The notes beneath the pieces are model-generated. The model worked only from the letters and a program-made list of their open reading frames with translations, had not been told where the DNA came from and searched no databases. Shown here one piece after another: positions 1-51,078 of a stretch of DNA of 51,078 nt (position 1 is its first letter; each line of letters opens with the position of its first letter). The position numbers and the translations under genes are program-made. The DNA comes from Rhodospirillales bacterium (lineage in GTDB: Bacteria; Pseudomonadota; Alphaproteobacteria; SMXQ01): assembly GCA_018666775.1 (NCBI GenBank), contig JABIXC010000018.1, positions 1 to 51,078 of the forward strand, in the 5' to 3' direction.

Positions 1-146
1 AGCTCGGCGATGGTTTCTTCACCACGCAATCCGTCCAGCACAATGCGGATCTTCTCTTCCGCCGAATACTGCTTACGCGTAGCGCGGCGAACATCCTTGA
101 TCGCCTTGGCTGCACCCGTCTGTCTTGTCTGCGATTTCTGTCTCAT
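1..146 (-). CDS. IS3-family transposase OrfA, N-terminal part (cut by window edge)
   Basis: About 48 codons are visible. After a basic start come the sequences RRATRKQYSAEEKIRIVL and DGLRGEETIAEL, the beginning of the helix-turn-helix domain of IS3-family OrfA proteins. In this family OrfA binds the element ends, and a -1 frameshift fuses it to the DDE catalytic OrfB. The gene runs off the window at base 1, so whether the copy is intact is unknown. The start chosen is the ATG at 146. Family assignment is from the motif alone, but it is distinctive. Confidence 0.8.
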   Translation of the reverse strand, partial: MRQKSQTRQTGAAKAIKDVRRATRKQYSAEEKIRIVLDGLRGEETIAE

Positions 147-233
147 CTTCGTTCCCTTCGGTCACTACGATGAGCCAGAAACCCTCTCTTATGCAATACC
201 CCTAATCTGTCCCATAGGCGCTGACGTTAGACA
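1..233 (-). mobile_element. IS3-family insertion sequence, left part only
   Basis: The reading frame at 1-146 (minus) is the start of an IS3-type OrfA. The likely outer end of the element is at about 233, where the minus strand reads TGTCTAACGTCAGCGCC and the host reading frame is interrupted. That leaves about 87 bases between the end and the OrfA start, normal for IS3 elements. The other end lies outside the window, so the inverted-repeat partner and the target duplication cannot be checked. The exact boundary is inferred from where the host protein similarity stops. Confidence 0.7.
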
Positions 234-307
234 TTCGGTGACCACATGTAGCCACCAGCAATTTCATGCTTCCAAGTTTGAGCTTGGTTTACCCACCAGT
301 ACGCCAT
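233..307 (-). pseudogene. 5' fragment of a putative HNH endonuclease gene, interrupted by the IS element
   Basis: From an ATG at 307 the minus strand encodes MAYWWVNQAQTW, a few more residues, then GGYMWSPN, after which the frame enters the IS end and stops within two codons. The start has a textbook ribosome binding site, AAGGGAGG five bases upstream. The pattern Y-W-W-V-N-Q-x-Q-T followed by G-G-Y-x-W-S-P is the N-terminus I associate with HNH-type restriction endonucleases that open with this domain; this is from memory, not a search. The catalytic part is absent here and may lie beyond the IS, outside the window. It is too short for an ORF scan to list. The gene points away from tRNA-Glu, as island cargo would. 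Confidence 0.55.
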
Positions 308-492
308 GGCTGCCTCCCTTGGTGATTTAGTGGCTAGCATAACCTAGTTAGTCCCACCGAAGCAGTGACATCTTGGGTCCCCTCCTAGGGGGCCGGGGTG
401 TTTCCTGAAGCGCTTTTAAAAAGCCAGTTAGAAGTCTTATTAGTCCCCACCTTGATCCTATGAGGTTCCTACACATCTACAATGGCCTCAGG

Positions 493-573
493 GATTCCCA
501 GGAGAGTCATACAGAGTCATCTCCCCTTCCTGAGTCTCTGCCACCCCAGGGACCGAGATGACTCTCCTGAATC
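493..573. repeat. Imperfect inverted repeat with repeated AGAGTCAT motifs
   Basis: Left arm at 493-510 (GATTC, CC, AGGAGAGTCAT) and right arm at 558-573 (ATGACTCTCCTGAATC) are inverted copies apart from two extra bases. A second direct AGAGTCAT starts exactly 10 bp after the first (503 and 513), one helical turn. Such spacing suits a protein-binding site, but none is known for this sequence. Confidence 0.6.
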
Positions 574-694
574 ACCTGAGGGACTCCTAGGGGCATGTGA
601 GGGTGCTTGCGAAGCCACCGGTAGGCATTACATCTGTGCCCACCATGTCTGCGGCACCCACTCTACAGCCAACAAGCTTCATCTCAATCTTATG

Positions 695-733
695 CGTGGG
701 TGGAAAACGTGGGTGGGAAACGTGGGTGGAAGG
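695..733. repeat. Three tandem 13-bp repeats (iteron-like)
   Basis: Units at 695-707, 708-720 and 721-733 share CGTGGGTGG followed by an A-rich tetramer; they differ by one or two bases. They sit about 60 bp beyond the 3' end of tRNA-Glu. Tandem short units occur at plasmid origins and at integrase or excisionase arm sites; which applies here is unknown. Confidence 0.75.
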
Positions 734-792
734 TAATTAGGCTGTATCATTTTATATAATAATTACATATAGTTATGATACACAATAAAGAT

Positions 793-868
793 TGGCGTCC
801 CCTAGGGGATTCGAACCCCTGTTGCCGCCGTGAGAGGGCGGTGTCCTAGGCCTCTAGACGAAGGGGAC
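793..868 (-). tRNA. tRNA-Glu (anticodon CTC)
   Basis: Full cloverleaf on the minus strand. Acceptor stem GTCCCCT pairs with AGGGGAC, discriminator G and encoded CCA (793-795). D stem GTCT/GGAC; anticodon stem CCGCC/GGCGG around the loop CTCTCAC, giving anticodon CTC at loop positions 34-36; T arm AGGGG-TTCGAAT-CCCCT. It decodes GAG. This is a minor isoacceptor beside the usual TTC tRNA. Its 3' end faces the IS and repeat-containing DNA at 1-792, consistent with use as an integration target. Confidence 0.95.
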
Positions 869-920
869 GAGGCAGGATGGATATCTAGCGATCCGGGGCG
901 GGGTTATCAAGGCAAATATC

Positions 921-1343
921 CTATCCATTCGCCACTTCCAGGGTTGCCTCTTCAAAGGCACCGGATCGATGGTAAAAGGCTTTGGCATCGCCAACGCCGC
1001 CATCATCGATGGGCACGATTAGCCAGAAATGATTGTCTTCAAAGGCGCGCGCGCCATCGGTTTTTGAGGGGCGGGCCAAGCCGTTGGGGTGGGAATGGTA
1101 ATTGCCAATAATGCCAGCCCCACCATCGCGGGCAGATTTGTGGGCCGCAAATAAAATGGCCGGGTCTATTTCAAAATTCCGGGTTTTTTCTGGCGCCACG
1201 TTTTCTGCCGCCATCACCGCTGTGACTTTGGCGGTGTCACCATCCAGGTGCCCCAGCAAAAGCCCGCAGCATTCTTCGCCATAAGATGCGGATGCCGCAT
1301 CACGCACGTTGGCCAAAAGTTCGGGGGCCAGAATCAGGATCAC
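921..1343 (-). CDS. M67-family (JAMM/MPN) metallopeptidase
   Basis: A 140-residue stand-alone JAB domain. The zinc signature is complete: Glu at 23/24 in the YGEECCG segment, then H83-x-H85 followed by S93 and D96 (HSHPNGLARPSKTD), matching HxH-x7-S-x2-D. Bacterial members cleave isopeptide-like C-terminal tails, for example of sulfur-carrier proteins, or act in cysteine or cofactor pathways; the substrate here is not evident. It starts with GTG, overlapping the stop of the upstream membrane-protein gene as GTGA, so the two are translationally coupled. It ends about 50 bp from tRNA-Glu on the same strand. Confidence 0.85.
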   Translation of the reverse strand: MILILAPELLANVRDAASASYGEECCGLLLGHLDGDTAKVTAVMAAENVAPEKTRNFEIDPAILFAAHKSARDGGAGIIGNYHSHPNGLARPSKTDGARAFEDNHFWLIVPIDDGGVGDAKAFYHRSGAFEEATLEVANG

Positions 1344-1690
1344 CGGTTTGGTCCTGTAAATTTTAAATCCCTGACATGGACAATGTTGCCGGTTTCCATC
1401 TCAACAATCATCAGCCTTTGGCCGCCATTGGGAAATCCCATGCGCAGCAATACCTGATTGCCATCAAGGGCGGATTCGAGAACTTTGGAGCCTTCGGGCA
1501 AAAGAATATGTTCGGGCAGTGAAAAGCCTTCGGGCGGGTTCGTCTGGGCCTGAGAGAGGCTCTGAATAGGGGTTTCAGGGGGCGTTTCGGCCAAAATGCC
1601 GGCGCGTTGCACCATCAGGATCGCCAAAACACTGATGGCGACCACGATCAAAACTGCCATTCCTGCAACCAAAGACTTGAGCCCTGCCAT
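1340..1690 (-). CDS. Small single-pass membrane protein (DUF6476-like)
   Basis: About 116 residues from the ATG at 1690 (MAGLKS); an in-frame ATG at 1714 would add eight residues and overlap the divergent rluD start. Residues 3-28 form one transmembrane helix (LVAGMAVLIVVAISVLAILM), followed by a short periplasmic domain that includes GSKVLESALDGNQVLLRM and LMIVEMETGNIV. It resembles small alphaproteobacterial proteins that I recall as DUF6476, found divergent from an RluA-family gene, as here. Function unknown. Coupled to the M67 peptidase by a 4-base overlap. Confidence 0.65.
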   Translation of the reverse strand: MAGLKSLVAGMAVLIVVAISVLAILMVQRAGILAETPPETPIQSLSQAQTNPPEGFSLPEHILLPEGSKVLESALDGNQVLLRMGFPNGGQRLMIVEMETGNIVHVRDLKFTGPNR

Positions 1691-1712
1691 GTTTTGTGTC
1701 CATTCTCCGCCC

Positions 1713-2672
1713 ATGAAAAATCCAACTGATCAAAGCCAAAATACTGACCTGCACACCGTCACTGCCGCCGAAGAAGATTCGGGGCGAATAGATGCCTATT
1801 TAGCTGCGCAAATTGACGAATTATCGCGCTCTCGTATCAAGGCACTGATCACCAGTGGTGCCGTTAGCACCGATGGCGAGACGATAGTCGACCCATCGGC
1901 CCCGGTCAAACCGGGCCAAATCTATCTGGTGAGCGTCCCCGAAGCGGCAGCCGCCGAGCCCATCGGCCAAGATATCCCGCTGGATATCTTGTACGAAGAC
2001 AAGGACCTGGTCGTGATCAACAAAACGGCCGGGATGGTCGTGCATCCCGCTGCTGGCAATCACGATGGCACCTTGGTCAACGCCCTGATTTATCATTGTG
2101 GCGATTCCCTTTCCGGGATCGGCGGTGTCAAGCGGCCGGGCATTGTCCACCGTCTGGACAAAGATACCTCTGGCGTCATGGTGGTGGCCAAAAACGATGC
2201 CGCCCATGCCGGCCTTGTGGCCCAGTTTCTGGAACGAACCATGGAGCGGGCCTATCAGGGGCTGGTCTGGGGCCTGCCCCAAACCATGGAAGGCCGGATT
2301 GAAGGCAACATCGGACGCAGCCCCCGAAACCGCAAAAAAATGGCGCTTTTGAAACACGGCGGACGGTTTGCCGCCACCCATTACAAGGTGCTTCGGGTGG
2401 TGGGGACCAAGGCCTGCCTTGTGGAATGTCGCCTTGAAACCGGGCGCACCCACCAGATCAGGGTCCATATGAGCTCCATCGGCCATAGTGTCGTGGGCGA
2501 CCCGCTGTATGGGGGCAGAAAGAATAACCCGACCCTGCCATCGGCCCCCTATCAGGCCCTGCATGCCTATCTTTTGGGGTTTGTGCACCCCACAAGTGGT
2601 GAAAAGCTGCGGTTCGAAGCCCCACTTACGCCATATTTCAATGACTTATTGGCTAAATTAGAGGCTATGTAG
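1713..2672 (+). CDS. rluD: RluA/RluD-family 23S rRNA pseudouridine synthase
   Basis: 319 residues from the ATG at 1713; a longer upstream frame lacks family similarity. Order: N-terminal S4 RNA-binding domain (about 25-75), then the catalytic domain with the HRLDKDTSG motif, catalytic Asp149, and the GRTHQIRVH motif near residue 250. RluD makes pseudouridines in helix 69 of 23S rRNA; RluC-type specificity cannot be excluded from sequence alone. Divergent from the small membrane-protein gene, the starts being about 22 bp apart. Its stop lies only 29 bp before the rpoH -10 element, so the rpoH promoter is squeezed into the gap. Confidence 0.88.
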   Translation: MKNPTDQSQNTDLHTVTAAEEDSGRIDAYLAAQIDELSRSRIKALITSGAVSTDGETIVDPSAPVKPGQIYLVSVPEAAAAEPIGQDIPLDILYEDKDLVVINKTAGMVVHPAAGNHDGTLVNALIYHCGDSLSGIGGVKRPGIVHRLDKDTSGVMVVAKNDAAHAGLVAQFLERTMERAYQGLVWGLPQTMEGRIEGNIGRSPRNRKKMALLKHGGRFAATHYKVLRVVGTKACLVECRLETGRTHQIRVHMSSIGHSVVGDPLYGGRKNNPTLPSAPYQALHAYLLGFVHPTSGEKLRFEAPLTPYFNDLLAKLEAM

Positions 2673-2700
2673 TATTTTTTCATAGACGACTAAATTAGTA

Positions 2701-2709
2701 TGGTATAAT
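2701..2709 (+). promoter_or_regulatory. Extended -10 promoter of rpoH
   Basis: TGGTATAAT: a perfect TATAAT (2704-2709) preceded by TG at -15/-14, the extended -10 form that needs little -35 sequence. The best -35 is weak (TAGACG at 2683-2688, spacer 15). The transcript would start about 25 bp before the rpoH ribosome binding site. Confidence 0.7.
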
Positions 2710-2740
2710 CCGGTCCTGAATTTTTTCGGAGGCACATGCA

Positions 2741-3661
2741 ATGGCGCAAGCCACCCCTAATCTTCCGGGCAATCTTCCGGTCAATATTCCAGTCCTTTCC
2801 CCAGAGGGAAACCTGTCGCGTTATCTGCAAGAGATACGCAAGTTTCCCATGCTGGAAAAGAAAGAGGAATACACCCTGGCCAAACGCTGGCGGGAAGAAA
2901 ATGACGTGGAAGCGGCCCATCAATTGGTCACCAGCCATCTGCGCCTTGTCGCCAAAATTGCCATGGGCTATCGCGGCTATGGCTTGCCTTTGGGCGAACT
3001 TATTTCTGAGGGCAATGTCGGCATGATGCAGGCGGTCAAACGGTTTGACCCGGAACGCGGATTCCGGCTGTCTACTTACGCCATGTGGTGGATCCGGGCG
3101 GCCATTCAGGAATATGTCCTGCGATCATGGTCTTTGGTAAAGATGGGCACCACGGCGGCCCAGAAAAAGCTGTTTTTTAACCTGCGCAAGCTCAAGGGTC
3201 AGATGAAGGCGCTGGAAGAAGGCGATTTGCCCCCGGAAAAAGTCGAACAAATTGCGGCGCGTCTGGATGTCACCGAAGACGATGTCATTCAAATGAACCG
3301 GCGCATGGCGGGGCCTGATAATTCCCTGAACGCGCCATTGCGCAAAGATGGTGAAGGGGGAGAATGGCAAGATTGGCTGGTCGATGACACCGATAGCCAG
3401 GAAGTTATTCTGGGCGAACATGAAGAATCAAACATTCGCGGCCAGCTTCTAAGCGAGGCCATGGAAGGCCTGAACGAACGCGAACGCCACATCATTGCGG
3501 AACGCCGTCTGAAAGAAGACCCAACAACCCTGGAAGACCTGAGCCGGCATTACGGTATTTCACGTGAACGGGTACGCCAGATTGAGGTACGTGCGTTTGA
3601 AAAGCTGCAAAAGGCCATTCGCAATGCGGTAGTTGATAACAGGCTGGAAACAGAAGACTGA
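2741..3661 (+). CDS. rpoH: RNA polymerase heat-shock sigma factor sigma-32
   Basis: 306 residues, full length. Sigma region 2 spans about 65-130 (LRLVAKIAMGYRGYGLPLGE, then STYAMWWIRAAIQEY). The RpoH box, QKKLFFNLRK at 141-150, separates sigma-32 from other sigma-70 members. The region 4 helix-turn-helix near the C-terminus contains YGISRERVRQIE. It directs transcription of chaperone and protease genes; in the family its level is controlled by DnaK and FtsH, and ftsH is also in this window. GGAGG lies eight bases before the ATG. An out-of-frame ATG overlaps just upstream at 2736. The gene has its own extended -10 promoter. Confidence 0.97.
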   Translation: MAQATPNLPGNLPVNIPVLSPEGNLSRYLQEIRKFPMLEKKEEYTLAKRWREENDVEAAHQLVTSHLRLVAKIAMGYRGYGLPLGELISEGNVGMMQAVKRFDPERGFRLSTYAMWWIRAAIQEYVLRSWSLVKMGTTAAQKKLFFNLRKLKGQMKALEEGDLPPEKVEQIAARLDVTEDDVIQMNRRMAGPDNSLNAPLRKDGEGGEWQDWLVDDTDSQEVILGEHEESNIRGQLLSEAMEGLNERERHIIAERRLKEDPTTLEDLSRHYGISRERVRQIEVRAFEKLQKAIRNAVVDNRLETED

Positions 3662-3676
3662 GGCGACAGCTTCCCC

Positions 3677-4243
3677 CTATAAAAGCGCGCCACTTTCATT
3701 TGCAAGAACTTTGCCGCGATCCACTTCTTCGCCCCATTCATTGATTAATTCTTTTTGCCGGGCCTGTAGATTGGTGATTTTATGCTTGGCTGTCACTTGC
3801 ATAAAGATGCCAGACACCGTCGGCATTCCCAAATAGAGCAGCCAGCCCCCGCCAGCCGCAGAATAAATAACCAGCCACGCAAACGTATCGGTCAGGATTT
3901 TCATCGCCGAAACAATGTCGTTCGGCCCCGCCCACAGGGTAACCAGAAATGGGGTGACCCCGGCAATGTTAAGTGCCCCAACGGACTGGGCCGCATTCCG
4001 CCCCGGTCGCACGTCCACGACCATTGCCACCAGCGTGGGCAACAGGCCAATTGTCACCACCAGCATGGTGGGCAATGCGAGCAGCATGCCCAGCACAAAA
4101 ATTACGGCAACCATGATCTGAACCGAGCCACCGCCTGATTTTTTTTGTGGGGGGGCCTTTGGTTTCTGCGCTGCAATGGCCTTTGCCAATGCCGCTGCAC
4201 CTTGATTCTTTTTAGGTTGTCTTGCTTCAATGGCCATCATCAA
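3677..4243 (-). CDS. Polytopic membrane protein coupled to pseudokinase gene
   Basis: 188 residues of unknown function. A basic, Ala/Lys/Pro-rich cytoplasmic start (1-40) precedes two hydrophobic segments (about 43-60 and 63-78) and then two more in the second half (LVIYSAAGGGWLLYLGM and neighbours). The end is charged and cytoplasm-like. The ATG overlaps the stop of the upstream pseudokinase gene by four bases (ATGA), so the two proteins are probably made in fixed ratio and may form a complex. The coding sequence contains a run of eight A and a run of seven C close together (about residues 33-37), a possible slippage site. I do not recognise a named family. Confidence 0.75.
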   Translation of the reverse strand: MMMAIEARQPKKNQGAAALAKAIAAQKPKAPPQKKSGGGSVQIMVAVIFVLGMLLALPTMLVVTIGLLPTLVAMVVDVRPGRNAAQSVGALNIAGVTPFLVTLWAGPNDIVSAMKILTDTFAWLVIYSAAGGGWLLYLGMPTVSGIFMQVTAKHKITNLQARQKELINEWGEEVDRGKVLANESGALL

Positions 4244-6270
4244 ACCTTCATCATGACGGCGAAAGCAATCGCGCCAATTGCGATCAAGACGCTTAACCCT
4301 GCGGCCAATTTGTGGCCATGGACGATAACAATTTCTGGATCAACGTTACTCAGGTTTTTGTTAAACACAATTTCCGCCGAAAGCTGGTTGTATTCAGCCA
4401 CTGCCTCGGCAAACCCCTGACGATCAAGCTGACGGGCCTCGCCATTGGCAAGATAGCGATACACCTCTATCAGGTTCCCCGTGGCGATGATGTTAGGCAA
4501 TTCCCGCTCTACCCGTTCGCGCCACATGCGATGGCGAAAGCTTGCTGTGGCCGGGGCCAAGTGAAGTCCGACCCACTTTGTCAACCTGGGTAACGACGGC
4601 AAACCGCTTTCTTTCTGAGCCGTTGCCAATAGACCCAGTTTGCCAAGGATGGATCGCTCTTGGTTACCTTCATCAATCGATGCATCGATAAACATCTGGA
4701 CGTTTGTCTTTAGGTGCGATGCCAAAAATGCCGCAATGTGGCCGTCGAATGGCATCTGACTTTGTTTGCTTACAGCCTTTGCCTCCAAAGACAAGAGCAG
4801 GCCTTTAACATCCATTGCTTTATGGCTGGCAATCATCGGAGAACGGCAATACTGGGCGGGGTTCAAATCATAGAGACAACGCTCCATCCCGAAACCCGCC
4901 CCCTTTTGTTTCAGGTGGCGAACAAACCGGGTGAAATACCGCATAATGCCCGGGCCTTCGCCCTCGCTGTTATACATAATTTTGGCCCGAAACCCGGGCA
5001 ATTCACCCAAGAGAAGTTCGCTCATTTCCTGGCGTTTTTCATTGTCGTTAAAGTGCCCGGCAAGCATCGGGCCAAGGCCTTCCAGGTGGGTCGCAATGCC
5101 CTTGTAACGAATGGGCGCGTTATGATCGAGCGCCATACACAGCCGTGCTGTGCGCAAGGGATTATTCGCAGCCTCAATGCCATCGCGCTGGCTTGATTCC
5201 ACCGCATTGAAAATATTATTGCTGATGACTTCGTCCCCCAACGACCGCCGCGACCAAGCCAGAATTTCATGGCCTTTGTTTTTGAAAAGCACCTTGCCCC
5301 AATTCCATGTCATGGCCTGGGCCAGCATCTGTGGCTGGTGATAGGCTTTACCCATAAAACGGTATGCATTTTGCGCTTTATCCGAAGCGGGGATCGGCCG
5401 ATTGGCAAGGCGCCGGTCATCGGTCCACGAAATCAGGTCTTCCAGTGTCCAGCGTTTGTCCGGGTCGTCTTCCAGCATGCCGCGCAATGCCTCGCGCAGG
5501 GTCACCGGAAGCTGAATGCCCGCAACCAGCGTGGCAAAGGAGCCCCGAGCCAGTTTTTCCGCAAGCAGGGCTTCGGCACTTCGGCCTTTTGCTGGATCTA
5601 TTTTTTTGTACAGCGAAAGCGCGGTTACCCCAAGGGCATAAACATCTTCTGCAAACCCCCCTTCTTTGCGCCCCATTGGGTGGGCCTGAAGGGATTCAAT
5701 TGTTTCAAATGCTGGCGGCTGATCATATCCCGGCGGGGTTGTGGTGTTTTCCCCAAGAAGAACCTCAGCCCCGTCATCATCGTTTGCGCGAAAAAATAAA
5801 TTGGTGGGACGGATATTGCGGTGGGCAATCTTGTATTTGTCGAACTCTTTTAAAACACCACAGATGGGTGCGATGATTCGCGCCATAAGCGCCTCTTCAC
5901 CAATATCGGGATATTCCCCATCAAGGTCAGTAACCAGCCGTTGTCCCAAAGGACGTTCATAAATAACAACGAACCGATAATCCCCGGTTTCCGTCCATGG
6001 CACCACGCCCCAATCCAGCAAGCGCATGTTGCCCAAGATCGGCAATTCCTTAAATTGTTCCAAAGCAGATATTCTTGGCTGAATTTCAGGATCGCATGCC
6101 AGCGCAAAAAGATTGTGAGCCTGGTTGACCTTGCTTTTGGCAACGAAGGCTTCGGCATTGGGCGAAGACAACAAGGGCAATGGCGCGTCTGGCCATATGC
6201 CGAACTTGTTGTTCAACATAACGGGTTCGCCTTCGTCTTGAAGAACCGCAAGAGGTGCCGGACTGGACAT
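4240..6270 (-). CDS. Membrane-anchored protein kinase-like protein, probable pseudokinase
   Basis: 676 residues from the ATG at 6270 (MSSPAPL); an in-frame ATG at 6321 would add 17. The N-terminal third has a protein-kinase fold pattern: a hinge-like YRFVVIYERP near 98-107, a catalytic-loop equivalent H150-R-N-I-R-P-T-N157 where HRD-x-K-x-x-N is expected, and the helix F segment EDVYALGVTALSL at 208-220. The catalytic Asp is Asn152, the loop Lys is Arg, and the DFG Asp is missing (L-L-G-E at 171-174). Phosphotransfer is therefore unlikely. A long middle region has no motif I know; one C-terminal transmembrane helix (about 650-672) ends in MMKV. Coupled to the downstream membrane protein. Confidence 0.7.
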   Translation of the reverse strand: MSSPAPLAVLQDEGEPVMLNNKFGIWPDAPLPLLSSPNAEAFVAKSKVNQAHNLFALACDPEIQPRISALEQFKELPILGNMRLLDWGVVPWTETGDYRFVVIYERPLGQRLVTDLDGEYPDIGEEALMARIIAPICGVLKEFDKYKIAHRNIRPTNLFFRANDDDGAEVLLGENTTTPPGYDQPPAFETIESLQAHPMGRKEGGFAEDVYALGVTALSLYKKIDPAKGRSAEALLAEKLARGSFATLVAGIQLPVTLREALRGMLEDDPDKRWTLEDLISWTDDRRLANRPIPASDKAQNAYRFMGKAYHQPQMLAQAMTWNWGKVLFKNKGHEILAWSRRSLGDEVISNNIFNAVESSQRDGIEAANNPLRTARLCMALDHNAPIRYKGIATHLEGLGPMLAGHFNDNEKRQEMSELLLGELPGFRAKIMYNSEGEGPGIMRYFTRFVRHLKQKGAGFGMERCLYDLNPAQYCRSPMIASHKAMDVKGLLLSLEAKAVSKQSQMPFDGHIAAFLASHLKTNVQMFIDASIDEGNQERSILGKLGLLATAQKESGLPSLPRLTKWVGLHLAPATASFRHRMWRERVERELPNIIATGNLIEVYRYLANGEARQLDRQGFAEAVAEYNQLSAEIVFNKNLSNVDPEIVIVHGHKLAAGLSVLIAIGAIAFAVMMKV

Positions 6271-6357
6271 GCCTAGATTTACCTGAAAATAGTTATTTTC
6301 AAGGCATAATTTAGGTCTCAAATAGGTAAAGGTTGGTTAACAACACCCCGACAAAAG

Positions 6358-6394
6358 CCCCTAAAACATACAATTTTAGTTAGTTTTCAGGGGG
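6358..6394 (-). terminator. Probable terminator after purA
   Basis: On the minus strand CCCCTGAAAAC and GTTTTAGGGG form a 10-bp stem with one bulged G, followed by CTTTTGT. It lies just past the purA stop and before the pseudokinase gene, separating the two transcripts. The T tract is short, so strength is uncertain. Confidence 0.5.
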
Positions 6395-6410
6395 TTCAGA
6401 TGGGTTTTCA

Positions 6411-7703
<1,293 letters not shown>

Positions 7704-7724
7704 TTTATTCCCTCAATTCTAGCT

Positions 7725-8912
7725 TTAATCTTTAATAACTTCAGGTTTGCCATCAATCAGTTCATGGCTGCAGCCAAGGCGCAACCCTTCCGCCCCGGTA
7801 TCCTTCACGGCTTCAAGACCAACAACAACAATCCAGCCATCGCCCTGCAATGCGCGGCGAAGTTCCGCGGTCTCATCCACAGGCACATAAACCCGGCGGG
7901 GCTGATCCATCGGCGGCACGGCGCGCAACACGGTATCCATAAACAGCGTGAACCCGGTTGCAGGTTCTCCCCCATTCCCAGATATGCCAACACCAAAGGT
8001 CGTGCCATTTGAACCGCCGCCTGCAAGGTATCGCCCACCACGGCCAAGTTCACCCCTGACCCCAATGCCAAACAAAACAAACGCAACACCGGTGTGATAT
8101 TCAAATCCCCGGTTTTCAACGGGGTCTATGGTCAACCGAATTTCAGGAATATCCTTGCGAACAAGGGCAACCACTTCCCCAAGACGATCACACGCCGCCA
8201 TGGCACTTTTGGGCAGTTTTAATTTACCAAGGGCTGCCAGGGCAGAATCTGCAGGGCCCGCAGCTTTTAGCAACGATCCCAATACGTCTGACACCCCGGC
8301 ACCAAGGGCCGCAATGGCCCCTGCATCCTTGCGGGCAAGGGCGGCGCGGGCAAGGGCTGCGACATCGTCATCAAGCCCCAAATCTTCGATCACCGCCGTC
8401 ACCAAGGTGGGCAAGTTCAGATCAATAGAAACTTTGCTGACCCCAAGGCAGGCAAGGGCTTCATAAGCCAAAATAATGGCTTCCGCATCAGCCCGGGGCA
8501 GGTCAGAACCAATCAGTTCTATCCCGGCCTGACCGACCTGACGTTCTGGCCGCATCTGACTGCCGGAAACCTGCAGGACCTGGCCTGCATAACACAGCCT
8601 TAAAGGGCGGGGTTCGTGATCCAGACGCGTGGTGGCAATGCGGGCAACCTGCAGGGTCATATCGGCCCGCAAGCCCAGCATGGCATGGGATGCAGGGTCC
8701 ATCAGCCGAAAGGTCTGCTGGGTCATGGCCGCACCGGCACCGCCCAGAAGACTGTCTTCAAATTCCAACAAGGGTGGCTTCACCTGTTCGTAACCAGCAC
8801 CACGGAACACCGAAAGCAGGCGTTCCACAGTGGCGGTTTCAAATGCAGCATCGGGCGGCAAGATATCGTTCATGCCGGGCGGCAGCAGGCCTTTGGAAGG
8901 TTTATCATTCAT
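7725..8912 (-). CDS. hisZ: ATP phosphoribosyltransferase regulatory subunit HisZ
   Basis: 395 residues. It is a class II aminoacyl-tRNA synthetase-like protein related to HisRS: motif-like segments PPGMNDILPP, FRLMDP and LGLRADMTLQVARI near the N-terminus, and a HisRS-type YHTGVAFVLF with GRGGRYL later. It lacks the anticodon-binding end of true HisRS. HisZ pairs with short-form HisG to catalyse and feedback-control the first step of histidine synthesis; hisG is not in this window. The start is the ATG at 8912. It lies between serA and purA on the same strand. Confidence 0.92.
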   Translation of the reverse strand: MNDKPSKGLLPPGMNDILPPDAAFETATVERLLSVFRGAGYEQVKPPLLEFEDSLLGGAGAAMTQQTFRLMDPASHAMLGLRADMTLQVARIATTRLDHEPRPLRLCYAGQVLQVSGSQMRPERQVGQAGIELIGSDLPRADAEAIILAYEALACLGVSKVSIDLNLPTLVTAVIEDLGLDDDVAALARAALARKDAGAIAALGAGVSDVLGSLLKAAGPADSALAALGKLKLPKSAMAACDRLGEVVALVRKDIPEIRLTIDPVENRGFEYHTGVAFVLFGIGVRGELGRGGRYLAGGGSNGTTFGVGISGNGGEPATGFTLFMDTVLRAVPPMDQPRRVYVPVDETAELRRALQGDGWIVVVGLEAVKDTGAEGLRLGCSHELIDGKPEVIKD

Positions 8913-9012
8913 CGCACAGGTCTTTTTTTGAAGGCGTATTATGGGCTGGTCGCTACCGGTTTACTACCCGGTTTAGCCCCCTTCGGCAACGCATTTACCC
9001 CTAAATCGTCAT

Positions 9013-10590
9013 TTACAGATGCAGGCTTTCGGCCTGAACCACATTGGGAAGGGATCGTACCTTTTCCAGGGTCCCCTCATCGACGGGCTCATCGGTGTTA
9101 ATCAGTGCCACAGCAGCGTTGCCAGCCTCAATCCGGCCAAGGTCGAAGGTAGCGATATTAATGCCCGCCTCACCCAGGGTTCTGCCCAAATTACCAATGA
9201 ATCCCGGCTTGTCCTCATTGGTGACAAACAAGACATTGGCGCCAAGTTCTGCTTCCAACGGGATGCCATTCACGGCCACAACCCGGGGCTTGTCATCGCC
9301 AAAGACAGTACCGGAAACCGACCGGGTGCCATCCTTGGTTTCCACAGAAACCCGCACCAACGTTTGATAATCGCCGCTGCGTTCGTGGCTGACTTCACTG
9401 ACATCGATATCACGGTCGCGCGCGATAACGGGGGCATTGACCATATTCACCGAATCCATCAAGGGGGATAACAATCCCTTTAAGACGATCGCCGTTAAGG
9501 GCCGGGTGTTCAGATCGGCAACATGGCCATCATAATCAATGGTCACGCTGGTGAATCCGTCTTTGGCCAATTGCCCAACGAACCCGCCAATGTCTTCGAC
9601 CAGCTTCATATAGGGTTTAAGCTTTGGCGCGTCTTCGGCAGAAACCGATGGCATATTCAGAGCATTGGTCACGGCACCGGTCATCAGGAAATCTGAAATT
9701 TGTTCGGCCACCTGAAGGGCGACATTTTCCTGAGCCTCCGAAGTAGCAGCGCCCAAATGCGGTGTGCAAACCACGTTTTCCAAACCAAAATAGGGGCTTT
9801 CCTTGGCGGGTTCCGTTGGGAACACATCAAAGGCTGCACCCCCTACTTGCCCTTCTTTCAAGGCATTGACCATGTCGGCTTCAACCACCAGATCGCCACG
9901 GGCGCAATTGATAACGCGCACACCCTTTTTCATTTTGGCAATCGCATCTGCATTGATAATGCCACGTGTCGCATCGGTCAGCGGTGTGTGCAGGGTGATA
10001 AAATCAGCCCGGGCAAACAGATCATCAAGCTCTACTTTTTCGACGCCTAAATCCTTTGCCCGTTCTTCGGTCAGATACGGGTCATAAGCAACAACCTTCA
10101 TCTTGAGACCAAGACCCCGTTCGGCAACGATGGAGCCGATATTGCCACAACCGACAATCCCCAGCGTTTTCGCGGTCAGTTCAACCCCCATAAAGCGGTT
10201 CTTTTCCCATTTCCCCGCCTGGGTCGACGCATTGGCTTCTGGAATATCGCGGGCCAGCGCAAACATCATGGCAATGGCATGTTCTGCGGTAGTGATGGAA
10301 TTACCAAAGGGGGTGTTCATGACAATGACACCGCGCGCCGTTGCCTCGGCCACATCAATGTTATCAACGCCGATACCTGCGCGGCCAATCACTTTCAAAT
10401 TGACAGCAGCAACTAAAACAGCCGGGGTTACCTTGGTTGCGGAACGCACGGCAAGCCCATCATAATCACCAATGCAGGCGATCAATTCTTCAGGCGACAT
10501 ACCGGTTATGAAATCAACCTCGACGCCGCGCTCTTTAAAAATGGCTACGGCTTCTTGGGACAGTTCGTCAGAAATAAGAACTTTAGGCAT
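9013..10590 (-). CDS. serA: D-3-phosphoglycerate dehydrogenase
   Basis: 525 residues, the long form. First committed step of serine synthesis from 3-phosphoglycerate. The NAD-binding fold has GIVGCGNIGSIVAERGLGLK (G-x-G-x-x-G). Catalytic residues are the Arg in INCARGDLV, the Glu further on, and the His in CTPHLGAATSEA. An intervening domain follows, then a C-terminal ACT domain (FVTNEDKPGFIGNLGRTL), the serine-sensing module in many SerA proteins. It lies 51 bp after serC with AAAAGGA before its start, so serC and serA are most likely one transcript. Confidence 0.97.
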   Translation of the reverse strand: MPKVLISDELSQEAVAIFKERGVEVDFITGMSPEELIACIGDYDGLAVRSATKVTPAVLVAAVNLKVIGRAGIGVDNIDVAEATARGVIVMNTPFGNSITTAEHAIAMMFALARDIPEANASTQAGKWEKNRFMGVELTAKTLGIVGCGNIGSIVAERGLGLKMKVVAYDPYLTEERAKDLGVEKVELDDLFARADFITLHTPLTDATRGIINADAIAKMKKGVRVINCARGDLVVEADMVNALKEGQVGGAAFDVFPTEPAKESPYFGLENVVCTPHLGAATSEAQENVALQVAEQISDFLMTGAVTNALNMPSVSAEDAPKLKPYMKLVEDIGGFVGQLAKDGFTSVTIDYDGHVADLNTRPLTAIVLKGLLSPLMDSVNMVNAPVIARDRDIDVSEVSHERSGDYQTLVRVSVETKDGTRSVSGTVFGDDKPRVVAVNGIPLEAELGANVLFVTNEDKPGFIGNLGRTLGEAGINIATFDLGRIEAGNAAVALINTDEPVDEGTLEKVRSLPNVVQAESLHL

Positions 10591-10641
10591 AACAATATCC
10601 TTTTAAAGGAGAAATGATAAAAACAGACGGTGATACCAGAC

Positions 10642-11799
10642 TTAACTGGCGAGCTCGGCAGCCACGGTTTCAGCGGCCCAATCGAGCCATGGGAGCAGTG
10701 CCTCAAGATCGGCCTGTTCCACCGTTGCCCCGGCCCAAATGCGCAATCCCGGAGGGGCATCACGATAGCCGTCTATGTCAAAGGCAGCGCCTTCTGCTTC
10801 CAGAAGTTTCACCATACGCTTGGGCGCTGCTGCCTTGGCATCATCGTCCAGCGCTTCAAACCAGGGTGCGACAACCTTCAAACATACCGATGTGCAGGAT
10901 CGAATGGCCGGATCGGCCACCAGAAAATCCACCCAATCTGTGCGGCTTACCCATTCTTCAATGGTTGCCAGATTGCCTTCGGCGCGTTTCACCAGGCCTG
11001 TAAGGCCGCCCACACTTTCGCCCCATTTCAGGCCATCCAGCGCATCTTCAACACACAGCATTGATGGTGTGTTGATGGTTTCGCCTCTGAAAATACCCTC
11101 AATCAATTTTCCACCGGACGTCATGCGGAAAATTTTCGGCAAGGGCCAGGCGGGGGTGTAATTTTCAAGGCGTTCAACGGCGCGGGGGCTGAGCACGATC
11201 ATGCCATGCTGGCCTTCGCCGCCCATAACTTTTTGCCACGACCAGGTCACCACATCCAGTTTCTGCCATGGCAAATCCATAGCAAAGACCGCCGATGTTG
11301 CATCACAGAACGTCAGCCCTTCACGGTCATCAGCGATCCAGTCGCCATTTTCGACCCGGGCACCGGATGTTGTCCCGTTCCAGGTAAAGATCGCATCCCG
11401 TTTGGGATCAGCCTGAGAGAAATCAGGGACTTCACCGTAGCCTGCGTTAAATTTGCGAAAATCTTCAAGCTTCAACTGCTTTTCGATATCCGTCACCCAG
11501 CCAGCACCAAAACTTTCCCAAAAGAAAGCATCAACGCCACGCGCGCCCAGCATGGACCACATGGCCATTTCAAAGGCACCGGTATCAGATGCCGGGACAA
11601 TGCCAATGCGCCAATCGTCAGGAATGCCAAGGATATCGCGCGAACGCGTGATCACGTCAGCGAGTTTCGCCTTACCCAGTGCTGAACGGTGGGACCGTCC
11701 AAGGCAGGCATCGTTTAAATTTTCGAGAGTCCAAGAGGGATGTTTTGTGCAGGGTCCCGATGAAAAATTCGGGTTTCCCGGCCGGATTTGCGGCTTCAT
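10642..11799 (-). CDS. serC: Phosphoserine aminotransferase
   Basis: 385 residues; PLP-dependent class V aminotransferase converting 3-phosphohydroxypyruvate to phosphoserine. The Schiff-base lysine is in [14 protein letters not shown] near residue 190. The opening [15 protein letters not shown] and [14 protein letters not shown] are typical of the alphaproteobacterial/archaeal-type SerC group rather than the E. coli type. The start is the ATG at 11799. Its ribosome binding site, GGAAGGA, falls in the loop of a small hairpin in the leader. First gene of serC-serA, probably continuing to hisZ. Confidence 0.95.
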
Positions 11800-11850
11800 G
11801 TCGCTATTCCTTCCAGAATAGTTGCACCCCGTTGGGGAGGTGTGGCCCGC
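11800..11850 (-). promoter_or_regulatory. serC leader RNA motif (candidate regulatory 5' UTR)
   Basis: The leader contains two hairpins: CACCTCCCCAACGGGGTG at 11825-11842 and CTATTC-TGGAAG-GAATAG at 11804-11821, the second holding the Shine-Dalgarno bases. A conserved serC leader of unknown ligand has been described in alphaproteobacteria (the serC motif in Rfam). The position and the compact two-hairpin form fit it, but I match it from memory only. Confidence 0.55.
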
Positions 11851-11855
11851 CGCGG

Positions 11856-11883
11856 ATACTAAGGATTTTCACTTCAAGGTCAA
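11856..11883 (-). promoter_or_regulatory. Predicted serC promoter
   Basis: TTGACC (11878-11883) and TAGTAT (11856-11861) on the minus strand with a 16-bp spacer. The start of transcription would be near 11849, placing the two leader hairpins at the very 5' end of the RNA. Confidence 0.5.
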
Positions 11884-11946
11884 TAAAATCCGGCACCTAT
11901 TGCCTCATGGCAGCCATGCACAGGCCGGGAAGCCCGGATTTGGGGG

Positions 11947-12756
11947 TTAATCAGCCTGAAACGGCGTGATTCCATGGCCATGATTGAGCGGCCCGTGACC
12001 AGAACCCAGCCCCGGGGCCGTGGCAATGGCCTTCAAAACATAGGACCGGGCGCGGCTGACAGCCGGAACCAGCCCCATCCCCTGGGCCAAACTGGTGGCA
12101 ATGGCCGATGCCAGGGTGCAGCCTGTGCCATGGGTATGGGGGGTGTTGATGCGTTTCCCATCAAACCGGGTTACCCCATCGGAATTAACTAAAACATCCA
12201 CGATTTCATCACCGGGCAAATGGCCCCCCTTCAAAAGCACAGCGTTCGGGCCAAGGGCCAAAATGGCCCGGGCGGCATCTTCCATGGCATCGATGCCGGT
12301 GATATCGCACCCCAACAAGGCTTCTGCCTCAGGCAAATTAGGGGTCACCAGAAAAGCACGGGGCAACAGGTTTTCTTTCAGCACAGATTTTGCGTCTTCA
12401 CCCAACAATGAAGCGCCGCCCTTGGCAACCATCACCGGGTCCACAATCAAGGGGGTATCCGCTGCATCTTGATCCAGAACGTCCACAACGGCATTGATGG
12501 CATCCCCATCGCCCAACATGCCCGTCTTGATAATATCGGCACCAATGTCGGATAACACCGCCTGCATCTGGCTGGCGATAAAGGCCGGCGACACGGCTTC
12601 AATGGCCGAAACCCCTAATGAGTTCTGCGCGGTCAACGCCGTAATCGCCGTTGCGCTATACCCACCAAGGGCGATCACCGTTTTGATGTCGGCCTGAATG
12701 CCCGCACCACCACCCGAATCTGAACCTGCAACAATAAGCACGCGGGACACCATCAT
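11947..12756 (-). CDS. thiD: Hydroxymethylpyrimidine/phosphomethylpyrimidine kinase
   Basis: About 269 residues. Ribokinase-fold enzyme that phosphorylates HMP and then HMP-P to HMP-PP for thiamine synthesis. The opening VLIVAGSDSGGGAGIQADIK is the ThiD signature; LLKGGH and the anion-hole motif THGTGCTLASAIA follow. The first two codons are both ATG and the third is GTG; GAGG lies two bases from the first ATG and five from the second, so the second ATG (12753) may be used. It lies 24 bp after glmM. The partner enzyme ThiE is at 32472-33137, unlinked. Confidence 0.95.
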   Translation of the reverse strand: MMVSRVLIVAGSDSGGGAGIQADIKTVIALGGYSATAITALTAQNSLGVSAIEAVSPAFIASQMQAVLSDIGADIIKTGMLGDGDAINAVVDVLDQDAADTPLIVDPVMVAKGGASLLGEDAKSVLKENLLPRAFLVTPNLPEAEALLGCDITGIDAMEDAARAILALGPNAVLLKGGHLPGDEIVDVLVNSDGVTRFDGKRINTPHTHGTGCTLASAIATSLAQGMGLVPAVSRARSYVLKAIATAPGLGSGHGPLNHGHGITPFQAD

Positions 12757-12780
12757 TGCCTCACAACATTTGGAATGGGT

Positions 12781-14133
12781 TCAGGTCTCAGCAGCGGCAT
12801 CAGAAATGGCGGCGATCACACCATCCACAACCTCGCCAATCAGAGCTTCATCGGCACCTTCGGCCATGACGCGAACCAAAGGTTCGGTGCCCGATTCACG
12901 AATTAAAAGCCGGCCCCTGCCCTTCAATTTGGCCTCGGCTGCGGCAATTTCTTTTTTGACCGCGTCCTTTGACAGGACATCGCTTTGCGCCCGAACATTT
13001 TTCAACAATTGTGGCTTTGGCTCAAACGGGCGCAACACATCTGATGCGGGGGTTTTTGAAGATGCAACCACGGCCAAAACCTGCAGCGCAGCCATCAGCC
13101 CATCACCGGTTGTTGCCATATCGCCAACAACAATATGGCCAGATTGTTCGCCGCCAAGATTACAGTTATCGGCGCGCATTTTTTCGACCACATAACGATC
13201 CCCAACCTGGGTCCGCAATAGGCCAAGGCCAAGGCTTTCAAGGTATTCTTCCAACCCGATGTTGGACATGACCGTGGTGATCACATTACCGCCATCAAGG
13301 CGGCCTTGTTCCTGAAAGGATTTGGCAACCACCCCAATCAACTGATCCCCATCAACCACATGGCCTTTTTCATCGGCCATAATAACGCGGTCTGCATCCC
13401 CATCAAGGGCCAGCCCCAAATCGGCATGATGTTCAACCACTGCGCGGCACATGGCATCGGGGGCGGTGGAACCGCAGCCTTGATTGATGTTGAACCCATC
13501 GGGCGCGACCCCAATGGGGATCACTTCTGCGCCCAATTCATAAAGCACCGTCGGGGCCACCTTGTAGCCCGCACCATGGGCGCAATCGACAACCACCTTC
13601 AGGCCATCCAGACGCAGGGCTTTTGGAAAGCTGGCCTTGACGAATTCCATGTAACGCCCAACCGCATCATCAAGGCGCATGGCCCGGCCCAGTTTGGCGG
13701 GGGCCACAAGACCGGCCTCCATGCCATTTTCCATTGCCGCCTCGATCTGACGCTCGACATCATCAGAAAGTTTAAACCCATCGGGGCCAAATAATTTGAT
13801 GCCATTGTCTTCGAATGAATTATGCGACGCGGAAATCATAACCCCAAGATCGGCACGCAACGAGCGGGTTAGCATGGCCACTGCCGGTGTTGGCACGGGG
13901 CCAACCAGAACCACATCCATCCCCACTGAAACAAACCCAGCCGTCAGTGCCGGTTCCAGCATATAGCCGGACAATCGCGTGTCCTTGCCAATCAAAACCT
14001 TGTGGCGGTGATCGCCAGAGACAAATTGCAACCCCGCAGCCATGCCAACAGACAGCGCAATTTCGGCCGTCATAGGTTTTGTGTTTGCGGTGCCCCGAAT
14101 GCCGTCGGTGCCAAAAAATTTGCGTGGGTTCAT
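12781..14133 (-). CDS. glmM: Phosphoglucosamine mutase
   Basis: 450 residues. Interconverts glucosamine-6-phosphate and glucosamine-1-phosphate on the way to UDP-GlcNAc for peptidoglycan and lipopolysaccharide. N-terminal [12 protein letters not shown]; the phosphorylated serine is Ser103 in [11 protein letters not shown]; the metal-binding loop is LDGDADRVI; the C-terminal phosphate-binding loop has [12 protein letters not shown]. Full length. Order folP-glmM-thiD on the minus strand; the ftsH-folP-glmM order is shared by many proteobacteria. Confidence 0.97.
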
Positions 14134-14211
14134 GATCCCCTTACCCTGAAACGATGCTGATATCAGTCTAATGACCTTTGCGGCGTGATGAAAGCCCGAC
14201 GCGAAAATCCA

Positions 14212-15321
14212 CTATGCATCTTTATTTTGATTAATCGCCTGCCAGACCGCTATGGCCTGATGGGTGGCGGCAACATCATGGACCCGCAACATTTGCACCC
14301 CCTGGGCAAGCCCTGAAATCATGGCCGCAATCGACCCGGTCAACCGGGCCTTGGGATTTTTTTCGCCGGTGATATGACCAATAAAGCTTTTACGCGAAAC
14401 ACCAATTAAAATTGGACAGCCAAGACCATGGAACAGCGACAGGTTCGACATGATAGAAAGGTTGTGTTCCAACGCTTTGCCAAACCCGATGCCGGGATCA
14501 ATGGCAATGCGCGAACGATCAATGCCCGCCGCTTCACAGGCATTGATGCGGGTTTCCAGATAATCATAAATTTCTGTAACCGGATGATCGTAAGCAGGCG
14601 CCGCCTGCATGGTTTTGGGCTCACCCCGGCAATGCATCAAAACCACATGGCACCCATTGCGGGCCGCGACTTTCAGGGAATCCCCGTCATTATCCAGTGC
14701 AGAAATATCATTGATGATGGCCGCACCCGCCTTCAAGGCCGCTTCCATAACCGATGCCTTTCGGGAATCCACAGAAAGCACCGCCCCTGGTTCCACCCCT
14801 TTCAGGGCTTCAAACACCGGGATAATGCGGCGCATTTCTTCGCTTTCATCCACCATATCTGAACCCGGCCGCGTTGATTCCCCCCCAATATCAAGAATGA
14901 CAGCGCCGCTATTTGCCAAATCACGGCCCCGGGCAATGGCCAAGGGGGGGGTCGCAAAATCGCCGCCATCGGAAAAACTGTCCGGGGTAACATTCAAAAC
15001 CCCCATGATGCGGGGGCTGGAAAGATCAATGCCTGCAAAGGGCGTCCGGGGATCAGTAATCCGTGCGAACAGGTTTTCCACATGGTCTTTCACCACCAAA
15101 ACCTGCGCCGCTGCCCAAATATGCAAATCGGCAACCGAACATTGCGCCGTGCTGACAACCGGGCCTTTGCGCAAAACAACTTCGATAGAATCAAAGCCGG
15201 CCCAAGCGCCGCCGATGGTCGCGGCCATGGCGTCATGAGACATGGCGCCGCATAAGGGGCGCAGGTAAAGGCCGGATGCATCTCCATCGGCAATATTGGG
15301 AAGAGAAGAAAGATTGCTCAC
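14212..15321 (-). CDS. folP: Dihydropteroate synthase
   Basis: 369 residues, about 90 longer than the classical enzyme. Joins dihydropterin pyrophosphate and p-aminobenzoate in folate synthesis; the target of sulfonamides. The catalytic domain begins near residue 103 with GVLNVTPDSFSDGGDF, then GGESTRPG, MHCRGEPK, IDPGIGFGK, GVSRKSFIG and RVHDV. The first 100 residues are an extension found in alphaproteobacterial FolP proteins, with no catalytic motif I know. Start is GTG with a poor Shine-Dalgarno. A run of eight G at about 14943 lies inside the coding region. Confidence 0.95.
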   Translation of the reverse strand: MSNLSSLPNIADGDASGLYLRPLCGAMSHDAMAATIGGAWAGFDSIEVVLRKGPVVSTAQCSVADLHIWAAAQVLVVKDHVENLFARITDPRTPFAGIDLSSPRIMGVLNVTPDSFSDGGDFATPPLAIARGRDLANSGAVILDIGGESTRPGSDMVDESEEMRRIIPVFEALKGVEPGAVLSVDSRKASVMEAALKAGAAIINDISALDNDGDSLKVAARNGCHVVLMHCRGEPKTMQAAPAYDHPVTEIYDYLETRINACEAAGIDRSRIAIDPGIGFGKALEHNLSIMSNLSLFHGLGCPILIGVSRKSFIGHITGEKNPKARLTGSIAAMISGLAQGVQMLRVHDVAATHQAIAVWQAINQNKDA

Positions 15322-15371
15322 GGAAACGACGACCGCTACAGCCGCCCTGGATCAGAAACCGCCATTATCCC

Positions 15372-17309
15372 TTAACCCTCTGGTTGGGGTTCAGGATCAA
15401 TGCCGTGACCGCCGGGCGCATCCTTAGGCTTGTCTTTTGGGCCGGAACTGGGGACCGAAGAACGCGTTTCCCCGTCATCGGATGAATCATCGGGTTCACG
15501 AACAATGGTGCCGCCATCCATGATGATTTTAATGTCATCGCCAGAAAGGGTTTCAAATTCCAAAAGCCCCGTGGCAATGGCATGAAGTTCGCTTTCATAA
15601 TCGGCCAGAATGTTCTTTGCCGCTGTTTCACCCTGTTCGGCAATAGAACGAATTTCTTCATCGATGAGCTGGTTGGTGGCATCAGAGACGGTCTTGTGTT
15701 GGGTCACCGAATGGCCCAGAAACACTTCTTCTTCGTTTGGTGAATACCGTAATGGCCCAAGCTTATCGCTCATGCCCCATTCGGTCACCATACGCCGGGC
15801 CAGATTGGTGGCTTGACGAATATCATCACCTGCACCGGTGGTCACATTTTCAGGGCCAAATACCATTTCTTCCGCTGCACGGCCACCAAACATCATGGCA
15901 ATCTTTGAGCTAAGCTCCAGTTTGGCATAGCCATACCGGTCTTTCTCCGGCAGCGCCATGGTAAGCCCCAATGCGCGCCCTCTGGGAACGATCGTCACCT
16001 TGTGCAAGGGGTCATGCTTTGGCACGTGCATGGCCACCAATGCGTGGCCTGCTTCATGGTAGGCGGTCAGTTTGCGCTCTTCCTCGCTCATGACCATAGA
16101 ACGGCGTTCTGCGCCCATCATCACCTTGTCTTTGGACTCTTCTAACGTGGCCATGGTCACCATACGCAGGCCTTTGCGTGCTGCCAGCAAGGCCGCTTCA
16201 TTGACCAGATTGGCAAGGTCCGCACCGGAGAAACCGGGGGTGCCACGGGCAATTACCTTGGCATCGGCATCGGGTGCCAAGGGCACTTTCTTCATATGGA
16301 CTTTAAGAATTTTTTCACGCCCCAACACATCCGGGTTGGGCACCGTTACCTGGCGATCAAAGCGGCCGGGGCGAAGGAGGGCCGGATCAAGAACATCGGG
16401 ACGGTTGGTCGCGGCAATCAAGATCACGCCTTCATTGGCCTCAAAGCCATCCATTTCAACCAGCAACTGATTGAGGGTCTGTTCGCGTTCATCATTGCCC
16501 CCGCCCAGTCCGGCACCACGATGGCGACCAACGGCATCGATTTCATCGATGAAGATAATGCATGGGGCATTTTTCTTGCCCTGTTCAAACATGTCACGCA
16601 CCCGCGATGCGCCAACACCAACGAACATTTCAACAAAATCAGAACCCGATATGGTAAAAAACGGCACATTGGCTTCACCGGCAATCGCACGGGCCAAAAG
16701 CGTCTTACCTGTTCCCGGGGGGCCAACCAGCAACACACCCTTGGGCAATTTGCCGCCAAGGCGCTGGAATTTTTGTGGGTCGCGGAGAAAGTCCACCACT
16801 TCTTCTAATCCTTGCTTGGCTTCATCAATGCCCGCAACGTCTTCAAAGGTAACCCGCACCAGCTTTTCGCTCAGAAGCCGCGCTTTGGATTTTCCGAAGC
16901 CCATGGCACGGCCACTGCCAGATTGCATCTGGCGCATGAAGAAAATCCACACCCCCACCAGCAACAGCATCGGGAACCATGACAACAAAATCCCCAGAAG
17001 TGACGGAGTGCGTTCTTCAACCGGGGCAGCCGTAATGCGCACACCCTGCTTGGTCAAACGGGTCACCAAGGATGGATCTTGGGGGGAATAGGTCGAAAAA
17101 GCGCGGCCATCAGAAAAGTGGCCATTGATGGTCTGTCCCTGGATGGTGACATCGGCGATCTGACCACGGTCAACTTCGATCACAAAATCAGAAAATGCCA
17201 ACCTGCTTTCCGCTTCCTTATTACCCGGAGTCTGGAACAGGTTAAAAACGGCAATCAGCAAAAGTCCGATGATGACCCACAGTGCCAGATTACGACCAAA
17301 TTGATTCAC
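15372..17309 (-). CDS. ftsH: ATP-dependent zinc metalloprotease FtsH
   Basis: 645 residues. Membrane AAA+ protease that degrades misfolded membrane proteins and, in several bacteria, sigma-32 and LpxC. Transmembrane helices at 8-24 and 104-125 flank a periplasmic domain. Walker A GPPGTGKT at 196-203, Walker B IIFIDEID at 251-258, the second region of homology around [18 protein letters not shown], and zinc-binding HEAGH at 418-422. A disordered acidic/Pro-rich tail ends in EPQPEG. The start is GTG; GAGG lies ten bases upstream. It follows tilS with a 179-bp gap that probably holds its own promoter. Confidence 0.98.
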
Positions 17310-17488
17310 GCGCTCAAACCCTCATAAAAATCGATGACAATCATCATTAACAGTCTATCTCAACAGGGACTTCTAACCTGTTAATGCGATCAAGCCAACA
17401 CATTCACATTAAAACCATTCCAAAGCAATACAGGCTTAGATACAGATTTAAACGTGGTGATCCCATGCACCCCAAACAAGGGGTTTTA

Positions 17489-18955
17489 TCAAGATAGCGT
17501 CTCCAGCACGCCAAAAGCGGGGCCGGCCAGCGCAATGGCAGAAAACGGGGAAATTTCAAGCACCCGAAGGGGCGAATTTCCCGGCCCCGCCCGTCTGTAG
17601 CCTAAATGGGGCACCTCCAGCACGCCTTTTTGATCAAAAACAGCCGGCAACGTCTGTCGCACGACATCGGGGAGGGACCGCATAGTGGCGTGTGGGGTGT
17701 GTTTGATTTCTGTCCAGCCATCACGCCCAAGGGGGCCAAGCAACAACCGCATTTTTCTGGATTTGTTCCCCTGCGCGCCCTGTTTTTGAACGCCCTGACT
17801 TTCACCAAACCGCAACAAAAACCGGCCATCCCAATGAATTTTCGAAGGCCCCGTGATGCACAAATCATCTTCCTGGGCACGGGCTTCCCGGCACACAAGC
17901 AGCGATCCGCCTTGTCCTTGTCCCTGATGCTCGGCCAGAATGCGACATCCAGCAAGGGTCCGGGCCTTAAAGGATGCACCCCTTCGTGAACTGGCAATTT
18001 CTTCGTAGAGACGATCAAGGCCCGATTGGCGTGGGGGATAAACCCCACCACCCACCATGGCCAGCAGACGAACCAGCGCCCTGATCCCCACCGCCTTTGG
18101 CGCCGCCATAACGCTAGAGGCATCAAAACGCACAAACCCCGCAGGATCGGGGCGTGCCGCCACAGCCAACACCCCAGCGACCGTTTCTTCTAAAACCTTG
18201 CGATCCTGACCCAAGACACCCGCCGTCTTTGCAATGCGCGCGGCATCCAAGCCTAGTTTGGCAAATTCAGGCATCTTTTCCCGAATCCGTACCCGTGTGT
18301 ATTTGGTATCTTTGTTTGAAGGGTCTTCGACCCAGATTTGTTTTTCGCGCTTTAGAAACAATTCTAAATGAACGCGATTGCAATCCAGAAGGGGGCGAAG
18401 CAACCGATGAGCAGGTTTCTCTGTAACCGATGCCATGGCCGCCAGCCCAAAAAGACCACTGCCCCGGGACAAGCGCATGAGAAAGGTTTCCGCTTGATCA
18501 TCGCGATGATGACCCAGCAAAAGATGCAAAACACTTTTGTTAAGGCACCAGTTTTCCATCAACCCATAGCGGGCATCCCGGGCGCGTGCCTGAAGGTTTG
18601 ATCCCCCCGCAACACCTGCGCCAATGTCGCGCGCTTCTTTGGTCCATGTCAGAATGTGATGGTTGATCCCGCGCCGCTTCAGCCACCGGCGAACGGTCAA
18701 TGCCTCTTTGCGCGACTCTTTGCGCAACCCGTGATCCACCGTCAAGGCGCTCACACGCCCACCGTGGACCCGCGCCCAACGGTCCGCCAGTAAGACAAGC
18801 GCCATGCTATCGCCACCCCCTGAAACCGCCACGCCAATATGGGGACACGGTTCATATGGCCCCATCTGTTTCATGGCCCGGTCAAAAGATCGGATCAAAG
18901 CAGCCTTCGAAAATTTTTCAATCGATGTGGGCAGGAATGAATTAGATGCGCACAT
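17489..18955 (-). CDS. tilS: tRNA(Ile)-lysidine synthase
   Basis: 488 residues. Modifies C34 of the tRNA-Ile CAU anticodon to lysidine so that it reads AUA. PP-loop SGGGDS at 45-50 in GVAVSGGGDSMAL; a second family segment GHHRDDQAETFLMRLSRGSG; LLRPLL and the C-terminal substrate-binding domains follow. Full length. It sits between cpoB (35 bp upstream) and ftsH, the Tol-Pal/tilS/ftsH order common in alphaproteobacteria. Confidence 0.96.
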   Translation of the reverse strand: MCASNSFLPTSIEKFSKAALIRSFDRAMKQMGPYEPCPHIGVAVSGGGDSMALVLLADRWARVHGGRVSALTVDHGLRKESRKEALTVRRWLKRRGINHHILTWTKEARDIGAGVAGGSNLQARARDARYGLMENWCLNKSVLHLLLGHHRDDQAETFLMRLSRGSGLFGLAAMASVTEKPAHRLLRPLLDCNRVHLELFLKREKQIWVEDPSNKDTKYTRVRIREKMPEFAKLGLDAARIAKTAGVLGQDRKVLEETVAGVLAVAARPDPAGFVRFDASSVMAAPKAVGIRALVRLLAMVGGGVYPPRQSGLDRLYEEIASSRRGASFKARTLAGCRILAEHQGQGQGGSLLVCREARAQEDDLCITGPSKIHWDGRFLLRFGESQGVQKQGAQGNKSRKMRLLLGPLGRDGWTEIKHTPHATMRSLPDVVRQTLPAVFDQKGVLEVPHLGYRRAGPGNSPLRVLEISPFSAIALAGPAFGVLETLS

Positions 18956-18990
18956 ACCCTATTCCCTTTATCGAGACTGGCGCCTTCGGG

Positions 18991-20043
18991 TTAACGACAG
19001 CGCAGTTTCTTGCGCTGTTTGCCGACCCGGGCCTTAATGCGCTTGGCTGCTTTGGAAAATTCTTTAGCCAGCCTTTTAAAGGTTGCACAGGCACTTTTCT
19101 TTTTTCCCATTGCCGCCAGCGACATGCCCAGCTTCAAAAGGTTATCCGCACTTTTTGCGCTATTGGGATATTTTTGATACCCCTCAGCGAAAACCTGTGC
19201 CGCCCCCCGATAATTTTTGCGCACGTAATGGGTTTCACCCAGCCAATATTGGGCATTGCCTGCCAGTTTGTGCTTGGGATGGACAACCACAAATGCGGAC
19301 AAAGCCCGCTCAGCATTGACATAATCGGTCTGGAAAAGAAGCCCTGTGGCATGTTTGTATTGTTCTTCCGCTGTCCCTTTGGGCAAAATTTCTGCCGCAG
19401 ACACAGCCACGGTCTTTGTTGGTTGAACGGCTGCTTTTCCTGGTGCCCCAGAAGCGTTCAAATCCTTGAGCGGAATGGTTCCAAGAATTCCAGGCTGTGA
19501 TGGCGATGGCGTCATCTGGGGCGGGGCCGCCGATGCGGACGGCGTTGCCCCGTTGGTACCCGGCCCCGCAAGACGCGTTTCCAGCGCCTTGATCCTGAAT
19601 TCCATATCGGAAACCAGCTTTTTCATTTGAGCGTTGATGCCATCGACAGCATGGTTCAGCTCTTCAATTTTTCCTGTAAAGCCGCGCATCTGGGTTTCTA
19701 TTTCATCCAAACGCACCTGCATGGTCGCTGCCAGGCCACCATCACTCGGGCCAGCTTGGCCAATCGGGCCAATCGGGGCCGACTTTGCCGCACTACCGCT
19801 GCTGCCACCACCACTGCGGCTGCGGTAGACTTGCTGCTGAACGGTGGTCATCTCACGTTGGAGACGCTCAATCTTGTTGATCAGAGATTGCAGTTCGGGC
19901 CTTGAAACCTTTTGTGTCAGCGATTGCCCAAAGGCAACACTGTTCATCAAAATGATGCCAGAAAGCACCACAGCGGGAACAAGAGCCCGAAAGGCGGTGC
20001 GGAACTTAAATTTCTGATCAAAACCTGTCATGAACAAAATCAT
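18991..20043 (-). CDS. cpoB: Cell division coordinator CpoB (YbgF)
   Basis: 350 residues; MTGFDQK at 20031 is an alternative start. Periplasmic partner of the Tol system that links outer-membrane constriction to septal peptidoglycan synthesis. Signal peptide about 15-40 (LVPAVVLSGIILMNSVAFG-Q); trimeric coiled coil at about 43-70 and a second heptad-rich stretch at 110-155; a Pro/Ser-rich linker; then TPR repeats from about 225 (EEQYKHATGLLFQTDYVNAE, YWLGETHYVRKNYRGAAQVF). The end is unusually basic. Last gene of the tol-pal set. Confidence 0.93.
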   Translation of the reverse strand: MILFMTGFDQKFKFRTAFRALVPAVVLSGIILMNSVAFGQSLTQKVSRPELQSLINKIERLQREMTTVQQQVYRSRSGGGSSGSAAKSAPIGPIGQAGPSDGGLAATMQVRLDEIETQMRGFTGKIEELNHAVDGINAQMKKLVSDMEFRIKALETRLAGPGTNGATPSASAAPPQMTPSPSQPGILGTIPLKDLNASGAPGKAAVQPTKTVAVSAAEILPKGTAEEQYKHATGLLFQTDYVNAERALSAFVVVHPKHKLAGNAQYWLGETHYVRKNYRGAAQVFAEGYQKYPNSAKSADNLLKLGMSLAAMGKKKSACATFKRLAKEFSKAAKRIKARVGKQRKKLRCR

Positions 20044-20141
20044 CGGCTAAATTCTAGACAAAAATAAGGCGCCCGCCAATCCCGGCACGCATTCAATGCG
20101 CAGGATCGGTGGACGCCTAAAACTTGAGACGCTGACCCCGA

Positions 20142-20651
20142 TTAGCTACCGGGGGCGCGAACAACAAGAACGGAACGACGGTTCTGAGACCACGCCGCTG
20201 CGTTGGAACCAACAACAGCCGGGCGTTCCTTACCATAAGAGATGGTCTTCAGCCGGTTCGAATTGACACCAAGTGCCACGAGATAATTCTTCGCAGAATT
20301 AGCGCGACGCTCGCCAAGTGCCAGATTGTATTCACGCGTTCCCCGCGCATCACAATGGCCTTCAACGGTTACAACCACGGAAGGATATCGTTTAAGCCAG
20401 GCGGCTTGACGTTTCAAAACTTCCCGAGCTTTTGGCTGCAGGCTATATTTATCAAAACCAAAGAAAACCCGATCGCCTACATTGACGACAAAATCTTCTG
20501 AACTGCCCTTGTTGTTGCTGCCTGCAGATTCAACAGAACCAGCACCGCCAGCAGCGCCGCCTTTGCCATCACCGGCCCCACCAAAGGAACCAGTCTCGCA
20601 AGCAGCAAGGAGTAACAGCGCGGCTAAAACGCTAACAAATCTGAGAGCCAT
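20142..20651 (-). CDS. pal: Peptidoglycan-associated lipoprotein Pal
   Basis: 169 residues from the ATG at 20651, supported by GAGGGGGA eight bases upstream; the upstream in-frame ATG is less likely. Lipobox LLAAC with Cys18 as the acylated residue. A Gly/Ser-rich linker leads to an OmpA-like domain with VEGHCDARGTREYNLALGER, whose Asp and Arg bind diaminopimelate in peptidoglycan. Outer-membrane anchor of Tol-Pal. A 224-bp gap separates it from tolB, so it may have its own promoter. Confidence 0.97.
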   Translation of the reverse strand: MALRFVSVLAALLLLAACETGSFGGAGDGKGGAAGGAGSVESAGSNNKGSSEDFVVNVGDRVFFGFDKYSLQPKAREVLKRQAAWLKRYPSVVVTVEGHCDARGTREYNLALGERRANSAKNYLVALGVNSNRLKTISYGKERPAVVGSNAAAWSQNRRSVLVVRAPGS

Positions 20652-20875
20652 GTTTTTATTCCCCCTCATTCGAAGATTTCGGGTAAAGAGCAGACATATT
20701 CATAATGCCGCCCGGGTTGATAACGGGCCTAAATCTGTGTCTAAACAGTTAAATCACCGTAAACAAAGTAAACTTATCTTGGTTAACAGGAAATTACTAT
20801 AAAACGCAATAGCCTAGGTGACAACAGCCATCATAAAAAGAAGCACCCCCTATCTTTTAGGCAATTGGCCGTTAT

Positions 20876-22252
20876 CTAGGGAATCAGAGGCGACCATGCG
20901 GGGTCAGAGGCATCAGTTGGAGTTACAATTTCGCGTTCATTATAGCCCGTAATATCGATCGAATAAAGTTTCGACGTACCCCCGCGACCCCGATCATCGG
21001 CGGGGGTTTGACGGAAAAACATCAAAACACGGCCATTGGGTGCCCAGGTTGGGCCTTCCACCAGGAAACTTTCCGTCAGCAAGCGTTCACCACTCCCATC
21101 GGGGCGCATGATGCCAATAAAAAACCGGCCTTTGCGCAATTTGGTAAAGGCAATCAAATCCCCCCTGGGCGACCACACAGGCGTGGCATAGCGGCCTTTA
21201 CCGAAACTGATGCGGCGAACATTTTTGCCGTTGGACCGCATGACATAAATTTGCTGCGCGCCACCACGATCAGATTCAAACGCAATGAACTTTCCGTCCG
21301 GTGAAAATGATGGGCCTGTATCAATAGCAGGATGGCGGGTCAGACGCTGGACCCGGCGGGTTCTGAGATCAAGGGTGTACACATCCGAATTGCCTTTATC
21401 GGCCATCGACATCACAACCTTATTGCCATCGGGGGAAAACCGTGGCGCAAACGTCATGCCCGGAAAATCGCCCAGAACTTCCTGGCGACCAGAATCGATG
21501 TTCAAAAGATAAACCCGGGGACGATTTCGATAATACGAAAGATAGGTGATTTCCTGTGCCGTCGGAGAAAAACGCGGTGTCAGCACCAGATGGCTGCCAT
21601 CGGAAAGATGACGCAGGTTATGACTGTCCTGATCCATGATGGAGAGCCGCTTGATGCGACGCTTGGCCGGGCCAGTTTCTGAAATAAACACAACACGGGT
21701 ATCAAAATAACCATCTTCCCCGGTGATCCGCTTATAGATGGCATCAGAAATGATGTGGGCCACCCTGCGCCAATTATCGGGCATGGTGAAATAGGCAAGC
21801 CCCATCATTTGTTGTTCTGCGAACACATCCCAAAGACGAAATTCAAGCCGGAGCCGACCATCTGCCTGAGCATGAACACGACCGCTGACAAGGGCCTGGG
21901 CATTGATTGCACGCCAATCTGCGAACCGGGGCTGAAGCTGCAGGGCTTCGGGGCTTTGAATAAATGCCTTGGGATCAATGGCACGAAACAGGCCTGAGCG
22001 CTGTAAATCTGCAACCAGCACTTCAGAGATTTTTCGGCCCGTACTTTTTTCATCCCCACTGACGCCCAAAAAATCAGTGATGGCCAGAGGCATGGGTTCA
22101 ACCTTGCCACGGGTAATATCAATGCGTAATTCTGCCCTCGCGCCAGCCCCAAAAAATGCCCCGCCAAGACAGAACCCAATCGCCAGAAGTGCCGCGCAAA
22201 ATATGCGGCTCAATGCACAACCTGACATGGACCATAGAGATACAGTTTTCAT
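20876..22252 (-). CDS. tolB: Tol-Pal system periplasmic protein TolB
   Basis: 458 residues from MKTVSLW (ATG 22252), which gives a normal signal peptide ending near GARA-E and has AAGG nine bases before it. In-frame ATGs at 22291 and 22339 would give a long polar N-region. The N-terminal domain contains [11 protein letters not shown]; a six-bladed beta-propeller follows with repeated SPDGxxI/V blades ([64 protein letters not shown]). It binds Pal and relays TolA movement. Confidence 0.96.
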
Positions 22253-22371
22253 GTTTCTTGGCCTTATGCACATTGGCGAGTGTTTTTTCATGGTGCCCCG
22301 TTCATTACGATGTTTTTTCATTTTGGCTTTTTGCATCATCTACTTTTTTCTATTTTCGATCTATGGCGGAA

Positions 22372-23259
22372 TTATGACCCTGCTGCTTCTTTGGGATTAA
22401 AGCTCAAGACCAGTTCCTTGAATTTGTCGTATTTTTTAGGTGGTATTGGCAAGGGAGAGCACCGGGGATTAAGGACTGCCCGAAGGGCGCTTTCTGCTGC
22501 AGAACGGAAAAACGGTTCTGATCCCATGCGCGATTTATCCATAATTGTTGCCTTTGAAACCGTCCCGTCGGGATTAACCCAGACCCGAATGGAGACCACC
22601 AGATTTTCTGCATTCTGCGCTCCCGCTGGCACATTCCAACACGCCTCGACCTGACGCCGGATGGCGTCGATTTCGCTGATTGTTGCCTGAGCACCCAACG
22701 GCGCGCGCGTCATAACCTTTTTTTCCGGCTTCGGCTTTGGCGGAACGGCTTTCTTCACCTTTTTCTTGGTGGGATTGGCCGAGCGCTCTTCGGGCGCAAC
22801 ATCTTTCAAGAGTGATCGCACAAAATCTTCCCGCGTCTTTGGCCGGGGCCTGCGCCGGGGCCTGACCTTGGCGATTTGCTTGGGTGGCTTTTTGACCACC
22901 CGCTTTTTTTTCTTTTTCTTCTTCTTGACGACTTTGCGCTTTGGCTTGGGCAGGATAGGCACTTTTTCGGCATCCGGTGCCAGTTTGCGATTAACGTCAG
23001 GCGGTTCTGGAATATTTTTGGGTTTGCGACGCGTTTTTCTGGGCTTTTTGGCAGCCGTTTTTTTAGGCGATTTTTTGGGCTTGGCGCGCTTGGGCTTAGG
23101 ACGTTCCTTAGCCGTAGTTTTCTCAGAGATCTTCACCATCTCAACGATCCGTGGGGCATCAACCGGGTCTGAAGTATCCCACAACCGTGGCAGACCAAAC
23201 ACAACCAGTAACAGCACCAGAAAATGCAGGAATGCCGACCATATGACACTTTTACGCAT
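22372..23259 (-). CDS. tolA: Cell envelope integrity protein TolA
   Basis: 295 residues. One N-terminal transmembrane helix (about 6-25) anchors it to TolQR. Residues 50-170 are extremely Lys/Pro/Arg-rich, the extended periplasm-spanning domain, unusual in being KKKKK/PKPK-type rather than the Ala-rich helix of E. coli. The C-terminal domain (about 190-295) contains IRRQVEACWNVPAGA and VWVNPDGTVSKATI, the TolA/TonB-like fold that contacts TolB and Pal. It lies 9 bp after tolR. Confidence 0.93.
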   Translation of the reverse strand: MRKSVIWSAFLHFLVLLLVVFGLPRLWDTSDPVDAPRIVEMVKISEKTTAKERPKPKRAKPKKSPKKTAAKKPRKTRRKPKNIPEPPDVNRKLAPDAEKVPILPKPKRKVVKKKKKKKKRVVKKPPKQIAKVRPRRRPRPKTREDFVRSLLKDVAPEERSANPTKKKVKKAVPPKPKPEKKVMTRAPLGAQATISEIDAIRRQVEACWNVPAGAQNAENLVVSIRVWVNPDGTVSKATIMDKSRMGSEPFFRSAAESALRAVLNPRCSPLPIPPKKYDKFKELVLSFNPKEAAGS

Positions 23260-23268
23260 GATAGCCCG

Positions 23269-23748
23269 CTACTTCCGACGCTTGCCGCGCCCCTGAACCG
23301 ACGGCAATTCGGCAATCAAGGCGACACGACTAAAACCAGCCGCACTGACCGTGCCCATGACCGTGACGATGTCCCCGTAGGCAACAGCACGATCGCCACG
23401 AACAAAGATTCTTGTGTCGGGTTTATTTTTGGTGATCGCCACCAGTCGGGCAACCAGAGATGCAATTTCCAATTCAGTTTCCTGAAGAAAAATACGGCCC
23501 TCACGATCAATGCTGATCACTAAAGGTTCATCCTGCCCCGTGATCACCGATGCTTTGGTTTTTGGCAGATCAACGGGAACACCCACAGTTAATAACGGTG
23601 CTGTCACCATGAAGATGATCAACAAAACCAGCATCACATCCACCATGGGCGTCACGTTGATGTCGCTCATGGGGCCGTGACCGGCACCGGCGCGTCTGTG
23701 TTTCCGTCTGCCGCCTCTTCTGGCTGGCGTTGCAAGCTGGCCGCCCAT
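23269..23748 (-). CDS. tolR: Biopolymer transport protein TolR
   Basis: 159 residues, ExbD/TolR family. A basic N-terminus then one transmembrane helix containing the proton-path aspartate Asp37 (NVTPMVDVMLVLLIIFMVTA), and a periplasmic domain. Uses the proton gradient with TolQ to energise TolA. Its ATG follows the tolQ stop directly (TAAATG), with GGAGAAAGG inside the end of tolQ, so expression is coupled. Confidence 0.96.
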   Translation of the reverse strand: MGGQLATPARRGGRRKHRRAGAGHGPMSDINVTPMVDVMLVLLIIFMVTAPLLTVGVPVDLPKTKASVITGQDEPLVISIDREGRIFLQETELEIASLVARLVAITKNKPDTRIFVRGDRAVAYGDIVTVMGTVSAAGFSRVALIAELPSVQGRGKRRK

Positions 23749-24477
23749 TTAACCTTTCTCCTGCAATTGGCGCGAAAGAATGGCCGTAAAATCGTTGACA
23801 AAACCTTCCATACGCGCGGAATACCGCCCGAGATCGGTGGAAAATTTGTTATAGGCAATCACCGCAGGGATGGCCGCAACAAGCCCCAAAGCCGTTGCAA
23901 ACAAGGCCTCAGCAATCCCCGGAGCGACCACGGCAAGGGAGGTGTTTTTCGAAAGCGCGATGGCCTGAAAACTGTTCATGATGCCCCAAACGGTTCCAAA
24001 CAAACCAACAAAGGGGGCCGTGGACCCAACGGATGCCAGGAAAATCATATGGCGCTCCAGGCCTTCCATTTCCCGCGACATGGTCGTTTCCATGACCCGT
24101 TCAATTCGATCCTGCAGCGCGCCGCGTGAAGATTCCGTATCGAGCAATCCTTTTTCGCTGGAACGCTCCCATTCGCGCATGGCGGATGCAAAAAGATTTT
24201 CCATGGGATCATTAGGTCGCCCACCAATGCGTGCGAATAAATCCTCCACCGATCCCCCGGCCCAAAAAGCATCCTCAAATGCATCGGCATCGGCTTCGAC
24301 CCGACGAATGCGGCGATATTTTTCAAAAACGATTGCCCAGCTCCAGAAGGATGCCAGCAAAAGCATGACCATCACCGCCTTGATGATGAAATCAGCCCTC
24401 ACAAAAAGCGCCCAGACCGAGACATCAATGGCCGCCTGTCCGCCTAAAGATACTGCTTGAATTGCCGATGGCTCCAT
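23749..24477 (-). CDS. tolQ: Proton channel protein TolQ
   Basis: 242 residues, MotA/TolQ/ExbB family. Three transmembrane segments: about 28-48 (FIIKAVMVMLLLASFWSWAI), then ASVGSTAPFVGLFGTVWGIM near 150-170 and APGIAEALFATALGLVAAIP near 185-205, the latter two carrying the family's pore-lining Thr and Gly/Pro signature. Forms the inner-membrane motor with TolR and TolA. It lies 27 bp after ybgC; the whole set ybgC-tolQRA-tolB-pal-cpoB is on one strand. Confidence 0.97.
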   Translation of the reverse strand: MEPSAIQAVSLGGQAAIDVSVWALFVRADFIIKAVMVMLLLASFWSWAIVFEKYRRIRRVEADADAFEDAFWAGGSVEDLFARIGGRPNDPMENLFASAMREWERSSEKGLLDTESSRGALQDRIERVMETTMSREMEGLERHMIFLASVGSTAPFVGLFGTVWGIMNSFQAIALSKNTSLAVVAPGIAEALFATALGLVAAIPAVIAYNKFSTDLGRYSARMEGFVNDFTAILSRQLQEKG

Positions 24478-24504
24478 TGTCTCTTTACCCCGCCTTGTCC
24501 TGAT

Positions 24505-24930
24505 TTACCGTTGAACTTTTAATTCTGAAAACTGCTTCGCAACATCTGCCGGAATGCGCGTCGCGCGACCCGCAGCATTGACACAAGCCATCTGCACCAC
24601 AAGATGCGCCAATTCATCGTCCCCGCGCTTTACGACCTGATCCATAACAAACTGCGCACCCCCCGATAGTGTCACTTCAGTCCAAACCGCCAGATCATCA
24701 TCAAGATGTGCCGAAGCTTTAAAATCTGCTTCTACCCGCCGCACCACAAACTGTGTTCCTTCTTTTGCTGCAAGGGCACGATGAGAAACCCCTGCATCTC
24801 GCAAATATTCTGTGCGCCCGCGTTCTGCAAACTTCAGGTAATTGGCATAATAAACCACCCCGCCGGCGTCGGTATCTTCGTAATACACGCGAAGATTAAA
24901 AATATGGGGGCCAAATGATGGCTTATTCAT
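24505..24930 (-). CDS. ybgC: Tol-Pal-associated acyl-CoA thioesterase YbgC
   Basis: 141 residues, hot-dog-fold 4-hydroxybenzoyl-CoA thioesterase family. [19 protein letters not shown] contains the catalytic Asp. It hydrolyses short- or medium-chain acyl-CoA or acyl-ACP; its link to the Tol system is mostly by gene order. The start ATG overlaps the ruvB stop by four bases, so the tol genes may be transcribed with ruvCAB. Confidence 0.93.
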
Positions 24931-26000
24931 GACGTTCCCTCTTCGCCCTCTGTTTGCGGGCCATCATCATCCAAAAGCCGGAGCTGGTGAGTCGTCGTGG
25001 GAGGCACAAGGCCAAGGTGCCGCCAGCCGCCTTCGGTTAAGGCCCGGCCACGGGGGGTCCGCTGGATCATGCCTTGTTGCAAAAGATAGGGTTCAATCAC
25101 GTCTTCTATGGCGTCGCGCTGTTCTGACAGGGCCGCGGCCAGGGTTTCCACCCCCACCGGCCCACCGCCATAATGTTCCGCCATGGTCATCAGATACCGC
25201 CGGTCCATAGCATCAAGACCCCGCATGTCCACTTCAAGCCGGTCAAGGGCCCCATCCGCTGCAGCGGCATCCACTACGGAGCCCTTTGAAAGGGATGCAA
25301 AATCACGAACCCGGCGCAAAAGACGATTGGCCACCCGTGGCGTGCCCCTTGATCGACGCGCGATCTCTTCGGCCCCGTCTTTGGTCAGTTCCAAACCCAG
25401 AATCTTGGCACCACGGATCAGAATTTTTTTCAAATCCTCCGGCTCATAAAAATCAAGCCGCAAGGGAATGCCAAACCGGTCCCTGAGCGGTGTCGTCAAC
25501 AGGCCGGTCCGCGTGGTCGCCCCAATCAGGGTGAACGGTGGCAGATCAATGCGCACACTTCGCGCAGCTGGCCCTTCACCAATCATCAAATCCAGCTCGA
25601 AATCTTCCATTGCTGGATAGAGAATTTCTTCGACTGCGGGCTGCAAGCGATGAATTTCATCAATGAACAAAACGTCTCTGGGCTGCATGTTCGTTAACAG
25701 CGCCGCCAGATCCCCCGCCCTTGCGATCACCGGGCCTGAGGTGCCGTGATAGCCGACCCCCAATTCCCTGGACACAATGCGTGCAAGGGTCGTTTTACCA
25801 AGCCCGGGCGGGCCCGACAAAAGCACATGATCCAGCGCTTCCTGGCGGTCGCGGGCGGCGGTAATAAACACTTCCAGATTATCACAAACCCGGCGCTGGC
25901 CCGTAAAATCGGCAAGGCGTTCCGGGCGCAACGCTTCTTCGTTATCGCCCTCAGATGCTGGGTCAACCAATCTGTTTTCTGGCTGGTTTTCGTCCATCAC
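24927..26000 (-). CDS. ruvB: Holliday junction branch migration helicase RuvB
   Basis: 357 residues. AAA+ motor: [11 protein letters not shown] at the start, Walker [12 protein letters not shown], Walker [11 protein letters not shown], sensor 1 [19 protein letters not shown] with the arginine of the family, and a C-terminal winged helix ([14 protein letters not shown]). Drives branch migration with RuvA. It lies 8 bp after ruvA and overlaps ybgC by four bases. Confidence 0.98.
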
Positions 26001-26008
26001 ATCTTCCC

Positions 26009-26650
26009 TTAAGCCGCTGTGCCAAGGCGTGAAAGTCCCGCCTGAATCAACGTCGCCAAAGCCGCATCCGCGCCCAAGGTTCGGGACGCCTCAATGACGG
26101 CACCAAAGGCTTCGGTCCGGCCATAGCCCAAATGGACCAATGCTGAAACCGCATCCCCGATCACCTGATCATTGCCCTCGCCCTCGCCTTTGGGCCCATC
26201 TTTTGTGCCAGCACTGACTGATCCGGGATCAAAGCTGCCAATTTCCAGAACCCCTGCCTTGTCCTTCAGTTCCGTCGCAATGCGGTTCGCCAATTTTGGT
26301 CCGACACCGCTGGCCCGGCCAAGGGCTGCCTTGTCCCCGGTAGCGATGGCACCGGCAATTTCGGTCGGTGTTAAAACACCCAAAATGGCAAGCGCAACCC
26401 GGGCGCCAACACCCTGAACCGTGACCAATTGGCAAAACCAGTCCCGTTCAACTTTTGCGACAAATCCATACAGGTGAATGTGGTCTTCGCGAACATGGGT
26501 TTCAATTCGAAGGGCAACGGCCTCACCGGGGGCCGGCATTGCCGCAAGGGTGCGCCCGGAACAAAAAACCAGATAGCCAACACCGCCAACATCCACCACG
26601 GCCCAGTCTTCGCCGGTGCTGTCCAGAATGCCTTTCAACGATGCAATCAT
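26009..26650 (-). CDS. ruvA: Holliday junction DNA-binding protein RuvA
   Basis: 213 residues from the ATG at 26650 (MIASLKGIL), the family start; the longer frame upstream is the 3' end of ruvC read in another frame. An N-terminal OB fold, a central double helix-hairpin-helix ([16 protein letters not shown] and [19 protein letters not shown]) that binds the junction, and a C-terminal domain III that contacts RuvB ([20 protein letters not shown]). A Gly/Glu-rich linker is present. It overlaps the ruvC stop by four bases. Confidence 0.97.
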
Positions 26651-27177
26651 TGAACAACCCCCGGCGCCCGTTTCGTTGCCGCCTGTATGGCCTCTGCCAA
26701 CAAACCCACACTTGCACCATAATGGGCATGACAAATGGCCACGGCCAATGCATCGGCGGCATCTTCGCTTTCAATTTTTGCTGCGGGCAGAAGGGTCTTC
26801 ACCATCATCATCACCTGCTGCTTACCCGCATGTCCGGCACCCACCACTGATTTTTTGACCTTGTTGGCCGCATATTCCGCCACCGACAAACCGGCCCGGG
26901 CCGGTGCCAAAAGCACCACACCGCGCGCAAGCCCCAGAGCAAGGGTGCTTTGGGCATTCCTGTTCACAAACGTTTCTTCAATGGCCGCAGCCTCTGGGGT
27001 ATGGGTGCCAATGACGGCGCTCACCCCGTCATATAAAAATGCCAGCCGTTCTGCCATGGGTGCCTTGGCATTGGGCTGCACCACCCCGTTGGCAACATGG
27101 GTCAGCTTGCCATCGACAACATCAATAACCCCCCACCCGGTAAACCGAAGGCCGGGGTCAAGGCCGATCAGCCGCAT
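26647..27177 (-). CDS. ruvC: Crossover junction endonuclease RuvC
   Basis: 176 residues from MRLIGLDPG (ATG 27177). RNase H-like resolvase: catalytic Asp7 in [12 protein letters not shown], Glu in [17 protein letters not shown], and the Asp pair in [14 protein letters not shown]. Cuts the Holliday junction held by RuvAB. It lies 42 bp after yebC and overlaps ruvA, giving the normal yebC-ruvC-ruvA-ruvB order. Confidence 0.97.
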
Positions 27178-27219
27178 AATCGCCGCACACACAAGGGGTG
27201 CATGGAAACATGGGCAGAT

Positions 27220-27966
27220 TTAACCACCAAGCTGTTCCATGATCTCATCGGAAACCTCCAGGTTCGACGCAACCGACTGCACATCGTCATTGTCTTCCAG
27301 CACCTCAATCAGGGTCATCAGGGTCTGGGCCTTTTCCACGTTCACTTCTACCGTGTTCTGAGGCTTCCACGTCAGGCCGGCGCTCAATGCGGCGCCGAAC
27401 TTGGCTTCCAGTGCTTCGGATACAATGGCAAAATCTTCGACTGCGGTAATAATTTCGTGGCCCTCATCGCCTGATTCCACGTCTTGGGCACCGGCTTCAA
27501 GGGCCGCTTCGAACACCGTATCGACATCGCCCACATCGGCGCCGTAATTGATGGCCCCAACACGGGAAAACTGGAAGGCAACGGAACCGGTTTCACCCAT
27601 GTTGCCGCCGTGTTTGCTAAAGGCCGTGCGTACCTCTGCCGCCGTTCGATTGCGATTTTCGGTCAGGGTCTTAACAATCAATGCCACCCCACCCGGGCCA
27701 TAGCCTTCATAGGTGATTTCATCATAGACAACGCCGTCTTCACCACCTGAACCGCGCTTGATGGCACGTTCAATGTTGTCTTTGGGCATGTTCGCAGCCT
27801 TGGCCACCACAATGGCGGACCTGAGCGCCGCATTGAACTCAGGGTCCGGTCCGGCACGGGCGGCAACGGTCAATTCCCGACCTATTTTGGTGAAAACCTT
27901 GGCGCGCTTCGCATCTTGGGCGCCCTTGCGATACATAATGTTTTTAAATTTGGAATGGCCAGCCAT
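27220..27966 (-). CDS. yebC: YebC/PmpR-family protein (TACO1-like)
   Basis: 248 residues. Begins [20 protein letters not shown], the family signature. Further family segments are [20 protein letters not shown] and the acidic DDVQSVASN near the end. Older work names it a transcription regulator; the human homologue TACO1 and recent bacterial data point to a role in translation through proline-rich stretches. Full length, immediately upstream of ruvC as in most bacteria. Confidence 0.96.
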
Positions 27967-28085
27967 GGGAACAATATCTAGGTTGTTGAGAATCTAGGTT
28001 ATGGGATCAATTTGCGGTTTCTATACCACATCTTGTAGATGATGCCACCAAAGGTGTCCAAGAGCCAGCTTTAAGGGCCAAAAGC

Positions 28086-28904
28086 CTAACTTAAATCTGG
28101 TTCGACCTGAGAAAGCTTGCCACCAAGACGCACCGGTTCCACCCGGGTGGCAAGGCCTGTTACATCATCGGTTTCAACATAAACCCCGCACATCGTGCCA
28201 GCCCCCAATGCTGGCGACAGTCGATCCCGCCTGAGACGCGTCACAAACCGGGCGATGGCCTCTTCCTTTTCCATGCCGATGACCGAATCGTAATCACCAC
28301 ACATGCCCGCATCGGTCTGATAGGCCGTGCCGTTTGGCAAAATCCGGCTATCGGCTGTTGGCACATGGGAATGGCTGCCCACCGCCATCGAAACCCGACC
28401 ATCCGCGACCAACCCCATGGCCACTTTTTCACTGGTCGCTTCGCCGTGAATATCAAGGATGATGGCATCGACGCTTTTGCCCAGTTCATGGCTGGCCAGT
28501 GCATCTTCAAGGGCACGAAACGGATCGTCCAGCGCCTCCATGAACAAGCGCAGCATGACCTGAATAATCAGAACCTCTTTTCCGTCTGCGGTTTTGACAA
28601 CCGTGGCCCCACGGCCAGGCGTGCCCGGCGGATAATTGGCAGGTCTTAGAATCCGCCCATCGGAATCCATGAACCCCATGATTTCCCGCTGATCGAAGGC
28701 GTGGTTTCCCGTGGTAATGACATCAACCCCGGCATCGAAGAATTCATCACAAATTTTTCTGGTAATCCCGAACCCTGACGCCGAATTTTCGCCATTGACC
28801 ACGACAAAATCCAACCCCAGACGCTTGCGCAATTGGGGCACATGATCAACCACTACCCGGCGGCCAGATCGACCGACGATATCCCCACAATAAAGAAATT
28901 TCAC
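28086..28904 (-). CDS. YmdB-type (TIGR00282) metallophosphoesterase
   Basis: 272 residues. Di-metal phosphodiesterase motifs: YCGDIVGRSGRRVV with the metal-binding Asp, NGENSASGFG, TTGNHAFD, HGEATSEK and GSHSHVPTAD. Family members hydrolyse cyclic nucleotides, including 2',3'-cyclic forms, and affect RNA turnover and biofilm behaviour in Bacillus; the role in alphaproteobacteria is not settled. The start is GTG, overlapping the stop of the 5-FCL gene by one base (TAGTG), so they are coupled. Confidence 0.9.
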   Translation of the reverse strand: MKFLYCGDIVGRSGRRVVVDHVPQLRKRLGLDFVVVNGENSASGFGITRKICDEFFDAGVDVITTGNHAFDQREIMGFMDSDGRILRPANYPPGTPGRGATVVKTADGKEVLIIQVMLRLFMEALDDPFRALEDALASHELGKSVDAIILDIHGEATSEKVAMGLVADGRVSMAVGSHSHVPTADSRILPNGTAYQTDAGMCGDYDSVIGMEKEEAIARFVTRLRRDRLSPALGAGTMCGVYVETDDVTGLATRVEPVRLGGKLSQVEPDLS

Positions 28905-29542
28905 TAGACGCTGTCTCCTTGTGCGCGCGTTTGTTTGGAACCACTCAGGGCGCGACTGCCCGTTTCAGTGACCACCCAATCCAAAGGTTCATCATGGTCT
29001 GCTCTCGGAAGACTGTCCACCTCCTGGGCTGAATAGGCAATGCCGATGGCTTGGCACTTTTTACCCGTATCGCGCTTTGACTTGCGAAGAGCCCCAAGGG
29101 TGCGATCATAAAATCCACCGCCATAGCCAAGCCTAGTCCCGGTGGCATCAAACCCCAACAGCGGCACCAAAATGGTGTCAGGGGACACATCACGCCCGGC
29201 CCCGTCGGGTTCTAAAATTCCCTTATAGCCAGGGTGCAGTGGATCGCCCGGCTGCCATTCAATAAAGCGCAGCGGCACACCCGTACGCACGACCTTTGGC
29301 AAAGCCACAATATGGCCGCGTTCGGCCAAGGCCGTCATCAGAGCCCGCGTATCTGCTTCTTCATCCACCGGCCAGTACCCGGCAATCACCTGATCGGGGC
29401 CAAGCGAAAAACGCGCCATAAAATTGGCTGTCAAAATGACCCCCATGCGATCTGCAAAGCGCAAAAATGCCCCCCGGCGCGCATCGCGGGCAATCTGCCT
29501 CAGGTGCGCTTTAGAATCAGGGGGGGGATTGGTTCCGGGCAC
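28904..29542 (-). CDS. 5-formyltetrahydrofolate cyclo-ligase
   Basis: 212 residues from a GTG at 29542 (VPGTNPPPDSK), chosen because the upstream frame has no family similarity and overlaps the probable 6S RNA; AGAAGG lies four bases before it. Converts 5-formyl-THF to 5,10-methenyl-THF with ATP. N-terminal basic helix LRQIARDARR; the active-site segment LGFDATGTRLGYGGGFYDRTL is the family hallmark. The order zapA - 6S RNA - 5-FCL is conserved across proteobacteria (ygfA/ssrS in E. coli). Confidence 0.93.
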   Translation of the reverse strand: MPGTNPPPDSKAHLRQIARDARRGAFLRFADRMGVILTANFMARFSLGPDQVIAGYWPVDEEADTRALMTALAERGHIVALPKVVRTGVPLRFIEWQPGDPLHPGYKGILEPDGAGRDVSPDTILVPLLGFDATGTRLGYGGGFYDRTLGALRKSKRDTGKKCQAIGIAYSAQEVDSLPRADHDEPLDWVVTETGSRALSGSKQTRAQGDSV

Positions 29543-29584
29543 GATGCCTTCTTTAAGGTTGTGACAAAGATGAAAGGGGCGGAC

Positions 29585-29725
29585 GAAAATAGGCGGGGCC
29601 ACCCGGCCGTTGGTCTGTCTTATTCTCCGAGGCCCTCATGTTAAGGTGGGCACCATATGCCAGAACCAAGGCTCTGGCAGGGACAGCTCCCGAGGACTGT
29701 GTTATTGGCCAAGGGAATATAGAGA
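29585..29725 (-). ncRNA. ssrS: Probable 6S RNA
   Basis: The 218-bp gap between zapA and 5-FCL has no gene and lies exactly where 6S RNA sits in proteobacteria. On the minus strand the ends can pair (CCC-TT-GGCC near 29715 with GGCCGGG near 29602), and inside is a strong hairpin TGCCAGA/TCTGGCA (about 29658-29680). A TATATT -10-like element lies just before the 5' end. 6S RNA mimics an open promoter and sequesters the housekeeping RNA polymerase. Ends are approximate and the call rests mainly on position. Confidence 0.55.
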
Positions 29726-29760
29726 CCTGACAAACGGGGCAGCGCCCGCCCGCGGCTAAC

Positions 29761-30096
29761 TTAGGCGTGTTCGAGGTGCTCGGCAATATCTTCGATGCGC
29801 TGGGCCAGAAGGGTAAAGCCATCTGCGGCTTTGGTGTTTGCAGTCTTATCAACACTGGCGGCAGGGTTACCCTCACGCAATTGAGATATTTCGTCATAAG
29901 AATCAGATAGTTCGTCGGCAATCAACAGGGCTGCCATGACCAAAAGCCGGCTGTCGCCGACCTGGCCAATGCGCACCGCAAGCTCTGCTACTTTTCTATC
30001 CAGAAAATCGCCCAATTCGGCCACGTGCTCTTCTTGGCCATTATCACAGGCAATCTCATAACCCCGCCCGTTGATTTTGACTTCTACATGGGCCAT
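29761..30096 (-). CDS. zapA: Cell division protein ZapA
   Basis: 111 residues. Begins AHVEVKINGRGYEIACDNGQ and continues HVAELGDFLDRKVAELA, the ZapA fold, with a C-terminal coiled coil. Cross-links FtsZ filaments at the division site. It lies 11 bp after the DUF4164-like gene on the same strand and ahead of the 6S RNA. Confidence 0.93.
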   Translation of the reverse strand: MAHVEVKINGRGYEIACDNGQEEHVAELGDFLDRKVAELAVRIGQVGDSRLLVMAALLIADELSDSYDEISQLREGNPAASVDKTANTKAADGFTLLAQRIEDIAEHLEHA

Positions 30097-30107
30097 GAAC
30101 GCTCTCC

Positions 30108-30344
30108 CTACGCTTTCTCTTCAAGGGTTGACCGAAGCCAATCAATGACCGCATCAAGACGCTCAGATACGCTATCGGTCACCTTGCGCAAATTTTCATA
30201 ATCGGCGCGCGCACCCAACAGGGCATTATCGACCGCAGAATCTGTAGAATTTGTTTCGTTATTTTCTGACTGGGAACCCACTGCCGCCTCAAGACGGGCA
30301 ATGGCTTTTTCCATTTGTTCCTGTGCCGCGATCAAGTCGCTCAT
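30108..30344 (-). CDS. Small coiled-coil protein (DUF4164-like)
   Basis: 78 residues. Almost wholly helical, with two heptad-rich stretches (AAQEQMEKAIARLEAAVG and YENLRKVTDSVSERLDAVID) separated by an Asn/Ser/Thr-rich linker. Similar small coiled-coil proteins sit just upstream of zapA in many alphaproteobacteria and have been proposed to aid cell division in the manner of ZapB; this is from memory and untested here. First gene of a zapA transcript behind the promoter at 30402-30431. Confidence 0.75.
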   Translation of the reverse strand: MSDLIAAQEQMEKAIARLEAAVGSQSENNETNSTDSAVDNALLGARADYENLRKVTDSVSERLDAVIDWLRSTLEEKA

Positions 30345-30367
30345 TGGGCTTCCCTTAAAGAAAAATC

Positions 30368-30391
30368 GTCTTGTCGGTTACCCCGACAGAC
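30368..30391 (-). promoter_or_regulatory. 5' UTR hairpin upstream of the zapA operon
   Basis: TGTCGG/CCGACA with a five-base loop, extended by GTC/GAC across a mismatch, within the untranslated leader between the predicted promoter and the DUF4164-like start. No known riboswitch recognised. Confidence 0.4.
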
Positions 30392-30401
30392 ATTTGCCCA
30401 G

Positions 30402-30431
30402 AGATTAGGGCTCCAACCCATAGAGCGTCAA
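30402..30431 (-). promoter_or_regulatory. Predicted promoter of the DUF4164-zapA operon
   Basis: Minus-strand TTGACG (30426-30431) and TAATCT (30402-30407), spacer 18 bp, about 60 bp before the first gene. Confidence 0.5.
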
Positions 30432-30541
30432 CCTAAGACACCACAAATTGCGCCTATTTATGCCACAAAGCGTGCAAAAAAAATGCACAGGCATAGAATG
30501 GTCCTCCCAGACATTGGCCTGAACCGCTAGAAAGAAAAACT

Positions 30542-30976
30542 GTGGCCCAACCCGCGACCATCATCGTTCACAACATTGACCATGCCCGCGCAGCCCTGGA
30601 TGCTGCCCATGAGACAGCCATCCCAATCCGCCTGATGAGTGCGCCAGGCGCGGTGGGATATGCCGGATGTGCCTGGTTCATGGCCATGGTTGGGGCCGCG
30701 CGCGCGGAACATCCTGACAATAAGAGCGAAGCCGTGATGGATTGCGGCACCCATCCGGGCCATGCCCTTGGGGCCATCCGTGCCGGGGTTGAGGCCATTC
30801 AGGCAAAGCTTCCCGCCAAGACCCGTGAAAAGATCGCTGCCATTGCCAACAAGGCCGGGGTGACCTTTATCGCTGCCCGCAAAGACAGCCATTCACACAT
30901 ACTGGACCTGCTGGATGCCCCCGATCCGCAAAGAACAACCCTTGACTGGCTGCACGCAAAACACACCCGCAAATAA
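30542..30976 (+). CDS. Conserved hypothetical protein
   Basis: 144 residues starting at GTG 30542 with a purine-rich GAAAGAAA upstream. Soluble, alpha/beta in character; contains SAPGAVGYAGCAWFMAMVGA and DCGTHPGHALGAIRAGVEAI, then a basic end. I do not recognise a named family. It lies about 100 bp before the class I aldolase gene on the same strand. Codon use and GC match the neighbours. No signal peptide or membrane helix. Confidence 0.7.
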   Translation: MAQPATIIVHNIDHARAALDAAHETAIPIRLMSAPGAVGYAGCAWFMAMVGAARAEHPDNKSEAVMDCGTHPGHALGAIRAGVEAIQAKLPAKTREKIAAIANKAGVTFIAARKDSHSHILDLLDAPDPQRTTLDWLHAKHTRK

Positions 30977-31073
30977 AGAGGCGTAAATCTGTCCCTGCGA
31001 TTGCAAACTGCCCGGGGCTGGGTTATTTCTGGAACACCCAAAGAAGCCATCAGAGAAGAAAGAAGCAAGGACC

Positions 31074-32003
31074 ATGAAAGTTACCCAACGTGTCAGAAAA
31101 ATTCTTGGCAACTACGAAAGTGACAGCCCGGGGACCAAAGCAAATCTTGCCCGGATTCTGATGCAAGGTCGCCTTGGCGGCACTGGGAAGCTGGTCATTT
31201 TGCCTGTGGATCAAGGTTTTGAACATGGGCCGGCACGGTCCTTTGCCCCCAACCCGGATGCTTACGACCCCCATTATCATTTCAAGCTGGCCATTGATGC
31301 GGGCTTGTCTGCTTTTGCCGCCCCCTTGGGCATGATTGAAGCGGGTGCCGATAGTTTTGCTGGTTCCATCCCCACCATCTTGAAGGTAAACAGCTCCAAC
31401 TCACTTTCGCGCTTCAAAGAGAACCCCGATCAAGCGGTCACCGGCTCTGTCAGTGATGCGCTCCGGCTTGGCTGTTCGGCCATCGGACTGACCATTTACC
31501 CAAGCTCTGATGTTGCCTTTGACATGATGGAAGAAGCAAGGGAACTGGCCGAAGAAGCCAAAGCCGTTGGCCTTGCTGTGGTGATGTGGTCCTACCCTCG
31601 CGGCGGCGACCTGACCAAACCCGGCGAGACCGCCATCGACATCTGTGCCTATGCCGCACATATGGCAGCCCTTCTGGGTGCCCATATCATCAAGGTCAAA
31701 CCCCCGACCGAAGCGCTTGAACTGGATGCCGCCAAAAAGGTTTACGAAGACCGGAACATCCCGCGAGCCACCTTAAGCGAACGGGTCGCCCACGTGGTTC
31801 AATCCTCCTTTGCCGGACGCAGGCTGGTGGTCTTTTCCGGTGGCGAAGCAAAGGGGCTGGACGGGCTTTACGACGAAGTGCGCGCCATCCGTGATGGCGG
31901 TGGCACAGGTTCCATCATCGGCCGCAACACCTTCCAACGCCCCCGCCAAGAAGCCCTGGACATGCTGGACCAAATCGTCGCCATTTATCAGGGCAAGGCA
32001 TAA
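31074..32003 (+). CDS. Class I fructose-bisphosphate aldolase (DhnA/FbaB type)
   Basis: 309 residues of the archaeal-type class I aldolase (DeoC/FbaB family). LVILPVDQGFEHGPARSF is the conserved opening, followed by KVNSSNSL, VVMWSYPRGG and HIIKVKPP, whose Lys is the likely Schiff-base residue; LVVFSGGEAKG binds phosphate. Splits fructose-1,6-bisphosphate in glycolysis and gluconeogenesis. Metal-independent, unlike the class II Fba common in related genomes. AAGGA lies just before the ATG. A phosphofructokinase gene also lies in this window. Confidence 0.92.
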   Translation: MKVTQRVRKILGNYESDSPGTKANLARILMQGRLGGTGKLVILPVDQGFEHGPARSFAPNPDAYDPHYHFKLAIDAGLSAFAAPLGMIEAGADSFAGSIPTILKVNSSNSLSRFKENPDQAVTGSVSDALRLGCSAIGLTIYPSSDVAFDMMEEARELAEEAKAVGLAVVMWSYPRGGDLTKPGETAIDICAYAAHMAALLGAHIIKVKPPTEALELDAAKKVYEDRNIPRATLSERVAHVVQSSFAGRRLVVFSGGEAKGLDGLYDEVRAIRDGGGTGSIIGRNTFQRPRQEALDMLDQIVAIYQGKA

Positions 32004-32030
32004 CGGGCGCTTTTAAAAACGGAGAATGTG

Positions 32031-32459
32031 ATGACATTCCTGACCTGCATAGATCACCTCAACGTTCAGGTCCCCCCTGAAAAGGAAGAAGAAGCGATCA
32101 CGTTTTATGGCGAGCTTCTGGAACTGAAACGGCTGAAAAAACCCGACAGTCTGGGGCCCAAAGGGGCGCATTTCTGCATTTCAGAAACGCCATGGTATGA
32201 ATTGCATCTGGGCGTTGCCCGGGGCGTTACCCAGGCCGACGTCAACAAGAATTTGCGCAATCATCTGGGGTTCCAGGTGGACGATCTGGATGCCGCCCGT
32301 GAAAAATTCAAGGCCGCCGGCATCGACATCGAAGAAGCCACCGCCGCCTATTCTGAAACCCGCGATTTTCATCAGGAACGGATTTTCATCTTTGATCCCG
32401 CTGGCAACCGGCTTGAAATTCTGGAACCAAGGCGCGCATACGACACTGCTGAACACTAA
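32031..32459 (+). CDS. VOC (glyoxalase/bleomycin-resistance fold) protein
   Basis: 142 residues from the ATG at 32031, set by GGAG six bases upstream; a GTG one codon earlier is less well placed. Two beta-alpha-beta-beta-beta modules: CIDHLNVQVP at the start, ITFYGELLELKRLKKP, then LGFQVDDLDAAREKFKAAGI and IFIFDPAGNRLEILEP at the end. His in IDH and Glu in the last strand fit metal ligands. The substrate cannot be told from sequence. It lies 27 bp after the aldolase gene and 12 bp before thiE. Confidence 0.85.
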   Translation: MTFLTCIDHLNVQVPPEKEEEAITFYGELLELKRLKKPDSLGPKGAHFCISETPWYELHLGVARGVTQADVNKNLRNHLGFQVDDLDAAREKFKAAGIDIEEATAAYSETRDFHQERIFIFDPAGNRLEILEPRRAYDTAEH

Positions 32460-32471
32460 GCTGAACCTGAA

Positions 32472-33137
32472 ATGCCAAACACGAAAACACCCAAAGATTC
32501 AGAAACCAGACTTTATCTGATTACCCCTGAACGTCTGGACCCGGACAGTTTTGCCGACACCCTTGCCGCGGCCCTTGATGGCGGGGATGTCGCCTGTGTT
32601 CAATTGCGCCTTAAAAACATTGATGATGCAGCCATCATTCATGCGGCCAAAACACTGGCCCCCATTGCCCAATCCCGCGACGTTGCCTTTATCCTGAATG
32701 ATCGTGCCGATCTTGCTGCCCAAACGGGTTGCGATGGGGTTCATATCGGCCAAAGTGATGGCAGCTATAAAGATGCCCGCGCGCTCATGGGCGATGATGC
32801 CATCATCGGCGTGACCTGCCATGATTCACGCCATCTGGCCATGACGGCGGCCGAACAAGGCGCTGATTATGTTGCCTTTGGGGCCTTTTACCCCACCACA
32901 TCCAAGGAAACCACCACCCACCCGGAACCAGACCTTCTGGCATGGTGGACGGAAATGATGGAAGTGCCCTGTGTCGCCATTGGTGGCATCACAGCGGATA
33001 ACTGCGCACCCCTGATCCAGGCGGGTGCTGATTTCATCGCTGTGTTGAGTGCGGTCTGGAACCATGAGGATGGCGCCGGTGAAGGCGTAAAAGCGCTGAA
33101 TGCTGCCATTAAAGCCGTCCAAAAATCTGAAACTTAA
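32472..33137 (+). CDS. thiE: Thiamine phosphate synthase
   Basis: 221 residues. TIM barrel joining HMP-PP and HET-P to thiamine phosphate. Motifs: LYLITPERL near the start, [58 protein letters not shown] and the phosphate loop AIGGITADN with [12 protein letters not shown]. The VTCHDS segment replaces the more usual VSxH, as in several alphaproteobacterial ThiE proteins. Not linked to thiD (11947-12756). Confidence 0.93.
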
Positions 33138-33194
33138 TCCATTACCAAGCGTTGCTTTAAGATAGCATTGCTGGTAGCTTCCGCCCCCAATTTG

Positions 33195-33212
33195 AAGGGG
33201 AGGTTCGCCTCC
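33195..33212 (+). promoter_or_regulatory. GC-rich hairpin in the efp leader
   Basis: GGGGAGG-TTCG-CCTCCTC: a seven-pair stem (one G-T) with a tetraloop, about 30 bp before the efp start. It could affect efp translation or be a weak thiE terminator; there is no T run after it. Confidence 0.4.
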
Positions 33213-33241
33213 TCGCCTATCATCCATATTAAGGTGCTCTT

Positions 33242-33811
33242 ATGAGGCTTAACGGCAATGCAATCCGTCCCGGCAACATCATCGAACACAAAGATCGCCT
33301 GTGGATCGCGGTCAAAATTCAGCACACCCAACCCGGCAAGGGCGGTGCCTACCTTCAGGTGGAGCTGAAAGACATTCGCAATGGGACCAAACTAAACGAA
33401 CGATTCCGGGCGTCAGAAAACGTGGAACGCGTCCGGCTTGATCAAAAAAAATATCAGTTCCTTTTTGCCGATGATTTGGGGTTCACCTTCATGGATACCG
33501 AAACCTATGATCAGATCACCATCGGTAAAAACCTGATTGGTGAGTCCGAAGCAGCCTTCTTGCAAGACGGCATGATGATTAATGTGGAAAGCCACGAAGG
33601 GGAACCCCTGAGCGTGGCTTTACCAGAACACATCACCATGGAAGTCACCGAAGCCGACCCCGTGATCAAAGGCCAGACAGCCACATCAAGCTACAAGCCC
33701 GCCCAGGTGGAAAACGGCGTGCGCGTTATGGTGCCACCCCATATTGAAGTGGGTATGCGCATTGTGATCGCCACCGCTGATGCCACCTATGTGGAACGGG
33801 CCAAGGACTAA
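33242..33811 (+). CDS. efp: Translation elongation factor P
   Basis: 189 residues. Three OB-like domains. Relieves ribosome stalling at polyproline. Loop PGKGGA near residue 34-39 carries the lysine at the modification position (Lys-type EF-P); the EpmA-EpmB pathway or another modifier is not visible here. Family end: MVPPHIEVGMRIVIATADATYVERAKD. AAGG lies seven bases before the ATG. Confidence 0.97.
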   Translation: MRLNGNAIRPGNIIEHKDRLWIAVKIQHTQPGKGGAYLQVELKDIRNGTKLNERFRASENVERVRLDQKKYQFLFADDLGFTFMDTETYDQITIGKNLIGESEAAFLQDGMMINVESHEGEPLSVALPEHITMEVTEADPVIKGQTATSSYKPAQVENGVRVMVPPHIEVGMRIVIATADATYVERAKD

Positions 33812-33819
33812 TTTAACCA

Positions 33820-34650
33820 ATGACTATTAAATCCCCCCTGATTAACGTTATGGAACGTGCCGCCCGTATAGCGGGGCGCGGTCTCATTCATGATTTCGGC
33901 GAAATAGAACAGCTTCAGGTTTCCACCAAGGGGCCCGGAGATTTTGTTTCCAATGCTGACCTGAAAGCCGAAGCCACACTTAAGGAAGAATTGCACCGCG
34001 TGCGCCCCGATTTTTCCATGCTGATGGAAGAAGGCGGTGCCACCGAAGGCAACGACAGCGAACACTGCTGGATCGTTGATCCCCTTGATGGCACGCTAAA
34101 CTTTCTCCATGGCATTCCTCATTTCTGTATTTCCATTGGTGTTGAACGGACCTGGCTTTCGGCGGGGCGCGAAATTTCTGAAATCGTTGCAGGACTGGTC
34201 TATGACCCGATCCACGATACGTCCTACTGGGCAGAAAAAGGCCAGGGCGCATACCTGAACGACCGCAGAATCAGGGTTTCCGGCAGGCGCACCCTTTCAA
34301 GCTCGGTTATTGCCTCAGGCCTGCCCGGTTTGGAACGCGGGGATCAAGCACTGTTTCTGGCAGAAAATGCGGCCCTCATGGGCCGGGTTGCGGGTATCAG
34401 GCAATTTGGATCAGCAGCCCTTGATCTTGCCTATGTCGCCGCAGGCTATTGCGATGGATTATGGCAAGATGCCCTGAAACCTTGGGATATGGCTGCAGGC
34501 ATCCTGTTGGTGCGCGAAGCCGGTGGTTTCGTCACCGACTTTAAAGGCGGCGCAGACATGCTCAAATCAGGGACAATCCTTGGCGCAAATTCCCTGCTTC
34601 ATGAAGAAATCCTGACCATCCTGACCGATGCCCGGGATCAAAAGAGCTAG
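33820..34650 (+). CDS. suhB: Inositol monophosphatase family protein (SuhB-like)
   Basis: 276 residues. Li-sensitive phosphatase fold: metal site MEEGG near residue 69, WIVDPLDGTLNFLHGIPHF with the DPLDGT motif, then FGSAALDLAYVAAGYCDGLWQ and KPWDMAAGILLVREAGG. Hydrolyses inositol-1-phosphate and similar substrates; in E. coli SuhB also acts in rRNA transcription. It lies eight bases after efp. Full length. The GDFVSNADLKAE segment is also typical. Confidence 0.9.
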   Translation: MTIKSPLINVMERAARIAGRGLIHDFGEIEQLQVSTKGPGDFVSNADLKAEATLKEELHRVRPDFSMLMEEGGATEGNDSEHCWIVDPLDGTLNFLHGIPHFCISIGVERTWLSAGREISEIVAGLVYDPIHDTSYWAEKGQGAYLNDRRIRVSGRRTLSSSVIASGLPGLERGDQALFLAENAALMGRVAGIRQFGSAALDLAYVAAGYCDGLWQDALKPWDMAAGILLVREAGGFVTDFKGGADMLKSGTILGANSLLHEEILTILTDARDQKS

Positions 34651-34790
34651 ACCCCCAAAAATCTAATTTCTGCGAAACCTCCAAGGCGGTTGTTCGTTCC
34701 ACCATCGTTGGTCTATTCTATCGACAAATTGGGGTTCGGAATATTGTGAACACCAGATCGTGATCATGGGTAGCGTCACAAGGGGATTAA

Positions 34791-35729
34791 TTGACCATGA
34801 CGTCGACGGCCAAATTCAGTGTTTTAAGATTTTCTCGCTGTAAATCAAAACCGCGCTTGCACACCGTTTATACAATTCTGGCCCAGGCCTTTGTTGTGGC
34901 TTTTGTGATCGCGGCGTTCAATCAACCGTCAAACGCACAGACGATTATGCTGGGCAAGCCCGGCGGCGACCCGGTTATCGTGAACCTTTCCGTTCTTGGC
35001 GATCTTGAGCGCGGTACCAGCACAACAAAAGGTCTATTATTCCCGGGCAGCTCTCCCAGAGATGCGGGCCGGATCACCTTGTATCCGCCGGGACAAATGC
35101 CCCGCGCAAAACTGAAAAAGCCGCAACGTAAAATCCGCAAAGCCCGTAAAGCGGCCCGTAAAGCAACGCGCAAACCTGCCCAACGCAAATCGGTTTCTGC
35201 GCCTATCACGGCGCCCAAATTGGTCGGTCGGGGAAAAACAGCGACACTTGCCGATACACCACCCGTGACCCCGGCACCCCGCACCAATGTCACCAGCAAG
35301 CCGCTCATTAGCAAACCGATTGTAAAACAATCAAAGCCAGCCCCGAAAATGCCAGCCCCGAAGCAGGCAGCCCCGAAGCAGGCCGCCCCGAAGCAGGCCG
35401 CATCCCTTCCCAAATCGGGCTCCAGCCATCGTTTGGCGTTTGCTGCCGGCAGCGCAAGCCTGCCCAAAAAGAGCGTCCCTGACCTCAAGGCCATCGTTCA
35501 GGCCATGAAAAAGGATAATGCTTTGCGGCTGCAACTAAGAGCCTACGCTAAAGGCGGCGAGAACAAATCATCTCAGGCGCGGCGTCTTTCCCTAAGCCGC
35601 GCTTTGGCGGTTCGGTCTTTCCTTATTAAGGAAGGGGTCAGATCCACCCGCATTGATGTCCGCGCCCTTGGCGATAAAGTTCCCAGTGGCCCACCTGACA
35701 GGGTTGATCTTTCCGTGATCGCACGGTGA
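34791..35729 (+). CDS. Exported OmpA-like protein with basic Pro-rich linker
   Basis: 312 residues. A hydrophobic segment at about 25-47 ending SNA-Q looks like a signal peptide or anchor after a long basic start. Residues 100-200 are Lys/Arg/Pro/Ala-rich and include three exact APKQA repeats (15-bp tandem units). The last 100 residues are an OmpA-type peptidoglycan-binding domain (LAFAAGSASLPKKSVPDLKA, then RRLSLSRALAVRSFLIKEGV); several domain residues differ from Pal. It lies 120 bp ahead of a MotA-like and a MotB-like gene with a matching OmpA domain, so a shared envelope complex is likely. Function unknown. Confidence 0.75.
   Translation: MTMTSTAKFSVLRFSRCKSKPRLHTVYTILAQAFVVAFVIAAFNQPSNAQTIMLGKPGGDPVIVNLSVLGDLERGTSTTKGLLFPGSSPRDAGRITLYPPGQMPRAKLKKPQRKIRKARKAARKATRKPAQRKSVSAPITAPKLVGRGKTATLADTPPVTPAPRTNVTSKPLISKPIVKQSKPAPKMPAPKQAAPKQAAPKQAASLPKSGSSHRLAFAAGSASLPKKSVPDLKAIVQAMKKDNALRLQLRAYAKGGENKSSQARRLSLSRALAVRSFLIKEGVRSTRIDVRALGDKVPSGPPDRVDLSVIAR
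35356..35400 (+). repeat. Three tandem 15-bp repeats coding APKQA
   Basis: Units at 35356-35370, 35371-35385 and 35386-35400, differing only in the last bases; a diverged fourth unit (APKMP) lies upstream. Copy number could change by slippage without shifting the frame. Confidence 0.85.
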
Positions 35730-35849
35730 CGTTTCAGTCTGCCCGATTGATGACACATTTAGGGCCAATAACGCCAACGACGCCAATAACAATGGTGCGA
35801 CCAATACGAATGGTCCGATAAAAAGTATGATGGCATCGGGAACCCGGTA

Positions 35850-37016
35850 ATGTTCAAACTGAAACCCTATCTTGTCCGCATGGCAGGTTTTGTTAGCGTT
35901 GTCGCTGTTCTGGCAGGCGTTCTATACCCATCTTTGTCAAAGGCCTTTATGGCCAATGCCCCCCTTAATGGGCTGATCCTCAGTGTCTTTCTGTTTGGCA
36001 TTGTTTTTGTCTTCCGCCAGGTCTTCATCCTGCGCCGCGAAGCCGCCTGGATTGAAGCCACAAAAAATGCACGCGATGGCAGGGGGCATTCCAATGGCCG
36101 CAATAATGGCCTAGAGAGCATTCCCGAACCCAAACTTCTGGCCCCGGTGGCAACGCTTCTGGGGGACCCAACCGGAAGCCTGCGCCTGACGACGAGTTCC
36201 ATGCGATCCCTGCTTGATTCCATTGATTCACGTCTTGATGAATCCCGGGCACTTTCGCGGTATCTAATTGGCCTTTTGATTTTTCTGGGCCTGTTGGGCA
36301 CGTTCTGGGGTTTGTTGATTACCATTAATTCCGTTTCCGGAGTCATTGGTGGCCTCAACCTTGGCAATGGCGACATGGCGGCCGTGTTCACCCGATTAAA
36401 AGAAGGCCTGGCAGCACCGCTGACCGGCATGGGAACGGCATTTTCCTCCTCGCTCTTTGGCCTTGCAGGGTCTTTGGTCCTTGGCTTCCTTGATCTGCAA
36501 TCGGGCCAAGCACAAAACCGTTTCTATAATGATTTTGAAGAATGGCTTTCCAGCCTGACGCGGCTTTCCGCACCCGGCCCCATGATCCAGGGCCAAGGCG
36601 ATGGAACCATGCCCGATTACGTTCAGGCCCTGCTGGAGCAATCAGCGGAAGGCCTGAATTCACTGCAAAGCACACTGGCACGGGGGGAAGAAAGCCGCAT
36701 CACCACCAACAATGCCGTGAACCAGCTTTCCGAAAAGCTTTCCACATTGACCGATCAGATGCGGTCCGAACAATCGCTTTTGGTCAAACTGGCCGAAAGC
36801 CAATTGGAACTGCAACCGCTTCTGGCACGGCTTTCAAATACACTGGATAAAGATAACAACGTTTTAGACGATGCCACCCGTGGGCACATTCGCAACATGG
36901 AAGTCTATCTGGCCCGATTGCTGGAAGAAGGATCATCGGGGCGCGCCCAAGCAGTGGATGAAATACGTTCTGAGATCAAAATCCTTTCCCGGACCATTGC
37001 CGCCGGCAAGGATTAG
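35850..37016 (+). CDS. MotA/TolQ/ExbB-family proton channel protein
   Basis: 388 residues. Transmembrane helices at about 11-29, 39-58, 138-165 and 186-214; the last two carry the channel signature LGTFWGLLITINSVSGVIGG and LKEGLAAPLTGMGTAFSSSLFG. A long C-terminal cytoplasmic stretch (250-388) is helical with heptads. Longer than TolQ and built like a MotA protein, but there are no flagellar genes nearby. It lies 18 bp before the MotB-like gene. Together they probably form an ion-driven stator-like motor of unknown task. Confidence 0.8.
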   Translation: MFKLKPYLVRMAGFVSVVAVLAGVLYPSLSKAFMANAPLNGLILSVFLFGIVFVFRQVFILRREAAWIEATKNARDGRGHSNGRNNGLESIPEPKLLAPVATLLGDPTGSLRLTTSSMRSLLDSIDSRLDESRALSRYLIGLLIFLGLLGTFWGLLITINSVSGVIGGLNLGNGDMAAVFTRLKEGLAAPLTGMGTAFSSSLFGLAGSLVLGFLDLQSGQAQNRFYNDFEEWLSSLTRLSAPGPMIQGQGDGTMPDYVQALLEQSAEGLNSLQSTLARGEESRITTNNAVNQLSEKLSTLTDQMRSEQSLLVKLAESQLELQPLLARLSNTLDKDNNVLDDATRGHIRNMEVYLARLLEEGSSGRAQAVDEIRSEIKILSRTIAAGKD

Positions 37017-37034
37017 GCACCGGTCTCGCGCACC

Positions 37035-38339
37035 ATGAGCACCTCCTCCCGCCGCCGCAGATCTTCTGCAAGCCCCGACATCTGGCCAGGATTCGTTGAT
37101 GCGCTGGCGACGCTCTTGATGGTGATCATCTTCTTGCTGACCGTCTTTGTGTTGGCACAGTTTTTTCTTTCCGACCAGTTGGCCGGGCGCGACCAAGCGC
37201 TTCGACGGCTTGAAATCAACATCACCGAACTGTCCCAAATGCTGGCACTGGAACGCGAAGCCGGTGCTGAATTGCGTTCCACCGTCACCCGGTTATCTGG
37301 CGAATTACAATCTTCGAACACGAACCGTGATCAATTACGCCTTCGTCTCTCCCAGATGCAAGCCACGGCTGAACAGGCCGCACGGGATGCGCAAACGCTC
37401 AAAGACCAACTGGCATCGGCCCTGACAGAGGTCACCGCAGGCAAGGAAACCATCCGGCTCAGGCTTTTGGAAGTCGCCAGCCTGAAAGCGGATATCGAAA
37501 GTTTAAGGAATTTGCGCAAAAAACTGGAAACACAAGTTGGGCAAATGGCAGCGGATTTAAAAAATTCGGAAACCGAAGCCGGATTGTTGCGCGACCGCAG
37601 CAAAAAACTTGAAACCCGGCTGGCTGATTCTAATGAACGCACCCTTTTGGCACAAACAGACCTTAAAGCCCGGGACCTGCGCATTGAAACCCTGAGCGCA
37701 CAAGAACTGGCCCAACGCAGCCAGGTTACCATTCTCAATGAACAGATCGCGGCACTTCGGAATAAACTGGCGCGCATATCAGAGGCGCTGAAAATTTCAG
37801 AAGCAGCCACAAAAGAACAAAAGATCCAGATCGTCAACCTTGGCAAACGCCTGAATGAAGCCTTGGTAAACAAGGTGGAAGAACTGGCACAGTATCGATC
37901 TGAATTTTTTGGCAAGCTAAGAAAAGTGCTGGGTGAAAAAAGCGGCATCCGCATTGTCGGAGACCGGTTTGTTTTCCAGTCTGAGGTCCTGTTCAGCAGC
38001 GGTGATGCGGCCCTGAACGATGCCGGAAAATCTCAAATCAAGAATCTGGCCCGCACCCTCAAGGACATTACGCCCAAAATTCCCGCAGGCATTGACTGGA
38101 TATTGCGGGTTGATGGCCACACCGATGTCCGCCCCATCAAGACCCGAAAATTTCCCTCGAACTGGGAATTATCGACAGCGCGCGCGCTTTCAGTGGTGCG
38201 TTTTCTGATTAAGGAAGGCATCCCCCCCTTGCGTCTGGCGGCCACCGGGTTCGGCCCCTATCAGCCGCTTGTTGCGGGCACCGATCAAAAATCCTATCGC
38301 CGCAATCGCCGCATTGAACTGAAATTTACCCAGCGCTAG
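37035..38339 (+). CDS. MotB-like protein: TM helix, long coiled coil, OmpA domain
   Basis: 434 residues. One transmembrane helix (about 20-45) with Asp22 in GFVDALATLLMVIIFLLTVF, at the position of the MotB proton-carrying Asp. Residues 47-295 are an unbroken coiled coil with strong heptads. From about 310 an OmpA/MotB peptidoglycan-binding domain (FSSGDAALNDAGKSQIKNLA, VDGHTDVRP, NWELSTARALSVVRFL, RRNRRIEL). The 250-residue coil is much longer than in MotB. Its stop shares the bases CTAG with the stop of the convergent ABC transporter gene. A Zorya-type defence role is unlikely: no helicase or nuclease partners adjoin. Confidence 0.8.
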   Translation: MSTSSRRRRSSASPDIWPGFVDALATLLMVIIFLLTVFVLAQFFLSDQLAGRDQALRRLEINITELSQMLALEREAGAELRSTVTRLSGELQSSNTNRDQLRLRLSQMQATAEQAARDAQTLKDQLASALTEVTAGKETIRLRLLEVASLKADIESLRNLRKKLETQVGQMAADLKNSETEAGLLRDRSKKLETRLADSNERTLLAQTDLKARDLRIETLSAQELAQRSQVTILNEQIAALRNKLARISEALKISEAATKEQKIQIVNLGKRLNEALVNKVEELAQYRSEFFGKLRKVLGEKSGIRIVGDRFVFQSEVLFSSGDAALNDAGKSQIKNLARTLKDITPKIPAGIDWILRVDGHTDVRPIKTRKFPSNWELSTARALSVVRFLIKEGIPPLRLAATGFGPYQPLVAGTDQKSYRRNRRIELKFTQR

Positions 38340-40183
38340 GCCCCGTCTTCTGCGCTACCGGTTTCTGCTTTATTAACACGGCCCCGATCACCATCAAATT
38401 GAAGTTCAGCCAAATGCCTGTAAAGCCCATCCTTTGCCATCAGTTCATCATGGCTGCCTGTGGCAACAATCCGGCCTTCATCCATGACCACAATTCGATC
38501 CGCCTCTAGTACCGTCGCAAGGCGATGAGCAATCACAATGGAGGTTCTGCCGACCATTAATTTTTCCAGGGCCGCCTGAACCAATCGTTCACTTTCTGCA
38601 TCCAGCGCACTGGTCGCTTCATCCAGCAACAACAAGGCCGGATCGCGCAAAATGGCCCGGGCAATGGCAATACGCTGGCGTTGTCCGCCAGAAAGCCTGA
38701 CGCCCTTTTCCCCAAGATAGGTATCAAAGCCTTCTGGCAACTGGTCTAAAAACTGGTCTGCCGCCGCCGCAGCTGCCGCAACGCGCACGTCTTCATCGGA
38801 TGCATCGGGACGGCCATATCGGATATTTTCCATGCCGGAGGCCGAAAAAATAACCGGGTCCTGGGCCACCAGCCCAATATGGGCGCGCAATGCACCGGGG
38901 GCCACATCACGGATATCCACGCCATCAAAGGTAACGCACCCACGGTCGGGATCATAAAACCGAAGCAGCAGTTGGAACACCGTGGTCTTGCCCGCGCCTG
39001 ATGGCCCCACCAGCGCAATCTTTTCGCCCTTTGTCACCTGCAAGGTAAAATCATCAAGGGCGGCATAATCGGTGCGTGCGGGATAATGAAAGGCAACATT
39101 TTCAAACGTCACTGTACCAAGCGGAGGCGACGGCAGCGTGACAGGGTTGGCCGGAGCCGCAATCGCAGGTTCGGTCACCAGCAATTCACCCAGCCGTTCC
39201 ATCGCACCTGCAGCACGCTGCAGGTCACCGATCACCTCGCTGATGGCACCGGTGGAACCGGCCACCAGCACGGCATAAAAGACGAATGCAGACAGTTCGC
39301 CCGCGCTGATTTTGCCCGTCAATACATCGTGACCGCCGATCCACAAGATGACGCCAACGCCGCCAAACACCAACATGATCACGATGGCCGTCATGAAGGC
39401 GCGGGCCCGCACACGGCGGATGGCCGAACCAAAGGCATCTTCAACCCGGTCTGAAAAGATGCGGCCATCACGGTGTTCATGGCAGAACGCCTGAATGGTC
39501 CCAATGGCATTCAGGCTTTCTTCCACATGGGCCCCAATGTCGGCAATGCGATCCTGGCTGGTGCGCGAAAGGCTGCGCACCTTGCGACCAATAAAAATGA
39601 TCGGAAAAACGACCATGGGCACGAACAGGACAACCATCAAGGTCAGTTTTGAACTGGTCACAGCCAGCATGACCAAACCACCAATCAGCATCACAAAGTT
39701 TCGCATGGCAACCGATGCCGAAGACCCGATCACCACCTGAAGCAACGTGGTGTCGGTGGTAATGCGCGACAGGACTTCACCCACCCGCATGGTTTCAAAA
39801 AACCCCGCATCCAAAGTCAAAATATGAGAAAACGCCTGTTTTCGAATATCGGCAACCACCCGTTCCCCAAGCCAGGACACAAGGGAATAGCGACAATAGG
39901 TGGCAATGGTCAAAACCAGAATCACCCCAAACAGGGCAAACAGCGCCTGATCCAGCAAGCCGCCATTGTTGGTTGAAAACCCATCATCGACCAATGTCCT
40001 GAGACCAAGTCCCAAGGCCAGAACCGTCAAGGCCGCTGTGGTCAACGCCAGGACAGCGCCCGCAACGGCCCATCGATAGGGGGCCACATAGCGCCACAAA
40101 ATGACCAAATCCCGAAGCACCCCACGGGGGCGCTCTCCGTCACTTTTCGTAGCGTTATCTGACATTGATGATGGTTTGGTCAT
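38336..40183 (-). CDS. MsbA-related ABC exporter (TMD-NBD half transporter)
   Basis: 615 residues. Six transmembrane helices in 1-330, then the ATPase domain: Walker A GPSGAGKTTVFQLL, signature LSGGQRQRIAIARA, Walker B LLLLDEATSALD and the H-loop IVIAHRLATV. Matches the MsbA-related half transporters of alphaproteobacteria; lipid or drug export is plausible but the substrate is not visible. Convergent with the MotB-like gene. The C-terminus is short, ending ETGSAEDGA. Confidence 0.9.
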   Translation of the reverse strand: MTKPSSMSDNATKSDGERPRGVLRDLVILWRYVAPYRWAVAGAVLALTTAALTVLALGLGLRTLVDDGFSTNNGGLLDQALFALFGVILVLTIATYCRYSLVSWLGERVVADIRKQAFSHILTLDAGFFETMRVGEVLSRITTDTTLLQVVIGSSASVAMRNFVMLIGGLVMLAVTSSKLTLMVVLFVPMVVFPIIFIGRKVRSLSRTSQDRIADIGAHVEESLNAIGTIQAFCHEHRDGRIFSDRVEDAFGSAIRRVRARAFMTAIVIMLVFGGVGVILWIGGHDVLTGKISAGELSAFVFYAVLVAGSTGAISEVIGDLQRAAGAMERLGELLVTEPAIAAPANPVTLPSPPLGTVTFENVAFHYPARTDYAALDDFTLQVTKGEKIALVGPSGAGKTTVFQLLLRFYDPDRGCVTFDGVDIRDVAPGALRAHIGLVAQDPVIFSASGMENIRYGRPDASDEDVRVAAAAAAADQFLDQLPEGFDTYLGEKGVRLSGGQRQRIAIARAILRDPALLLLDEATSALDAESERLVQAALEKLMVGRTSIVIAHRLATVLEADRIVVMDEGRIVATGSHDELMAKDGLYRHLAELQFDGDRGRVNKAETGSAEDGA

Positions 40184-40411
40184 ATTTAGGCGATCCCGTT
40201 CTTATATTTCTAATATTTGGGCCAGTATTTGGCCGTAATGTAGTCCTTCGCGCGTCCAGATTCACCCTTATTTTCTAATATGTTCTGGGGGGCTTTCATC
40301 AAACTTGCTGTCACTCAGTTTAGACCCCTTGCAATCATCGTCCGATTTCGATAGAAAGAGCCCTCTTTTATACAGTTATTCGCCGCATTGCGGCCCAACG
40401 AGGCTTTCGCC

Positions 40412-40636
40412 ATGAAAAAAGACATCCATCCTGATTATCACGAAATCACCGTGGTCATGACTGACGGGACCGAATACAAGACCCGCTCAACCTGGGGAAA
40501 AGCTGGCGATACCATGAAGCTCGATATTGATTCTAAATCCCATCCTGCATGGACCGGGGTTCATCGCCTGATTGATTCCGGTGGCCAGCTTGCCAAGTTC
40601 AACAAGCGCTTCCAGGGTCTTGGACTGAAGTCCTAG
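40412..40636 (+). CDS. rpmE: 50S ribosomal protein L31
   Basis: 74 residues from [10 protein letters not shown] (ATG 40412), with GAGG eight bases before; the longer frame from a TTG at 40388 is not supported. [21 protein letters not shown] and HPAWTG follow. It has no CxxC zinc ligands, the zinc-free form usual in alphaproteobacteria. L31 lies at the bridge between subunits. A bidirectional terminator follows. Confidence 0.96.
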
Positions 40637-40658
40637 CCAAAAAAATAGCAAAAAATAA

Positions 40659-40679
40659 GGGCGGAAACCTGTTCCGCCC
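40659..40679 (+). terminator. Hairpin after rpmE
   Basis: GGGCGGAA-ACCTG-TTCCGCCC, a perfect 8-bp stem just past the rpmE stop, without its own T run; it directly precedes the stronger terminator at 40683-40713. Confidence 0.55.
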
Positions 40680-40682
40680 CCA

Positions 40683-40713
40683 AAAAAGGCTGGTTTGATT
40701 GACCGGCCTTTTT
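40683..40713. terminator. Bidirectional terminator between rpmE and rcdA
   Basis: AAAAAGGCTGGT (40683-40694) pairs with ACCGGCCTTTTT (40702-40713), 12 pairs with one G-T. T runs are present on both strands, serving the convergent rpmE and rcdA transcripts. Confidence 0.85.
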
Positions 40714-40727
40714 CTATTGGATTGTAA

Positions 40728-41174
40728 TCAGTGAATAGTCAGGGATGGATCGCCATTCGTGCGATCTGGAATATTGGACGCATTGCCGGTCAATGCGTCG
40801 AGACGGGACACACGCTGATAAAATGCTTCGCTGCGTTCCATCAGTTCGACCAAATGTTCCGACAAACCCTTCAACGTGCGTTCGTCATTGCTGAACAGGA
40901 CAGAACGCTGATCCAGCCGGTATTCATCGAGAAATTCTTCCATCTCGATCTCACCTTCATGAACTGCTCTGCGCGCTAAAAACCACGTCATAAGGTTTAT
41001 CACCCTTGAAGTGAGCCGGGTTGTTTCCAGCGTCGTGCAGAGTTGCTCTGCGATGCCTAAGGAGGCACTATCAATTTTTTCTTCAAAGGCAATGTAGTCG
41101 CGCGATTCGATCAAAAGATCCATCGCTTCTTCAAAGGTTTTTGAGAAAATTTTGGGTGCGCCCTGTTCCTGCAT
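40728..41174 (-). CDS. rcdA: RcdA-like protein (DUF1465), adaptor for CtrA proteolysis
   Basis: 148 residues from the ATG at 41174, set by AGGGAG six bases upstream. All-helical, with segments TFEEAMDLLIESRDYIAFEE, LETTRLTSRVINLMTWFLAR and a FLDEYRLD motif, as in DUF1465 proteins; the C-terminal 20 residues are disordered. In Caulobacter RcdA joins CpdR and PopA to deliver CtrA to ClpXP. A perfect CtrA box lies 80-95 bp upstream, so CtrA probably controls it, a negative-feedback arrangement. The symbol is by family, not by tested function. Confidence 0.82.
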   Translation of the reverse strand: MQEQGAPKIFSKTFEEAMDLLIESRDYIAFEEKIDSASLGIAEQLCTTLETTRLTSRVINLMTWFLARRAVHEGEIEMEEFLDEYRLDQRSVLFSNDERTLKGLSEHLVELMERSEAFYQRVSRLDALTGNASNIPDRTNGDPSLTIH

Positions 41175-41252
41175 TTTGTGCTCCCTACGCTTTACGCTTA
41201 ATGGCACTTCGGATCCTAGCGGTTCCCAGCGCCCTCCAACTCTTCGAAAAGA

Positions 41253-41268
41253 TTAACAGTTTCTTAAC
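41253..41268. promoter_or_regulatory. CtrA box upstream of rcdA
   Basis: TTAA-CAGTTTC-TTAAC, a perfect match to the CtrA consensus TTAA-N7-TTAAC, 79 bp before the rcdA start. RcdA promotes CtrA degradation in Caulobacter, so a CtrA site here makes regulatory sense. Confidence 0.75.
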
Positions 41269-41380
41269 AAGAAATAAACCGCTCGGAGAGCAGATTCACG
41301 AAAAAAGTTCGTAATTAATAATGAATATCAATGTGTTAACCATATTTCACCGCGTAAGGACTGGGTTTCCGCCTCATTAA

Positions 41381-41415
41381 AAAAGACTTCGGGCCAATGT
41401 GCACCGAAGTCTTTT
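41381..41415. terminator. Strong bidirectional terminator
   Basis: AAAAGACTTCGG (41381-41392) and CCGAAGTCTTTT (41404-41415) form a perfect 12-bp stem around an 11-base loop, with T runs on both strands. No annotated gene ends into it from either side: rcdA starts 200 bp away and points away. It may end an uncharted small RNA. Confidence 0.75.
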
Positions 41416-41420
41416 GCTGT

Positions 41421-41452
41421 TTTTTGCGAACCGGGGTTTTTGCGAACCGGGT
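41421..41452. repeat. Tandem 16-bp duplication
   Basis: TTTTTGCGAACCGGGG at 41421-41436 is repeated at 41437-41452 with only the last base changed. Confidence 0.85.
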
Positions 41453-41461
41453 TCCAAAAAC

Positions 41462-41491
41462 ATGGCCCACAATTATATGGCCCACAATTAT
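41462..41491. repeat. Tandem 15-bp duplication creating paired TATAAT elements
   Basis: ATGGCCCACAATTAT occurs at 41462-41476 and again, identical, at 41477-41491. Read on the minus strand each copy ends next to ATAATTG, so two -10-like TATAAT boxes lie 15 bp apart. Confidence 0.85.
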
Positions 41492-41530
41492 AAAGAGCCG
41501 CCCCGCGCATTTGCCTGAGGCGACTCTTTT
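41492..41530. terminator. Terminator-like hairpin
   Basis: AAAGAG-C-CGCC pairs with GGCG-A-CTCTTT (one mismatch) around a 15-base loop; TTTT follows on the plus strand and TTTATAATT on the minus strand. No annotated gene runs into it. Confidence 0.6.
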
Positions 41531-41691
41531 AATTATGAGCCTCGACCTGTTAAACCTTCCGGTCTCTTGTGACCGTATAACGGCGCAGAAAATGAGTCAA
41601 AACAATAGTTAGGTTTGGTTAACCATAATGGCCATCCCCCAATCCATCCCGCACACGCGCCCGGGCAAATGCAGAGAAAAAACCAAAAAAA

Positions 41692-41716
41692 CAGCCGCCC
41701 CGAAGGGCGGCTGAAA
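41692..41716 (-). terminator. Rho-independent terminator
   Basis: Minus strand: CAGCCGCCC-TTCG-GGGCGGCTG, a perfect 9-bp stem with a UUCG-type loop, followed by seven T. It is 180 bp past the DUF1192 stop, a long trailer, or it ends a short RNA begun at the CtrA box at 41807-41822. Confidence 0.85.
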
Positions 41717-41806
41717 GTTTAACAGGGAGGCGTCAAAAGGATTGGACTATGTCCAATGGGCAATTCTTGACGGGAATTGCGTAGGTATGAGAATAAGACG
41801 CATTGG

Positions 41807-41822
41807 TTAATCGCGCCTTAAC
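41807..41822. promoter_or_regulatory. CtrA box in the DUF1192-rcdA intergenic region
   Basis: TTAA-TCGCGCC-TTAAC on the plus strand and TTAA-GGCGCGA-TTAAC on the minus strand: a perfect match both ways. On the minus strand TATTCT and ATACCT lie at -10 distance, pointing to a transcript that would end at the terminator 90 bp on. Confidence 0.7.
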
Positions 41823-41895
41823 AAACCACACATTTTTTCCGGTATTTGTTAAGGTATTGGGGCTAATCCCATATAATCCACCAATTTTATAAATA

Positions 41896-42081
41896 TTATT
41901 TGCGAAAAATAGTTTCCGCGCTCATCCGATCATTTTGTTTTTGCCCAATGGCCGTCTCGGTCCGAGCAATTTCGGCCTTTAATTGCACGATATAATCAGT
42001 CAATTCTTCGATCGATAGCGTGTCAAATACCCGGGGCACCAAGCCTGTCGGCTTTTGGGGGGGGGCTAAATCTTCATCCAT
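41896..42081 (-). CDS. DUF1192 family protein
   Basis: 61 residues. FDTLSIEELTDYIVQLKAEIARTETAI is the DUF1192 core, a short helical heptad segment; the start is polar and Pro-rich. Such proteins are common in alphaproteobacteria and have no assigned role. GGAG lies ten bases before the ATG. It is divergent from trcR, and the 209 bp between them hold the palindrome at 42187-42202. Confidence 0.82.
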   Translation of the reverse strand: MDEDLAPPQKPTGLVPRVFDTLSIEELTDYIVQLKAEIARTETAIGQKQNDRMSAETIFRK

Positions 42082-42186
42082 TGCATCAATTCTCCTGGAA
42101 TTCTGCCGTTTTTACGGCCAGATGGCACATATGACAGAAGCATTTGTCCATCAGCCATAGAAACTATATGATGGTGCCAAGTCCAT

Positions 42187-42202
42187 TGCCACATATGTGG
42201 CA
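42187..42202. promoter_or_regulatory. Perfect 16-bp palindrome between DUF1192 and trcR
   Basis: TGCCACATATGTGGCA is self-complementary. Its core CACATATG recurs at 42127-42134, 64 bp away, within GGCACATATGAC. The pair sits in the divergent promoter region and looks like a dimeric operator; the binding protein is unknown. Confidence 0.55.
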
Positions 42203-42206
42203 GCGG

Positions 42207-42241
42207 CCCGGGCACGGAATCTTCAGAATCCGGCGCCCGGG
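42207..42241. promoter_or_regulatory. GC-rich hairpin with two GAATC sites in the trcR leader
   Basis: CCCGGGC/GCCCGGG plus CGGA/TCCG form an interrupted 11-bp stem about 50 bp before the trcR start. The loop side carries GAATC at 42217-42221 and 42226-42230; GANTC is the CcrM methylation site in alphaproteobacteria. A regulatory role is inference. Confidence 0.4.
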
Positions 42242-42290
42242 TCTATTATTTTGAGCTCAAGCACCCAAATTTATTGATTAAGGAGGGAAC

Positions 42291-42962
42291 ATGGTTCTCC
42301 CACTCATGCCCAAAGCAACCGCCGTTTGGTTGATTGAAAACACAGCCCTGCAATTTAACCAGATTGCGGCCTTTACCGGCCTGCATGCGCTGGAAGTTCA
42401 GGCCATTGCCGATGAAGAGGTTGCCGTCGGCATTGTCGGCCTCGATCCCATCCCCAATGGGCAGCTGACGACGGAAGAAATCGCACGCTGCGAAAAAGAC
42501 CCCGACACTGTTTTGGAAATGGCCATCCCAAAAACACCGCGCCCAACCCCAAAGACCAAGGGGCCGCGCTACACTGCTGTTGCCAAACGCCAGGAACGGC
42601 CCGATGCCATTGCCTGGCTGTTGCGCCACTATCCGGAACTGACAGACGGCCAGATTGGCAAGCTGGTTGGGACGACAAAAAGCACCATTAATGCCGTGCG
42701 CGACCGAACCCATTGGAAAGGGGCCAATCTTAAGCCCATTGACCCTGTGGATATTGGCATCTGTTCCTATGAAATTCTGCTTGAAGCCGTTCAGGTTGCC
42801 CGCAAGCGCGTCGCCCGTGCCGAAGAACGCGCCGCCCGGGAAGCGCGCAAGGTTGAAAGAGAAGCCGCCGCCGCCAAGGCCACAGCAGAAGCAGCGGCAG
42901 CAGAACCGGCGGGCAATAGTCAATCAAACGATGACACCCAGGACGACGCCAATAGCCAATAG
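42291..42962 (+). CDS. trcR: Cell-cycle transcriptional regulator TrcR (DUF1013)
   Basis: 223 residues. Two helix-turn-helix-like parts: TAVWLIENTALQFNQIAAFTG at the start and RPDAIAWLLRHYPELTDGQI followed by GTTKSTINAVRDRTHW in the middle; then a conserved LKPIDPVDIGICSYEILLEA. The end (175-223) is an Ala/Glu/Arg helix followed by a disordered Asn/Asp tail. Known in alphaproteobacteria as a cell-cycle-linked regulator. AAGGAGG lies five bases before the ATG. It shares this neighbourhood with rcdA and DUF1192. Confidence 0.85.
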   Translation: MVLPLMPKATAVWLIENTALQFNQIAAFTGLHALEVQAIADEEVAVGIVGLDPIPNGQLTTEEIARCEKDPDTVLEMAIPKTPRPTPKTKGPRYTAVAKRQERPDAIAWLLRHYPELTDGQIGKLVGTTKSTINAVRDRTHWKGANLKPIDPVDIGICSYEILLEAVQVARKRVARAEERAAREARKVEREAAAAKATAEAAAAEPAGNSQSNDDTQDDANSQ

Positions 42963-43012
42963 CTTGGCGTTACCGGCCCCGGGTTAAGCCTTAGAAAATT
43001 TGCAAATGTAGC

Positions 43013-43046
43013 GGCTTGTGGTGGCCCCAAAATGGCCCCACAAGCC
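43013..43046. terminator. Long hairpin between trcR and ydcH (convergent)
   Basis: GGCTTGTGG-T-GGCC pairs with GGCC-CCACAAGCC: 13 pairs with one bulged T and a 7-base loop. No T run, so it may act as an RNA-end stabiliser or as a weak terminator for both genes. Confidence 0.5.
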
Positions 43047-43063
43047 CGCGCATTTCAAAAGGC

Positions 43064-43105
43064 CCGCGCCGTCAAGCGGCTAGAAAGTCCGCGCCGTCAA
43101 GCGGC
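43064..43105. repeat. 17-bp direct repeat spanning the ydcH stop
   Basis: CCGCGCCGTCAAGCGGC occurs at 43064-43080 and 43089-43105. The second copy includes the last codons and the stop of the YdcH gene; the first lies just beyond it. Confidence 0.85.
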
Positions 43106-43264
43106 GACCAACCGCTGCAACTCGTCTTTTATTTTTAATTTTTTGCGTTTGAGATCAGCAACGATCTCTTCGTTTGGGTAAAGATGCCCGAGCTCTTCAT
43201 TGATTTTTTTCTCAAGCCCGGCGTGATCGGTTTTCAACTCAGTGATGAGATTTTCCGAAACCAT
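43097..43264 (-). CDS. YdcH family protein (DUF465)
   Basis: 55 residues, too short for the usual ORF cut-off. The protein begins MVSENLITELKTDHAGLEKK and contains LKRKKLKIKDEL, the DUF465 pattern: one helical hairpin with conserved HxxLxxxI and LKKxKLxIKDEI-type segments. AAGGAG lies six bases before the ATG at 43264; a second, out-of-frame ATG begins at 43268. Function unknown; such proteins are widespread in proteobacteria. Same strand as the TIGR02444 and phosphofructokinase genes upstream. Confidence 0.88.
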   Translation of the reverse strand: MVSENLITELKTDHAGLEKKINEELGHLYPNEEIVADLKRKKLKIKDELQRLVAA

Positions 43265-43425
43265 TCATTGCTCCTTGTCGCCATTACAATGTCGACAGGC
43301 TGATACACGCCCCGCCCAGTCCAACAGTGCCTGAATAACCAGGACACGGCGCGGAACCAACCGTCAAAGATATGCTACCCCAAACTTTTTATAACGCCAA
43401 GAGAAGCCAAGATTTTTTTTTATAA

Positions 43426-44001
43426 TCAGAGGAGAATTTTCGAGAACTTCAGCGCATTTTCTGAGGCCAGGCCAGGAAAAGCCTGAAGAAGAATATCTGC
43501 GTAATCATTTGCCGTGGCGGTTTCAAAAGCAATCGCGCGTGCATCAAGATAGGTATCAAAATTTTTCGCAGCTGCCTTGGCTCGCTGATCCATCTCCAAA
43601 GCACCCGCCCCTGCTTTCTGGCCCCCGGCTTCCCGGCTGATGGCATTACACAGGATTAATTGTTCCAGATGTTCTGAATCAATTTCTGTCGCCTGAATAT
43701 CGGCCCGAAGGGCCGTGCGCAGGCTTTCGTCCACATGATGAAAAGAATCCTTCATGCCCTGGCGCACAGCACGCAATCCCTTAACCACCTGTTCATGCCA
43801 ATCTTCACTGGCCGACATCACCGCTTTCATTTCCCCATCATCCAGAACCCCCCTGCCGGTTTCGCCCAACCACAGGCAAAACAGCATGATGTTAACGTCG
43901 ATGCCATGACGAGACTGGATATTCAAACACGCCTGTCCCACCCCATCGCAGCGATAGACCCTGAGGGCAAAGTCCCAAAAGGGATGTTCGGGAAATTCCA
44001 T
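43426..44001 (-). CDS. TIGR02444 family protein
   Basis: 191 residues, helical. The opening HPFWDFALRVYRCDGVGQAC and DVNIMLFCLWLGETGRG are the signature of this uncharacterised family; the second half (DMQRAK-type helices) is less conserved. No membrane helix or signal. It lies three bases after the phosphofructokinase stop, so the two are co-transcribed. A run of T follows its stop. Role unknown. Confidence 0.85.
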   Translation of the reverse strand: MEFPEHPFWDFALRVYRCDGVGQACLNIQSRHGIDVNIMLFCLWLGETGRGVLDDGEMKAVMSASEDWHEQVVKGLRAVRQGMKDSFHHVDESLRTALRADIQATEIDSEHLEQLILCNAISREAGGQKAGAGALEMDQRAKAAAKNFDTYLDARAIAFETATANDYADILLQAFPGLASENALKFSKILL

Positions 44002-44004
44002 TTT

Positions 44005-45108
44005 TCACCTGTCTCCAAAAGAAATATCAAGCCCACGGGCCGTGCGCACCAGATCACCCTCAAGGTCAACCTTTCGGGTCACGGTCATGACATCGGCCAG
44101 ATCAATATCCACGACCTTTCTATTTTGCCATGCGACCATACGCCCAAAGCCACCCTCGTGTACCAAATCCACCGCACGAACCCCAAAGGCAGACCCCAAA
44201 ACCCGATCCGTGGTTGCAGGGGTGCCGCCACGCTGCACATGACCCAGCATGTTAAACCGCGTTTCGCGGCCGGTTACACTGGCCAGCTGATCGGCAAGAT
44301 AATGACCGATCCCGCCATACCGGGTTTTTTCCTGCTCATTATGGATGGTGACTGCTTCGCCGGTTTCGGTCTGACAGCCTTCTGCCACCACCATCAATGC
44401 AAAATTACGGCCATAGGTTTTTTCGATGTCATTAATCTTTTGAACGATTGATGTAAGCGAATACGGAATTTCAGGAATTAAAATGATGTCCGCCCCACCA
44501 GCGATCCCGGCAGAAAGGGCGATATGCCCGGCATCCCGGCCCATCACTTCCAAAATCATGATCCGCGAATGGGACGCGGCCGTGGTGTGCAGCCGGTCCA
44601 GTGCCTCTGTCGCAACATTCACCGCCGTAATGTAGCCAATGGCGTTTTCTGTCCCCGCAACATCATTGTCGATAGTTTTTGGAATGCCCACCATATTGAT
44701 GCCACCCTGGGCTGCCAATTTACCCAGGATGCGCAAAGACCCATCGCCGCCAATGGTGATCAACGCATCAAGGCCAAGCTTCTTATATCCAGCGATGGCC
44801 TCTTCGGAACGGTCTTTTATGCTGCCATCGGGCATCGGAAAAGCGAAGGGATCGCCGCTGGACGTCGTGCCAATCATCGTGCCCCCCATGCGAAGGGCTT
44901 CGCCTTGAAACATGTCGAGGGTAAGGTTGATGCTTTCGGGTGGGTCCGCCATAAGCCCGCGTGTGCCACGAAGAATCCCGACGATGTCCCAGTCATACGC
45001 TGTCACCCCACGGTGCACGATGGCACGAATGACGGCATTAAGCCCCGCGCAGTCTCCACCGCTGGTCAGAACCCCAATCCGCTTTTTATCTCTTACCTCA
45101 GATGCCAC
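44005..45108 (-). CDS. pfkA: 6-phosphofructokinase, mixed-substrate (group III) type
   Basis: 367 residues. GVLTSGGDCAGLNAVIRA at 12-29, GGDGS at 120-124, PKTIDND at 143-149 and MGRDAGHIAL. In E. coli numbering residue 104 is Gly, as in ATP-using enzymes, while 124 is Lys, as in PPi-using ones. This combination marks the long clade that includes ATP-dependent actinobacterial enzymes; ATP use is more likely but not proven. The start is GTG. Upstream is a run of nine C (45172-45180 on the minus strand), about 65 bp before the start. Paired with a class I aldolase gene elsewhere in the window, it suggests a working Embden-Meyerhof route. Confidence 0.9.
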   Translation of the reverse strand: MASEVRDKKRIGVLTSGGDCAGLNAVIRAIVHRGVTAYDWDIVGILRGTRGLMADPPESINLTLDMFQGEALRMGGTMIGTTSSGDPFAFPMPDGSIKDRSEEAIAGYKKLGLDALITIGGDGSLRILGKLAAQGGINMVGIPKTIDNDVAGTENAIGYITAVNVATEALDRLHTTAASHSRIMILEVMGRDAGHIALSAGIAGGADIILIPEIPYSLTSIVQKINDIEKTYGRNFALMVVAEGCQTETGEAVTIHNEQEKTRYGGIGHYLADQLASVTGRETRFNMLGHVQRGGTPATTDRVLGSAFGVRAVDLVHEGGFGRMVAWQNRKVVDIDLADVMTVTRKVDLEGDLVRTARGLDISFGDR

Positions 45109-45171
45109 GACCCTGTTCCTGTGTTTGTAAAGCGCATCAAAACTTAATCCACCATAGCACGCTCATAACAC

Positions 45172-45200
45172 GGGGGGGGGCCTTGCAACATCAGGCAAGG
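45172..45200. other. Poly-G tract next to a hairpin, between pfkA and the GGDEF gene
   Basis: Nine G in a row (45172-45180) lie beside CCTTGC/GCAAGG (45181-45200), a 6-bp stem just beyond the GGDEF stop. The tract falls in the presumed pfkA promoter/leader and could slip in length. Confidence 0.55.
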
Positions 45201-45228
45201 TCCAGACAGAAAATTAAAAATTAAAGTA

Positions 45229-45960
45229 TCAGGCCCTGCGACCTGTGGGGGATTTCTTGTCGTACATGGCCTTATCGGCCTGTTCCAACATGTCCGAGGC
45301 ATCTTCGCCACCTTGAAGGGAGTAGGCCCCAATGGAAATTTTCATGGAGACCTGTTGGCCATTCCAGTTTAGCGGCGTCTCAGCAATGGCCTTGGCCAGA
45401 CTTTCAGCCTTTTCGCGGGCTTCTTTTTCCGAAGCATTGACTAAAATTGCCCCAAATTCATCACCGCCCAAGCGTCCGACGACATCGGATTCGCGCACCC
45501 CATGGCTTAGTATTTTGGCAATATGCATAATGGCGGCATCCCCCCCAGCGTGGCCGAGGGTGTCGTTGATCTGCTTCATATCATCGATATCAAAATACAA
45601 GACGCTGACCTCACCGCCATAGCGTTGGGCAAATGACAGCATCCGGGAAAGTTCGCGAACAAAGGCCCGGCGATTTGCCACCGGCACCAAGGCATCTTCA
45701 TCGGCCAGTTTTTCAAGATAACTGACCCGCGCTTTGCCTTCTTGTAATTCCTGACGCAAGGCGCTGACTTCTTCCAAAAGGTGCATGATGGCATCGCGCA
45801 CCTTTGGTGTGAATTCTTCTTCTGGGATGCCCAGAACCGATGTTGTATCCCCAACGGCACCTGTCTTTGCAACGCCTGCATCTTTTCCCACAGGGGTGGC
45901 ACCGCGCGCGCGCGCGACGCCTGTGGTGCCTCTGACTGGTCGTGAATCACCGATTCGCAT
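45229..45960 (-). CDS. Diguanylate cyclase (GGDEF domain protein)
   Basis: 243 residues from MRIGDSRPV (ATG 45960). Residues 1-45 are low-complexity (an Arg/Gly/Ala-rich part that is GC-only in places), 46-85 are a coiled coil, and 88-243 are the GGDEF domain: the variant opening DALVPVANRRAF, then FDIDDMKQINDTLGHAGGD, RLGGDEFGAIL (165-169 GGDEF intact) and the I-site RESD at 156-159, five residues before. It makes c-di-GMP and should be product-inhibited. No transmembrane or sensor domain. A CtrA box lies about 87 bp upstream, pointing to cell-cycle control. Confidence 0.92.
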   Translation of the reverse strand: MRIGDSRPVRGTTGVARARGATPVGKDAGVAKTGAVGDTTSVLGIPEEEFTPKVRDAIMHLLEEVSALRQELQEGKARVSYLEKLADEDALVPVANRRAFVRELSRMLSFAQRYGGEVSVLYFDIDDMKQINDTLGHAGGDAAIMHIAKILSHGVRESDVVGRLGGDEFGAILVNASEKEAREKAESLAKAIAETPLNWNGQQVSMKISIGAYSLQGGEDASDMLEQADKAMYDKKSPTGRRA

Positions 45961-46046
45961 TGCAGTTTCGTTCCTATTCCAGACCCGATATGGCCCATTC
46001 AGGCCCAAGTCAACGTTACGGTTAATAAAGTCCTAGTCGCGAAATC

Positions 46047-46061
46047 TTAACCATGCGTTAA
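46047..46061. promoter_or_regulatory. CtrA box between the GGDEF gene and purE
   Basis: TTAA-CCATGCG-TTAA, part of the near-palindrome CTTAACCATGCGTTAAG. On the minus strand the second half (TTAAGA) sits 17 bp from TATTAA, the spacing of a CtrA-dependent promoter reading towards the diguanylate cyclase gene. Confidence 0.65.
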
Positions 46062-46136
46062 GAAAATAGCATAAACCCGCCATTTTCAACAGTTTCATGG
46101 GTATAAAAGACGCCGCAACCTTTCTCACCTCTGTTG

Positions 46137-46164
46137 TTGCCTTAAAAGCGCCCCTACCTATAAT
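46137..46164 (+). promoter_or_regulatory. Predicted purE promoter
   Basis: TTGCCT (46137-46142) and a perfect TATAAT (46159-46164), spacer 16 bp, about 24 bp upstream of AGGGGGAA, the purE ribosome binding site. No purine-riboswitch structure is seen in the short leader. Confidence 0.6.
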
Positions 46165-46194
46165 GGCCGCTTTCTTTTTACAGGGGGAACAGAA

Positions 46195-46689
46195 ATGGCC
46201 ACAACTACGCCACCTGTCGCCATCGTCATGGGCAGCCAGTCTGATTGGGCAACAATGCGCCATTGCGCAGACACCCTGAAGCATCTTGGGATTGCCCACG
46301 AGGTGAAGATCGTTTCCGCGCACCGGACACCATCGCGGCTTTATGAATTCGCGCGCGGGGCAAAAGACGAAGGCTTTCAAATCATCATTGCTGCCGCTGG
46401 GGGTGCCGCCCATCTGCCGGGCATGGCCGCCGCCATGACACCGCTGCCCGTGTTTGGCGTGCCCATCCGGTCCAAGGCCCTAAAGGGCATGGACAGTTTG
46501 CTGTCCATTGTCCAGATGCCCAAAGGGGTGCCTGTGGGAACCCTGGCCATCGGAGAAGCCGGTGCGGTGAATGCCGCATTGCTTTCGGCATCGGTATTGG
46601 CGCTGAACGATGACAAGATTGCATCTGCCCTTGATGCTTTCCGTGCCGAACAAACTGCAGCGGTAGCATTAACACCAACAGACACATAA
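46195..46689 (+). CDS. purE: N5-carboxyaminoimidazole ribonucleotide mutase
   Basis: 164 residues, class I PurE. Converts N5-CAIR to [13 protein letters not shown] with the catalytic Ser/Asp, SAHRTP, and [11 protein letters not shown] are the active-site motifs. GGGGGAAC lies a few bases before the ATG. purK follows after 52 bp. Full length. Confidence 0.97.
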
Positions 46690-46741
46690 CCCTTTCCAAG
46701 CCGCGCCCAATGGCGCGCTCATTGAATTGCACCCATAAGCC

Positions 46742-47848
46742 ATGAACGACATTCCTTTCCCTCCCATTTATCCGGGTGCCGCCATCGGTATCATTGGTGG
46801 CGGACAATTGGGCCGCATGACCGCACTGGCCGCCGCCCAGCTGGGCTACCGGGTTCATATCTACACCCCCGAAGCAGGCAGCCCGGCAGGTCAGGTCGCG
46901 ACATCTGAAACCGTTGCCGCCTATGATGATGTTAAAGCCCTTGGTGAATTTGCCCGTTCCGTTGATGTGGTGACCTTTGAATTTGAAAACATTCCGGCCG
47001 CAAGCGCCCATGAAATTGTCAAACACACCCCCCTGCGCCCGGCACCCCATTGTCTGGAAATCACCCAGGACCGCGTGGTGGAAAAAACCTTTCTGAACAA
47101 AGCGGGCATTGCCACCACGCCGTTTGCCGCCGTTGGCTCTGCCGATGAACTGAGCACAGCCCTTGAAACCATCGGGCGGCCTGCGGTTTTGAAAACAGCC
47201 ACCATGGGCTATGACGGCAAGGGCCAGGTGCGCATTGGTCCAGACACCGATGCAGCGGATGCATGGGCACAAATGGGCGGCGATGCCGGTATTCTTGAAG
47301 GCTTTGTGGATTTCGATAGCGAAATTTCCGTCATTCTGGCCCGTCAGGGAAAAGAACAATCGGCTGTTTTTGATGTGGTGGAAAACCGCCACGTCCATCA
47401 CATTCTGGATGTCACCATTGCCCCCGCACCGATCCCCCCAATCAAAGCCATAGAAGCGACCTCAATCGCCGAGGCCGTTGCCGAAGCGCTGGATTTGGTG
47501 GGGTTAATTGCCGTGGAAATGTTTGTGACCTTTGATCACAAGATTTTGGTCAATGAAATCGCACCTAGGCCCCACAATTCCGGGCATTGGACCATTGATG
47601 CCTGCATCACCAGCCAGTTCGAACAATTCGTGCGCGCCATCTGTGGCTTGCCCCTTGGCAATCCGGCACGCCATTCCAACGCCGTGATGAAAAACCTGAT
47701 TGGCGATGATGTCGATCATTTCGATGAGATGATCACCGATCAAAACGCCAAAATGCATCTTTATGGCAAAACAGAAGTCCGGGCCGGCCGCAAGATGGGC
47801 CACGTGACCAGGCTCTATCCGCTGGAAGCGGGCAAAGCCCCCGAATAA
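46742..47848 (+). CDS. purK: N5-carboxyaminoimidazole ribonucleotide synthase
   Basis: 368 residues. ATP-grasp enzyme making N5-CAIR from AIR, bicarbonate and ATP. GGGQLGRMTALAA at the N-terminus, FEFENIPAAS, ILKTATMGYDGKGQ-type nucleotide loop (here VLKTATMGYDGKGQ), EGFVDFDSEISVI, and NEIAPRPHNSGHWTIDAC near the end. It ends three bases before the convergent COQ9 stop. No terminator in the gap. Confidence 0.97.
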   Translation: MNDIPFPPIYPGAAIGIIGGGQLGRMTALAAAQLGYRVHIYTPEAGSPAGQVATSETVAAYDDVKALGEFARSVDVVTFEFENIPAASAHEIVKHTPLRPAPHCLEITQDRVVEKTFLNKAGIATTPFAAVGSADELSTALETIGRPAVLKTATMGYDGKGQVRIGPDTDAADAWAQMGGDAGILEGFVDFDSEISVILARQGKEQSAVFDVVENRHVHHILDVTIAPAPIPPIKAIEATSIAEAVAEALDLVGLIAVEMFVTFDHKILVNEIAPRPHNSGHWTIDACITSQFEQFVRAICGLPLGNPARHSNAVMKNLIGDDVDHFDEMITDQNAKMHLYGKTEVRAGRKMGHVTRLYPLEAGKAPE

Positions 47849-47851
47849 GCC

Positions 47852-48517
47852 TTATTGGCGCCTGTCCTGGCGGCCTTCGCGCAACCGGCCCAGCAATTCA
47901 AAGGGGTCCGGCAGGTCTTTGATCACCTTGCGCAGCTTTCCCTTGGCCTTTTCAATGGTCATGACATCTTCGATGCGCCGATCCAGAAAATCGCTGGTTG
48001 CTTTGAAATTTTCGGTTTCATCCCCCAGCCAGAACAACACCACTGCCGCCACCACGGCGGCCAGGGTTGCGCGCTTGGTATAAAAATTAAAATCTGTGGA
48101 TGTGTCGCCAATGCCCCGCCACATGGCATCGACCGTGGCGTAGAAAAACTTTGCGCCCATGATCTGGTTTTGGGGCAATGCCAGCCACACCATAAGGGCG
48201 CGCACGGCTTCGCGTTCCGGTTCGCACTGTTGCAGGCGCAACGTGATGACGTGAATGATGCGCCCCCGAACACTCATGGCTTCCAGCGTTTCAGGGTTAA
48301 GGGCATCGATCATCCGTTGATCGGCAAGGCCTGTGTAATAGTCAGAAAATTCTTCGATGCCGCCCTGAAATGCCAGGGTCGAAAACGTGGCATCTAATCC
48401 CGCATCCTGAATGCCTGCGGCCAGCGCCTTGGCGCTCCACCCGTCAAACGGCACATGGGGCAGGGTTGCCTTCAGGATGGTTTGCCGCGCATTTGCAAGA
48501 TTGTCTGAACTGCTCAT
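47852..48517 (-). CDS. COQ9 family protein (ubiquinone biosynthesis)
   Basis: 221 residues from MSSSDNLANA (ATG 48517), set by AAAGGG four bases upstream; the longer frame to 48832 is antisense to the peptide deformylase and unsupported. The start resembles a TetR-type helical bundle (LANARQTILKATLPHVPFDG), and then the COQ9 domain DALNPETLEAMSVRGRIIHV, WLALPQNQIMGAKFFYATVD, MWRGIGDTSTDFNFYTKR. COQ9 binds lipids and supports ring modification of ubiquinone with Coq7. It lies 16 bp after def on the same strand. Confidence 0.93.
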   Translation of the reverse strand: MSSSDNLANARQTILKATLPHVPFDGWSAKALAAGIQDAGLDATFSTLAFQGGIEEFSDYYTGLADQRMIDALNPETLEAMSVRGRIIHVITLRLQQCEPEREAVRALMVWLALPQNQIMGAKFFYATVDAMWRGIGDTSTDFNFYTKRATLAAVVAAVVLFWLGDETENFKATSDFLDRRIEDVMTIEKAKGKLRKVIKDLPDPFELLGRLREGRQDRRQ

Positions 48518-48533
48518 GACACCCTTTATGAGT

Positions 48534-49124
48534 TTAGCTGGCTCCGCTATCGGCTTCATCTTCTTCGGATTCAAGGCGCAAGGGATTGCGTTCAAATTCT
48601 TCATTGAATCCAAATAGCCTGAGATCGGTGATCTGCATGGGATATAAAACCCCGTCCAGATGATCGCATTCATGCTGGAGCACCCGGGCATGAAACCCCT
48701 TTGCTTCGCGTTTGATGGGGTTGCCATCAAGGCCCACCCCGGAATAACGGATATGGGTAAAACGCGGCACAATGCCCTGCATGTCTGGCACCGAAAGACA
48801 GCCTTCCCAGCCGAATGCCTTTTCATCGCCAATGGGCTCGATCACCGGATTAATCAGAACTTCCAGGTTCCTGACCGGTTCTTCGGTGTATTCCTCTGTG
48901 GGCGGGCTGTATTCTTCCTCATCACTTTGGGGAATGTAAAAAATCACCACCCGGTAGGGCACATAGACCTGAGGAGCCGCAAGGCCGGCACCCCGGGCGT
49001 CGACAAGGGTTTCCGCCATATCGCGCACCAGCGCGTGGACAGCGGGGGCCTTGGGGTCTTCGACCTCTTGGGCCCGTTCACGTAAAATTGGGTTGCCCAT
49101 CCGGGCGATTTTCAAAATAGCCAT
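48534..49124 (-). CDS. def: Peptide deformylase
   Basis: 196 residues from MAILKIARMG (ATG 49124). Removes the formyl group from N-terminal Met. The three motifs are GAGLAAPQV, EGCLSVP and QHECDHLDG, with Cys and two His binding Fe/Zn. An acidic insert (DEEEYSPPTEEYTEEP) lies between motifs 1 and 2, and the acidic end (ESEEDEADSGAS) is longer than usual. Upstream neighbour of COQ9. The longer frame starting at 49175 is not supported by family similarity. Confidence 0.95.
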   Translation of the reverse strand: MAILKIARMGNPILRERAQEVEDPKAPAVHALVRDMAETLVDARGAGLAAPQVYVPYRVVIFYIPQSDEEEYSPPTEEYTEEPVRNLEVLINPVIEPIGDEKAFGWEGCLSVPDMQGIVPRFTHIRYSGVGLDGNPIKREAKGFHARVLQHECDHLDGVLYPMQITDLRLFGFNEEFERNPLRLESEEDEADSGAS

Positions 49125-49369
49125 GGCCGCAATATGGCGATCAACCCTGATCAGGTAAAGCCTAGATCGCGCCATTGGCCTATATCACGCCCCAAACCCC
49201 AAAAAAGGCGACATTTAGGGGTGCTTTACCCTTCCCATGGCTGATAAAAGGTGATAAAAGCGGCGTTCCTTGGGGCCAAAGTTTGGCAACCTGGAATTAA
49301 CACATTGATTTTATGATATTTGTTCACCCTGAACGCAATCATTGAACACAACAAAAGGCAGGCCATTTC

Positions 49370-49573
49370 GTGCTCGTAACCGTTAAAGATAACAACGTTG
49401 ATCAGGCGCTGCGCGCCCTCAAGAAAAAAATGCAGCGTGAAGGCGTCTACCGCGAAATGAAAATGCGCCGCAGCTTCGAAAAACCATCCGAAAAGCGCGC
49501 ACGCGAAAAGGCAGAAGCCGTTCGCCGCCACCGCAAGCTCATGCGCAAGCGCATGGAACGCGAAGGATACTAG
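49370..49573 (+). CDS. rpsU: 30S ribosomal protein S21
   Basis: 67 residues starting at GTG 49370, preceded by [27 protein letters not shown] followed by a strongly basic end ([20 protein letters not shown]) is typical of S21. It functions near the anti-Shine-Dalgarno sequence of 16S rRNA. A strong terminator follows 20 bp on. Confidence 0.97.
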
Positions 49574-49593
49574 GCCCGTATCCAAATGTTTAG

Positions 49594-49622
49594 AAAGCCG
49601 CCTTTAACAGGCGGCTTTTTTT
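49594..49622 (+). terminator. Rho-independent terminator of rpsU
   Basis: AAAGCCGCCT-TTAAC-AGGCGGCTTT, a perfect 10-bp stem, with the T run extending to 49622. Confidence 0.93.
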
Positions 49623-49776
49623 ATGGCCCGGATCGATACGGACACCCCCTGATCAAACTACCATCTGCACCCCTGCTTCCCATGCCCAAACTTTAGAACG
49701 GGGGGTCCGGGGGTTTTTGGGTGAGGCAACCCTGTGCTATGGTTTTTCGACCCATGAGGGATTAGGGAGAGAGACC

Positions 49777-50253
49777 ATGCAACGCACACTTCAATTACGC
49801 CGGAATATTTTGGGGATGGTCCTGATTGCCCTGCTGGTTCTGGCCCCCGGCCTTTCGGCACCCACTGCTGCCTACGAGCCCGTGGATGCCGAAAAACTGA
49901 TCAAGGGGTGTGATATAGCGCCCTATAAAGGCATGGCCACAACAGCCCAAATGGCAACTGACATATTCAAGTCAATTGCATGCTTAGAGAATGTCTTTCT
50001 CGATCAGGTGGAGATCATGTTTGATCCGAAGCAACTTTCCCGAAAAAAAGCACACAAGAAATTAATACAGCTGCGCGAATCCTCACTCTCTTTATACAAG
50101 GCTATTTATTTGGAACATAAAGGGTGTATGTGCGGCACCATTGGCTATCTCGGCTACCCAAACGCAACATTACGGATACTCCAAAATCTGATTCGCCAAA
50201 CAATTAAACAAAGAAATTCATATCGCAACCAGATTAAAAAACGCAAAAGATAA
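49777..50253 (+). CDS. Exported protein of unknown function with four cysteines
   Basis: 158 residues from the ATG at 49777 (AGGGA upstream); a start at 49717 would add 20 residues with no support. Signal peptide about 1-31 with the hydrophobic core NILGMVLIALLVLAPGLS and a likely cut after APTAA-Y or nearby. The mature part is helical and has Cys in KGCDI, SIACLEN and GCMCG, enough for two disulfides, and ends very basic. It lies alone between rpsU and the GH108-like gene; its last 300 bases are richer in A+T than the surrounding DNA. I do not recognise a family. Confidence 0.7.
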   Translation: MQRTLQLRRNILGMVLIALLVLAPGLSAPTAAYEPVDAEKLIKGCDIAPYKGMATTAQMATDIFKSIACLENVFLDQVEIMFDPKQLSRKKAHKKLIQLRESSLSLYKAIYLEHKGCMCGTIGYLGYPNATLRILQNLIRQTIKQRNSYRNQIKKRKR

Positions 50254-50267
50254 AGGCTCTCCATATC

Positions 50268-51078
50268 TTATTTCCCATTCAATGATGGCCCCATATTTCG
50301 TGCTCTTCTTCTGAGGCTTTCCTTTTGCTTCTCTGAGAATTTCAATGTATTGATCTTGACGATTCGTTCTTTAACAATCTGATGCCTTAGCGCCGTTAAT
50401 TTTCCAGATTTAATGGCCTCATCAATATCAGCCCGCGTCCGCGACCCAAGGCTACCATCAACATTCAACTTGCTCCCCGTAACCTTATTAAGGGCGGCCT
50501 GAAGCTGCATAACACCATCATCTTGGCCCTGATTAACCGCCCCATCGAACACCTGCTTGGCAAGCTCTGGATCAGATATCTGTTCTAAACCAACGTCCTT
50601 GATAAAAATTTTCCTATAAATACGACGCGCTTCTTCTGCACTTACCTGACGCAAGCGTTGATCTAATTCATCTTTTGTCAGGGTGTTACCCTCACGTTTT
50701 TCATATTCCCTCAGGGTCGATTTTTTAATGCCACGCATTGAAGGATCATCTGGGTTAAAGAGCCCCTCTCTTCCCAAGACACCATCAATAATTTTTTCCC
50801 AATGATCTCCCTCCACTAATGGACGATCGGGTGCATTTTCCGCACCCTTCATGTCTGCCTTTTGGCTTTCGCTCAGGATCGTGCCGGGGGGCAGTAACGT
50901 GGTGGGCGCCTGTAACGTGTCGGGGGCAATCTGTTGCGGTGCCCGCTTCGGGTAAAGCTTGCGCAGCGCCATGGCTTCTTCTTTGATCCCGGATGGAAAA
51001 TCAATGCCATGATCATCAAGGGCTGCAAGCATCATGGTGCGCCCGGATTTTTCCAGCCACGTGCCCTCTTGGAGATCG
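50268..51078 (-). CDS. GH108-like / peptidoglycan-binding protein, cut by window edge
   Basis: The frame is open to the window end with no start codon before 51035, so the gene probably extends further. After a Pro-rich part (about 30-60 of the visible protein from 51035) comes HWEKIIDGVLGREGLFNPDD, like the catalytic start of GH108 muramidases (Glu in the R-E-G position), then SAEEARRIYRKIFI and DGAVNQGQDDGVMQLQAALN with NVDGSLGSRTR, the PG_binding_3 pattern. It may be a cell-wall hydrolase, perhaps prophage- or secretion-linked; no phage genes are visible in the window. GC is below that of its neighbours. Confidence 0.65.
   Translation of the reverse strand, partial: DLQEGTWLEKSGRTMMLAALDDHGIDFPSGIKEEAMALRKLYPKRAPQQIAPDTLQAPTTLLPPGTILSESQKADMKGAENAPDRPLVEGDHWEKIIDGVLGREGLFNPDDPSMRGIKKSTLREYEKREGNTLTKDELDQRLRQVSAEEARRIYRKIFIKDVGLEQISDPELAKQVFDGAVNQGQDDGVMQLQAALNKVTGSKLNVDGSLGSRTRADIDEAIKSGKLTALRHQIVKERIVKINTLKFSEKQKESLRRRARNMGPSLNGK

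Follow-up and report, generated by a model that had tools for sequence, protein, structure and literature searches.

The gap between rcdA and the DUF1192 gene in the window (the whole stretch of 51,078 nucleotides from a Rhodospirillales bacterium that was analyzed) probably contains, on its minus strand, two separate genes for small RNAs, a box-driven repressor with a CCUCCC loop, sRNA1, and a dedicated sponge for it, sRNA2, a reading to which we give roughly two chances in three. It is based on a family match, a CtrA-type box, terminators, complementarity between the two RNAs and covariation, all of which can be read in the sequence itself. We found no description of a two-RNA pair with covarying sites in the searchable literature.

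Content of the gap between DUF1192 and rcdA

The gap is 688 bases long and lies between rcdA (DUF1465; 40728-41207, minus strand), whose true start is likely the ATG at 41174, and the DUF1192 gene (41896-42081, minus strand) upstream of sRNA1; the neighbors checked were RcdA/DUF1465, DUF1192, and TrcR. In agreement with the original prediction, it contains no supported protein gene, the longest mechanical open reading frame on the minus strand being one of 60 aa that crosses the hairpins, and it contains two distinct perfect TTAAN7TTAAC boxes, found by pattern match. The first, TTAAGGCGCGATTAAC (about 41806-41822, minus strand, with matches on both strands), is an exact match whose position is kept in relatives, and it would be the activator site of the sRNA1 promoter, at about -38 to -23. 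The second (41253-41268) is likewise exact, with the pattern matching on the plus strand and the element itself listed without a strand; it probably belongs to the rcdA promoter, and a full match to it was absent from those gaps of relatives that were read. Shuffling the window gave a mean of 0.17 box matches and never three, and the 2.41 Mb genome holds 15 matches to TTAAN7TTAAC at 12 distinct sites versus 42 for the reversed control pattern. Since there are only 12 distinct boxes genome-wide, two in one gap are very unlikely to be due to chance (Poisson 6e-6 for two distinct sites in 688 bases).

Three hairpins with minus-strand T runs had also been predicted, and all three are present, but only that at 41692-41713 is strong, while the T runs of the other two are weaker and the third (41381-41415) resembles a terminator just as much when read on the plus strand. 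The stretch holding this third hairpin folds at -19.5 kcal/mol (z -4.2), with a T run weaker than that of the first terminator. When the hairpins were compared among relatives, as had been suggested as a check, those of sRNA1 and sRNA2 had counterparts but none was seen for 41381-41415 in the relatives read, several of which have an Hsp20-like open reading frame of ~160 aa there. Nothing in the way of conservation thus favors the third RNA that had been supposed to end at 41381, and the hairpin may instead be a bidirectional terminator. The Hsp20-like frame lies on the opposite strand between sRNA1 and rcdA in L005, L006, L008, and L011; the window lacks it. Between the second and third hairpins, at 41425-41500, the window has two short tandem duplications, TTTTTGCGAACCGGG and ATGGCCCACAATTAT. 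Elsewhere in the window, Rfam matches, all on the minus strand, mark a 6S RNA (29592-29748), a serC leader (11799-11852), and a tRNA (796-868).

sRNA1 and its setting in relatives

Judged by its sequence, sRNA1 is a member of a known family in a newly recognized setting. The Rfam family BjrC1505 (RF02356) matches the minus strand at 41817-41685 over model positions 1-140 with 51.5 bits, which passes the gathering cut-off of 50 narrowly, and this assignment is backed by a relative with the same synteny that scores 91 bits. The 5' part of the match extends over the last bases of the box and the region of the -10, and because the match begins over these elements, sRNA1 itself probably begins near 41783, giving an RNA of about 99 nt (41685-41783, minus strand). 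This start is placed from a -10-like element, TATTCT (41790-41795, minus strand), whose aligned TAT about 11 nt past the box is kept in relatives. The predicted fold (-36.6 kcal/mol, z -6.2) has four stem-loops with CCUCCC, an anti-Shine-Dalgarno sequence, in the loop of the third, within a conserved core, UUUUGACGCCUCCCUGUUAAAC (41717-41738, minus strand), that consists of invariant columns. The strong terminator (41692-41713, minus strand) has a 9-bp stem and 7 T, and its helix together with the second helix shows 89% paired cells and 22 double changes in 19 relatives, versus 8 in shuffles. The RNA of ~90 nt originally proposed to run from the box to a terminator at 41692-41716 is therefore strongly supported as a candidate gene by the BjrC1505 match, the conserved structure, the box-to-RNA spacing, and the synteny. 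In the searchable literature, with most subscription papers outside reach, we found no functional study of BjrC1505, of its core sequence or of any rcdA-linked sRNA.

The conservation of this arrangement was examined with a search model made from the RNA alone, with the box excluded. With it, strong matches turned up in about a dozen families of alphaproteobacteria, and the majority of these matches sit between DUF1192 and rcdA. Named genomes were also scanned with the 17-nt sRNA1 core, which yielded at least 118 loci; among the matches listed, rcdA lies just downstream on the same strand in 103 of 118, a box (≥7 of 9 positions) is present in 108 of 115 distinct loci, a score reached by 12% of shuffles, and the box begins 75-86 nt before the core in 106 of the 115. 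A few core matches outside the synteny context (in bins named Clostridium, Bacteroides, Lentisphaerae, and two others) have no box and form a built-in control. The sequence logo has the TAT of the -10 about 11 nt past the box, which puts the start of the box near -38, so that a full TTAA-N7-TTAA motif lies near -35 relative to the start that the -10 implies. In Caulobacter this is the activating position of the full CtrA motif, and the CtrA set there includes rcdA and six ncRNAs (PMC4287350).

Departures from the common form were also seen. Family f94 (G332:C6:79514-79814; G193:C10 / C15) has at least two tandem sRNA1 copies about 200 nt apart, and at L049 and L050 (genus g3, in the family of the window) a diverged sRNA1-like RNA, GAUCCUCCCUGAUGAACUU, occupies the syntenic place but lacks a box, even though ctrA occurs there. 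The weak matches L012, L052, L057, and similar ones were rejected as sRNA1, their UUUCCUCCC cores looking alphaR8-type, as was a second Rfam-like match in the window's own genome (C6:13554), a candidate paralogue that proved to be a terminator behind an apparent rpsD. A target search for ACAGGGAGG before ATG gave one match in the genome of the window (a TctC-like transporter binding protein) and two more TctC-like matches in relatives; across these genomes this search produced no systematic sRNA1 target set. The probable rcdA ribosome site, GUAGGGAGCACAAAAUG (41172-41188, minus strand), is also complementary to CUCCCU of sRNA1.

The position of sRNA1, on the rcdA strand and at a conserved place just upstream of that gene, would also suit a 5' leader, with rcdA expressed from a single CtrA-type promoter, the hairpins serving as attenuators, and sRNA1 arising as the product of premature termination. 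CtrA motifs have been reported upstream of the start sites of rcdA in S. meliloti (PMC3616915) and, with multiple rcdA starts, in agrobacteria (PMC10469942). We nevertheless consider a leader quite unlikely, as no leader function needs the strong terminator and the near-invariant CCUCCC core, rcdA in the window has a separate box, sRNA2 has its own promoter and pairs in a trans-like manner, and in several relatives the opposite-strand Hsp20-like frame splits the RNAs from rcdA. If sRNA1 is instead a gene in its own right, as we prefer, the CtrA motif that rhizobia and agrobacteria are reported to have well upstream of rcdA may be that of the sRNA.

A probable second RNA complementary to the first

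The sRNA2 element was first seen on reading the sequence downstream of sRNA1 in relatives, and it ranks top in several families when the sRNA1 core is scanned for duplexes against its own downstream sequence. In the window, the proposed sponge would be about 80 nt long (about 41488-41570, minus strand) and would be read from a promoter at 41574-41600 (minus strand) made up of TTGACT (41600-41595), whose TTGAC is conserved in relatives, and a TATACG-like -10. Its site GGAAGGUUUAACAGGUCGAGGCUC (41537-41560, minus strand) is complementary to the core GCCUCCCUGUUAAAC that sRNA1 exposes, with a predicted duplex of -30.5 kcal/mol that has a 2-nt bulge, and in predicted folds this site is just partly unpaired. 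A terminator hairpin with a weak U run follows (41492-41530, minus strand); the stretch around it has a folding energy of -26.4 kcal/mol (z -5.4). A second RNA ending at 41492 had been anticipated; the TTGAC promoter, the hairpin, and the homologues all argue for one, and to this is added its complementarity to sRNA1.

Homologues of sRNA2 lie 110-250 nt downstream of sRNA1, on the same strand in every case, in 25 species of 10 families, the number of families being descriptive since the species were gathered after the site was noticed and the f16 representative was swapped for a clearer one between tests. TTGAC stands 45-55 nt before a conserved CAGG anchor in 23 of the 25 species; in the remaining two, both of family f139, the distance is 75 nt. 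A hairpin follows the site in most species. No Rfam family matched sRNA2, and copies of its motif elsewhere in family f1 genomes were rejected as further sRNA2 genes because they look like coding sequence.

The two RNAs appear to have changed together. In relatives, the predicted duplex between sRNA2 and the sRNA1 core usually has a bulge of 1-3 nt on the sRNA2 side, AAAC, GAAC, GACU, and CUAAC in sRNA1 are matched by GUUU, GUUC, AGUC, and GUUAG in sRNA2, respectively, and several positions have alternative standard pairs across families. When each sRNA1 core of ten family representatives was compared with the whole downstream region of its own and the other loci, the mean duplex energy was -31.8 kcal/mol for cognate versus -26.6 kcal/mol for non-cognate combinations (permutation p = 5e-5), and restricting the test to the picked sites gave p 1.5e-4. 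For twelve Hyphomicrobiales loci without a recognized sRNA2, used as a control, the values were -21.1 and -21.2 (p 0.56). Moreover, sRNA2 is predicted to pair better with its own sRNA1 than with alphaR8-like cores, only one of them from the window's own genome, clearly in most comparisons and narrowly in one. We read sRNA2, which has the specific complementarity to an sRNA's core expected of an RNA sponge, as a local sponge dedicated to sRNA1.

Complementarity is symmetrical, however, and gives no direction. Thus sRNA2 could be a target or a co-acting RNA with another job that sRNA1 represses or destabilizes. This we think unlikely, given that little sRNA2 sequence is conserved outside the pairing site and terminator, with no conserved reading frame noticed, and that sRNA1 exists without sRNA2: in the Hyphomicrobiales none was recognized beside sRNA1, so sRNA2 is not essential to it, while sRNA2 was seen beside sRNA1 only, where it was mainly sought. 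It is from this asymmetry, and by analogy with anti-Shine-Dalgarno sRNAs and CrfA, that we infer the direction of action, taking sRNA1 as the repressor and sRNA2 as its titrator.

Regulation, proposed mechanism, and known systems

CtrA was found in seven of ten family relatives, 59-74% identical to a Caulobacter query, and chpT lies beside ctrA in several. In the window's genome (G000, 98% complete) and in relatives G003, G009, and G010, ctrA, whose product a CtrA regulon would call for, was not found even with a family CtrA query, and there was no chpT match above the cut-off; GcrA was not found in any of the 11 family genomes. The best CtrA-like match in the window's genome is 36% identical and PhoB-like, adjoining pstB- and phoU-like genes. 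All four genomes without a detected ctrA keep the perfect box before sRNA1. They also keep rcdA and trcR, despite the lack of a detected ctrA or clear chpT. Either the ctrA locus is missing from the assemblies or another regulator uses the box. The original suggestion of CtrA-driven cell-cycle RNAs therefore has support as regards the conserved design of the sRNA1 family, in which CtrA control is probably ancestral, but none for this organism, where neither ctrA nor chpT was found.

With both genes undetected, and with boxes rarer genome-wide than the reversed control, the module in this organism might be the decaying relic of a lost CtrA system. We regard this as very unlikely, since a relic would decay and here everything is intact, from the box and the -10 through the fold, core, and terminator to the complementary site in sRNA2, the perfect box also being present in the three other genomes. 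A broader view, which we hold tentatively and at somewhat less than even odds, is that a widely conserved module beside rcdA, composed of a CtrA-box-driven sRNA that blocks ribosome sites and a coevolving dedicated sponge as its neighbor, stays intact where ctrA cannot be found, with another regulator acting on the box.

In the mechanism that we propose, sRNA1 would be transcribed from a promoter with a TTAA-N7-TTAA activator box some 30 nt upstream of the start, and its CCUCCC loop would most likely cover ribosome-binding sites and so repress mRNAs. sRNA2 would be made from the TTGAC promoter just downstream, and the sRNA1 core would pair with it over about 18 nt, across the small bulge, titrating sRNA1, such that sRNA2 would set the level above which sRNA1 acts. 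Transcription of the two RNAs, repression of targets, and the action of sRNA2 on sRNA1 are all inferred steps of this scheme. The BjrC1505 family, for which no functional study was found, would gain an assigned type of promoter, a constant place in the genome, and a partner, and the pair would be a clean case of a sponge coevolving with its sRNA.

Among known systems, BjrC1505 itself has members in Bradyrhizobium, Rhodopseudomonas, and others that also sit beside rcdA, although in Bradyrhizobium and its relatives the box is degenerate (TTTA-N7-TTAA) and no sRNA2 was found next to the sRNA. CcnA of Caulobacter is likewise a non-coding RNA with a C-rich loop and, 23 nt upstream of its start, a CtrA box, but it is 182 nt long, lies at the replication origin, and acts on ctrA and gcrA; neither the location of sRNA1 beside rcdA nor its length of about 99 nt fits CcnA. 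EcpR1 of Sinorhizobium, also an alphaproteobacterial cell-cycle sRNA, was rejected as an identity for sRNA1 because its loop, UCCGCCGCAUCU, and its neighbor genes differ: it lies downstream of divK-pleD and is ppGpp-dependent, with no CtrA box described (PMC4414408). Nor is sRNA1 alphaR8/suhB (RF00519), to which it scores 30.8 bits where >41 is needed, its core being GACGCCUCCCUGUU versus UUUCCUCCCU in alphaR8. CrfA of Caulobacter titrates four anti-Shine-Dalgarno sRNAs, a kind of sRNA that represses mRNAs at the ribosome site (PMC12559287). CrfA with SisA-D/alphaR8/MmgR (Rfam suhB) is a precedent for the pair described here from the same class of bacteria, in that a G-rich RNA titrates CCUCCC-core sRNAs (CrfA-SisA, PMC12559287). 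However, CrfA is starvation-induced and serves four siblings, whereas sRNA2 adjoins and coevolves with its one sRNA.
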